Positions 1 to 64,000 of a stretch of 64,000 bases of DNA are shown here, in pieces. The translations under genes and the position numbers were made by a program. This DNA comes from Pomacea canaliculata (taxonomy: Eukaryota; Mollusca; Gastropoda; Architaenioglossa; Ampullariidae), in contig NC_037592.1 of the NCBI RefSeq assembly GCF_003073045.1, positions 39,985,760-40,049,759 on the forward strand. Direction: 5' to 3'. Under the pieces are notes generated by a model. It saw nothing but the letters and a program-made list of their open reading frames with translations. It did no database searches and was not told where the DNA came from. The first letter of the stretch is position 1; every line of letters begins with the position of its first letter.

Positions 1-63
1 CCTAAACTCAGAAAATACGTTTTTATCACAACAACAGTTATTTTTCTTTCTTTTTTTTCACAG

Positions 64-96
64 CTGATGTACATGCACAAGCCACGCCAACACCAC
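64..96 (+). CDS. TEP-A bait-region microexon (33 nt)
   Basis: A 33-nt segment between a pyrimidine-rich acceptor (ttttttttcacag) and a consensus donor (gtaagt). In phase 1 it reads [10 protein letters not shown] with split codons at both ends, so it is symmetric (phase 1-1). It lies upstream of the exon that restarts the conserved VRNLFPETW core, which is where the protease bait region sits in A2M-family proteins. Calling it an exon is inference from splice sites and phase; no transcript data are available. Confidence 0.6.
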
Positions 97-3000
97 GTAA
101 GTCTAAATAACATTATGATATAGATAATACTTTAATAATATTATTATATGATGTAATGTGGTTTGTGTCTGACACAGATGTATTGTTTCGCATGTTGTTT
201 TTGAAGTAACATGTCTCTAACATGCATACCCTGAACTGTGACTTGTGCATCGAGAATATAAATCTTCTGACACTCAGTGAGGAACACAAAAGACACGAGA
301 GCGTGGCAAAGGAGCGAAACAAATTTTGGGACCAAGATTACCCTCTCCTTTCTCTTCTGCAATATCCTCCTTATTATTTCTGTCTGTGTGAGCTAGAATG
401 ATTAATTCTTTATCCAGACCCTATACACCATCAAAAACAATTTTTGGTATTTTCATCTAACATTTTAGAGTCAGACCTTTTAGCCTCAGTTTTTGAATCA
501 AAGCATTAGTACAAAAATTACAAAATCCTCTCAGCTATCTCACTCATGAACGCAAAAAAGTAAAGTCTACCCAAGCACCAATTTACGAATAATAATTAGT
601 TGTAATTACCTTTACTTATATTATTGTCGAAGTCTTAGCGTGTAAAACGCAGACACGAACAAACGCACAGGCACACACACACACACACACCTGCACGAGC
701 ACATGCGTGTGTCTGCTTTCTGTATGTATTCATGCAGCTATGTTTGTATGTGCTTTGTATATACTGTGTGCTAAGTGTTAATAATTTGTGGACATAATCG
801 TTAATGTTGAGTAATTTCGTATAGTCTTAGTTTAAGCTTATGTCTCTCAACATTTTATCAAAGTCATAAAGATGTTAATATATTCTCTTTTTCCACTGGT
901 TGCTGTTTAGTCCCTACTTGTGTTCCACATTTAATGGGCAAGTATGAATCTGTTTTTTCTCTTCATTGTTTCGTTTCTATTTCACCTGTCTGCTTCTTCT
1001 ATTGACGGTCCGGTGGCGCAACGGTTAGCGCCTGTCACCAACATATTGAACATTGGCTGTCCTGGGTTCAGCTCTCGTCTCGGGCACACGGTTCTTTTTC
1101 TACATGTGGCATCTGTAAAACACCGATAAACAGTCAAACACCAAACCCACTTCCTTGCTTCTGTAAAACATTTTTAGGAAACATGGTCATAATAAGACCT
1201 ACAAGGTTCCGATGATAGAACATATAAACCCAATCATCATTAAAATTTTTAAATTTTTATCATATTATTTCTTCTTTGTCATCATCGCTTTCATCATCAT
1301 AGCAATCGTCGTCTTCATCGTTGTCATTGCCTTCTGCTCGTGCTGCTTCTTCTTCTCTTCCTTGCTGAGCTACACCCTCTTAGGCAGGATTACATACAAT
1401 CTCGTTTTCTAATATTTTGTTGCCATGCTCTTTTCTTCTTCTACTTACCTCAGATTTCTACAAAATTTCCTCCGACTGTACTGGCGACATTGAAATATGC
1501 TCACACCACTGAGTGTACTCTAGGTCAGGATGTATTTGTAAGGTTTAATTTCCTGACTATGTATTTAATACATAATAGACAAAACATATTATAACGATTG
1601 CGATATTTGATTTGCAGGTTCGTGGGGTGAGAATCCTTACGGTACAATTTTTTTTTCACTTTTTTTCTTTGTTCGCTTGTTTCCTCTTTTTTCCAATCAT
1701 TACACATAAAAACCATGGACATGTGTAGGTGGATTGCTGTCTGTCTGCCGAGACCAACGCTTAGCCTCTTGTGAAGTTCTCTGCTGTTAGTCTCGGCGAG
1801 CCTAAAAAATGAATGTGACTAAACCGGAAGCTTTGTATATATACACACACACATTTGCCTCGTTCTAGTAATTAACTGAAAACAAAATCGTCTGCAAGCA
1901 GTCCAGTAATACAAGTTCGTGTACAAACTAGAGAGTGCGTATTGGCAGCAAAGCTTTAATCACAATGTTCAACATCATGGGAGCAAACAGGTTGTTTACT
2001 AATGAAGTCAGAGTTGTCGGTGTGTCTCTCACTGTTCACGTGTTCATACGATGTTGTTCCTACAGTGGACTCACATAAAAATCAGCCTCTACAGGAGGTA
2101 GAGAGGGTGCGCAACCTGTTCCCTGAGACCTGGCTCTGGCTGAACCAGACAGTCGGGTAGGTACATACACACACACACATAATGTAAACGTACTGTAATG
2201 TATCTCAGCTTAAGATGGCAATTATTAATTAATTATTTAATTATTCACTCGATCATAAATAAGAAACGTTGTATAAGTCACCGCGAGTTCCTAGCACTTA
2301 CAATGTCGAACTAATGGCGATTCTCTTAACAGACGCAACGGCTCGGCGACGATTCACACCACAGTCCCAGACACCATCACCTCCTGGATCACCACAGCCT
2401 TCGCCACCAACCTTCAGTCTGGTCTGGGAATCACTTCATCTGCTGCTAAGGTACCCGGTGTACTAGACTTCTTCTCTTAATAACTATTAAGGAGAATTTT
2501 TAGATAAAATCTGAAGCTTTGAAAAGCTTTCCCTACGTTCTGGTTGAACAACCTTTGCTGGAATTTTGTGTCTGTACTTTAGAGATTTTGAGTTTTCTTG
2601 CCTGACTTCTTGTAACTTCTTGTTGACCAGAAAACACACAAATGTGCATAGAATACAGCGCTTAACGTTGTTGTTACGTGGTTGGGGCGTTGATGAGAAC
2701 AAGCAAGAGTCTGAGATGTCCAGTGCTTGTCGTTGTGTAAATTAACTGAGTGCATGAGGATGAGGAGAATATTATCTGGTTGCATCTTTCACCTGTCACC
2801 AGCTGACGGTCTTCCGCTCCTTCTTCGTGAGTCTCACCCTGCCTACGTCAGTCATCAGGGGAGAGTACGTTGTGGTGCAGGCCAGCGTCTTTAATTACCT
2901 CCCTTCAGACGTGTCGGTAAGTTTACTCACAGCTCTTGCATGAGAGAGAGAGCCTAAATAAACTATAAGCAATTATTTCAACACGTCAAACCCCAGTAAG

Positions 3001-5791
3001 TATGTGAGTGATAAGGAGAGAAATAACAACCTGGCTAATCCACTCCAGACCTCTTAGTACCGGAATTAATTAATATTCACTTTAGGAGGGCGAGCCAATG
3101 ATCACCCACGATACTGATATAAACTTTATTTATTAAATGAAAAAATAACGCCTTTTTCAAGATCATTCCCTTCATTTTCAAGGTACTTTAGTTGCTCAAG
3201 CTTCTGTATGTCATGAGAAAAATGCTTTAGTGAGCAGCGAGCCACCCAAGCGTAGCTGCCTGCAATTCTTGGTTGGAGGTCAATGGATAAACCATAGACT
3301 GACATCAGTGTACTTATTGCAGGTACTGGTGACACTGCCAGCCTCTCACGAGTACTCCAGTGTCGTCATCACGTCCGATGGAAGTGAGGCGATTGATTCA
3401 GGAGACCAAGAACGTGCAGTGACCGTGAGTGTCGAGTTCTAAGAAACTTTCTGATTAGTCTAAAATGTTCTTATACAGGTGGCGCTGCGCAGTAGAATTA
3501 TAGGGAAATCGAGAGCACACAGACTTATTTTAAGTTTTTTAAGGGTCTGTCGGCATATTGCTCTTCTGGCGTATCGTTTGGTTCGAATATTGTAGGAATG
3601 CTTGGATGGAAGACTGTGAATAATAGACGTCTTGGCTTCAGTTTTTCTTGATTTGTTCTGTATTATTTGACGAATTTTGATAATATTAACATTAATGCCC
3701 TTTACTGGAATGTTTAGAAGTCGTATAGAAGAAAGAAAGCGTGGGATCTCAGTCTGACAATATTTTTACCACGTGTGTCTGCAGGTGAAGTCTAACGAGC
3801 AGGCTGTGGTGTACTTCCCCATCATCCCCACGGCCCTGGGAGCCATCGACATCGAGGTGTCCGCCAGGTCCACGCTGGCTGCTGATGCCGAACGTCGACA
3901 ACTCAACGTTGAGGTGATGAATTATTTTTATTCCTTACGTCATCATCGTCGTCGTTGTCATCATCATCATCATCTTTCCATCAAAACAAGCAAACTTGCT
4001 CATAATTCTACTTTTCATATTTCTCTTTCATAATTTAAATGGGTCTGTCGAGTTCGCCCACTGTCCGAGGTCCCTGTGTCATCACACTTACCGCACTCAT
4101 TCTCTGACTCCTCCACAGTCGGCAGCTCCAAACATCAACAATGTACACCTCTGTCAGTTTTAACAAATGGCGCCCGTCCCTTTATCAAAACTTTATTTGT
4201 GTTTCGCAGGCTGAAGGCGTGCCCAACGAGTTCAGTATCCCGGTCTTTATCAACCTCGGTCCTAACGGTTCGGACACCTTCACCCAGACATTCCCCATCA
4301 CCGTGCCTAGCGACGTCGTGGAAGGTTCCTCCAGGTCACGAGTAAAGATCACAGGTAAGTCCTTTGTGACAGCTGAGACAATGAACCGTTACTGAGCATA
4401 ATACAAACGTTGCCTTACAAACAACAGCATTTTCTAAGTTTCGGCCACAAATGTCTGTTCCTGGTACAAGAAATAAAATAAACTGTCCGCTTTGTTCAGG
4501 GGACATTTTGGGACCCAGCGTTGATGGTCTCGACACTCTTCTGCGCATGCCCACCGGATGTGGTGAGCAGAACATGATCAGGATGGCGCCTAACCTCTAC
4601 GTCTCCAATTATCTCAAGGCCACGGGACAGATGACCTCTGACCTTGGAATACGAATCAAGAATCTTCTAGAAACAGGTATTGTTACTCTTATTTTTGAGT
4701 AATGTTGATTCTTTTTAATTTTTTTTTTTACTCGCATTCAATGTGCTCCATGTATAAAAATTATGTTACTTTCTCTCTTTCATTCCCTCTAGATTACTCC
4801 TACTTTATTACTACTATATTACTACTGTATTACTTCTAGCCACTTCTGTTGAAGAACGTATTAAGTTTAAATTAACTAAGAACTTTATTTACTCGATAAT
4901 AAGCTTCCGTTCTAGTCCATGTCTTGCCCAGGTACTTCTCGTGTATTTTATTTTATATTTACTGTCAGACTGCCCCGTGTACGTCCCTTATGAGGTATTT
5001 GCCTATTTCAATCAACTTTGTCGATATTAGTTTCTAACACAAAGAAGTGAATGTGTCCGATTTATCGGGTTTAGGTGTCGCTGTTGCCAGGAAACTTTCA
5101 TTTTCTGTCCAGGCTACCAGAGAGAACTCACCTACCAGAGACAAGATGGAGCCTTCAGCACCTTTGGGAACAACGACAACTCAGGCAGCACGTGGTATGA
5201 AGACATTTAAGTCCAAATTTATTCAAATTAACGAATTGTGTACAGCGAGTGAATCATACATTATCATTATCATACCTTACCAAAAACTCAAGGAAATGAA
5301 AGACTATCATCTGTTATGATGGCCTAGAGAAGTGATGTGAGAATGCTACATGAAACACCCAATCAATGAAGCTTTCAGGCTAAAAGGTTAAAAGGTTAAA
5401 ATAGTTCTCCATTCCTATTGTTTAGAGAATATGCAATGATGCTAAGAACAATAGTTTACATGGCAGCATGACACTTTTGTCTGTTCTTGTGATGTTGCTC
5501 ACACATCAGTGATCGCGAGTCTCTCATCCAATGTCTGACGAGGACACCTGCACTAAGCCTGTGGATCGTTCCTTTTCAGGTTGACGGCGTTTCGTCCTCC
5601 GTGTGTTCCACGAGGCGAGGTCCGATGTTTATGTGGATTCTGCTGTCCTTCAGAGAGCCATGGACTGGCTGATACAGCGACAGAACACTGACGGCTCCTT
5701 CAACGAGTTCGGACACATCTTCGACCCACAGATGAAGGTAAGTTTGTTTGTTTGTTTTTTGGTTTGTTTGTTTGTTTTTTGGTTTGTTTGT

Positions 5792-5824
<33 letters not shown>

Positions 5825-6031
5825 TACCTCTGTGTGTGTATTGTATTGTATTTATCTGACGTTTTATTACAGAAATTCGGAGACCACTCCACTGGTCTGA
5901 CGGCCTTTGTTCTCCTGGCTCTGGTGGAGAATTCTGATGTTCCTTCGACAAAGGTGATTCACTTTCACTCAAGTGTTCATCACCTGTAACGCTAATGTTA
6001 AGCAATTAAATAGTGTACCACAGTATTCGTT

Positions 6032-6125
<94 letters not shown>

Positions 6126-8682
6126 CCACATTGATCGTCTGTGTGGTACTTCTATATAATCATCAAACACCAGATCTTGAAAACATGGTGACAGTGAGCG
6201 ATTGAATATCCTCAGGCTCAAATGGAGGCTTACACCAACGCCACGTCACGCGCACTCCACTTCCTGGAGACCACCCACGCCAATATCGCCGACGACCTTT
6301 CCTTGGCTCTCACCACCCTCACTCTGGTGAAGGCCAGAAGTCCTGCTGCTGATGTGGCATTCGCCAAGCTGATGTCTCACTCTATCACAGAGCGTACGTC
6401 CTTGACCTCTAAACTTTTGAACACAAGTCAAGTTCTCAGGTCATGACCTCTGTGGATTGATGTGTTCTCACAGGGACGCCATCAACATGTCTGATGTATT
6501 TGTTGAAATTTCTGTTGACAGACGGAATGACATTCTGGAAGTCAAACGAGACACTTGCTATCAACGCCTACAGCCACTGGCGTCCAGCCTACGTACGCGC
6601 TCGACCAATCGACATCCACGTTACATCCTACGCGCTGTTGGTGTTCGCAGCCAAGGGCCTGTTCCAGGAAGGAATGAGCGTCCTTCACTGGCTCACTCGT
6701 CAGCGAAATCCCTACGGTGGCTTTGCTTCTACACAGGTAGGCTATTAGCCCTCATTATATATAATGTATTTTATAGTTTTATGTCATCGAGACATTATGT
6801 GAGGCGTTCGTCAATACATTTAATTGCTAAAATTGTTTTATTAGAAATTAATAAGCGAAACATTCATCTATTGTTTAGAGTTAATTACCTCTTTGTTGTG
6901 GCAGCCTCCTGAAGGCTTTTAAAGTTTACTTGGAAAATTCCAACGAAAGATAAACCGAGTATGTTTTGACAATTTTGTGCACAGGACACCATGGTTGGCC
7001 TGCAGGCGATGACCGAATTCTTGAAGGAAGCCACTCTTTCTGGATCCGACCTTCACCTGGACGTGAGGACTGAGCACACTGTTCCCCACTTTGACATCAG
7101 CTCCACTAACAGTCTCGTACTTCAAGCTAAGGAGGTAAAGCTTTTATTATTTTCTTAGAAAGCACGGAATGTGTTATGCTTTGTGATTTATCAAAACGGT
7201 TTTTGCATTTTCTTTTTCCTTTATTGCTGTCTTTTTATTAATTGCTTTTTTGTCTGTGCTTCTTGTCTATCTAGATTAAACTGTTTCGACAAAATGACAA
7301 AGTATTTAGTTTGTTATAAATTGGATTCTATAAATTGGAGTCATATGTGTTCCCCCCAAACTTGACAAGAATTGTAAAGTAAATAAGTTTCACATACCCT
7401 ATACTGTTACTAAAGATTACCAAGACACATAATCCTTATTTAATTTTTTTTTTGTTCAGCTGTCGTTTATTCCATCACAAGTAACATTTGAGGCTTCGGG
7501 AAGAGGCGTTGCTGTTGCCGAGGTCAGTTGGGTTTATTCATGTTTATTTGTTACAACTATTTTGATGTTTTTGGTTTGAATAAGCAGATATATCTCATTT
7601 CTTTTCTAAAATACAATATGAAATAGTGAGAAGGAAATATGTGTAATGTTCTGTCCAGTGCTGAAATGTTTGTGGATTCCCTAACTATTGATAAGCAGTC
7701 ATAGTCAGTGTTCATTCTGTCGACTTTCTCCTTTCAGCTGGACGTGTTCTTCAATTCAGAATCAGACTTTGGAGAACCAGCTTTTGGTGTGTCTACAGTT
7801 CTCATGGACGACTACCTTAATAGCTTCAAGATCATGATCTGCACACGGTCTGTCATCTTCCTCTATTGTTCTTTCCAGCTGTTTTTACTTTTACTTTCTT
7901 ATCGTTTCGTTATTTTGATTTTTTCAATCGTTTTTCTCAAGACTTCCAGCTCCTTTTTGTTAAAACCTTTTCTATTTTTTTATCAGGTGGCTGTCTGCTG
8001 GAGAAAGTGGTATGGTGGTGCAGGAGGTAGGAATCCCATCAGGCTTTGCGCCGGATATGACGAGCATAGGGAACGTGGCCGGTCTGAAGCGTGTGGAGCA
8101 GCGGGGACGATTCCTCGATGTCTACATCGACAAGGTGGGGCCACCCTGCTGGTCAGAATGCGTCTGATAATTGATCTTTTCATTTAATTCCTTTCTTGTT
8201 TTTATTACACAGAAGCATTTGTTCAGTTCCCTCCCGTTCTCTGTAATTAGTATATCGAGTGTTTGTTTTCTTGTCATAAATGTTAATTTAAAAATTGTTT
8301 TTTTAAAGGTCACCAAGAACTCACTGTGCTACACAGTCATGTTTGACCGCCAGGACAAGGTGGCCCACTCACAGCCCAGCTACGTCATCACACAGGACTA
8401 CTATGAACCCAGTCAGTATACCAAACCTTTGTTCTCGAATACAGACATTTATATACATATATCTACACTGGACATTTTAATTTAATCTGTGAATTGTTTT
8501 TCCTAAACTCCTTTGACAAGATGTTAACGAATACATTATAGTTCTAAAAGATCCTCATTCGTGTATTCGTTCGCTAACTTGCCAATCATTTGTTCACTGC
8601 AGGTAACCGTGCGACGACAACGTACCTGCCGACGAGTCTTCGCGATGCCGCAGTGTGTGACGTGTGCCGAGACTGCTGCTAA
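64..8682 (+). CDS. TEP-A: thioester-containing protein (A2M/CD109 family), 3' part
   Basis: Secreted TEP-type protein that would react covalently with targets through an internal thioester. The 5' half lies upstream of the window. Exons with consistent phases: bait microexons 64-96, 1454-1477 and 1619-1627 (listed separately), then 2066-2156, 2333-2450, 2803-2916, 3323-3424, 3785-3913, 4210-4354, 4500-4676 (thioester), 5113-5194, 5580-5737, 5873-5953, 6216-6393, 6522-6736, 6985-7134, 7460-7522, 7738-7847, 7987-8134, 8309-8411, 8603-8682. Family hallmarks: [11 protein letters not shown] after the bait, [17 protein letters not shown] thioester, [15 protein letters not shown] and [10 protein letters not shown] in the TED, then a receptor-binding domain ending in CDVCRDCC. 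No GPI signal follows. Exon 5580-5737 has one extra T (5589-5591) relative to the tandem copy, shifting the frame. An ATTAAA poly(A) signal lies at 8852. Confidence 0.92.
1008..1098 (+). repeat. tRNA-derived SINE head
   Basis: The sequence begins GGTCCGGTGGCGCAACGG, has an A-box-like TGGCGCAACGG and a B-box-like GGTTCAGCTCT about 50 nt later, then GTCTCGGGCACACGG. This is a tRNA-like promoter typical of SINEs, here in a TEP-A intron. The body and tail run into unique-looking sequence near 1,100-1,200 and I cannot set the 3' boundary. Confidence 0.65.
1454..1477 (+). CDS. TEP-A bait-region microexon candidate (24 nt)
   Basis: A 24-nt segment after the acceptor ttacctcag and before a weaker donor (gtactg). 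Phase 1 reads FYKISSD with split end codons. Its length equals the 24-nt unit seen four times in TEP-B, which is the main reason to list it despite the weak donor. Confidence 0.4.
1619..1627 (+). CDS. TEP-A bait-region mini-exon candidate (9 nt)
   Basis: Nine bases (GTTCGTGGG) between an acceptor ending gatttgcag and a donor gtgaga. The acceptor context (gcgatatttgatttgcag) closely resembles the acceptors of two TEP-B microexons at 20,216 and 20,873, so the site looks like a member of the same duplicated set. At 9 nt it is symmetric; use is uncertain. Confidence 0.3.
1747..1797 (+). other. Intronic inverted repeat (hairpin) next to TEP-A bait exons
   Basis: GCCGAGACCAAC at 1747-1758 can pair with GTTAGTCTCGGC at 1786-1797 (11 of 12 positions, 27-nt loop). 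The same stem with a shorter loop occurs in TEP-B at 20,652-20,689. It sits in the intron just before the first conserved exon after the bait region. Confidence 0.6.
5743..5826 (+). repeat. GTTT / GCGT simple repeats
   Basis: Tandem GTTT runs followed by about seven GCGT units, starting a few bases inside the intron after exon 5580-5737 of TEP-A. TEP-B lacks this repeat in the corresponding intron. Confidence 0.85.
6031..6124 (+). repeat. (ATC)n microsatellite, about 31 units
   Basis: Uninterrupted TCA/ATC trinucleotide repeat in a TEP-A intron. The matching TEP-B intron has no such array, so it expanded or was lost after duplication. Confidence 0.95.
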
Positions 8683-8851
8683 AAATAGACCTGTGACGTA
8701 ATGAACCCTACAAGAGTTCACTGGCAGACAGCCTCCTTGTTACATATAAATAACTGTAAATATTAGCCAGCTGTTGTTTGTGTAAATTTGTAAAGCGTGA
8801 AGACGTGTGTGCGTGAATACCTGTAACCTGTATATATTTATAATATGGAGG

Positions 8852-8857
8852 ATTAAA
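8852..8857 (+). terminator. Candidate poly(A) signal of TEP-A
   Basis: ATTAAA lies 170 nt after the TEP-A stop codon in an AT-rich 3' region. A canonical AATAAA further on (about 9,210) is an alternative. Confidence 0.4.
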
Positions 8858-8859
8858 GG

Positions 8860-10800
8860 AAACGGCAAACTGGAAGGTGGAAGAGAAAGAGTATTGAACT
8901 AACTTGATGCAGTTTCTGCTAGAGCTTGTTCTTCTTGGTAAAATCTTGGTAGCTTGAGATAAAGTCCACATTGTATCTACTTTCTAAAGCGCGTGTCCTT
9001 ACAAAGTCTCAGAGAAACATCAGTTACAGTGTTCTTTCAAGTCAGCCATGTGTGCACTGCTATCTTTTCCTTTAATCATTTGTCTGCTTCCATCTGTTTC
9101 TCTGTAAATCTACCTCCCCCTCCTCCTTCTGTCTGTCTGTCTGTCTGTCTGCCTGTCTTAAAGGAGAAGCAATGAAAATAGTATCTTGCTTCTGGATGTT
9201 TCTTTACATAAATAAATGTGTCCTTTCTGTGTGAATGTTATCATACATACCTAGGATCACATTTTAAAGCAAAATGAAAAAAAAAAATCCATACAAACAA
9301 GAAACTGACAAAGAGGTTTCCTGCCAAGGTATTCTCTATTATGATGGTTTCTTCCTTTTACGCAGCTCTGTGCTCTCGTAGTTGTAATAACAATAACAAT
9401 AACAATAACAACAACAACAATAACAATAATAATAATAAAGTTTATTTGTATAGCTCTTTTTCCCAACCATTAAAGTCTGGCTCAAAGCACTTTACTAAAA
9501 AGAAAAACACACAAACATACTAAGAATGGATGTTGGTCTCAAAAACAGTTGTAGTATCACCGTATATTTGTTACCGCCTATCACAGTCTATAGCTATATG
9601 TAGTCAATATCCCAGGCCACACTGTCAAACTGCACGATGACCACTTCTGATGATGATGACTCACTGATGTGAAGAGTGACCGTCACCCTGCTACCTGACG
9701 GTGGGGAGGTGATGTAAGGCTGACTTGCTGGAGGACAACCAGACAGTTGAGATTTGGAGCAAGTACAATGTTTTGTTACTGATTTGTCTGACATGATTTT
9801 TGTCTGTCCTTAGCCTCTTGTCTCTCTTGAATGTATGAACTTTACCAGCCACTAGTTTTAAGAAAGACATAAGTGCAGTAGACAGCTCAAAGGTGCAGAC
9901 ACTGAAATCCATCCAGGAACGCAGTAGACATCGTAACAGATGTACTGAAGAACATTTGTCACAAAATTTCACACAGATGAACAAACGATATGAAAAGTGA
10001 AGGAGAGGAGTCATCCTCGAGCCAGTTAGGCGAAGGGACATCACTCTCACAGTCTCATGGTTTCTCCCTGAGTCTGAACAAGCAGCACTTAGATCAACAA
10101 CAGCCAAGTAGAAACAATTGTAATCACGGCAATGAGTGTATAAAACTCTCTCCCGTCATGTTTCGGACAACCGGTTGCATCAGAGCTGCAGTAATTAGGC
10201 TTCAGTCCAGTAAAGGTGGGACATCAGCACCTGGTCTTCGCTCACCAGTGGTTTGATTGACCATCGTCCAAATCTTACGTCCTGGAGTTTTGAGCCAGAA
10301 ATGCTCCCCCCTACTGGAAGGGGACATGGACAGGGGCCGGCCCCACCAATGCTACAGACAGCATCTCCTCACACCTTTGGGCAGACGACAAGTGACGTCA
10401 GGCATAACGTTGGCTGTGAGAGAGAGGAGAGGAACAAAGCAGGCATCGGCAACAAACGTCTGTCTTTATCTGTCCTATTCTTCGAGAGAAAAATTAACAA
10501 AATCCTTGGAAAATGGTGGTAACCACTGTCTTCTACACACGAGATTCATTATTCACGTGCGTCCACCGATAAGTGCGTGGACTAAATTGCGCGGGAAACA
10601 CAAAAAAACAAGGACAATGGCAGATGAGATGTTAAGAACGACACAGAAAGAAGAGAGAAATAGGTGGAACATACATGCCAGATGGCTTAAAAAATAAGAT
10701 AATTTTCTAACAAATGAAAAAAAAGCTGAGAGGACAGGAAATGGAATAAAATGCATAGAGATCTCTGTTACTAAACAAATTTTTTATGAATTATTCACTG
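8860..10800. other. Intergenic region between TEP-A and TEP-B
   Basis: No convincing gene. It holds a CTGT repeat (about 9,131-9,157), an (AAC/AAT)n stretch with a SINE-tail motif (9,380-9,494), and minus-strand open frames at 9,594-10,107 that look partly protein-like but match nothing I recognise. About 40 bases at 10,019-10,060 (around AAGGGACATCACTCT) recur in a TEP-B intron at 13,606-13,645. Confidence 0.6.
9421..9494 (-). repeat. SINE 3'-tail family member
   Basis: On the minus strand the copy reads AAAGTGCTTTGAGCCAGAC, then GAGCTATACAAATAAA and an ATT-rich end. The same design (GCGCTTTGAG, GCTATACAAAT, ATT repeats) recurs at about 37,290, 39,271, 42,110, 51,281 and 62,648. Confidence 0.55.
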
Positions 10801-10804
10801 ACAT

Positions 10805-10816
10805 GGGATTTTTCCC
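10805..10816. promoter_or_regulatory. Candidate Rel/NF-kB site upstream of TEP-B
   Basis: GGGATTTTTCCC is a near-palindromic kappaB-like site about 190 bp upstream of the TATA box of TEP-B. NF-kB control of TEP genes is known in arthropods; use here is inference. Confidence 0.35.
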
Positions 10817-11007
10817 TTATCTGCAATGTTTTGCAGTTGTGTGTCTCCCTACACCGCCTACACACACAACAGCAGACCCATCCTTGACTTCTTATCTTCT
10901 TCACAGGGACAGAGGCAGGCCCTCCATCTGCTGTTTTCAGTCTTCAGTTATTGCATACATGACACAATTTAATAAAAGATAAACGTGTGGAATGCACTAG
11001 ATCACTG

Positions 11008-11058
11008 TATATAAGACCGACACTTGAGTCTCAGTTTCACTACAGGTAGTGAGGACAG
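11008..11058 (+). promoter_or_regulatory. TEP-B core promoter and non-coding first exon
   Basis: A TATATAAG box lies at 11,008-11,015. About 25-30 bp downstream are initiator-like TCAGTTTCAC bases (from 11,031), and a donor (GACAG|GTAAGG) ends a short untranslated exon at 11,058. The coding exon starts at 11,925. Spacing fits a TATA-driven gene. Confidence 0.6.
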
Positions 11059-11932
11059 GTAAGGGTAGTTACATATCTACAGCTATATGATAATACAGTG
11101 ATTATCCTGCCAGAAGTGTTGCTGTCTCTATTTTAAAATGCATCTTCAGTGTTCTCTTTCTCATCAAAAGTCTGTCCTCAGTTTTGTCTTTTGTTGTTGT
11201 TGGTTTTTTTTTATTGGCTATTTTTTTCTGTTTGTTTGGGGTTTTTCTCTTTGTTTATCTTCCCTTAATTCCTTTTTGGTATATTTAATTAGCAAAATAA
11301 TTCCCTTCTTTGCGTTAAATCGAAAAGCAGTGTTTGAAGTCTCTTACATCTAAGGTGAGTTGAGCAGTTATGTTGCAGGTGGCAAGTTGCTGTAAACCCT
11401 GATATCACTAGCTAAACAGTCTTCTGTCTTGTGTTTTATACACTCTTCAGACTTGACAGGAGACGCCCAGTGGTTCCGAAGGTTTTTGACAATTAAACAT
11501 TGTCATTACCAAATAAACTAATTACCTGATAGCCTTGTTTGAACACAATGACATTTCAAACAATTTACATACCATCTGTTTTAAATTACCTATTTGTACA
11601 AACGACGGTTTTACAACCATAAAATGTTCGTGAAAACGGAAAGCATTATGTACGAAATAAAAGTTTGACGAGAGCTTGGTATTATCACAAATCATAAATT
11701 TGGCAATTTTGCTTACAGGTTATACCATGAAAGAAGTGAAACTGTTTCATTATCTATCCATTTATACGTAAAGCTTTACACAACTCCAGGTGTCTCTAGC
11801 ACCTGCTTAAACTGACTTCACCTGTTGTTTCAAAGATCTTTTGTCAGGCCTGTCTTATCTCACTGAACTTTAGTCTCATGGCCATTCCTATCTCTGGACT
11901 GTAAATGTTTCTGGTCTTTCCTAGGTCTTAAA

Positions 11933-14900
11933 ATGGACGGGGTCCTGGTTTTTCTGGTCCTCTGTGGGACTCTGGCACCTGCACACAGTGCACTTACTCC
12001 TCCTGCAACCTTCCTTCCTTCCAACCCCTACACCACCACTCCAGCCACCCCTCCTCAGCCGACGACTAGAGCTGCGACAACCGTGAAACCAAGTGTCATG
12101 AGGTAAGGATGAATGACCCAACCTATGATCCTCATTCCACTCCACAACCACCTCTCGGCCATTTGTTACTTCAACAACTTCTTTTTATTTGTCAAGAAGT
12201 TTCACTGATTCACTTGCATCCTCACTTTTTCTAGCATCTATTACACTTCCAGATACTGTATAAGCTTATATTTTGTTTTATTTATGTTGAAGTCTTGTTC
12301 AGTCCAACTTTGCGATTTGATAATAAAACAATCAAATGTAGACAAATAGATTGAAGTATTGTACACAGTCATTCAGACATCCTCCCCAGAAAGCTTCTAA
12401 CCGTCATGTGTACACGTGCAGTGGCACCTACCTGCTGACAGTGCCACAGAAAGCTATACCCGGTTTCAACTTCACCCTGGGGTACGAGTCGTTTGTCGAC
12501 AGACCGGTGGAGCTTCATGCCAGAATCTATGAGATGGTGTATGATGGTGCGGCGGGTAGATATGCATACCCGACTGTCGTCACCGCTACTGGCTCCTTTG
12601 TCAAAGGTCAGCGGACTTCTTGTGGACTGCGGTGTTGGGAGATGTCTGGAAAACTGGACAAATACTTCCAGATTTTTACTGTGCTTCAACTTGTAGATAT
12701 GAGGCTAACAATTTTTATATTTGTTTTTGGTCGAAGACGATAGAGAATTTGTCGACTAAATTTAGAGACCAAAGGCCATCACTGGCTAGGAGCTTTATAG
12801 TTCCAAAGAAAATATTTCCTTTCCAAAATAAATAATGAATGGTCACGTATTCATTTATAGCATGTTCACCCTAAATAAATACGTTTTAAAACTATTTAAA
12901 TCGATTGCCTTTTCTTATTATATAAACGAACGTAAGATAAATTTATAGTCTAGGTCCAATACAAAAAAGATATGCTTGTTTTGAAAGATGAAAGCTACAA
13001 AACAGCAATTTGATTTGTTTCAGGTCAGCCTGGTCTGCTAGACCTACCTGTAAGTCCAGTTTTGTTCACTTTGTTGTATTAATTCTGTTATTATAAAAAT
13101 AATTGCTGACTCAATTCACATTGTTATTCCTTATGAAAATAATCAGTGTTTCTTGTTCTTTTCTTTCTTTTTTTTTATTTGTTTGCTTGACTTCTAGTTG
13201 CCGTCCAATCTGAGGCAAGGGAATTACTACTGGGAGATGGGCTGCAACGACTGCGATTTCCTCCCATCTACTAACTACAACGACTATGCTGTTCACACCA
13301 CAAAGTACTATGTTAGTGGAGGGCTAAACGTGGCCTACGACATCACAACTATTCTGGTACAGACGGACAAAGCCATCTACAAGCCCGGACAACTCGGTAG
13401 GTCCTTTTAATTGTTTATTTGTGGATTACAATGTTTTGTCAGTGGCAGCTGCTAGTAGGAGAGACAGAGAACAAACGAAAGGAAACTTTCACAAATAAAG
13501 TGCACTGAGCTATAGAGAAGAAGGAATTTAAAAAAGAATATGTTCTGGTGTATCACAAATACAATCACCAAATCCAGATGAGACAACAATAAGACAGACA
13601 GCAGCGCCCTCCAGCCGGTTGGGCCAAGGGACATCACTCTCCCCTGTTCAGTAAACCTTCAATAATCAAATATTTTCTCAGCAAATGAATAAGATTCGCT
13701 AAATACAAAATTTTTGGCCTTTTTTGACCTTTTTGTCCAATCACATGAAAATAACTCAGCTGCCCCTGTCGACAATTAACCAATCATAACAAAAGGTCAG
13801 ATGGTATTTCAACCTGACATTACATGTTTGTCAAAGATGGCAAGTCTTCTATATAAATTCATGAACAGCATTTCTCTGACAGACCCTGTAACATTTTATT
13901 GTGCAGTGCATTACAGGGTGTTTGCAGTTTACCCAGACCTCAGGATGTACACTGGAAAATTCCAGATAGAAGTTTCGGTAAGAGGTCGAAGACAGATAAA
14001 AACTTTCTCGCTAACCCTTCCAGTTGCCTTCTCATGCTCACAACAATACTGTTATATCGAATAAGTTGTTGTTTTTATATTGAGAGTAAAAGGGAAGTTT
14101 GGCATGTTAAATATAAATATAATTAATCAGTGTGCTTGCTGTAATAGTTTACATTTTTATTTCTCATTTCGACTGTTGTATATATTGGTTATAAGTCAAA
14201 CAGGTCTATTAAGCCTTCGTTCACTTTTCTTTTAACTAACACAGCAAAATACTACCCAAAATCACAATGGAAGATAGGTCTTAAAAGTTAAGGACATTTC
14301 TGTCTACAGGATCCTAATGGAAATAAAATTCAAAGGCTGTCGGAAGTGTCTGGAACACAAGGTGTAGTGGAAGGAAGTCTAGGGTTAGCCGACAAGCCTC
14401 TCTTTGGAGACTGGACTATCTCGGTACAAATTCAGGTAAAGAGAGTTGCTTCTGTATTTAATTTAATGAAAAATGGATCTACTATCTATATATGCGCGCG
14501 CGTGTGTGTGTGTGTGTGCCCTTTGTGAGTTGTGCTCATTCTCTCACAAACTCTTTCCAGCAAATGGGTTTGTGTGACTCACGTTCAGACAATATTGTCT
14601 TTTTGCAGACAACAACACGTTCTGACTCGTATTCTAAGAAGTTCTCGGTGCAGGAATACAGTAAGTATTGAAGACTTACCACAATATCACATGACGTACA
14701 ACTAGCAATCAGCTGTCTACTGCAGCTTAACAACATTCCTTTCAATCATTTATTGTATGTCTATATACTCTTGGGTATTTTCCGGTAGTATTTGGAAAAC
14801 ATCTTTTGAACATTTTGTGACGCAGTGTTTGTTTAAATTTGTTTCAGCCTTGCCGAGGTTTGAAGTCAACGTCGACGTACCGTCCTACGTGCTGCTGACG

Positions 14901-17900
14901 GACGAAGACGTCAAAGGATCCGTGAAGGCCACGTAAGTGTTCTTAATGAGATAGTTTGTCGCGACACAGTAGTTCACTACGTCGACAAAGGTTGAGAGCT
15001 AATGCCAGATTGCACAATGTAATAAAAAGAAAAACAACTTTTGACTTTTATTTGCTGCAACATGTAACGACGCCATTCTTTCTCATGATTTATCAAACTC
15101 CTTCAAAATCCAGAAACAGACGAAGGATTTATACATATTTTGCACAACAATGATTTTTAATACAATATAAATTCAATAAATAAATGGGATAATGATAGAA
15201 GAGAGAAAGCAACGCTCTACACGAAACAATTTTTCATTCACTGATTTTTCCGACTCAATATATTCTTTGTTTGCAGCTACACGTTTGGTCAGCCGGTGAA
15301 AGGCATGGTAGAGCTCCACGTGTCCTCCATGGCGGGGCTGGACTACTGCGGCAAAGAACCTCCCTTCATGCAGATCGCCTTTGACGTCAGTATACCGTTG
15401 TTTGTTTGTTTTTTTTTAATTTAATTTTTTTTTACGTCAGTCTACGGACTTGTTTTTGCTTTTGACGTCAGTCTATGATCTTGTTTCTTCTTTTGACGTC
15501 AGTCTATGAACATTGCTTCAGCTGTTGACGTCATCATTGTAAATTCAAGTTGGCTAAAACTATAGTTTCTAAAATTGTATCTTAGCAAATGAATAATAAT
15601 TAAACTGCACAAATAAAGTTTACACTCAAAATTATTGATAAGAAATAATCCTATAGAAATACTTACCTGACTCAACTATAGTCAGGTAGATAAAATCTGT
15701 TTTGGGAAGATAATTTCTTAGATAATGAACGTTGGTGATGGTCTTGATGTAAATGTTTTCGTTTGTCTTCAGGTTTATTTTTAATTTGACCTTCTCATCA
15801 TTCAAAACCTGTTTATCAGATATACTAATTCAAATATCTAGACATGCAGGTTTAACTTTTGTTGTTGTTTTACTGATTTCCTTCGGGCCTGAAGTACAAG
15901 ATTGCTCCTGTCCTTTAATGCAGATTGACGGAGAAGCGAAGTTCTCTGTACCCCGGGTAGACATCAGCCGTGTGGTGAGCACCTACGACGGTTCTCAGAT
16001 TAAGGTGTGTATATGACACAATCACACTCAGAAAGGAAGAAAGTAGAAACATCTGTATTCTTTTGTTCAAGAAGAAAAGCATTGAAACACATGTTTTGAA
16101 TATCTAAGTTTTTCTTCTGCATTTGCCAAATTTGTTTTTTAGACTTTTGAGCATGGTTTTCAAACTTCAATACTGATTACGATTACCAGTCTGCATATTT
16201 CAGATTCTTCTCGTATGTCTCTATTTTGGGTATATTTAAAATAAGAAATTCAAGTAAAGAATTTGGTAAAGTAACCCAGACGACAAAGTAAATATGTTTA
16301 ACATACTTGTGTTTAGATAACAGCCATTGTGAAGGAGACGTTGACGGACGTGAAGCTGCAGGGGTCGGCGGTGGTGACCTACAGGAGCACGCCGTACAAA
16401 GTGACCATACTGGACAACACGCCTGGTGTCTTCAAGCCTGGACTTCCATTCAGTGTCTTTGTGAGTTGTCTGTCACAAAGAACACGATTGAAGAAATTGT
16501 TAGCTTCATATTCTAGAAATGAGTGTTTTAACATAGTTTATTTTTAAATCCTAGTCTGCTGGTTCAAGTCTTAACACACTGGGTCCGAAATATTTATTGC
16601 ATGATTCTACGCGCTGTTGCCTTAACAGGTTTGTGAAGAGTTTAATGGCCAGTAAACCTCGATTTCGCTTTTTGTAGCGACTTGCCGATAAATATACAAC
16701 TAACTTGCTGGATCTTGTTTTTGCACAGGCCAAGGCTTCAATGCAAGACGACAGTCCAGTGGCTGGTGCCACCACCATGACCATCTTCACAACGGCTCAC
16801 TACAACATCCCCGCGGACAACAGCTTCCTGTACGGGGTGTCACAGTTCACGGGTACCTACCCGTTGCCAGTAAGGACGATTGATGTTCCTCCATCCGGTG
16901 TAGTCAAGATCGACATCGACATCCCCTCCAACGCCACCTCGCTTGACGTCACTGTGAGTTTCTTGGGTATTTTGGGTGGAATGGCTAATAGGAAGCTGGC
17001 ATAATTCACACTTTTAATTTCCTTCATTTTTCAGGGACTCTCTGTCACCCTTCTCTCTCTCTTATCCTCCTGTGTGTGTTGATATCTCGTCCATCAACTG
17101 AATCTGCAGCAAAATATGTATTTCTTATATTTCACAAATGCTGTAATTTGCTAAAACCGTAATTTAAACTAACAGCTTTCTATCTCTCTATCCTCACTGA
17201 TTATTTTAGCTCAGTTAATCTTTTTAGGTAATATATGATGAGTTATTATTCACGTCTTTGTCTTCAAACTTTTCAAACAGGTTGACTTTAAAGGCGTGAA
17301 AGCCAGCAAGAATATCAACAAAATGTTCTCCATTAGCAATAACTACCTGCAGCTGACACTTCTCGACAACAACCTGAAGGTAGTCCTTGTTACATTCAGT
17401 ATTCATTATATTAACTGCCAGTGCTCACACGGAGTTAGGCAAAAGAACAAAGCTCTTCAACATTTTGAGAAAACGTCTTTATGAAAATTTTATAAAAAAT
17501 CAGAATTACTGTATACTCAGTAAATTCTCTACAAATCAGTCTTTACCATATCTAGATGGATTCTGCTTAAGAAGACATTTTTCAGTCTTTTTTATGTAGT
17601 TTGTAAGAACAGTTTGTTACTGTTATTCCCAGATGTCAGAAGTGAACTTAAGTATTACTGAGAAAGAATCGGGTGATCTGCATAATGATTAACAGAGTGT
17701 TTAAGAGAAAATTGTAGTATTCTGTGTACATTTTTCCAATTAAGGACACCTGTTCAGAATGTCATTATTTTGACAGAAAGCAAATGGAAGTGAGAAGAAC
17801 ATGAAAAGATAAAAGTTTGAATTTTGTACAGAGTGGTCAGACAGCCCGCATTCGAGCAAAGTCCACGGAACCTGTTTATCGTCTCTGGTACCAGGTAGTC

Positions 17901-20900
17901 GCTTACCTTATGTTTTGCATGGCTTTTTATTATCATTGTTGTTGTTGTTCTTGTTGTTGTTATTGTTATTGTTGTTGTTGTTGTTGTTATTAGGAGCAGT
18001 TGCCAAGTGACATCTATGGCGGCACATCATAGAGTTCTTTCACCTTTAGATAATTAACCTTGCTTGTGGCAACAAGTTCCCCAGAGAGGCATTGCTGGTA
18101 GTCTTTGTTGTCAGATCCGATCCCCCATTCTATTATAATTAAAATTTTAACAGTAGGCATCCTTTCTGAGCTTATGAGTCATCCTAATATCTTTTTTGTC
18201 TCCTGTAGGTTCTTTCCAGAGGACTAGTCTACGAAGCCACCAGTGTGGACGCTAAAGGTCAGCACGTGATGGTCATTGACATTCCAGTGACCCCTGACCT
18301 GGCGCCAACCGCCCACATGATGGCCTACTACGTGCGTCCTGACCTTGAAATCGTGGCGGACAGCATCGCCTTCAACGTCGACGGAGTCTTCGAAAACGAG
18401 GCTAGAACGCATTTTCGTGTCCATTAGTAATGTCTGAATTTGAGACAGTTTTCTATCTTTCGGGCCTTTGAATTATCCCCAATTATCCAATGTTCGCTGC
18501 TTTATGTTTAAATTGATATTATTGATTACACAGCCTAAAATAATATCTATAATTATGAAAAGTATGCTCCATGACGAAAATATTTCCAACACACCTGTAC
18601 AGGTAACTCTGGAACTCAGCACCAACAAAAGCGAGCCGCACACTGACCTGGATGTCTACCTCACCGCTGACCCTGACTCCATGGTCTACTTGCTCGCTGT
18701 CGACCAGAGTGTCCTACTCATGAAAACCGGAAACGACGTCACACCAGACGAGGCCAGTGTGACCTCCCTTTGTTATTGTATTCATACTGCGTTGTCCTGT
18801 GTCTTTGTAAAAATTAAAACACAAAGAAACTTCCTTTCTGACTCAGTAATTGTGTTTCCTGTCCAGGTGGCAGAGGCAGCTGCAAGCTACAGTGTAGGCA
18901 CGAAGCCATCCGACTCGGCTTTCGCTCTTTCCCTCAGTCAGCGAAACATCGCAGGTACCATCCAGGTAACCACAGTAGTTGCTGTCTGATTAACTTCTAT
19001 TGTTACATGAAATTTGTTTCCACTTGGGAACTAAGCTCCGACATTTCCCAGAAGACCATGTCCATGTGATCAGTGTAAGCAATGTTTACAACGTTTATGA
19101 TGGAGAATAAATGCGGGTCATATCTACAGTTTGACAAGATACTTATACTCTATTCGACAAGATCAAAGTTCACCCAGATGTCAAGGGTTCGATTTTAGGG
19201 TTGTCTGTGTGTATTTGCAGGAAGCCGGTGTCAGGGTGTTCTCTGATGCAAACCTCTACGCCACTTCCGCTCCCACATCTTCGTTGCCATGTAATTATTT
19301 TTTGTGCATGTTGTCTGTGTTTGTGTTTACACCAATTTGTGTACACATCTTCCAGTGTGGAGCACTTGTTACCGCCGTGAAAGTTTTTGTCACTGTCATT
19401 GTTTTACTCGCTTCTAAGAGAGAGGGTTCTTTGCTGCTGTCGTTTCTTTTTGTCGTCTCAGGGAGTAAAATGTGGATCTTTACAAAAACTTGAATAATAA
19501 GGGGCTGACGATAGTCGTTCTTCTGATTTCTGAGGACAGTAAATGCTTGTTGCTGGTCAAACTGGTTTAAGGATTGAAAAGCCGAGAGGTAGCAATGATG
19601 TATGCAGATTACATTCATTTCTTTCATTTAACCTAATCATTGTGTAACGAGTATATATTTCCTATTTCTTTGCAGATGATCCATCAATTTACGGGCGTAA
19701 GTATCCAACTGTATCTGGTGTTAGGAATGTATGTGTGTGTTGGGGGGGGGGGAGAAAGAAATTATTTCAACATTTATTTGTATGTATTATCTAGTACGAT
19801 CACTATCTTAAATTACCCTTGTGGATAAATAAAATTATATTGTAATCTGCTATAATTTTTAACTAAAAACTTTGGAGAGACACACAAACTAATTATTATA
19901 TTGCTTTTACAGCTGCTTCCTTGGCGATTCAACCAACATTTAGTAAGTATATATATATATGTACAGTACATAACAGGTACAATAAGATCGTTTCAATGTA
20001 AAAGCTGTGGTTTGGAAAGTGTTTATATGGCCATGAATACATATGGTCTGCAGTATTTATATTTAAGTGTTTGCTTGAAAGGAATCTATAGTTATTCGCC
20101 TATTTTCTTCATGCACTTGGGGAGGGGAGTATATGCTCATAAGTTTTAATTTCCTCACTGTTTAAGGACGCATTAGAAGGAATTGCTTTTAATTATTGCA
20201 ATATCTAATTTGCAGACCCACAGTTTTGGGGAACTCAAGGTATTACAATATTTCTTTTCTCTCTTTTTTTCATTCTTTCTTTCTTTCTTTCTTTCTTTTT
20301 TTCTTTGTTTCTTTAGACGTGAGTTACGTATGAGCTACAGTAATATGATTTACGTGGTAGCGGGATATAAACCGAGATTTATTCGCTGATTTTCTTTATG
20401 AACTGGGGGAGAGGAGTCCTATGCCTTTGAACCACTAAAACCGTTGGCTGACTGTATTCTTCAAAAATAAGTTACCATAATGGTCATTAGAAGCTTAATA
20501 AAAAAAATTGATCTTTTACTCATGTTACACTTGATGGATAAATGTTATATTTACATATGCCTACACCCCTTGACTAAGTGTACGTCTGGTACGTTCAGGT
20601 GTCTTCGTGAGGTTTAACCACGGACGTGTACAGGTGGACTGCTGTCTGTCTGCCGAGACCAACACTTAGCCTCCGCTGTTAGTCTCGGCGAGCCTAAACA
20701 ATGAATGTAACTAAACCGGAAGCTTTGTACACACCAGCCTCGTTTTAGTAGTTAACTGAAAAAAAATCGTCTGCCAGCAGTCCAGTCATACAAGTTCGTG
20801 GTTTAGTCTCCTTTCCTTTTAAAGACATGTAAGAAGGAATTGATGACAGTAATTGTGATATGTAATTTGCAGCCCCGATGTTTGGACAACCTCTACGTAA

Positions 20901-23900
20901 GAAATCTTTCTTTTATTTACTTATCTAAGTAGTTATAATAATGTCGGCTGATTATATTTTCGAAATTGTCATTAGACAAAAATTGTGAATGCTACACATA
21001 GCATAAATAAAAACAATAGCTTCAATATAAAAATTGCCGCCTTTCAAACGTCTTAACTTTTTGAAATTAATATCGTAACAAAGTATAAGAAATATATATG
21101 TCATATTGATAACTTATTAGTGTTACTCTGCAGATGATCAGGCAGACACACACCAGTTGGCCGAAAGATACCGAGATATATAAAATTAATTTACAAAAAT
21201 ATAAAAAATCTAACTTCATGCTCATGTGCGTGTCTCAATATGTAAGTACAGATGCGCGTGTAAGTCTCCAAAGGCAGGTCAAGGTAGGTAGAGAGGTAGG
21301 TCAGTTATAGTCGATGCTGTATCACTAATGTACAGGAAAATATAATAATATAAATGTCAAGATTCCTTCAAAAGAAAATAATCTACTATTTCTTCTTTTA
21401 CCCACTGGTGTGTAGCAGCCATGACATTCCAGCCAGGCAGGGGTAAGTAAACTGCAGTTCCTCTTTTCGTTCTTTTGTTTTCATTTCCATCTTCTGTATC
21501 TCTACAGTTTGAAGTAAGACTGTTAAGGAATCTCTAGGCACCGGTGCCACACCAAACTCTAAAATATTTGGATAGAGGATGTACACTAGCGCCATCATCA
21601 ACTTCTTACAAAATCTTGAAACAAATAAAGTATTGTGATTGTCTCTATTACAGCTCCAGGAAACGGTGGAAGTGGAGGTAATATAAAGTTGTTTGTTCCT
21701 TCTTTCTCTTCTTTCTTCTCCTTAGCCTTCTTGTTCTTGTTCTTGTTCTGTTTTCTGATGACGCAAGCATCACACGCTATATTGGCTGCTGTGCCTGTCA
21801 CGTGTCACGTGCTCAATCCGCCATATTTGTGTGTCACGAAGGTGACATGAAAAATTCATTAGACATGGCAAATGTCTAGTTGTGGATGTTCCAGAACACA
21901 AGTGTGTGGATTAATAATGCAAGTCTCTATTTAATAGAGGATTTGCTGAGACCGGCGACAGATTCTCGGGTGGCGCCGTAAACGACCTGAAAAATCAGCC
22001 TCTGCAGGAAGTTGAGCGGGTGCGCAACCTGTTCCCTGAGACCTGGCTTTGGCTCAATCAAACAGTCGGGTAGGCAACGACAGTTCTTTGTGAATAGGTC
22101 TTGCTTCCAATATAACTTTACTTTTTCTGCCTATTTAGGAAACGTTGCCAGCTGATTCAAAGTCTCGATTCCAACCAATTATTATCTCGTTTCAGTAAAT
22201 TCACATATTCACACAAACGTTTCATCAACGACCTAAAAGTGTAACTCATTGAAGGTCGGACTTAACGAAATTTGTTTACTAGCTCGGACGGCTCGGCCAC
22301 GATTCACACCACAGTCCCAGACACCATCACCTCCTGGATCACCACAGCCTTCGCCACCAACCTGCAGTCTGGCCTGGGAATCACTTCCTCTGCTGCTAAG
22401 GTACATAACTCTGTAACTGATCATTGTCATTGTCATTGTCATTGTCATCGATCCTCTGTGTAGTCACAACCTCTCCTGCTTTACAGTCTCTTACTGTTCT
22501 GCTCACGCGTTTAGTTGAAGCTGAACTGTCTTCTCTCTGTTGTTGTAATCCACGTGTAGACTCGCACGAACCTGTGACCGTCTTATGTCACCAGTTGACG
22601 GTCTTCCGCTCCTTCTTCGTGAGTCTCACCCTGCCTACGTCAGTCATCAGGGGAGAGTATGTTGTGGTGCAGGCCAGCGTCTTTAATTACCTCCCTTCAG
22701 ACGTGTCGGTAAGTAAACACGAAAACTAACTGAAGCTGATCACGTGTTTCAGAAATGACTTGGACAATTGATATTACTACTGCAAATTGACTTGGTCTTG
22801 ATATTGATGTTCTTCTGCAACTGCTCTGGTATTGTAAAAAACATGCATGACATTATAATGTACCCATGATGATGTGCAAGTACGGCTGTACTGTATTATA
22901 GAGCAGGTCACACACCGTTAGTTTACTCTTTGCAGGTGCTAGTGACACTACCAGCCTCTCACGAGTACTCCAGTGTCGTCATCGGCTCTGACGGAAGTGA
23001 GGTCATTGATGCCGGAGACCAAGAGCAGGCAGTGACTGTAAGCAGACGACTCCAGTTCTTACAATCTTCAAGTCTGTTATTTCCTTGACGCACATGTCAC
23101 TGTTCAACTTGAATATTTTCACTCAATGTTCGTCCCACGTGTGTCTACAGGTGAAGTCTAACGAGCAGGCTGTGGTGTACTTCCCCATCATCCCCACGGC
23201 CCTGGGAGCCATCGACATCGAGGTGTCCGCCAGGTCCACGCTGGCTGCTGATGCCGAACGTCGACAACTCAACGTTGAGGTGATGAGTTATGCTTTTACT
23301 CCTGTCCTGCATTCATTATTTATGAGTTTATTAGTTCCTTAGTTTGTTGTTTAGTCAGTTTCTGGGTTGGTTGTCCGACATCTTTATCAAATGTGTGTCA
23401 GGTCCATTCAAGCTCAGCCATTGACCGAGATCACCTCGAACCTTTTATTCATACTCATAGCACAAATTCTGTAAATTCTGTGCAGACAGAAGTTCAAAGA
23501 CCACACATCGAACATCATTATCAGTTTTTAACAACTTATGCAAATGGCCGTCCTTTTGTCACATACATATCTCTCCTCTCCAGGCTGAAGGCGTGCCCAA
23601 CGAGTTCAGTATCCCGGTCTTTATCAACCTCGGTCCTAACGGTTCGGACACCTTCACCCAGACATTCCCATCACCGTGCCTAGCGATGTCGTGGAAGGTT
23701 CCTCCAGGTCACGAGTAAAGGTCACAGGTAAGTCCTTTCTGACAGCTGAGACAATGAACCGTTACTGAACATGATACAAACGTTGCCTTACAAACAACAG
23801 CATTTTCTAAGTTTTCGGCCACAAATTTCTGTTCCTGGTACAAGAAATAAAATAAAGTGTCCTCTTTGTTTAGGGGACATTTTGGGACCCAGCGTTGATG

Positions 23901-26900
23901 GTCTCGACACTCTTCTGCGCATGCCTACCGGATGTGGCGAGCAGAACATGATCAGGATGGCGCCTAACCTCTACGTCTCCAATTATCTCAAGGCGACAGG
24001 ACAGATGACCTCTGACCTTGCAATAAGAATCAAGCATCTTCTTGAAACAGGGTATTAAGTTTAAATTAACTAAGAACTTTATTTACTCGATAATAAGGTT
24101 CCGTTCTAGCCCATGTCTTGCCCAGGTACTTCTCGTGTTTTATTTTATATTTACTGTCAGACTACCCCGTGTACGTCTCTTATGAGGTATTTGCGTCCTT
24201 CAATCAACTTCGTCAACATTAGTCTCTAACACATAGAAGTGAATGTGTCCGATTTATCGGGCCTTATGTGTCGCTGTTGCCAGGAAACTTTCATTTTCTG
24301 TCCAGGCTACCAGAGAGAACTCACTTACCAAAGACAAGATGGAGCGTTTAGTACTTTTGGGAACAACGATAATTCAGGCAGCACGTGGTATGCGTTTTTG
24401 GAAAGTTTATTTATTTTTTATTTATTTTTGAAAATTTATTTCAATGTGGTCAGACAATGCAAACATCACACACAATTCCAAACTCTGACAGTTGATCTTT
24501 TTGATGGACCAAGAAGTTTGATTTTAATTAAAGTACAAAACCTTATACCTCATACACAATCAATATACAAATACATACATAGATAAATCATACACAAATC
24601 AATAAAATGTAATAATATTAAATAAATAAAATTAAACTTTAAATGTCTTACTATTGCTCCTGGAATGTGCAATGGTACTAGAAGCAAACGCAATATTCTC
24701 AGAAATATTATTTCATCTAAATGACAGGTTAGCAAACCACTGTTTGGAATTGAAATATCTAATGTCTAATATTCGTTATTCTTTTTTAGCATTATTCAGT
24801 CAAGTTGACCGATTCTCTCATTGTTTGACAGTTTACTGCTGATGTACATAGTTTTACTCAATTTGTAAAAACTTTTACATTTCTTTTATTGATGCTGCAC
24901 ACGTTTACTAAAGATGTTCGTTTCGAACTAAGGCTGAACATCTTTGTGCTTTGACTATATATATTATTATTATGGGTGCAAATCTGTTGACGAGGGCTGT
25001 GCAATGTGTATCCCTACTCGGCAGGTTGACGGCGTTCGTCCTCCGTGTGTTCCACGAGGCAAGGTCCGATGTTTATGTGGATTCTGCTGTCCTTCCAGAG
25101 AGCCATGGACTGGTTGATACAGCGACAGAACACTGACGGCTCCTTCAACGAGTTCGGACACATTTTGACCCACAGATGAGGGTAATTCTGATGAGAAAGT
25201 GAGGTTTTCAATAATCCCTTTCGGGACAGATGAAATTAAGAACACTCACTCTTGGTATGTCAAAGAGAACTGGAACCGCAAGAACTGAGGAAGTAAAAAC
25301 TTCTCACGACAAAGACATGAAAAAGAAACTAAAGGAAATGTTGATGGTTAATTGTGGATTTTTTTAATGTAAATTTTTTATGTAAATTTCTACAAAGACC
25401 CTTCCTCGATTACATCCTTTGAATTTATCATTCGCTGGCAGACATTTGGTGACCATTCCTCGGGTCTGACGGCCTTTGTTCTCCTGGCTCTGCTTGAGAA
25501 TGCTGACGTCCCATTGACGATAGTAAGTTCAGTCTTTTGCCTTGACATTCAAGTGAGACATTCGACATTCGCTGTCGTTGATCTCGATGTCTGAAAACTG
25601 CAGTTCAGACTTGCTGTGTAAATGTGTTTTGTGAAATAAGATTGATTTTTTTTTTTAAAGTGACACGAGGTCTTGTAAACATGTTGACAATGAGCGATTG
25701 AACATCCTCAGGTTCAAAGGGAGGCTTACAACAACGCCACGTCACGCGCACTCCACTTCCTGGAGACCACCCACGCCAACATCGCCGACGACCTTTCCTT
25801 GGCTCTCACCACCCTCACTCTGGTGAAGGCCAGAAGTCCTGCTGCTGACGTGGCATTCGCCAAGCTGATGTCTCACTCCATCACAGAGCGTACGTCCTTA
25901 ACCTCTAAACTTTTGAAAGTTCTCAGGTCATGACCTCTGTGGATTGATGTGTTCTCACAGGGACGCCACCAACATGTCTGATGTATTTGTTGACTTTTCT
26001 GTTGACAGACGGATGACTTTCTGGAAGTCAAACGAGACTCTTGCTATCAACGCCTACAGCCACTGGCGTCCAGCCTACGTACGCGCTCGACCAATCGACA
26101 TCCACGTTACATCCTACGCGCTGTTGGTGTTCGCAGCCAAGGGCCTGTTCCAGGAAGGAATGAGCGTCCTTCACTGGCTAACTCGTCAGCGAAATCCCTA
26201 CGGTGGCTTTGCTTCTACACAGGTAGACTATCACTTTATATGCAGATATGAAATTTGTAATTTCAAGTGATTAATGCATAAGGTAAAGCATTAATTATAA
26301 CTATTGGTTATTATTTTTTTTAAAAAAACATTATTATACATTTTGTCAAACATCTCTTTTTTCTATGTTGAATATCCTTTAAACCTGTTCACTGCGAAAA
26401 GCCTACGCGTGGCCTTTGTCACTCGACAAAAGATTTACTAAGTATCGACGGACCATTCTTTGCTCAGGACACCATTGTTGGCTTGCAAGCGATGACAGAA
26501 TTCTTGAAGGAAGCTTCACCCTCTGGTTTGGACCTTCACCTCGATGTAAGAACTGAGCACACTGCCCCCCACTTTGACGTCACTTCCGCTAACAGTCTTG
26601 TTCTCCAAGCCAAAGAGGTAAAGACTCAACATATACTTTATATCTCTTGTTAGATTAGGTCATGTTAATGATGTCTAGCTTTGGGTCAAACTTGATAACA
26701 AGGTTAGATGACGAAGATTACACAAAGCCTTTATGCAAAATGGACAGAAACAATTTTACAGAAATTATCCTTCTTTTAAAGTTGTTATTATTATTTCTTT
26801 TCTCCGTTCAGCTTTCATTCATTCCATCGCAAGTGACGTTTGAGGCCTCAGGAAAAGGCGTGGCCGTTGCTGAGGTCAGCAGAATTTATTTCTTTCTTTT

Positions 26901-28371
26901 TCCTACTTTCATTTGGGTTTAGTCGAAAACTGCTTCATGTTCGAAACTCGTGAAATTGATAGTATTTTCTGTGCTTATCTCTGTTATTTTCAAAGTACAG
27001 TAAGTGTGATTACAAGAGTGTGTTATGCTAATTTATAACTGTTTAGTGAGGTGTCTATTGTTTGCATGACTTTCTGAGAAACACGAATTATTTATGTACC
27101 TACACACTCTGATTGATTCTCTGTCGACTTTCTCCTTTCAGCTGGACGTGTTCTTTAATTCAGAATCCGACTTCGGAGAACCAGCTTTTCGGTGTGTCTA
27201 CAGTTCTTATGGACGACTACCTTAATAGTTTCAGGATCATGATCTGCACACGGTCTGTTCTCTTCATCTTTTTTTTCTTGTGTTATTGTCTCTGCTTCCC
27301 ACTTATTCTGCCTGTTTGTCAGTTTCTCACTTAATGTTCTATTACTTGAACAACAAAGAAGCAGCAAAAACGAGTTTTGAGATTATGTCTCGTCCATCTG
27401 ACAACACTCTTTTATTCAGTCGATTTCTTTATCTTAAAGCCTTTCTGACCTGTGAAAAGGACTAAAAAATACTGTTCGTTCTTTCTATTTAAATACTCTA
27501 TAGCATTTGTCTGACGTTATTTTGTTGCTTTTATTTTGCGATTTAGGCTACCTTCACCTTTTCCAATGTTTATGTGTCTTTCTGGATGTCTGAGCTGTTA
27601 CTGAACTAGCATTTGTCCAATGTTCCAGGTGGCTGTCTGCTGGAGAAAGTGGTATGGTGGTGCAGGAGGTGGAATCCCATCAGGCTTTGCACCGGATATG
27701 ACGAGCATAGGGAACGTGGCCGGTCTGAAGCGTGTGGAGCAGCGGGGACGATTCCTCGATGTCTACATCGACAAGGTGGTAAACACTGCTCATCATAATA
27801 TCAGATAATCGTCTCCTTTATTTCACATGTCTTTTTTTTTTAACTAGAAGATTCCTTCATACCCACCCCATCACCCGAAAATCTTGCCCATCCTTTTTAC
27901 CACATTTTCTCGTGTCTCTAACAAATATAGTCTGGACATTGTTTGTGGACAGATCACCAAGAACTCACTGTGCTACACAGTCATGTTTGACCGCCAGGAC
28001 AAGGTGGCCCACTCACAGCCCAGTTATGTCATCACACAGGACTACTATGAACCCAGTCAGTATACCAAACCTTTGTCATCTTATTTATTGTGAAGTACGG
28101 GAAGGAAAGTGATAGACGTGTACAGGATAATGGATGTAATCATCTGTAGTTTATTTACTCTATGTGCCTTCGTTAGAAACTCTCAAAAAGTAAAACTCAC
28201 TCTACAGTAATATTTAGTCCTCTTTGGCTTTATCTGTCCTTATTTCGATTCGTTCATCGACTTGTTGATTTTTTTTCATCCCTCACTGCAGGTAACCGAG
28301 CGACGACAACTTACCTGCCGATGAGTCTTCGCGATGCCTCAGTGTGCGACGTGTGCCGGGACTGCTGCTGA
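11933..28371 (+). CDS. TEP-B: thioester-containing protein (A2M/CD109 family), tandem copy
   Basis: About 1,500 codons. Signal peptide MDGVLVFLVLCGTLAPAHS, a Pro/Thr-rich stretch, then macroglobulin domains (VQTDKAIYKPGQ, AVDQSVLLMK). Exons: 11933-12102, 12422-12606, 13024-13049, 13198-13396, 13907-13977, 14310-14435, 14609-14660, 14848-14932, 15277-15385, 15924-16004, 16317-16460, 16729-16953, 17281-17379, 18209-18400, 18603-18752/18756, 18867/18874-18965, 19221-19290, bait microexons 19676-21677, 21940-22069, 22283-22400, 22595-22708, 22936-23037, 23151-23279, 23584-23727, 23874-24051, 24306-24387, 25025-25181, 25442-25522, 25712-25889, 26009-26222, 26468-26617, 26812-26874, 27142-27252, 27629-27775, 27953-28055, 28292-28371. 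The 5' half is open throughout. The 3' half has about seven single-base differences that break frame relative to TEP-A; as written the frame ends at 23,718, before the thioester. Confidence 0.92.
15382..15533 (+). promoter_or_regulatory. Cluster of TGACGTCA (CRE-like) palindromes at an exon end
   Basis: Perfect TGACGTCA octamers at 15,382, 15,463, 15,494 and 15,526, plus a TACGTCA variant at 15,434. The first spans the end of a TEP-B coding exon and its donor (GAC|GTCAGT); the others follow in imperfect repeats of that exon end within the intron. They may be decoy donors, CREB/ATF sites, or just a small tandem duplication. Confidence 0.6.
19676..21677 (+). CDS. TEP-B bait region: array of six symmetric microexons
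   Basis: Segments 19676-19696 (21 nt), 19913-19942 (30), 20216-20239 (24), 20873-20896 (24), 21419-21442 (24) and 21654-21677 (24) each have an AG acceptor and a GTAAGT-like or GTATT/GTAAT donor and are phase 1 at both ends. They read roughly YDPSIYG, PASLAIQPTF, NPQFWGTQ, APMFGQPL, PMTFQPGR and APGNGGSG. They sit between DANLYATSAPTSSLP and the exon leading into [11 protein letters not shown], exactly where A2M-family proteins carry the protease bait. Every subset preserves frame. Alternative bait exons are known in Drosophila Tep2 and a scallop TEP; inclusion or skipping here is inference. Confidence 0.75.
20268..20318 (+). repeat. (TTTC)n simple repeat
   Basis: Pyrimidine-rich TTTC repeats just after the donor of microexon 20216-20239. 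Confidence 0.8.
20652..20689 (+). other. Intronic inverted repeat (hairpin) inside the TEP-B bait array
   Basis: GCCGAGACCAAC at 20,652-20,663 can pair with GTTAGTCTCGGC at 20,678-20,689 with a 14-nt loop. The stem is identical to that in TEP-A (1,747-1,797) while loop and flanks differ, and it lies between two microexons. Confidence 0.65.
23874..24051 (+). CDS. Thioester exon of TEP-B
   Basis: Encodes [18 protein letters not shown] followed by TGCGEQNM; Cys and Gln of GCGEQ form the thioester. The exon is nearly identical to TEP-A 4500-4676. The next intron has lost about 180 bp at its 5' end relative to TEP-A, and the usable GT now lies one base later, which changes the phase. Confidence 0.85.
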
Positions 28372-28471
28372 AAGTAGATGTCTCATCCCTAAAACCCTTC
28401 CTGTAAAATTTCTTGTAACATGTAAATATACCTGTATCCCATGTAGTTTCCAAGGTGTGGCTATTATTGGA

Positions 28472-28477
28472 AATAAA
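28472..28477 (+). terminator. TEP-B poly(A) signal
   Basis: AATAAA about 100 nt after the TEP-B stop codon (TGA at 28,369-28,371). The NAGA-like gene converges on it from the other strand. Confidence 0.6.
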
Positions 28478-28559
28478 GTATTTGCATCATTGTGTGATTT
28501 TTTGTTTGAAGTCGGATCGACTGACGGATCATGTAATGGACGAAATGTTTGTCAAGAGG

Positions 28560-29064
28560 ACTGATCACTTGTTAGACTGAGGCAGGGACCTTCCCAAGAT
28601 GCTAAAGACAAAACCAATCATTTCATTCCATAGATAAAATTAGGATTTATTTGAAAATTTCATGCAACGCCTTTAAGAACAGATAGTAAATGAAGCCTAA
28701 AGTCTGATTTTCTTATTAGACAATTTTTCTAGGACATCATTAATTAGAGGCTGCAGAAAGGTTAACTAACCCTGACTAAAAATGTATTTACTAGTTTTTT
28801 TATACTTTAGGGCTGCTACCCTCAATATCCACATAATAAAACATCCATCTTTTAACAGTTTTAGTACAAACATGGACCGACGATTGATGAACTTCTGAAG
28901 TTCGTGACACTAATTTACAGTAATTAATTTACGAAAACAAACCATGGAGCATAATAAGTGTTTGGTTCAGAATTTCTTTCACTGTCAAAAAAAAAAAAAA
29001 AATCTGCGGATTCAACTTGGTTTTAATTTCAAGCACGTGACACGTCTGTTAGCCGGACGTGCAA
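28560..29064. other. Convergent intergenic region / NAGA-like 3' UTR
   Basis: No ORF of note. A minus-strand AATAAA (TTTATT at 28,646-28,651) is a candidate poly(A) signal for the NAGA-like gene, and a 16-base A run lies at about 28,987. Confidence 0.5.
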
Positions 29065-31988
29065 TTATTTTGTCCTCACAAATGGTGTGCACGTGACCAA
29101 TAAAATGTCCGAGGGGTTGACTCGTGCAAGGAAAGGATCTGACGGTTTGAAGGTGCCAACGGCGGCTCCGTCAAAGACCTCAGTGACATTGTAACCTCCA
29201 GGGTTGGTGAGGCCCAGCTCTAGCAGGGTGGTGTTCAGCACGTGGGGCATCCCTCGTCACTGCTGTTGACCACGCCCAGAGCGTATGCACCCGGGGTAGA
29301 CAACATCTTCCGCCATACTTGGAACCTTCCCGCGTGCTGTAATAGTTCACGCACACACACACACACACACACACACAACACACACACACACTGTAACAGC
29401 AGACTTCTAGATAAATTTCAAGGTATCTAAACTTTTAAAAGTTATTTCACTTTTTAATGCAGTAGTTTTTCAAAGAAAATGTTCAAAGTAACTGCAAGTC
29501 CAGCTGTTGCTTAGCAGCGAATGTTCAGACTTAAAAACTTTAATTTCAGTGCCTTTCAACTGACTGCCTCGGATACAGATGAGTTTCTGAATTAATCCCA
29601 AATAAAATACATGATGGTGGTGGAAAGAAAAGCTTTTGAGAATGTTAGCGTGTGCATAGCAGCTGAAATTACCTACAACACGTTTTTCCCCCGTTCTGTG
29701 TGTAGTTCACAGGAAGTGCGGAGGATTTCGCCAACAAGTATAAAGTCAAATCAGGTTAATTATTCAGTGTTGAATCGAGTCTTACCCTTTGGATGCTGAC
29801 AAGAACCCTTCTGGCCGGGTAGCCTAGCTTATCGTTGTTAAGGGCGATAACTCGTTTGTTCTGTAAGAGTTCTTTCGACTCCCGCCGGATGCTTCGCAGG
29901 TCCACAGACATGTACAGAGGAGCTGCCAGTAAAGCCCACATGCCCATCTGGATGCGCTCTTGGCCGGGACTCAGTCCAAAATTGCCAATGATCAACTGCA
30001 AGACACGATCCACAATCTGATACACATTGTCTCTGTATACCACAAAATGCACTTCCTAACTGATCCAACAATACAAAATATCTCATCCTCCTCATCATCC
30101 CCATCCTTATCCTCATCATCATCCTCATCATTATTATTAGCCTAGCCAAGAAAAACAGAACGGATCTCAAACCATGTCTGGATCGCTGAAGCTGCCTGGC
30201 CCTGTTAGGTTAAGGAAGTCCCCAGAGTTGTTTCCCCAGAAGTCCAGGATGTCAAGAACACTGTCAAAGCTGTCCTGTATGTCCTCGTAGTTTCGCCAGG
30301 TGTTACAGGTGTGCGCCACAGAAGTGTAGTTGGTGGTCTGCAAAGTGACATAACAACTGTTTGTTTATCTGCTCTTTCTGATGCTGATCTTTCGAACTCA
30401 AGCTTAGAACATATTTCTGTTCTATACGGAAGTTCACCTTTGCACAGTTCTTACAGAAAAACAAAATACTCTATTAACATTATAAATTTATTACGAGGAT
30501 AAACGGATCAGAGAAACATGGCGAACTATATTCATATTAATGTTATTTAATTTTATTACTTTATTAATAATGTGCTGGATCTAAAAAAGCGCCCTTCATC
30601 ATTTCACCCAGCTACTCATCACACGAAGTTAGGGTGAGTACATAAATAACTGAAGGTAAATAAACTGCTTACCATGTTATGTTCCATCTGATAGACGGGC
30701 CAGCTGCACGAAAACAAGATCGGGCGTCCTGTTCTGTTCAAATAGAACTCCATGACAGGGTACCCTGTAACGAAATCAGACAATGTAATGCTTCCAGAAT
30801 TAATATTATTCACCTGATTTTCAATACATATAAAAAACTGTTAATGTAACATTTCAATGGTTTGTAGAGAAGCATGTGGCACTAACCTACCCTTGATATT
30901 CAAAATGCTTTAGAAATTAACTTTTTGTTGCTCAATCAGTTCTTCGCTTACTTAATCACCTTGTCATTCGTTTTTAATAACGAAATCACCATATCAGGAG
31001 TTTATTAAAACAGATTACCATGAAGCAAGTTGGAATCTGACCTATGTCATCGTCTGTGGGTTCAGACTGACATCCGTCCAGCTTGAGAAGGTCCACCTGC
31101 CAGCTGGCGAATGTCTCGGCGTCTTGCTGCAGGTAAAACTCGCTGCCTGGGTAACCTCCACATGTTTTCCGCCCAAAATCTCCATATATCCCCAATTTGA
31201 GGCCTTTTGCATGAACCTGTCATTAAAACAATTTCGCTTTTGTCGGTATATGTCTATAATGATGTTAGAAGGAAAACTACAGGTGTTCACTTTTTGAGCT
31301 GTTTGTGATTTATTTATGGTTTACATTACTTCATATTATGAAAACAGCTGTTCACTAATAAAAATAGTAAATAGAGGATCATAAATTTGACATTATTAAC
31401 AATTGCCAACTGTTGTGTTACGTGCGGTCTGTCATACATAGTCGGCAAGAGCCCGGATGCCGCTAGGGAACCGCTTGGGATCGGCGACGAGACTGCCGTT
31501 GGGTTCCCTCTCCATAGCAGCCCAACAGTCATCAATGCAGAGGTAGGTATAGCCTGCGTCTCTATAGCCTTCCGACACCATCAGGTCCGCCATCTTTTTG
31601 AAAAGCCTCTCGCTAAGAAAAATACAAAAACAGCGACACGTACACTCCACTTTTTTCACTAAAGTTTTACTTTTTCTTGGAGGACAAAGTTTGATTTAAG
31701 GTTGTATACATTCCATTTTTCCTTTTCTCCATTTGAGGGGGCGGCTGCCTTCCTCGTCCCCAAACCCGGTTCCTATATTCCAAAGTAAATTTTCAGTTTC
31801 CAACTGTTAAAAGTAATGACTTCTCTTTCTCCTTCTCACCTGATACAGTTCTCTGGATCTTTCTCACAGTCCACGTTACACCTGAAGCGCTCCCATGACA
31901 ACCATCCCATCGGCGGGGTCCTGGCAAGGCCGTTATCCAGGGCCTGGGTGATGCCGAGAGCTACAGCCATCAGCACGAGAGGAATCAT
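29065..31988 (-). CDS. NAGA: Alpha-N-acetylgalactosaminidase-like lysosomal glycosidase (GH27)
   Basis: Removes terminal alpha-linked GalNAc/Gal from glycoconjugates in lysosomes; retaining GH27 enzyme. Exons in transcript order: 31988-31840, 31612-31438, 31216-31042, 30764-30673, 30337-30173, 29995-29786, 29336-29065, all GT-AG with matching phases, about 410 codons. Signal peptide [16 protein letters not shown], then [19 protein letters not shown]. Nucleophile Asp is in LLKLDGC, acid/base Asp in [11 protein letters not shown]. The specificity loop reads SCSWPVY: Ser as in NAGA, where GLA has Glu (SCEWPLY). The last exon appears to lack one base near 29,250: the frame through [12 protein letters not shown] stops at TGA, while the conserved [14 protein letters not shown] continues one frame over. 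Confidence 0.93.
29348..29391. repeat. (CA)n microsatellite
   Basis: CA dinucleotide array interrupted once, in the last intron of the NAGA-like gene. Confidence 0.9.
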
Positions 31989-33425
31989 CTTGTTTCTGTA
32001 ACAAAATAATCAGTTCTTTGCCTCCTTCGTGCTGACCAAGATCATACAGTCCCGTACACAACGCTTGTCCTCAAATTTATTGTGAAACAGCAACAACAAA
32101 TGTAACAACATCAACTTACAATATCGTGGTTTCCCTGCCCGAGATTTTCTCCCTTTTTCTGAAACCCTTAGCAGCATAAAGTGTTTGCTATCTCTGTAGG
32201 TCGCTGTCCTTTGATAACCTTTGCCTTCTCTTATGAAGCATGTCATTTCATCTTAAAATCTCAGTTCTTATTTCCTTCATCTCTGTTTTTGACAAAGACT
32301 AGAAAACGAACTTACAAAAGCAGGAATATGAGGAATTATTGAGCACAAAATGCAGTGTTTCCTTCAAGAAAGATATATTTTGTTGAACCCTTTGATGTCT
32401 TCAGTATGATTTCATTATGTTTTCTGTAAGAGGGCCAATGGTGTACATTGTAAAGTCCATTTCCAGGTCAGGAGATAAGGTGTCCTTATCTCAAACAGAA
32501 AACTAAGTTGGTGCAAAATGCTTTTAACATTCTTGCCGACAAAACTTTCTTCGTGTAATCTAAAGTTTGCATGAAAACCTGGTTGTTTATAAACAGTCAT
32601 AAATTTCTTGTCATATTCAGCCTGGAGCTGTCAGACTCGAGACATCATACCATCCTTTATCATAAACATCAGTTATCAGCATCAAAGCACCTACAGCAGT
32701 AATAACACTTCGATAGAAATGAAAGACTGGATACGGAAAAAATGTCCCCCAGTAGGTTTACTCATTTCTATTTCTTTGGGTGTGTGAGGTTGGGGTAAGG
32801 GTTGCTATCTTTTTTTATTATTTAACTGGTTTTGTTCTGAGATTTAGATTGATAAAAAGTTTATTTTTGGGAGATACCCTCGCTATCGTCTTCACCTGGT
32901 TGTGCTTTGAAGTAGGTAAGAAATAATAAATATGACTATCATGTTTCTAATTATATTTTGAAAAGATTCTGTGTCACTAAAAAGGACAAGCTGAAAAGCA
33001 TCACTCGCTTTGTCAGTTCTTCAGTCTTGTTAACGGGCGTTGCTCCTTGATGTCTACATCGACACTGTTAGTGATGACATCCTGCACAGCTGGAGTCTTA
33101 CCTGACTTTATCTTCAAAAAAGCTACATCAGCTGGATAACTAATAAAAAGTGACTGCTAATAGGGATTTTTAGAGTTTATATACTTCAGCCATTGTCATT
33201 TTACTTTTTGTTTTGTTTCATAACATAGTAAACACCGGAGTTTGTGTTTTTTGTTGTCAGGTGCCTGCCGTTCTCGTGTCCCGAGAAGCCTTGCAATAAA
33301 GCCTCTGGCAGCGCGTCACCTTAGAGAATCATCTAGAAGAAATACACGGGGTAAGACCGCGAACTCTGTCACACAACATGCTCCAGTCGTGAGGACTTGA
33401 AGGAGGGAACACAAGACCAATGACC
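31989..33425. other. Region upstream of the NAGA-like gene
   Basis: No supported gene. Should contain the NAGA-like promoter and 5' UTR. At about 33,040-33,080 (+) a short stretch reads LLLDVYIDT, resembling the TEP exon end FLDVYIDK, and shares GATGTCTACATCGACA with it. Confidence 0.4.
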
Positions 33426-33429
33426 CTAT

Positions 33430-33893
33430 TATGACCCCTGTCTTCAGATGCGTCTATCATGGGTGCATGAGAGTCACGAAATGCTTCGATGACATGAAGG
33501 CCGAAGTAAAGAACCACGCTCCCAGCCGCCCCAAGCGCCAGACAGACAGAAAGTGACTCCAACTTTAATGCAAGAGAGAAGTACCAGGAAGATGTTCGAA
33601 ACTACAGGGAATACGTGGCAACTACTGCTTCCATCATGAGCAGTATCATGGAGGTGTTCAACGAAGTCATCAAGAAGGTCAAGGAGTTCTTCCACAAGCT
33701 GTGGACCTGGATCAAGCAACTTTTCACAGACATCGCCCAAGCAGTGTCCAGCTTTATCAAAGAGGTCAGGGACACTATTAGCGACGGTTTGCTAGGATCT
33801 TCGGTTGATAGATTCAACTATCAACCTTTCTTTGGAGATGTTTATGTAATGAAGACACATCCTGCTTGTCCACCTTTCTTTCCTGTGAGTTGA
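33430..33893 (+). CDS. Unrecognised coding-like island
   Basis: From 33,615 an open frame of 92 codons starts MATTASIMSSIMEVFNEVIK and continues with amphipathic helix-like sequence rich in K, E, F and W, ending in a Pro/Phe-rich tail. The same frame is open upstream (NFNAREKYQEDVRNY), but a Cys-rich stretch before it (about 33,433-33,550, VYHGCMRVTKCFDDM) is in another frame. It has higher GC than its surroundings. It may be an exon, a small secreted protein gene or a decayed copy. I do not recognise the family. Confidence 0.35.
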
Positions 33894-36800
33894 CGGGTGT
33901 TTAAGTCTACACGAATTATTTCATTCATACCTGTTAAATTTGCGATTTTCCTCTAGTTTATCGTGATTGAGTGTAGTTTTATTTCTGTTGATTAGCTGCT
34001 GATGTACTTGCTGTCCAACCCTGGAATCATTCTTTTCTTCCTCTGCTTATATAATAGGATTTCTGCTTGCATAGACGAATATATACCAATTTAATTATGG
34101 CTTACGTTCGAATTAAAGTATTTTGCCTGTAAATTTGTCTTCTTTCTTCACTCCTTAGCCAGATGTAGCACATACTAGTCATCCATCTGAGCATAAAACC
34201 ATTACAATAAAGTAATCGTTTGGTATACTAATACCCTTACCTGTGTTTGTATATGCATGCAAATGATTTGATGTTTAGGGCGTTTCTGTTAAAATGTACA
34301 GCTGGAAGGAAATAAACATTAATTGCTGACATCGCTGTGGCCAAAGCCTACCTTAGTGGCTTCACGGGACATTTTTCTTTCTATAACCAAGCTTAAAAGC
34401 TTTGTTTCCAGATATAAACATATAGTAAACAGAATTAATTTCTGAAATCAGTGTCTTTATAAGTATCTAAATCCACTTGTTTGGAAATGATCTCTGTAAA
34501 AACTTGACTAAGGCACTAAGCCATCAATAGAAAATAGATTGTGCACAGGAGGTAGATTGGTCTCACGTCAGTCCGCCTTTTCTTGTCTGAAGGTTTGATA
34601 ATGAAAATCTGCCGCAAGCACAAGTGACAAAATTTGGAAGGATGGTGAGTGGGCAGGCAACTGGCTTCAATCATCATCAATCTTCTTCACACCTGATAAT
34701 GCGCGTCTTTTTCATCCCTGATCTCTCATTTTTTCAGGAAATAGTTTGAAAAGTATGCATCTGCCTTCCTCATCAATAGAGTTGATATTTGGACATTTTT
34801 TGACAAAAGGCTTATTTTACTCTACACCTTCAATGCTGAAAGTCAAATCCTCTAATGGGACAGAATGCCAAAATGTGTGGCCCATGGAAAGTATAGGATC
34901 AATGTCTTCACCAGGACACCCACGCTTTTTTCCGCACTTCGCTGCTAGGAACAGTACATACATTTAAACAATAAATTAACAATTTAAAATTTTAAGTAAG
35001 AACTTAATAACACCCATGTTGAAACAGAAACAATAATTGTATTTGATACAAAGCATGAACAATGTCTGGTCTGTCTTTGAGCAATAGACTTGAGTACATT
35101 ACAAAAGAATCTTTTACAAAAGGGCTTAAACAGACAAAACGCAGGCAGGTTTTAAAACAACAAAAACAACAGACCCTTTATAGCACTAAATTTGAGAAGA
35201 GAAATTATTTCATCATTGTGATATGTGCACACACATGCACACACACAAAGTTTGTATTTCCCATAAACTGGGGTTAGTATAGCTGCAAGCTGGGGACAGT
35301 CCCCAGGTTCTGAAAATCAATTTTATTTACAAAAAATCAACATTTTCTTTTTTTATTTTACACCTAGACACAGTCCACCGTTTGTGCATACCAGCGCTTT
35401 CCCTAACACTTAAGTCTACAAAATACCCATTTTTTTCCCAAAGAAAAGCAATAAAATCCAAATTTTAGCATGTCTCCTGTTTATCCTGATCCAACATCAC
35501 ACTGTCAAAATCTTAAGATTTCCCCTCCACACACTCACTCATTCAAACATACACAGTATTCCTAACAAAACCTCTCAAGTAGCATTAACCACACCCTAAT
35601 CCCAGAGGACTGATGTTCCCAGCCTCCCCTAGTGCACCTCCTCACAAAGAATAATGTCTATGCAGGTACAATACAAAATGTCCTTACAACTACAGGGTTC
35701 AGCATCTGACAGATGTTTGGTAACAAATATGTGGCGCAAACAATAAATACAGTAATGATCGATGTTTGTTTCAAAGACTTTCAAAAAGAGGCATCATCCA
35801 CACTCCATGAGAAGGCACTGATTGCTAATTCAATAAGACATTTCTTTGTAACTACAAGACATCACTGACGGCAAACATACAGTATCTAAAAAAGACATTT
35901 CATAATGAAACAGTTCCATGCTGCCTGTTAACTTAAAATTTTGTGAGGATTCTTTTTTAATCAAAAGTAAATATTGACAAACATTTTAATACGTATCTCA
36001 TTCACCTTGATTTGTAATAGTTAAATATTATTATGGACTTCACTTTTTCCACATAGCATTAAAGAAAAATCTACATAATGGGATTTAAAAATAAATCCTT
36101 GTGCAAAAATCAATGACCCCGAACAAATGCACTGCAAACTATTAACATGAAATAGTTTAGGACCTGACTTAAGAGTAATTTGAATAGCAAGTGTTTCATT
36201 TACTGCAAATAATACCTATACTTCAATTTATGGACTTAATCAGTTTCTAAAAACTTTTCAAAATAGAAAGTTCATAAAATCCTTGACTCATTCCATAGAC
36301 ATCAAACCACCATTTCAAAAAACATTTATATTTAAGAATCCATTAAAAGGCATAGCACACCATGAAAAATTAAAACAACCCTGAGTGGTTTTTTAACAAT
36401 GGATATTGCATTTCACTTTCAAATTTAGCCAGCCCCAGCAACAGATGTTGGCCACACTTAGAAAGACTTTTGACTTTCTTCTATTGGCTTCTTTTTTTAA
36501 AAAAATCAGAAGTTAAAACAAGTTCAAAACATTTTAAAATCTCCAAAAGCACCAATGGTGTATAATTTGTCTTCTTGACATAGTTATACCCCAATTAATC
36601 TTTAAGCATTATTTTGTGATAAGTTATAGATGACAAATAAAGATTTAATCAGTAGATATAAAATGACTATATCCATCCTATACATTACTACATACAAATC
36701 ATGGTAAAAATCAGCAAGATTTTTTTCTTTCCTTTCCTATATTAATGGTCATCAGAAGACAAACAATGGGCAATGACAACAGATGGGTTTGTGAATCCAC

Positions 36801-37289
36801 ATCTATGAAAAGGAAAATAAATTTGAAAATATATTTTTAGTTGACTAAAGACAATATGGACAATAATTTAAACTGCATGGATCCTTAAACAAAACTTTAC
36901 ATCAAAAAACTTAAAGTTTTCTTTAAAACAACAAGACAAAAATATTTCTAAGAAAATATATTGCATTCAATTCACATTGAAAAGGTAGATAAATGCTGCT
37001 GTTAAAATAATTCCTTACAAATACCATTACTAAACAAAAAAGTTTGATCACGCTGATTTAGGTGGAGGGACTATAAATTGTACTTTTTAAAAATTGTTCT
37101 TCTCTGGCTTGGAGTAAACAGTCCAGTGAATAAATATGTAAATTTGTAATATTGTTATCTGATGACATCACTGTTGCTTTTATTAAGCAAAGAACCGAAC
37201 CACTTCATCTGTGAAAGAATACCATCACTCCACATGACATCATATCCGTTTCTTCCATTTAATGTCTCTATCGTCATTTTCTTTTCTGA

Positions 37290-37356
37290 ACTGCACTGAG
37301 CTTATAACCCTGTGAGGAAATGTGCTGTATAAGTGCTCATGATTATTATTATTATA
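37290..37356 (+). repeat. SINE 3'-tail family member
   Basis: CTGCACTGAGCTTATAACCC followed by GTGCTGTATAAGTGCTC and ATT repeats, the same design as the copies at 9,421 and 42,110. Confidence 0.5.
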
Positions 37357-38389
37357 TATTTGTTGCTGTTGTCTGCATATAATCATGTACAGAATTGTTC
37401 AAATCTAAACATGCAATAAAATATTGTACAAAACAGCAGTGAACACAGACTTGGGTGGCTACAGAGTTAAATAAAGCATTTACACGAGATGGTAGGTATG
37501 GTAGCACACATGTTAATGCTCTATCAATGGAGGTGAGATAGTTTCAAGGATGGGTCCATCTCTTCTATCACTAAGTGATGGAGATATGTGCTCTGAATGC
37601 ATGGCAATACACTGAGGACTGGCATCAGCTGATAACCTCTGCTGATACTCAGAAATGAATTCAGTTTATCTTACCATTACCACTATAAATTCACATAGCT
37701 GTATACTACGCAAGTGAACCTTCATACAGTAAAAAAATATTTATACAAAATATCTACAGCCAGTTTATTCAATTATTTTGGTAAATCTGTGCACCTTCAA
37801 CCAATATTCTCATATTTCTGAATTTTATTTCTATGCCAGTACTTACAAAAACAAATGCACTATTGCAGCACTAAGTTTATAAATTAAATTCAGCCAATCA
37901 AACATTTAGCACCCTGGCTGTTGCAGACTCTGTATGAGATATGGGAATAGACAATGTCATTACAGACTAAAATTCTTTCAGAAAGAAACAAGTTGTTCTT
38001 TTCCAATCAGGACCAAACATTTTACTACAGTTAAAACAACAACAACAAAAAATAAGGACTTTCAGAAATAAAAAATAAGGTAAATGTAGCTTGCATCCTC
38101 CTATTCCTGCCTGAGATTGGACCATCATAAAAACAGCCACAATTGGAAGGAAAAAAAAAAATATATAAATAATAACTAGTAAGAAAAATTAGAGCGGCAT
38201 CAGACTTGAAATCTTTGACACCAAAGTTTTAGTAGTAACAACACAGTGCACCAAAGTGAGACTTTACATATCAATGCACAACACATGAAGGTGCACAAAC
38301 AGACTGTTTTAAGTTAGGCATCAAAACACTTTTATATACAAATGTACAAGCACACACAGACCCACACGCATGCACACACATGAGGGTGA

Positions 38390-38690
38390 AGGAAACTGGA
38401 GTACCAGTATAAAATCACCAACAGTCAGCCCTGGAAAACAGGTGTCACATCCAGAGAGAGGTATGATGGAGCCGAGATTTGATCCCAAGACTCAGTTTTC
38501 ACAATCATGGTAATGAGGGCTTTAGCCACTGCACCAACACCTTACAAATGTTCTTAGTATGCATGGTATACAACACTGAGACCTTAAATATAATGTGCCC
38601 TAACTAACATATGCTTCTCCTACACCTTATCTTCACAACTGTGAACCAGTTTTGTTTGTTGTACCAGTTCTGCCTGTAGTTCCGAAGATG
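38390..38690 (-). repeat. Degenerate tRNA-derived SINE, copy 1 of a local duplication
   Basis: On the minus strand the head reads GGTGCAGTGGCTAAAGCCC (A-box-like) followed by GGGATCAAATCTC (degenerate B box), then a body containing CTCTGGATGTGACACCTG. The same sequence plus about 150 bp of flank is repeated about 950 bp away at 39,340-39,635. Confidence 0.6.
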
Positions 38691-39339
38691 TTCTATTGCA
38701 CTATGGCGGTTAGTTGTTTTAAGGCAGGATTGATGATCCTTAAGAAAATCAATAAGTTCGTCAATTCCTTTGCCCTCATGTGTCAGGTTCAGCAGAATTG
38801 TGTAAGTTGGACTGTCCCGAGACTATTACTTGAATACCTGAGCTGAAATTAATAAAGCATTGGATGATCATATTTTGCTTCTTTTCAAATGTAACACTAT
38901 GCATTTAAAGCTAGTTACCAAAAATTTACAAGCATCTTGAACAACAAAGACTTCTTAAACAAATATTATGTAATAAGCACAAGTGGCTTCATTGTTAAGC
39001 AACAGGTTGTGTGAGCACTGTATATCTCTGCATTTGTGTGTGTGCTTGTGCAGATATGCAGATGCCAGTGTTAGCAGAAGGCAAACAAGAGGTTGCTTAG
39101 AACTCGGGGGTTACACAGAAGGGCTCCAATAAATCTATATATGTATATTTTGTTTACGCTACAAAGCCTGTAAAAAAGGCAGTTTAAATATTTTAGAGGT
39201 AATGGTGCTTTACCATAAAATTTGCAGAAAGTGTATGTGCTGACTCAAGTCCAGAAGCATCGGTAAGTCAAAATAAAACAGATATATCTATATTTTGCAT
39301 GGCCCTTTTCCCAACAGTCAGTGCACTTTACACTAACAC

Positions 39340-39635
39340 ACACATGAAGGTGCACCAGCACAAAACCACCAAGAGCCAGCCCTACAAAACGTGTCACATC
39401 CAGAGAGAGGTGTAATGGAGGCGAGATTTAACCCATGACTTCCAGTTCTCACAATTGTGGTGATGAGGGCTTTAGTCACTGCACCACCACCTTCCAAATG
39501 TTCTTAGTGTGCATTGTATGCAAAACTGAGACCTTAAATATAATGTGTCCTTAGCATCTGCTTTTCCAACACCTTATCTTGACAACTGTGAACTAGTTTA
39601 TGTTTTTGTACCAGTTCAGCCTGTAGTTCCGAACA
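39340..39635 (-). repeat. Degenerate tRNA-derived SINE, copy 2 of a local duplication
   Basis: Matches copy 1 over the SINE head, body and adjacent flank, including ACCTTAAATATAATGTG and CCTGTAGTTCCGAA. Because flank is included, this is a duplication of the locus rather than two independent insertions. A third, more diverged copy lies at about 39,890-40,012. Confidence 0.6.
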
Positions 39636-40624
39636 ATTACTGCAATACATTAAACATATTAAGCAGGCATCCAATGTACCTATTGTTCTCCCAATCCTTG
39701 CTCCTTCACATCATACACATACACAGACTCTCTCACACATGCTGTCTTTACATTTTCTCACAAAAACACACACTCTTTCTCTCTCTTTTGCATATACTCT
39801 CACTCTCACCCATACACATCTACCCACAAAAACCCACACATGCACATAAATACACACACAGAGTGGATGAAACAAGATCACTCAGAAAAAAACCCACTGA
39901 GCTATCAGCCCTGTAAACAGGTCACAAGAAGGAGTATAAGAGCAGGCATCCATACCCATGGCACCCAATAATCACTGTTATAGTGAAAGATGTTTTATCC
40001 ACTGCACCATCAAGAATCACCTCACTACCATAAGAAGGAAGAATGTAGACAAATGTCAGATTAGATTATGAACTTATGAAGGTATCCAGATGCTTCACAT
40101 TCCTGAAGTGGCCACAAAAATCAAGAAGTTGAAGATTATGCATACTGTGGCTAGAAAAATGGACTGATGGCATGGAAAACTCTCTCTCCAATAAATGTGT
40201 GCTTCACAGTGGCGTACTGAGTTTCTAACACTGCCGACATGGAAGGTGGGCAAAACAAGATCTTGTCAATGTTACTATAAGATACAATACTTGCTCTTTT
40301 TGTACAAGATAACTGTACAAGACCAAGCTTACAACTGCTGTTCATTTAAAGAGATGTTGAGACAAAAGTAGGGATTGTTGCCAAAACTTGGGAATAATCA
40401 AATATCAAAAAATAGGTTCAAGTGAAATTTAGAGGTGGTGAAAAGGGTTAAATATTTCTGAACCACTTGCTGTTGAAATCAATCTCTGCAGGATTCTTAA
40501 AGGAATTTTCATGAACCACATGCTTATCCACAACTTTTCCATCAGTTTTTTGTTCTTTCTTTTTTTTTCCCCAAATTTTCCATGAGATTTCCTGTTAGAA
40601 TCAGACAGATCTGATATGTCTAAA

Positions 40625-43600
40625 TCACTGATGTCTTCTGCTTCTGAATTGCTTCCTTTGTCTGGAACTAAAATCATTTCTAAGACTTATGATGCTGTAT
40701 CAGTTAGATACTTTTTTTTCAAAAGAAAGGGGGGAGTTGAAAAATCTATACATTGTCTTCTTGTTTGAAGTTGAGAGATGGAACCCAATTTAGAAATGCT
40801 CAGGTAAAGCTATGATCATGTTTTGGCCCATTGCACACATCGTGTTTATGGTTCGTAATTAAAACTTATTGTGCACAGTTCACTGAAATTAGGCTTTAAG
40901 TAGCATACAGCATACATACACAGTGTTCTGAATGCATTAATATTTTTGAGTAATGGTGGAGGGGGCCCAAGATGTGTTTTGGCCTGAAGTGTACAATATA
41001 TTAACACCAGCCCTCTGTTTATGGATGTGGGGGGTGGGAGGGATGGGGTTATCTTGTGCCTGCATGCAGGTGTGCCAGCTTCGTATGTAAAGTCACATAA
41101 AGAGGCATAATTAACTGGCAACAATTTTACTTACTGATATTCGTGAGAATCAACCTTTTCGGCTGTCCAACCAAGCAGGTGCAAAGCAATCACATGCCAA
41201 GTTATCTTGCTGAAACTGAAAACGAAGGAGATACAAATAATGAGAATGGTGATATGATACACCTGATGTCACTTAACTAAATACTGGCTTGTATAATTTT
41301 ATTCATTCATTGATACATTCCTTGATCGCTTGTAGTCAGGGGAACAACTGTTACAAAGTTAGCTTAACCAGATAAATTCTTAGCTGGGTGATTTACGTTA
41401 AAAAGGTTTCAGTAAAGATTTAACATACAAGGAAAGCTAGGGGATTGGCAGTACTGCATAAGTATTCATATACACTTTTCATTCATATCACCCCTCCATT
41501 AGTAAAACTGCCTCTAACTCTATCAACAACTTGTCTTATATTAATGGTAATGGGTAATCAAATGTTTATGCAACCTATATGAAAAAAGGAAAGAAACCCA
41601 AAAAGATGTTTATTCTCAGAAAAATGAAAATAAGTTGCATCCAGAATTAAACACTACCATGACAACACTACAATAATAAATTAGACTAATCAATACCTAA
41701 AATATATTGGCAAACATCAGGCTTAAATAATTTAGAGTTCTAATGTGAAAATGAAGCAGTTTAACTGCATAATGCAGGTCTGTGAGAATCTAAAGTCCCT
41801 TATAACCTAGTGATCTGACCATCTGGGAAGTAAGTGTGTAAGGCATAGTGCTTGAAAGATAGATCAAAGCTCTCATTCTGCCACCTTTTCCATTCCCTAA
41901 TAAATCAGGTACCCATCACTGCTGAGAAGACAGATTTTTCAGTGACTGATCAGAACAAATCATTAAGATATATCTTGCATAATCAAGAATACTGTTCTGC
42001 TCACTCCTCAGTGTTTCATTCGTGCATTTAGTTTACATTTTTGTCATGGTGTCATCTGTTTACTGACACTTATCATTCTTTTATGGTTGAGTATCAGTTT
42101 ATTTGTAGTCTTGTGTGTGCAGCACACTGAGCTCATATCCCACATGGGAGAGTGTGATTTACAAAGTCAGTACTATTATTATAGTTACACAGTTGTTTAT
42201 TATTATTTCTAGCTTTTCTAGAAATTATTATTAAATCTGAAACTGGTGTACTTCTCTGAAGCCAATCACACTAATAGCATCTCAACAGATTTTCCCTTGT
42301 AAAAAGAGTAGGTAACCAAATGTTTATCATAACAGGATCTCCATACCAGCTCTGCTGATCAAACAATTCCTGCAGGATTTTGGCTTTGGACCTGTCATTC
42401 AAGAGATCAGTCAGAATTTTGCGACTCTTCGTGGAATCAATCTGTTCTGTCAGTTCTGTCGCAGATGCTAAAGGCAAAAAATAAACCTCATATAAATAAA
42501 TAAGTCATACTGAATGCAGCAAATAACTTCTACTTCATTAATGCTCAAGATGTACTTTAGACAGAAACCTAACAAAAACAGCAGTACAATTTTTCATTTT
42601 GTGACTACTTCAACAAATATATTATTTTAGATCTCTAAAAAAGTTATCTTTAAATTATAATTAGTAGTCTAATATTAAATCATAGTGCAATTTTCTATTT
42701 CTGTGATAGGTGACTCTGTCTAATGACCTCAATGCCTGATTGATTGCTTCCCATTAACTAAAATGCAGCTATAACATCTTGATGACTTTCATACCAGAAA
42801 GACCCCATACTATCCCAGAATCCTAACACATTATTTCCCCTCCCCCATATCAAAAACGTAAATTAGATACACTTTTAGATGTCTTTAAAGAGTCTATGTG
42901 GTTACACTACAGGCTTTTTTCAGAAATCAGAGAAATTGTTATAAAATGATGGCACAGTAGATTTAAGATGACAATACCTATTCACTATGTGCAGAAGAAA
43001 CCAAAACTGAATGGCAGAAATGGACTGATTTATGACAAAGAAACAGTTCACTGAGATATTTCAGTGATTTTTTTTTTCTACTGTTCTGTTTGTGTAACAT
43101 CTTTTTTAACCTATATTATTTTCTACTTAACATTTTTTCTCCTACAGTTGATCTACTTTTGGTTTATTCATTCTGACAAGGTATTGTTGCAAGCTTCACA
43201 AGCACACTTGCTTCACAACGGTCCTACTGCACTAAAGAAGCTCATATTTTATTTTTAGATGAGGTTGTTCAAACTTGCAAGTATAAAGCTCAAACTCAAC
43301 ACACAAGTTAAGATGACTGTAAAGTTCCTTTAAAATGAGTTGTGAAAATTTCCAGCCATACTTACAAGATGCCTAATTAAATGTTACTGACAAAAGCTAC
43401 AGCAACAAAACAGGAATTTTCTTTCATTCTTTATACTACACAGCAGTAATCTTATGCTGCAGACTACTAAGACTGCAACCTACAACTGCTCAAGGTCTTC
43501 ATGCACATGATATGTCAGTCTCTTACAGATTCAAGCTTGACCCCATGTTTCAATTTACTCATATTACAAAGTTTACATTTACATGAACGACTCCTGGAGC

Positions 43601-46600
43601 TTCAGATCCACCCAACAGCGGAGTCCAACAGGGAAATTCTGATACCTCTAAACAGATAACAGAAATAGTACAATAGATCATTATATTGTTTCTGATGAAA
43701 TTTTTCATTAAAAAATTATCTGATTTTAAGATGGTAGTGGCAGATATGGTTGAATCTAAACATTTTCCAGTTGAATTTAGTTTTCAAGTTCATCCAGTTG
43801 GTCATACTATAAGAATGCCAATAAAGCAAGAAGTTAACATAAACAAGATGCTATAGAACCCTGCTAGTATCCAGAAATTCCACCAAGCTGTCCAATCCCA
43901 ATTAATACAAGCAAGTGACAAGATCAATGAAGATATAAATGGAGCTCTCTTGCTATTTAACAGATGTTTATTGAATTGTACTCAGTGTATGCTTAAATGA
44001 GCTAATATAGATAGGAATGAGCATAAACAAAAAAGGTTCAACATAAAATGTACCCAAGAGAAAACTTCCGAGAAAATTCTGAGGGCAGCTGATAAGAAAG
44101 ATTTTTAACTTTTTAGCCTCTCTGAATGTTATTGATTTTTTTGGTTTTACTTTTTTTTTTACGTCTCTAAAGGGTTGTATCATTTGGGCAACTTCATCTT
44201 GAAAAAAAAAAACCCAGAGAAAATCTGTCTGGCAGTTTGATACATTCTTGACATTCTAATAGCCTAACTCTAATCCGGCATCAAACATTTACTACAACTG
44301 TTTGACTACTTTAGCAAACTTTTTTAGTTTAGTTCTAAAATACAATCATCCAAGGAAAGAAACTATTGCATGAGAAAGCAGAATAACTGAAAATGCACTG
44401 GTACAACTTTGATTTGGAATTTCAGACATTTTGTCATATGGCTTAAGATATTCTGATAATGTAAGCAAGACATGCCCTATGTATCATATCGATGAAGAGG
44501 ATGAGTTTCATTTTGTATTATGATGTCCATGTATAATAGAACTACAAAAAAGTTTTATTCCAAAAAAAGTATTACAATAGATCTAATAATTTTAAACTAC
44601 CGATGTCAACAAAAAATGAGAAAATACTATGTAACCTAGAAAAGTTTTCATATCTAGCAACAAAGAAATGCTAATCTATGCTAAAAGGTGCTCTTCATCT
44701 GTTATGTATTACATATTTTATTTTCCCTGAATATGTTGAATGCCAATCTTTTTAAATGTGTCTAAAGGTCTAAAAAATAAGCAGTTTGTATTCTCTTTCT
44801 CTCCCACACAAGCAACCACACAAAATATTTATGTGCCCATGTGCACATCTCATTTTGACGCAAATTTTGCATAACATTATTTAGAAAGGGTACAAAACCT
44901 TAAAAATAAAACAGTTCTGTTCGTTCTTTTGTGCCATCACATCAATTAAAACATACTTATATGTTCTGATCGACATGCCTTCACACTATTTCACAAACAA
45001 ATTCTCACTCTCAGGTGGATGACATATGACTTCTGGAATGTGTCCAGGTGGCAGCAGTTTATCCACATCCTTATTAGATCTTTCTAATAAAGACATCAGT
45101 ATATAATTATTTGCATATGGAAATATTTTTCCAGTTTCAAAATGCTAAATTTGTTTTATTCAAGAAATACATTTTGCATAAATATATGAGGATGCAAATG
45201 CACCCACACACACATATCTCATTCACAACTGTGTTTTATAATAACTCAAGGGATACTTTAAACACAGCTAGTCAAGTTGCAAGAGATGTTCATTTAGTTA
45301 CTCTGACAATCAAAACCCTGCCTACCTGCCCCTGTAACAGTTAATCCTCTTTATGAACTTCTGAAGACAAAAGTGGTAAAACACCAGCGACAAAAATGCC
45401 TTCTAAAGTACAGTTACCAATAATGTGGTCACATTTGCCCATTTGCCCATTCTTTGCAACACATAAATTCTTCACAAACCTGGTGGGTCACTTGTTGTTG
45501 AAGATCCTCTACTGATACTCTTTTGGCGTTTGTATTTGATGAAGAGAACTATACACGTAATGACCACAGCTGCAACTGAGATAAGCGGAGTCATCTTAAC
45601 AAATGCTCTCCACCTGCTAATTTCACAGGTCTCTCTCTTTCTCACAAACACATCCCTCTCCTCGACCCCCACCCACCCACACACACACACACAAACAAAC
45701 CAGATCACATTGATACACAATGTTTCCCTCACTCTTTTCTCAATGAAAGATCTAGTTAAGTGACCAGCCAAAGACTAGACCATGAGACAAAGTACTTCAC
45801 ATATTGATTTCAAATAATTAAAAGCATGTTTAAATAGTCAAACAGCAGTTTTATCCATATTTTTGTTAAGTAACACTTACTGCAACATACTGATGTTCCA
45901 ATAATAATGGTCGTTACATCACTGGAGTTTGGCTCTGCAAAACCACATCATTAACTCAAAGTGATTGCCTCCCTTCATGGAAAATGTCTGCTACAGGTCC
46001 CTATATCTTGACTATTCACCACCACCACCCCCAGCCCCAACTCACCCCCAAAAGGAAAATTATATGTCATAAACATATCATTTTAAATAAGATTTTCCTA
46101 TCAAGCTAGGTAGAAATTAAAGGTTTGCTTTGTTCTTTTAGAAAATACAACACTATTCATCTGCAAGAACCATTCCTGGCCATTTTTACACTGCTAACAA
46201 TACATACCTGAGTGCACACCTGTTAAATACAGCAATAAAGTTCTTAAGATATATGTCATGCACACAACAACAATAGTACAGTTGGATGTTACATCAGGCT
46301 GACACAAACATCACAGCCACTGGAACTGATCATGTGTATAGTACATGTTTTTTAAAACTGTGTTTCCAAAGTAGGTTATCAATGAAAACTTAGCATATAT
46401 GTAGAAATACCAGTATCATCACTTGAGGAAACTTAAATCATCGTTGAGTGAATGAAGAAAATCACAAGATATATAGCAATTCTGATGACCTTACTGAAAA
46501 ACATTGAATATTACCCCCATAGGGATCTCTTATTTACTTTGCCGTAAGGGAATTACATGTACAAAAAAAAATCCTTTCTGAGTACTTTCAAGTAAGGGAA

Positions 46601-49600
46601 GTAACTTGTAGACAGACAATTCAGCTTTTTAAATGATGCATTTACAATCCTTTAACCAGTTAGCATTTGCAATTTTTTGTTAAGTACTTGACAATTATAG
46701 CCAATATATCATACAGTATGGTATACCACTGGCTCTGGCAAGCCAACATGGCAGTATTGTTATGATTCCAGAGTTAAGGGAGAGATGGAGGTTGAGGCAG
46801 ATGATCTTTCTTTACTTCTATCAGCATGACTGAAGTGGAGCAACCAATGGCTCTGGTATATTAAATTGTTTGTGTATTTCTCAAAAGATAGAATACTCCT
46901 TTACTTTCTGGCACTTAATGAAGTATCTGGATGTTCTACCTTGGGACCTAGTAGCTAAAATGCATAGGTTTACAATGCTTTAGATCTGCTAAAACTGAGG
47001 TCTGATATAACAATAGATTTGATACACTGATATAACTAAGGATTACATGTGCTTTTATTTAACATTTTTGTAATTTTTTTTTGGCTAGGTCACTGGGGAA
47101 ACAAAAATGTGAAGAACTGGTAAAACCAGACAGGGAGTACATCTGACAGCAGACAGCCACAATTTTCCTTAGGAGTGATGCTAGTCCAGCTAGTTGGTTT
47201 TAGGTGCTATGAATAGCCTCACGTGGCTATATTTTTCATTATTTGTTACTTCTCATTCTGAAATATCAATTCTTTCTAACCACTTGTTTTGTCTATTAGC
47301 TCACTGTAAACATTTCTTTACCCCTCCCCCTCTCCTATCAACTGTCCTCTAAAGAAAAAAAAAACTTATGTTTCTGTGCACTTGGTACAATTGCATTTGT
47401 TTTTACATTTTAATAATCAAGAGAAGGACTAATTTTAAGAGAAATTTGTTCAAATATAGAACATTTCTAAAAGCATAAAGCCTTACTTCATTTAATTGTA
47501 CAAATTGTATGTAAATAAAGATATTCAAAGATGAAAACTTCACTGAATTCTCTTCTAAATAAGATAATGAAGGCTTAATATATCACCTTGTTCCTGAGGA
47601 CACTGGCGTTCATCAGGTATAGTGTCATTCCATTCAAGATCTTTTGTACACTCCACCACGGAAACAACCTTATCACGGCACAAAATGGTACAAACGTCTC
47701 CACACGCCATGTGATATCTCTCTCCTAGATGTTCATTCTGACACTTGACTTCCAGAGAGATCTTTTGACACTCTACACAGAATGAGACATGAAGTACACT
47801 CATAATAATTAGCTCTTAAAATGGTATAATTAAGATTATTATTAGTATTCTGATACTACATACATCATTTGATTGTTACCATCTGACAAGTGGTTATGCT
47901 GGTCTATTGATATCGGTCATCAGGGGAAACAGCTAGATAGATGCAGCAGTTAGTGTTAGGTGAATAAAACATGGTACAGCTTGAAGGACAAGTTAAAGTC
48001 AACTGAAAATCTAGCTTTTGTTTTACTTTGCATTTTTATTGCAGTTAATAACTACAAAAATGTATTACACTTTTGAGGTATGTTTTACAGACGACACATT
48101 ACTCCTCAACTTCCTGCTCCAGTTATAATCTTGCTAGATTCCTAGACATCCATTGCCATGTTAATTTTATTTGTGCCTTCGGAATTTTTTTTTTTAAGTT
48201 GATAATAAGTTTCTGCTCCTCTTTTGTAGAAACTTTACAAAATTTAATAATAACACAAATAATAGAGCATTTAAAATGGTATATTCTCATGTTTGGCAGT
48301 GAGTTTAATATCCTTAATAAACACGAGCAGAGTTTTCAAAATATAAAAACAACAAAGGGGAGGGGAAGATGAAAAGAAAAGAAGGAAACCCCTAGCGGCT
48401 GAAGGGCCAAATAAGGAGACCTGGTTGATTGGTATCTATATAATTTCTGGTAGGGCATCAACAACTTCGACAGGTATCATGGGATTCTCAGACCACGATG
48501 GCAGCTATGGGGCAGCATAGCCACTTTATAATTCAGCAATCCAGAACTAGCAGCCAGCACCTTAGAGAAGAAAGGTGCAGTCTGGTCAGCTTTGTGCTTA
48601 TGAAATATAATTGGAAGTAATGGTGTTTTCAGCTGAGATTTCACAGTACTGTTATCATGTAATGCATTTGATAAAATGATCCATATTGCTGCCTGCAAGA
48701 TGCTATGAGTGACCTATCCTGAATCAGGTAAATTATATTTGAGCAATTAAGGTTTCATTTGACTCTCAATCAAGCTAAATAGTTTTATTTTTACACAAAC
48801 AGTACCATTCTGCCATTTACTAAATTACAACCTAGGATGATAATCCAAACAAGAAAAATGTATTCTGAAATAAAAAAAATGTTATCATGTGTAATAATTT
48901 TGCAATGTGTCATGGATCTATCATTCCCTAATCATGTCACCAAAAGAAAGCAAACCTGAAAATGTTTCTCTTAAGAGAGCATACACTAGTAAATTAATAA
49001 GTAATAATAATGTTGATGTATATACTCTTAGCCCTCACCCCTCTCCTCATCAAAGGCAGGCTCAAAATGCTGAGAAAACCAACAATACACATGCATCACC
49101 ATCATCATAACAACTTCTAGAGGCCCATGGTCATTAATTTCATGTACCAAGAAATACAGTGTCATAGAAACAGGGGCAGCTTCTCCCTCAAAAATGATGC
49201 TGAGGCAAGAATGTGAATATCGTTCACTGTCACCATGGAGTTTGTCCTCCAAAAGCTGAGCATCTTCCTACACCACTAAAATATAAAGTAGTCTAGAAAC
49301 GTTATGGAACAAGAAGGCAGGATAAACACACTAAGACAGTGATGCTTAGTAATAACAGAATTTCTGCATCAATTTTATTAAAAAATTTTAAAACTTCATC
49401 CCTTTTATGTTCAAATATTTTGGGAGCTTTTTTCAATTTTTTTTGCCTTATAGGACGCATTTAACTTTTTACTTAACTCTTATGCATTTTACTTGTTAGT
49501 TTGGAGGACATTTCTACCTGCTTATGCGAGTCTTTTTTTTTTAATACTTTGTGGGTTTTATTATTGTGCCTGCTGATCATACAAGATGCTATAAATCTAA

Positions 49601-50583
49601 AGAAATGCCCTATTTTTAAAATGGCATTTTCTCTGCTCTTTATTACCACTGCCACTACACACCATCATAGCCTAAAAATAAAAGTTCATACTTGGTAAAT
49701 GATAAGCCGGAGACTGAGAGTCACATTTGATCTCACGTTGCCATGGAAGCGTCTTCATGTGGTTACAATGATCAGTAAATGATCTGTTCTTTATTTCAGA
49801 GTCTGTGCATTCAGTGCAAGGTGAATCCTTATGGTGACCTTTAAAGCACCTGAAAGCAAGCAAATCCACATCAAGCATTGCCATGCCAAGTTTTTTTTAA
49901 AGCAGATGCAGCATAAATGACAAATTATAATTTAGATATATCTTTTCAATATTTGTGCTTAAATCCGAAATATTTGTACTTGACATTCAACATATCTGTA
50001 AAAGCAAATTTGAATTTTGTGATGCTTTTGAGTATCTGAACACATGTGCTACATGTTTCATTAACAATTAACATGGTTTGATCATAAGATAGTCATGTAG
50101 AAAGTTCCTTAAAAAATGTATAGACTGTCAAGTGTTATCAATGACTAAAAAACAATTATGGCGATGTGGTAACGTGATAACCACATAAAGAAAAAACTGA
50201 AAATATATGCATATATTCTGTCACTAACGGACTGAATCTTCTCCCTCCTTTATAAGCACACGCACACACACGTGCACTAACCCATCCACTCATTTCATAC
50301 ACACACATCACTGCCCCATATACTCACAGGGTAGGACAAAGCTTGCAATAATTGGCATCATCAACTTCACTTGCTACTGTCCACTGTAACACATCATTTT
50401 AATTTTTTAAACAAATCAAAATACACACTATCAAAATCATTAAGCACATTAACAAACATGACCACACTTCTAAGAATAATTTTTTTCTAAACCATAAAGG
50501 CATCTGCTCAAATAAAACTTCAATACCTTATTTGTTTCACTAGAGATGATAAAGATAGCAAGAAAGAAAAGTCCCTCTGCCAT
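40625..50583 (-). CDS. Small type I membrane receptor with Cys-rich ectodomain and death-domain-like tail
   Basis: Exons (transcript order): 50583-50527 (signal peptide MAEGLFFLAIFIISS), 50383-50328, 49849-49692, 47772-47587, 45934-45891, 45594-45480 (transmembrane LISVAAVVITCIVLFI followed by KYKRQK), 45083-45009, optional 44197-44163, possibly about 43637-43573, then 42467-42347, 41209-41135 and 40667-40625. The ectodomain carries paired Cys motifs (YCKLCP, SPCTECTD, MACGDVCTILC), like TNF-receptor Cys-rich repeats. The cytoplasmic end (ILQELFDQQS, then ITWHVIALHLLGWTAEKVD) resembles the first half of a death domain. Phases agree through the transmembrane exon; beyond that more than one path is possible. 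TNFR-superfamily assignment is an inference. Confidence 0.55.
42110..42180 (+). repeat. SINE 3'-tail family member
   Basis: GCAGCACACTGAGCTCATAT, then GTGTGATTTACAAAGTC and ATT repeats, in an intron of the receptor gene (antisense to it). Confidence 0.45.
45658..45695. repeat. (CA)n / CCCA simple repeat
   Basis: CCCACCCACCCACACACACA-type repeat in an intron of the receptor gene. Confidence 0.8.
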
Positions 50584-51280
50584 TCTATGATCCAGACAGC
50601 TCTTCTTTGGGTTTGAAATGGTCTGTAAAAATAAGTTCCACATACACGTTAGTCCACGCAAGTATCTAAGACAACCATTCATATATTCAAAAGGGTTTAC
50701 ACTATGGTAAGAACATATACATAAAAGTAAAACATGCAAATGTTTTCAACTCTATATGCTTGATCTACTCTTCCATAAAATATTCTCCCAGCACTTGTAT
50801 TTCAAATCAAACCTGATGATATTGTTCCAATATGACTTTCTTAAAGCTTTCCAGAAAAGAAATAGACTGAACTGAAATATGCATCTAAAAGAACAGAAAA
50901 GAACCAAAAACACAAGGAAGAGAGAGGGGTGGAATCTGCCAGATCTTGTGGAAGCAAAGGAATTCTAATGCTGACTCAGCAAATATTGCTTTACAAATAA
51001 TACAAAACAAATTAACCACACAAAACATGAAAGTCCATCCAGACATGAACTTTTCTCAAAGCTGTCAAAAAAGTCCTTAAATGGATGTAGTTTGTTGTTT
51101 CTCAGAAATGCAGAGGTCTGTATAGCCCATCCAGAATACTCGTTTCCCTATATATGATTACAAGTCATAATCTATTTTCTTGCTTTAGGAAGATGAAACT
51201 CAATCATGATGTACAAAGAAACAATGTCCTTAAGGAACATACTATAAGGGCAAACTGTAAATCATTAATAAAATAATAAA

Positions 51281-51345
51281 ATAAATAGCACATTTGTATA
51301 GCATCTTTTACCAGCATCAGCCAGACTCAAGGCAAGTTATATATA
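51281..51345 (-). repeat. SINE 3'-tail family member
   Basis: The minus strand reads CTTGAGTCTGGCTGATGCTG, then GATGCTATACAAATGTGC; nearly the same words occur at 62,648-62,715. Confidence 0.55.
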
Positions 51346-52283
51346 GGCATGCAAGCACATCATATTAATTTATACATATAATAATTAAATAATATTAATT
51401 TTTTACCTACTTCCCCAATTCTCCTACGAACAAGATTTATTGACCGGTTTCAGAAAACATTGCACTCAAAAAAACCTGCTTTTTAAAGTCATTTTTATGT
51501 ATATAAATCTATATCAACAACCAGTAATGAAAAGATTTGTTTTTGTGTCTGATTTATTACAAGATAATTTACACAGTGAGACCTCCAACCTGAACTTTGA
51601 CATTTCAGTAATCAGCAAATGTTCTTTACATGGTTTGGAACTCTTTTAAGTGATTTACGCATGTTTCTATCATGTTTTATTGTTTGAAATTCTGACAAGG
51701 CCATAATTTAAGTGTCACCTATGAGAGAGCCAACAACAGAGATGAGGGTAAAGGATGAAGGGGCCAACTATGTAAGTATGCTGTATGGTGGGTTGCACCA
51801 TTGCAATTTTTATTTCACTGTGAAGTATCTCTCATTCCCCCTATTTGTGATTTCGCCGAAAAAGCAAAATTCTCTTTTTCTAAAACAAATATTAAATTGA
51901 TGGCAGCATCTTCAACAATTTAACAGAACTTCATTTGTAAAAAATATTTTAAAATGTTTCATTTAATGTCTCCAACCTCAAGCACATCTTTTCCAGCAGT
52001 TTTACTGCCTAGAAGAAATGAAGGTTTGAGAATTACAAGAATGCTTCAATAGGTAATAAATTATTGAATGCGGTGTGTCTGGTGAAATCAAAATTAATTG
52101 AATACTAATGTGAAATTGTGATATACAAAATTAATATAATTACAGTTTAAGCATAGCAATGTCAGGGTTTAGTGTTTGTTTTTGGTTGTTTTTTTTTATA
52201 TATATATATTGGTAACTATAAAACATTTAATCTTAAAATTCCTATTCCTCTTTCCAAGCTACAAACAAATTTTAATGACTTAC

Positions 52284-52365
52284 ATGGGTGGCAATCACTG
52301 CACGGTTTGTCTTGCAAGGGTTTACTGAATACTGAGATATCTTCAATGATATCACAATGGCGATC
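52284..52365 (-). other. Probable 5' UTR exon of the receptor gene
   Basis: Acceptor (CCGTATATAG) and a strong donor (CCAT|GTAAGT) bound an 82-nt segment upstream of the signal-peptide exon. The frame of the start codon is open back through it but has no further ATG, so it is most likely untranslated. Confidence 0.5.
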
Positions 52366-52639
52366 CTATATACGGAAGGAAAACTTGTTATCAAAACCCG
52401 AACTGCAAACACGTCTGACAAGAGAGGCTCCTTTTTGTTTTTGTTTTTTTGTAGTAATTTTGCTGATCGGTGATCACAGCATGTCATCGAATTTTTAAGT
52501 ATGCTCGATAGTATTCATGTATTTGAGTCATTAAAATAGAAACTATATACTTACGGTTTTATATATATTACAAGCACTGAAGTTAGGCATTAGAGTTTAA
52601 CCAGGAAGTTTGTAGCAATTACTACTTAAACTTCTAATT

Positions 52640-53248
52640 TTACTTACTCCAGCTACTCACACTTTCCAGGGAAATAAAAACGAAAGTTCTTTCCCGTAGA
52701 ACTCGTTAGCGTTCCGTCTCTGGCAACCTGCCCCTGTAGCGAGACACCTTTTTCAGATCATACTTACCTGTCTGTGGGGTTTTCCCAAAGTCGGTGTTCA
52801 CTTGTTTACTCCAAGTAAGGGCACGTCACTCTGGCTGTGGAACTACTCACTGCGGAGGAAAAAAAGTGGTCTGCTCATGCGCTTTCCGTCTCTCAGGGTC
52901 ATTTCCTCCCGGGGTCTTTGAACGGCCGAACTTCTGCACTGACTACCAATCTTCACATACACGTGGATTATTGCCCATTTCTTTTTTGTAATATTGCGCA
53001 CGTGGTCTTGCTAATCCTCCTTTTGACGCAGTTACTCTTCAGTTGTAACTGTATTTGTAATCAATCTCACCGCGCCACCAGTCAATCCTTATAAAATTAT
53101 TAACTTCCGTTTAGATCAATCATAATTTGCTTCATGCCTTTTAAACAGTAATTGTAATACTTGTATTCTCGTAAGGGTAATTAGGTTTTGTGTAGTTAAT
53201 CAGCATAAGTGGCAATTTTTTAAAGTGTTGATTAAGCAATCGTTAGAA
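52640..53248. promoter_or_regulatory. Divergent promoter region, receptor gene (-) / integrase-derived gene (+)
   Basis: Lies between the 5' end of the receptor gene and the ATG at 53,249 of the integrase-derived gene. It is GC-richer than its surroundings around 52,690-52,930 and has no TATA box that I can assign. A shared bidirectional promoter is plausible but inferred. Confidence 0.4.
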
Positions 53249-56200
53249 ATGGATGCCACTAGAATGGAAATTCTCCGACTTCAAATGGAACGACTGCGCA
53301 CATACATTACTACTGGTAAATATTGGGAGGGTGCCAACGAAAGCGAAAAAAAGAGAATTCGCAACCAGTCAAAAAGATTCATTTTGGAAAGTAAGTACTT
53401 AAAATTAATTTGATGTTCTTAATGTTACCTGTTAATATAACGTCATTCCCCTGTAAACTTAACGTTACAATTCATTACTAATTTGCAATATTTTCCCAAG
53501 TAACATGCTGTGGGTGTTTGAAGGAACTATGTCCTTTTTTGTGTTTTGTTCTTTGTGTGTCACCCCATAAAAAATTAATGCTATCAGTATCTGTATTTTT
53601 CAGACGATAGCCTATTCTATGTTGGTGTTGATGGACAGAAGAGAGAAGTGGTCACAAACCTAGAAAGGGTGAAAGAGATCATCGACAACTTTCACAGTAT
53701 TTCAGGACGACATAGTGGCATAGATGCCACTGTGAACAAGATTACCACTTGGTATTGGTGGGGATCGATTAAAGATGATGTAATCCATTTTGTAAGTTAT
53801 TTCGACAGAAGTGTCATGAAAATTATAGATAAATATGCAGCATTAATTTAGTCATCAGCTGTTGCATTTCTTAAAGAGATTATTTTAGGATGCAGCCATC
53901 AAAATAAAGAGATTTATATAGTGCATTTACTTATTTAAACAAATAGGTTTAATGCACAAAAGCAAGGCAAATACAGGAAAGACAAATATAAAATGCACTT
54001 AACACACTGATAGAGATCAAAACATTTCAGCAAACAGTCAAAATACACACAACAAAGCTTGCACACACAACATGCCATGATAAGGTCAAAAGGACTGGCA
54101 GGTAGTGTAAGCGGAAAAGGTGAGTTTGAATTGGTAGAGTTTTTATATATGTTGAATGCACAGGAAAACGTAGTAATGGAATATACACTATCAAAGGCTT
54201 CATCACTGAGAAGACAATTGATTGTTATCTTGATAAATGTAGTTCAAATTCACCTTTCAATCCACAGTGTTATAGCTGTGAATGGTGAAACAATATGCTG
54301 TTATTTACTACATACAACAAATGATAAGGAATATCGGCAAAATCTTTCTTGAAAATATATCTCTGCTTTTCAATTTCCTCTTTTTCTTACTATTATACAG
54401 GTGAAAAATGTGATGTTTCAGATAAAGAGCTGTACGATCTGCCAGAAACAGAAAAAAGGAAATGAGAAACCTAAAAGGATAAGGAAACAGGGTTTTGTCA
54501 TAAGACCCGTTAAAGTCAAAGAACCTCTTGAGCTTGTTGTAATGGATCTTATGGGTATGGGCATTCTGGAAATGTAAATAGAGGGTGTAGGTGTAATAAT
54601 GTATATTTGCTGTAATAGTTCTGTGATAATTTTCTATTGCTTCATAGCAAGGAACCTATCTATTGCCAGTAGACTGCTTGCTGCTTTTTCTTATTTCCAC
54701 TTCTTATGCCCTAATTTTATGCTAAACATCTGAATCAATCAAATGAGTAAAAGTTCCTTACGTGGATTAAGTTTTTATGTGCTTCTCATCATAGAAGTGT
54801 GGAATGCAGGAAGTACAGTCAGAACTCAATAAGTCGACCTTCCCTAAGTCGAAAACCTCCCTATATCGAATTAATTGTTAGTTCCCGGCTAAATACCTGC
54901 GCCTATTACGCCATTTTCACTAACTCGAAAACTCTGTAAGTCCAATTTTTTTCAGGTCCCTTTGAGTTTGACTTATCAAGGTCCGACTGTACAATTACCA
55001 ACATTATGTAATTCACGCATGTGATCAGCATGTAGAATAGCTAAAATCCAACAGAATAATGAGTATGCAACCTGTGAAGAAGTAAATTGCTTCATAGCAT
55101 AAATTTGTTGTCAGTCAACTATTATGTAACTTGCATTCTTACTTTTCTGACTGTTACTCATGTTTTTGTTTTTTTTTAAACAGGGCCTTTGCAGCAAACA
55201 GCTAAAGGCAAGACTCATATATTAACTTTGGTTGACTATTTCACAAAGTTCATAGAGGTATCTGCACTGAAGTCAAACAACCCAGAAGAAGTATGTCGTA
55301 AAATTAGATCATTCATCTATAGGTACGTTCAGCAGGTTTGCCACATTTAAGAGATCTATACAAAGAATTTTGATAGAAAACCAGGCTGGCAAAAATTTAA
55401 TATAAAAACAAGGATAAAAATGAAACTAAAGAGCAATAGTGCATGTGAAGCTTGGCTGGGACTAAACAAAATGATGGGTTGTGTGATAAAAAGACAAGAT
55501 TTGCTGCTTTGGGCTTTACTATTAAATTTTACTCCAAGTGTAACATCCATGAGTTTTCTTGAGAATGTAAATGGTTTGTTCTTTCCTGTCCTCACGTAGT
55601 ATTTTAGTGGGTGAGGACACTAACATCTTACCTCTCCAGGATTAATCTCTTCAAAGCTTATAGAAAGACAGTCTGAAAGAATGGGTGCTTAGGTCCTGTG
55701 CCCAGCAGCTGAACCTATGGTTCACACATTTGTTTCATCTGTTCCTGAACTGTCAGTTTTTTCCTAAGTTATGGACCACTCCAGACCAGTGGTCTTAACC
55801 CCTTATTTCTGCTAATTGCATGAAGAGAATTGGGTGCAGCCAATTAGTCAATGCCATTACTTATCAGATCACTTCCAGTTTGCATACAAAGAGGAGTGGA
55901 TGATGCCTGCTTGAATCTCCATAATCTGGTTGCAAGTGATGTGAATAGCATTAGAAGATCTATGCACAGGGCTGTGCGGTTAAAAGCTGTCTGGGTGTGT
56001 GAGGTATGACTGTATTTTTCTTATTATTGATGGGAGCTCCCAGAAGAACATTTCTGTCACCAGTAGATAATAAAGAAGTATTTATTTGCCCATGTTCTCT
56101 GAAGGTTGTTTGGCATTCAGTAAATTCCACAGGGTGGGCCACTTAATTAAAAGTAGCCCGCCTCATCCGAATATATTATAGGAAGCAAGCTTAAGTGACT

Positions 56201-57394
56201 CAGCGTGTGGGAAGCAATGTAAAAATAAGTTTTACCCTTATAAAGATAATAAATAAAGTCTCTAACACTTACTTCCCAGCTAACAAAGATTACAGGACTA
56301 AAGCTGTTATATAAATACTATGCAGTGCTTGATGGTGTCATCTTCAGGAATAGAATGTGAAGTAAGCATACATTGCATTTAATTAAAGATAGCTGAAAAC
56401 TTGCTATTATTATTTTATTGTGTATTCTATTTTTGCATTATATAACATTCAGGAGACATGCACAGGTAAGTCATTTCTAAAGATGTAATCATCAAATCTA
56501 AATGTTTGCTTCCTAAACAGATGCATGTTTCTCCTTTGTTGAAAAAATAATTAGTGTGTATCTGCTTCGATTGTGCAGAATATTCATGATCCTTGAAATA
56601 AAGCAGTGCTCTTTGTGAAATATTTATCTTGTATTGTGTCAGCTTTTCTTTCTTTGCTTTTATTTTTTTTTTTTTTACAAAAATTCTCATTTGTAACTTA
56701 CAGGTATGGAGCACCAAAACAGTTGGTATCTTATACAGGACGAGACTTTGTTAATGAGGTATGAAAATATTTGTTTTCCTTTGCAGTAACCCTTACCTAT
56801 TTACCAAAAGGTCATTATATGATTTCAAATAGTTAAATATAGGGACTACTTCTTTCCTGCAAACACTGAATCTTTCTCATTTACATTTTCCAACAGGTCA
56901 ATGATCAGTTGTACAAGATGATGAAAATAAAGTGTGGTGTATCGTATGCATTTCATCCACAATCAAATGGCTTAGTGAAGAGCATGAACAGGACAGTGAA
57001 GACAAGACTTTCTAAAGTGACAACACAACACAGATGTGACTGGGATGAAGTCCTGCAAGATGTTGCTTTTTCCATCAGATGTCAGAAGCAAGCATCAACA
57101 AAGTACACACCATTCTTTCTCATGTATGGACGCCACCCAAGATATCCATTCCAGGTGAAGTGTAATGCATGACTTTTTTTTTCTTTTGTCTGTAATTATA
57201 TAACACTTAGATTAAACAAGCATTTAAATTTCTGTGTCACTGACTTGCAGATGGAAGAGGCCGCTGATGTGGTGATTCAACCCAATAGTGACGAAGAGCC
57301 TGAAACAGATGAGGAGTCTGAGGTGCCTGCAGTATCTGCTGTAGAAGAATCTGAAATAGACACAGATGAAGAGGCTATTACTAATAGAATGTAG
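53249..57394 (+). CDS. GIN1-like host gene derived from a transposon/retroelement integrase
   Basis: Seven GT-AG exons with agreeing phases: 53249-53390, 53604-53791, 54401-54554, 55184-55322, 56704-56758, 56897-57154, 57251-57394; about 359 codons. The N-terminal part (MERLRTYITTGKYW, then SLFYVGVDGQKREVV) matches the start of GIN1-type proteins. Next come an H2C2-type zinc-binding segment (IIDNFHSISGRHSGID, CTICQ) and an integrase-type core (LELVVMDLMGPL, TLVDYFTKFIEV, YAFHPQSNGLV), then a short acidic tail. The absence of flanking repeats or other element genes, and the introns, point to an old domesticated gene that looks whole. Function unknown. Vertebrate GIN1 and its relatives derive from Ginger/gypsy-type integrases. 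Confidence 0.8.
54816..54989. mobile_element. pogo/Tigger-like MITE, 174 bp
   Basis: Begins CAGTCAGAACTCAATAAGTC and ends in the inverted form of CAGTCGGACCTTGATAAGTC, flanked on both sides by TA, the usual target duplication. No coding capacity. It sits in the third intron of the integrase-derived gene. The terminal inverted repeats match about 18 of 23 positions. Confidence 0.75.
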
Positions 57395-57525
57395 TTTAGC
57401 ATGAAGATTCATATGCTCACCAACAGCAATCAAGATTATAAAAGTAAAGGTCTTAAAAGGAAAAATTTTACTGAACTATAAAAATAATGTGGGAAGAGAA
57501 ACGAAAGCACATAAACTGGGCAACT

Positions 57526-57531
57526 AATAAA
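57526..57531 (+). terminator. Poly(A) signal of the integrase-derived gene
   Basis: AATAAA 132 nt after the stop codon at 57,394. Confidence 0.5.
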
Positions 57532-57641
57532 TGACCAGCAAAGCGATACTCTACTTTTTGACAACTAATCAGTCAAAAGCTAGAATGAGACAAAGAAGCA
57601 ATACTCTGCTTTTCTACAACTAAGGTCTAAATGAGTTCATT

Positions 57642-58050
57642 AAAATATAGAATGAGATGTAAAGAAGACTAGCATAATATGTATATTCTTATCTACATCT
57701 CTCACTGAATCAATCATCAGTGCCTCTGGGTGTACGGACTGCATATACAAGGGCTTTTGTGAGAGTTGCTGTGAGTGCAGAATCAAAGAGGGTAAGACAT
57801 CAAGGCCATTTGTTGAAGGAGAATTACCTTCATGCATGACTGTTACCCCTGAGTAGTCACCAGTAAAACATATTGGACACTTGGCACTACCTTGTGCAAG
57901 GATTCCATTGCTCCATTTGTAGTAGGTGTCTTCTGGACACCGACACAGGAGAGGGATGATGTCAGCATTGACTGCGAGGACCAGTGGTTCTAGATAGGAG
58001 TGATGGAAGCCATTTACATCACAACTGCAAAATCCACCTTCCTTAGAAAC
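57642..58050 (-). CDS. Possible Cys-rich exon, unrecognised
   Basis: A minus-strand frame open from about 58,050 reads EGGFCSCDVNGFHH, then LLCRCPEDTYYKW and AKCPICFTGDYSG, after an acceptor-like CTGCCCTCAG and with a donor-like GTAATT after MHEG. Closely spaced Cys suggest an extracellular disulfide-rich module. Another Cys-rich frame (CDWCTLNTPLCEM) lies just upstream in a different frame. Could be part of a gene on the minus strand or a relic. Confidence 0.3.
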
Positions 58051-58702
58051 TGAGGGCAGCAGCCTAATTCAGCCACATGGCATGTGTTCATCTCACACAG
58101 GGGTGTATTTAGTGTACACCAGTCACAGCTTACAGATGCTGGCGAAAGCCTGTGAAAGTATATGAAATGCTTCAAGTGAGTGGCTAAATACTATTTTCTT
58201 GAATGGAAAGATTTAGATTTCCTCCTATCATCCTTATACATGCATTTGCAGAGAAAGATTTAGCATCTCACTTGTGCTGTTAGAGTGTAATGAAAGCAGA
58301 CAAAAAAGAGAAATTCATAAAGTCTTACAGGTACACTGACTTTAAACATAAATATCTCGTCCCACTTAAAGAACTAAGGCATACTGTACTGTCATTTTGT
58401 AAGGATGATGACAAGTCATCCCAATTCTAGATTTATATAAAGAGGAAAAGGGAACCACCAAGACAACTGACCTCCCCATCAAAATGACAAAAAATAAAAA
58501 TCTGAAATAAATATTAATACCTTTAAAATAAAGCTACCATGAAAATAGTTTAACCATTCATTTTAAAAGGATAAAAAGAAATGTGCTTCCCCTAACAATT
58601 ATACCAAAAGTTATAAATAAGTATAACTTAAAGTAGAGTAAATAAACTACAAAATGACTCTTGCATCCACACTATAAACAATAGCGTATTATAGAACACC
58701 TC

Positions 58703-58734
58703 TCCCCCCCCCCCCCCCAAAAAAAAAAAAAAAG
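58703..58734. repeat. Poly-C / poly-A tract
   Basis: About 17 C followed by about 15 A in an otherwise unremarkable intergenic stretch (58,150-58,980) that holds no gene I can support. Confidence 0.85.
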
Positions 58735-58984
58735 TAAGAACCCAAACCCAATCTAGAGACAGGAACAACACAGTCCTGGGATCTGGCAACCAGTATGGTG
58801 ACCGTGTACCACCACTCAGAATCTTGTAGGCCTTCTGGACCAAAAATCAAAGAACCTGCATTGTTGCATCATGGAACAGTGACTCACCCTCAAACCATTA
58901 CCCCTTTCCCTCTTTTCTTCCTTTATCCTTTTTGAAGATTGTTAGCACTATTCCGATCATTCTATTCATTATCTGTTTTCACTC

Positions 58985-59345
58985 CAATCAGAGGACAATT
59001 CGCTGTTTTTCCATTTTGTAGCCGTGGAGCAGTTCAGTATCGAGCAACACAGTCTTGTAGTGAAAACATTACCAAAACGGTGAGGGCTACACAAAGACTG
59101 ATCTCGCTTCACAGTGGCAACCACCGAGCTCATGTGATCACACACCTTGTGACTTCTTTTTATGGAGCTGTGTGAAGTCGCAAGTTTACACCAACAACTT
59201 GTCGAAGAGGGAAATTCAAGAGGTAATTGGCGAAATCGATAGGGGCGTCTGCGCAAGAGTTATCGTTAATTTCAACAATCAAATGACTGCCTGCAGAGAA
59301 AGAGGGGGTGAACATATGCTTGATATTATTTTTAATCATTAAATC
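58985..59345 (+). mobile_element. Internally deleted Tc1/mariner-like DNA transposon remnant
   Basis: A frame at about 59,140-59,340 reads PCDFFLWSCVKSQVY, then REIQEVIGEI, RVIVNFNNQMTAC and GGEHMLDII, the C-terminal pattern of DDE transposases found in many invertebrate elements. Just upstream (58,990-59,100) RRAVQYRATQSC-like words suggest the N-terminal DNA-binding part, with the catalytic middle missing. GAAACGCCCTAT at about 59,428 may be the right terminal repeat. Confidence 0.5.
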
Positions 59346-59459
59346 AGAGCATATGTTGAATAAAATTTACTAAAAATTTTGCTTTGATTTTGACTGATTT
59401 ATTGCATTTTTAAAATGCATACTTTATGAAACGCCCTATATTTACATTCTCCACACCCC

Positions 59460-61000
59460 TACTACATAGTTCTCCCTATTATATTTTGTTTGCCATCACC
59501 TGATTTCAATGTACTTGAAGTTTATCACTATTTAAACTGTTAACCCCAATATCATGGACCAAAGTTCTGTAGGAGGGTTAAGAAAGGCATTATACTGAAT
59601 GTTTTTATGTAAAGTATTTATTGTTTGGGACTTCTGGTACATGGATTTTGTTTGCAGATGTTTTTAGTGTGCATGTTTTGGTAGGGGGGTTGCAGTGTGG
59701 GCGATGGGTTGGTCTATAGAAACATAGTTTTCATCTCGTTCAGGTGGGTCCTTCATGTGGCATTGCATATATGTTCAGCAATCTCTGTGATGTTATGCAT
59801 AGTTTCTGGAGCTGATGACATGAAGATCCAGTTAATCAAGCAAGTCAATGGCCAGGGTACTGAACTATGATCTTGTGGATGTCATCAAAACAATATGCAG
59901 AACATTGTCCACACTAAATAAGCGACAGCCCACTAACCAAAAAATAGATATCTTTTAGAGCCGACGACATTCCGAAAAAAGTAGAATTTTTACTAAGCAG
60001 CACACTTAGAATGTTTTATCAAAAAGTTTAATTTCTGTTTAGACTGATTTCACAAAGGGTATAGCAGGTTCTAAGCTATGTTCTTATTTAAGCTTAATCC
60101 TGAAGAAACGGGTTATAACACCAATATTTTATTTGCTTCTTGTACAGGAATTTGGTTTTTTACATCTTTGTTCTTAGAGATTTAAAATGATCTGGTTTGT
60201 GTTTGTAAATACTTTAGCTGACGACAGAATCTGTTGGGTCGAAATGAGTTTTGGGTGCACTTAATTGGCATAAAGTAATCAAACCTGCTTTACCTGAAAA
60301 AGAATGCTATGCAATTATTTATAGATCCCTCTGTACATTGTAACATTTAGTGTGAATGTGATGATTCAATAAGAGGTCTTGACATTAATAAACTTTGGGC
60401 AGTTTAGTTCCTTTTAGGGATGGTGACACAGTAACTAAGTATCCATAAAGGATACCCTTTAATCCATGATGCCCTTCTGATCATAGAATGCTTATTAATA
60501 AGCTTTTCTTTTTAACAATTGCAAGTCATTTAAAGTAGCAATAAAATAGATCTTTGCAGCAACACATCTGACAATTCGACTTTATTATCAGTTTCATTTT
60601 GAAAAGACAATTGTACATGACCTTGAAACACATCTTGGTGCATGATCTCTTGAATTGAAAGTGGAAGTACAAAGGCAGATTACTGGTGCTCTGGTAATAA
60701 AAGTACATGCAAAATCATCTAATAAACACCGTTTAGTTTCCTCCACTGAGAAACTGATTCAGTTAATCGATGACCTACAATTATGAAAAATACATGAGCA
60801 TACACAAGCTTTTACCTGCATCTATGCAGACATCTGGATACATTTTTCACCATGGTAGTTACAACTCTGTTTTTTATTTATCACATCAAATTAATACATA
60901 TTGTAACTATTGGCATACATACTGCCAGCATTACCATGAATTCTTTTTCATTTTAAATTCTAATGACAATATCTGCAAACTCTCAGCTACATTTCCACAA
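59460..61000. other. Intergenic, no gene seen
   Basis: AT-rich sequence with only short random frames. Nothing in it resembles an exon series. Confidence 0.6.
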
Positions 61001-61020
61001 CAAAATATAAAAACATGTCT

Positions 61021-61026
61021 TTTATT
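61021..61026 (-). terminator. COA5 poly(A) signal
   Basis: TTTATT on the plus strand (AATAAA on minus), 85 nt beyond the COA5 stop codon. Confidence 0.6.
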
Positions 61027-61110
61027 ATTGTACATGCTGCAGAAAAATGTTATAGAATAATGAAGATAACATTTACAGCCTACACACTGCAAACTAACAT
61101 CACAATACAG

Positions 61111-62191
61111 TCAATATCCCCTTCTTCCTCGAAATCTTTGTCGCATGTCCAGCTAGTGTATTTGAAAGAAAACAAAATAATAATCTTGATGTAAACAACA
61201 GTAAGTGCAAGCTAATTAAAAGCAGCAATCAGATTATTCAGATAAAGTTAGCTTTGAAACTTTTAAACAAGTACATAAACTTTACAAATGAAGATGACCC
61301 ACGAAGCCTACATTTTTAATTTTAAAGTTTCTCTATTAATTTCAAAATGAAGTATACATTTCTATAGTTAGAGTTACTTTCTTTTACGCATGAAGGTTAA
61401 AAAAAAAAACAAGTTACTAAACCTACTGGGCATATTTTATCAATCCAGAATCTGATACGATATTAAGCATAGTTTATCACTCAAAATATTAACTTTAAAG
61501 TCCATTGCAAATGCCAGATACCCTACATATGTTTCCAATTCTGAGTGTCCAAGTATTAAACATTTTTATAGACAAAACATTACTTTAAGGATAAAATTAT
61601 AAATGCTACTTACAAGTGACCTCTTGCATTCAAAGAAAGCTGTCCTTAAGCTCTGGCATTCAGATGGAATACTTGGGTCATTTCCTAGCCGTAAGCATTC
61701 TTTCGGTGTTTTTCCATTCTAAAAACCATAAAATTGGAGAATTTCATTTCATGCATATGTGAGTGTGAGAGCTAGAATTTTCGTGCATGCATCTCACTAA
61801 ATTTTGCTAAAATTAGTCTCATTAAAATCTTAAGATAAATGACAAAACATTCTACGGGAATGTTATGGAATTCTTACTGTATTTTACAGAAACAATATTT
61901 TATATCTTCACTTTAAATGAAATAGTATTGGTAAATGACATTTGTATGAACAGCTAGGTCATGCTATAAGCATAAATCTGTCAACATCAGTGATGCAGAA
62001 CTTAACTATTGCAATTACCATCTCCCATCCCCTTCCTAAGAAATAGATATCAAGAAAGCAATTTATGTATAACATACTTTCCTAACACAGTCACTTTTCA
62101 GCAAACACTCCCGAAGATCCTCTCTCAATCCTACACAGGCAGGCTTGGGCTTTCCATCATCTTCCTGTTCATCAGGGCCATACTTTGGCAT
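61111..62191 (-). CDS. COA5: Cytochrome c oxidase assembly factor 5 (PET191 family)
   Basis: Mitochondrial intermembrane-space factor needed for early complex IV assembly. Three exons: 62191-62078, 61718-61614, 61152-61111, both introns phase 0 GT-AG, 86 codons plus stop (human protein 74). Starts MPKYGPDEQEDDGKPKPAC. Twin CX9C motifs are intact: C-VGLREDLRE-C in exon 1 and C-QSLRTAFFE-C in exon 2. It ends DMRQRFRGRRGY, the family's C-terminus. The start is the only in-frame ATG and matches the conserved MPKY. Complete, no defects. Confidence 0.97.
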
Positions 62192-63449
62192 TGTGTAATT
62201 GTAGATCTAATGAAGAGACAACAGATATACATTAGACGAAACTTTGGAAGCGATTTTGATTTAAATTTTTAACATAACTGCAAGTAGTTTGTGTTAATAG
62301 TTAAATCTGAATCTTCCATTTTAATGATTTACATTTTGTGCAGCTGACTTTAAAAAAGACCGTCTTACCTTTTTTACATATCTTACCTGAATACATTTTT
62401 ATTATTATCATTAGTAATAGTAGTTTCTTGTAACTGCATCCATCAGTGTGAAAGAAACCCAAGAATTTTTAGTGGCTAGAACCATGGCAACGAAAGCAAC
62501 TCTTTTATTCGTTAGACAACAGCCCCAAATGATATCCCATGAGACCCTTTATCAGCCATCTGACCCAGAGACTGTTCCTGCTGGAATCGCCGCTAGTTTT
62601 GTGCAAGCAGTGCAGCAACCTGTAAACTTTTGTTATTTTACATCCTTTTCTTAAATGGATTGTAAAGCGCCTCGAGTCTGGCAGATGCTGGAGAAACGCT
62701 ATACCAATGTACTCAATAGTAGCGTAGTACTTGACAAATTATCTGCAAAACAAAATACTCTTTCACCTAAAATTCTTGAGTTTTCTTTACACAGTCGGAT
62801 GCAGTTACAAGACAGCTAAGAGTCTAAGATCAAAAATGGCACTGCACTGCATTAAGAACCATGAGAGTATTTACCACAAGTCGGAGCGAACTAGAATGAC
62901 TTTGCTATGGACGAGGTCTAAGCGTAAGATTTGTCTCCCATGAGAGAACTCTCTAATGATCATGTGGAACGTGTCATTAATGACTTCCGGTTTGTTGGCA
63001 TCGTTATGCCACAAACTAGACACGCTCGAAAGTTACTGTGCTTAGATTGTATATATGCAATTATTGCAGTGAATGACATTGCTTTGGTCTAGCAAATTCG
63101 AAGTGAGTCTATTTCAGTCAGCTTTACTTAGATCACTAACTTGAAAGGACGTTTTTTCTTGTATCGAAATGCTGAAGTGCGGTGGTACCGTTGTTATTGC
63201 GATGATCAAAATATTACTTTGTATTTTTCATTTATTATACCGTATTTTTACGTTATATTTGACGAACGAATCATGCCATGATAAATATATGATTAGGACT
63301 ATTGATTGTGGTTTAGTGAAGACTATCGTTTTTTGTCTTTTACTTTACTACGACTGTAAATTAAACAGTGCAGTCGTCAACAAACTCGAAAGCAAAGGCA
63401 TAACGTTCTGAAATGAATCCCATGTTGCAGGTGTCAAAGACCGACAGCC
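62192..63449. promoter_or_regulatory. Head-to-head intergenic region COA5 / UNC50
   Basis: Contains the promoters of both genes. CTTCCGG at 62,984-62,990 is an ETS/GABP-type site, common in bidirectional promoters of mitochondrial genes. A SINE tail lies at 62,648-62,715. Other frames here (e.g. 62,448-62,654) look like chance. Confidence 0.45.
62648..62715 (+). repeat. SINE 3'-tail family member
   Basis: TTGTAAAGCGCCTCGAGTC, GGCAGATGCTGG and AACGCTATACCAATG; the best preserved copy of the tail seen in this window. Confidence 0.6.
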
Positions 63450-63677
63450 ATGAACAGCGTTTGCAAAAGTATCACCGCGGTATCGCCTACATATTCAACA
63501 ACGTATTCTCCCTTGGCTGACAGCAGGGAGAGAAGAAGACAACAAGAAGAATGACAATCGGCTGACAGCAAATGCTAAGCGCCAAAAGTTTTTCAGGCGC
63601 CTGCTCAAATTCAGACAGATGGATTTCGAATATGCATTTTGGCAGATGATATACCTGTTTGTCTCACCACAAAAGGT
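63450..63677 (+). CDS. UNC50: UNC-50 homologue, first coding exon (partial)
   Basis: UNC50 is a multipass Golgi/ER membrane protein involved in trafficking of nicotinic receptors. The exon encodes AKRQKFFRRLLKFRQMDFEY then AFWQMIYLFVSPQKV, matching the family's conserved N-terminal segment (RQMDFEFAAWQMLYLFTSPQRV in human, from memory). It ends at a strong donor (GT|GTAAGT), where the family continues YRNFHYRK. The likely ATG at 63,450 (MNSVCKSITAVSPTY) is in a different frame: that frame stops at 63,552 and the conserved frame has no ATG upstream. A one-base indel between about 63,510 and 63,555, or a start elsewhere, must be assumed. The rest of the gene lies beyond the window. Confidence 0.82.
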
Positions 63678-63764
63678 GTAAGTATGACTAGGATTATTTT
63701 ATAAAATAATTACATACTATTTGTTTACCCATCTTAAGTACACCAAATGTTTGTTGACAATGAT

Positions 63765-63830
63765 AAAATAAACTTTATTTATCCCATTGGGCAATTTGAA
63801 CATGATAAAGTGCTCAAGTTACAAAATTTA
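63765..63830 (+). repeat. Dispersed repeat end
   Basis: AAATAAACTTTATTTATCCC followed by ATTGGGCAATTTG resembles the end of a repeat common in aquatic invertebrate and fish genomes. It lies in the first UNC50 intron. Confidence 0.4.
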
Positions 63831-64000
63831 AAGTTAAAAATAAAGTTCATTACAAGATGCAGCATTAAAAGGGATGTAAGCAGGTGATCTTAATGCAGTG
63901 TCATATCTTAAGACATCATCTCATATTATGAGTCATAAGTTTAACCATGATATATTTCTATTATTTGTCAAAAGTCTATGTTAACATTAACTTCAGGCCT

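Follow-up and report, generated by a model that had tools for sequence, protein, structure and literature searches.

Predicted arrays of phase-1 microexons at the bait position of six tandem TEP genes in Pomacea canaliculata

Introduction

The bait sequence sets which protease fires an A2M-type trap. The 64,000-nucleotide stretch of Pomacea canaliculata DNA analyzed here (the window) contains a TEP gene, TEP-B, whose bait falls in a gap between two exons, and it raises the question of how this bait is encoded and how it could vary. We compared the gap with those of the tandem paralogues of TEP-B. The most probable answer (probability of about 0.8) is that a series of microexons, each symmetric in phase 1, would encode the bait of these CD109/A2M-like TEPs as a modular array.

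Results and Discussion

Position of the array in TEP-B

TEP-B has domains of the A2M/CD109/TEP superfamily and the GCGEQ motif, and its best solved relatives are CD109 (E 8e-100) and A2M (E 2e-70). In a partial composite of the protein, Pfam identified A2M_BRD, A2M, and TED with E values of 9.5e-28, 1.3e-26, and 1e-24, respectively. The microexon-encoded stretch lies between A2M_BRD (composite residues 172-309) and A2M (459-550), as the bait does in CD109 and alpha-2-macroglobulin. It also falls between two CD109 aligned blocks, and CD109 'VLTDANL' aligned to exon 19221-19290. A sequence-only reading of the window had placed the array at the TEP-B bait, and both the domain order and the CD109 alignment bear this out.

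As shown in Table 1, the gap contains six predicted microexons of 21, 30, 24, 24, 24, and 24 nt, each preceded by AG, followed by GT, and in phase 1 at both ends. The coordinates and phases given to these segments in the sequence-only reading (21-30 nt, four of exactly 24 nt) were therefore confirmed. When the chain is read from exon 19221-19290 (acceptor 9.2 bits, donor 4.8 bits), which ends in phase 1, through ME1-ME6, it enters GFAETGDRF... in frame. The acceptor of exon 21940-22069 is weak (0.05 bits), and a rival AG 2 nt upstream would shift the frame. In the paralogue L009, a phase-1 acceptor of 7.0 bits precedes a similar start of the downstream exon (GATTC); in L010, no phase-1 acceptor was found for this exon. 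ME5, the sole TEP-B cassette carrying Arg or Lys, has an alternative form of 27 nt (21416-21442) with an acceptor 3 nt upstream, and ME6 has one of 18 nt (21660-21677), whose acceptor lies 6 nt downstream and is the stronger. Both keep the frame, and ME5 and ME6 may instead be 27 and 18 nt long.

Table 1. Features of the TEP-A and TEP-B region, in window coordinates.
Feature	Position	Strand	Details
TEP-A (L013) second cassette, 33 nt	64..96	+	L013 4024-4056; 28/33 identical to L012
TEP-A third cassette, 27 nt, PTCVPHLM	911..937	+	L013 4871-4897; GC donor (gcaagt); versus L012, 16/27 identical, flanks 94/104
TEP-A ME3 counterpart, 24 nt, SWGENPY	1618..1641	+	L013 5578-5601; versus L012, upstream flank 55/60, exon 14/24
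A2M_BRD exons and introns of TEP-B	17281..18750	+	PF07703, E 9.5e-28; span approximate, from exon list
Upstream flanking exon	19221..19290	+	EAGVRVFSDANLYATSAPTSSLP, phase 0 to 1; homologue in 6/6 tandem paralogues
ME1 (predicted)	19676..19696	+	21 nt, Y-DPSIYG; cassette found in 6/6 paralogues
ME2 (predicted)	19913..19942	+	30 nt, P-ASLAIQPTF; 33-39 nt counterparts in five other genes
First copy of duplicated unit (ME3 and intron flanks)	20161..20258	+	blastn; L014 (TEP-B) 4821-4918
ME3 (predicted)	20216..20239	+	24 nt, N-PQFWGTQ; homologue in L012
Dispersed repeat copy, intron before ME4	20610..20810	+	genome-wide search
Second copy of duplicated unit (ME4 and intron flanks)	20818..20914	+	blastn; L014 (TEP-B) 5478-5574
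ME4 (predicted)	20873..20896	+	24 nt, A-PMFGQPL; tandem duplicate of ME3
ME5 (predicted)	21419..21442	+	24 nt, P-MTFQPGR; basis: splice signals 5.4/10.3 bits and frame only
ME6 (predicted)	21654..21677	+	24 nt, A-PGNGGSG; basis: splice signals 7.5/6.2 bits and frame only
Downstream flanking exon	21940..22069	+	GFAETGDRF...; start of Pfam A2M
TED exon of TEP-B	23874..24051	+	thioester motif GCGEQ; exon list, Pfam

Conserved and changing cassettes in six paralogues

The genome contains six tandem TEP paralogues (L009 to L014, with L013 being TEP-A and L014 TEP-B), in each of which the same pair of flanking exons encloses a microexon array. We listed 29 cassettes over the six genes, 15-39 nt long and all multiples of 3. 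The home-made exon model was not strict enough to give exact gene structures, and only paralogue-backed exons were used. Candidates dropped by judgement were L014 5343-5366 (24 nt, inside the repeat), L009 5906-5932, L010 4193-4216, L011 3158-3196, L012 4091-4105 and 5305-5334, and L013 1951-1989 and 2174-2194; L012 4757-4774 and 4775-4783 were merged as one 27-nt exon, and L013 5578-5586 was taken as 5578-5601.

The ME1 cassette encodes YDPSIYG or YDPSING, with KDPSIYG in two genes, and hit five paralogues in blastn (E 3e-7 to 6e-10). Three pairs, each picked from inside a sequence group, together showed 6 silent and 0 amino-acid changes in its six inner codons; between groups, Y and N alternate at one residue and, outside this count, Y and K at the junction codon. 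The counterparts of ME2 share its order, phase, and CT start, and the blastn similarity is just 19 bp, to L010. The ME3 and ME4 regions are a 98-bp duplicate (E 3e-7), in which 13 of 24 exon positions and 56 of 74 flanking positions are identical; ME3 also matched L012 over 93 bp (E 9e-8). A second tandem duplication in the family is that of L011 m3/m4. For ME5 and ME6, blastn found no exon match in the paralogues. The repeat in the intron before ME4 has at least 39 other copies of 85-94% identity (40 scored among 3134 genome-wide candidates); it was rejected as a source of the exons, since it holds none of the six TEP-B segments. Across the six genes, these comparisons indicate that the first cassette has been kept and that the later ones have been duplicated with their intron flanks and changed in number and length.

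The later cassettes also differ in their rate of amino-acid change. In the closest pair, L012/L013, pN/pS was 3.05 in three later cassettes versus 0.13 in 448 ordinary codons (12 of 18 ordinary segments passing the match cut-off), and in L010/L011 the values were 1.48 in cassettes versus 0.45 in 384 ordinary codons (10 of 18), with cassettes of unequal length (L010 m3 versus L011 m3 and m4) lying outside the comparison. Taken alone, the excess of pN over pS had p values of 0.022 and 0.12, respectively. The three L012/L013 cassettes, 58/84 identical, diverged more than the introns, which were 1702/1963 identical (p 3.6e-5). Not every cassette outpaces the introns; in the second one of the L012/L013 pair, 28/33 positions are identical. 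The main rate excluded a 30-nt L012 candidate identical in L013; when this candidate and ME1 were added, pN was 0.246, pS was 0.087, and the excess over introns had a p value of 0.038. Read in phase 1, all three cassettes are open in L012 as well as in L013, and either of the other two frames runs into a stop in one or both genes.

The later cassettes are, on these sequence comparisons, hypervariable, and the array appears to have been diversified in evolution by tandem duplication and excess amino-acid change. The earlier proposal that cassettes diversify the bait was thus upheld between genes, and it is between genes, not between transcripts, that the sequences demonstrate cassette variation. 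Because all cassettes begin and end in phase 1, they could be gained, lost, and rewritten without disturbing the folded domains.

Frame signal of the array and chance origin

The segments could also have arisen by chance, as splice-like motifs within a single long intron, or the region could be a decayed part of a pseudogene; we consider this reading very improbable. At a summed splice score of at least 12, the TEP-B interval yielded 6 open phase-1 candidates, namely ME1, ME2, ME5, ME6, and overlapping alternative-acceptor variants of ME5 and ME6. The background per 2.65 kb was 0.77 in the window in sense orientation outside the bait and 0.91 in antisense, and 200 dinucleotide shuffles gave a mean of 0.53 candidates, with 0/200 reaching 6.

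At strict scores, the six bait intervals gave candidates with lengths modulo 3 of 16/0/0, i.e., all 16 divisible by 3, versus 17/19/16 (17/52 divisible) in the pooled controls (Fisher p 7.9e-7). Looser thresholds gave 22/2/2 and 36/10/11 (p 1.7e-6 and 1.9e-5). Phase 1 was open in 16/16 strict candidates, phase 0 in 12/16, and phase 2 in 8/16. By gene, the strict candidates numbered 3, 4, 5, 1, 1, and 2, mostly from paralogues of TEP-B, whose own two were ME1 and ME6 in its 18-nt form. Cassettes that are homologous do not count as independent; with about 8 independent ones, the probability is (1/3)^8 = 1.5e-4. A chance origin of the array was rejected on the six-gene frame signal together with the TEP-B shuffles and background counts.

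Decay could be suspected from the weakness of some TEP-B splice sites and from three 1-bp indels in the ordinary exons of TEP-B (at about 23667, 25095, and 25164), which set it apart from all five paralogues. However, the indel sites are short homopolymers, and other genes carry private indels as well (one each in L009 and L013, two in L011), which makes assembly error likely, the alternative being that TEP-B is a pseudogene; no private indels were found in the aligned parts of L010 and L012. The restriction of ME1 to silent change in its inner codons, in the three chosen pairs, and the phase kept in the later cassettes despite amino-acid change also argue against chance or decay.

Splicing of the cassettes

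Under the modular reading, splicing would join the cassettes in the mRNA into a single exposed bait (about 35-54 residues). Its cleavage by proteases would trigger the thioester trap, and the cassettes of each gene would offer different cleavage residues. The array may, however, be constitutive, with all microexons always joined in full and diversity arising only between genes and species through cassette duplication and fast substitution; we place this slightly below even odds. With all listed cassettes included, the bait would span 105-162 nt, or 35-54 codons (L012 105, L009 123, L010 129, TEP-B 147, and L011 162 nt, TEP-B thus having 49 codons; the 78 nt listed for L013 was computed excluding its 27-nt cassette). 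This is the order of a classical bait, which has about 39 residues in human A2M. The 29 cassettes, which were partly picked by score, match ordinary exons in splice-site strength (medians 8.7 versus 8.0 and 7.4 versus 6.5 bits; p 0.15 and 0.33). Skipping all cassettes leads to a stop in TEP-B and L009, and 9/32 L009 subsets close the frame, also in keeping with constitutive inclusion. In contrast, the acceptor and donor of ME3 (4.4/3.8 bits) and ME4 (4.0/4.7 bits) are weak, and very small exons are prone to skipping. Also against constitutive inclusion, three TEP genes of Biomphalaria splice their bait exons alternatively (PMC7016707, in part).

Exons as short as these (15-39 nt), flanked by introns of a few hundred nt, are readily skipped, and on this basis we infer, with slight preference, that at least some cassettes are left out of part of the transcripts, which would give several baits from one gene. 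A combinatorial repertoire, in which cassettes are independently optional, yield dozens of baits per gene, and are regulated on immune challenge, is improbable. The statement that any subset keeps the frame held in TEP-B for 63/64 subsets and failed for the empty one, which creates a TGA at the junction; subsets were open in 64/64 cases in L011 and in 16/16 each in L012 and L013. This test covered five of the six genes, L010 being omitted because of its missing phase-1 acceptor. Such openness would permit a repertoire, and schistosome micro-exon genes (MEGs) vary secreted proteins by means of symmetric exons of this kind (PMC5825161, in part). Yet the open subsets are largely a consequence of phase and no sign of use, and L009 is constrained.

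Comparison with known systems

In Biomphalaria glabrata, BgTEP2 has 12 tandem mutually exclusive exons, each consisting of a variable part and a conserved C-terminal end, one of which is chosen (PMC7016707, in part). The Pomacea cluster genes resemble it in being snail TEPs with a variable region at the corresponding place and several exons per bait position. Unlike BgTEP2, they have cassettes of 15-39 nt and one FPETWLW exon per gene in each 9.9-kb stretch, and mutually exclusive whole bait exons were rejected for them on this count. In Drosophila Tep2, scallop CfTEP, and shrimp A2M-2, the bait is likewise varied at the exon level, by alternative exons, and the descriptions cited in the parts of PMC7016707 consulted mention no microexon chain.

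Schistosome MEGs contain short symmetric exons of 6-36 bp, and the mature region of three MEG families has dN/dS above 1 (PMC5825161, PMC4350168, both in part). The snail cassettes are also symmetric, and only one (39 nt, L009) exceeds 36 nt. Microexons make up about 80% of the MEG coding region, and the products are parasite secretions or membrane proteins (PMC5825161, PMC4350168, both in part), whereas in the snail a large host gene has the array at its bait only, and its other exons in the modelled stretch are of ordinary size (about 63-225 nt). That each of the six genes combines its 15-39-nt symmetric exons variously into many baits, with positive selection on the cassettes, as a host-side counterpart of MEGs, is unlikely.

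A bait of exchangeable microexon modules would bring together two established concepts, that of alternative bait exons and that of micro-exon genes, and would allow simple retuning of an innate effector with the folded domains untouched. The portions of the literature searched held no printed description of a microexon-built bait. Gene predictors would probably miss many of these exons. Ten of 12 distant TEP loci have a bait-side exon, with no comparable array within 4.5 kb upstream; in the other two (L020 and L023), no bait-side exon was found. In a TEP gene at C3 36.96 Mb of the same genome, a whole bait exon with the FPETWLW end is present 16 times, a BgTEP2-like design. Both kinds of bait, built from microexon arrays or from 16 whole-exon copies, thus seem to coexist in one genome, which makes a direct comparison possible.

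Probable Cassettes at the Bait of TEP-B

A TED-domain search of the 440-Mb, 24-contig Pomacea canaliculata genome gave 60 matches, counted exon by exon, and revealed several TEP clusters. One cluster comprised six genes head-to-tail, the last two of which, TEP-A and TEP-B, lay inside the window, which covers C3 39,985,760-40,049,759 (Table). For each of these six genes (L009-L014, with TEP-A as L013 and TEP-B as L014), 9.9 kb around the bait was compared, together with a further 12 TEP loci from this one genome.

The sequence-only reading had described six microexon-like segments in phase 1 at the TEP-B bait, and the positions, sizes, and borders all matched the sequence. Phase 1 was borne out, as the upstream flanking exon ended in phase 1, the segments were multiples of three, and ME6 joined GFAETGDRF of the downstream flanking exon in phase 1. 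The reading frame stayed open in 63 of 64 combinations, the exception being the one that skips all six: the direct joint 19290-21940, which that reading had named as evidence against itself, created a TGA at the junction. Second acceptors gave 27 nt for ME5 and 18 nt for ME6, and both kept the frame. The final TEP-B acceptor was weak, and an AG upstream of it would shift the frame; L010 had no evident phase-1 acceptor.

Pfam analysis of a partial composite TEP-B protein detected A2M_BRD, A2M, TED, and MG4. The alignment with the best solved relative, CD109, stopped at VFSDANL and restarted at GFAETG. Composite residues 365-424 occupied the bait gap, in agreement with the proposed placement; they comprise the final 11 residues encoded by the upstream exon plus all 49 codons of ME1-ME6. 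In this gap, the solved CD109 chain carried ENLYFQG, the recognition sequence of TEV protease, meaning that the bait there is engineered.

Table: Coordinates of the TEP features
Feature	Position	Details
Six-gene TEP cluster	C3 39.90-40.01 Mb	L009-L014
TEP-B upstream flanking exon	window 19221-19290	
ME1-ME6	window 19676-21677, + strand	21/30/24/24/24/24 nt
TEP-B downstream flanking exon	window 21940-22069	
TEP-B 1-bp indels	window 23667, 25095, 25164	short homopolymers
TEP-A cassette	L013 4871-4897 (window 911-937)	donor apparently GC (gcaagt)
30-nt candidate	L012 5305-5334 / L013 5414-5443	identical; donor gtgaca in one, gcgaca in the other
Dispersed repeat	window 20610-20810	~200 bp
16-copy bait exon locus	G000:C3:36955784-36970572, minus strand	L022, L027, L029
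FPETWL(W/F) exon copies	C3 31.08 Mb	L019, three copies
FPETWL(W/F) exon copies	C13 18.21 Mb	L024, two copies

The ordinary exons of TEP-B carried three 1-bp indels relative to all five paralogues, the second and third being an insertion and a deletion that cancel each other. Private indels in other members of the cluster (one each in L009 and L013, two in L011) suggest assembly error, but TEP-B is possibly a decayed gene. The evidence across the family stands whether or not TEP-B is intact.

Chance and Signal

Generic splice matrices were used to score AG...GT pairs 12-45 nt apart, both within the six bait intervals (18.6 kb) and within control sequence. At an acceptor score of at least 8 bits and a donor score of at least 6 bits, the length remainders modulo 3 were 16/0/0 in the bait intervals. 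Among the controls, the window outside the bait gave 3/5/5, as did its opposite strand; the 12 distant TEP loci gave 11/9/6, and the bait antisense gave 1/0/2. Pooled controls without the bait antisense gave 17/52 divisible by three (Fisher p 7.9e-7 versus the bait intervals); the true weight is smaller because homologous cassettes are not independent, and about eight independent cassettes, by our own count, would give 1.5e-4. The signal was also seen at looser thresholds. From L009 to L014, the 16 candidates were distributed 3, 4, 5, 1, 1, and 2. TEP-B alone, at a summed score of at least 12, yielded 6 candidates, including two overlapping variants, where 0.5-0.9 were expected.

Conservation and Divergence of the Cassettes

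Both flanking exons were found in all six genes, separated by 2.5-4.8 kb. ME1 was present in every gene with identical length and borders. Its six inner codons showed 6 silent and 0 amino-acid changes in three pairs chosen within sequence groups; across groups one residue varied between Y and N, and at the junction the codon specified Y in four of the genes but K in the other two. The second cassette, also in 6/6 genes, started with CT and measured 30-39 nt. Later cassettes varied (15-39 nt), giving a listed total of 3-6 per gene. ME3 and ME4 formed a tandem duplicate including flanks (98 bp, 70%), and L011 contained another tandem pair, 80% identical over 69 bp that span the upstream flank and the beginning of the exon. 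The L012 counterpart of the tabulated TEP-A cassette had the donor gttagt. The 30-nt candidate of L012/L013 is doubtful, being a lost exon or no exon. Sequences similar to the dispersed repeat, whose genome copies were 85-94% identical, occurred in the L012 and L013 baits.

Three variable cassettes of L012/L013 kept length and phase 1, and for each of them both alternative frames were interrupted by a stop in one gene or both. They differed at 26/84 bases versus 261/1963 in the surrounding introns (p 3.6e-5), with most of the difference coming from two of the three (second cassette, 28/33 identical). Their pN and pS were 0.402 and 0.132, versus 0.008 and 0.063 in ordinary exons (448 codons). 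L010/L011 pointed in the same direction more weakly (cassettes 0.619 and 0.417; ordinary exons 0.046 and 0.103). Adding ME1 and the doubtful 30-nt candidate to L012/L013 shrank the contrast (pN 0.246, pS 0.087, p 0.038). In gapped alignments of seven pairs selected as roughly independent (three from L012/L013, two from L010/L011, ME3/ME4, and the third and fourth listed cassettes of L011), exon identity was 122/189 versus 504/649 in flanks (p 2.6e-4); nine other pairs in the same table, four of them ME1, were left out of this pooled test. We read these segments, from their sequence, as real coding cassettes under diversifying selection.

Possible Use of the Cassettes and Other Bait Designs

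At the sequence level, the putative cassettes are modules that leave the phase unaltered, and the array has grown by duplication and changed fast, with its first cassette retained. The modules would join into one exposed bait, and differing P1 residues would tune the triggering protease; TEP-B has Arg only in ME5, and the other genes carry K or R in different cassettes. We put the probability that mRNAs make some alternative use of the cassettes somewhat above one half, while their free combinatorial use seems unlikely.

Published work reports alternative bait exons in snails and other animals (PMC7016707) and micro-exon genes in schistosomes (PMC5825161, PMC4350168). A 2026 study of P. canaliculata C3 described one dominant C3 transcript and, in its available part, did not treat the six cluster genes (PMC13365339). 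The literature covered, from which subscription papers were mostly absent, contained no description of a TEP bait encoded by a microexon array. Given the 16-, three-, and two-copy exon loci (Table), this genome apparently holds two designs for the bait site, the microexon arrays being one. The FPETWL(W/F) copies of L019 and L024 are probably alternative bait exons. The 16 tandem copies, in one TEP locus, resemble the array of Biomphalaria glabrata BgTEP2, which has fewer, with 12 mutually exclusive bait exons reported (PMC7016707). The 16 copies end in R..FPETW(L/M)W after variable N-terminal parts and are apparently of two or more types, with WTS..G and WANARTR ends.
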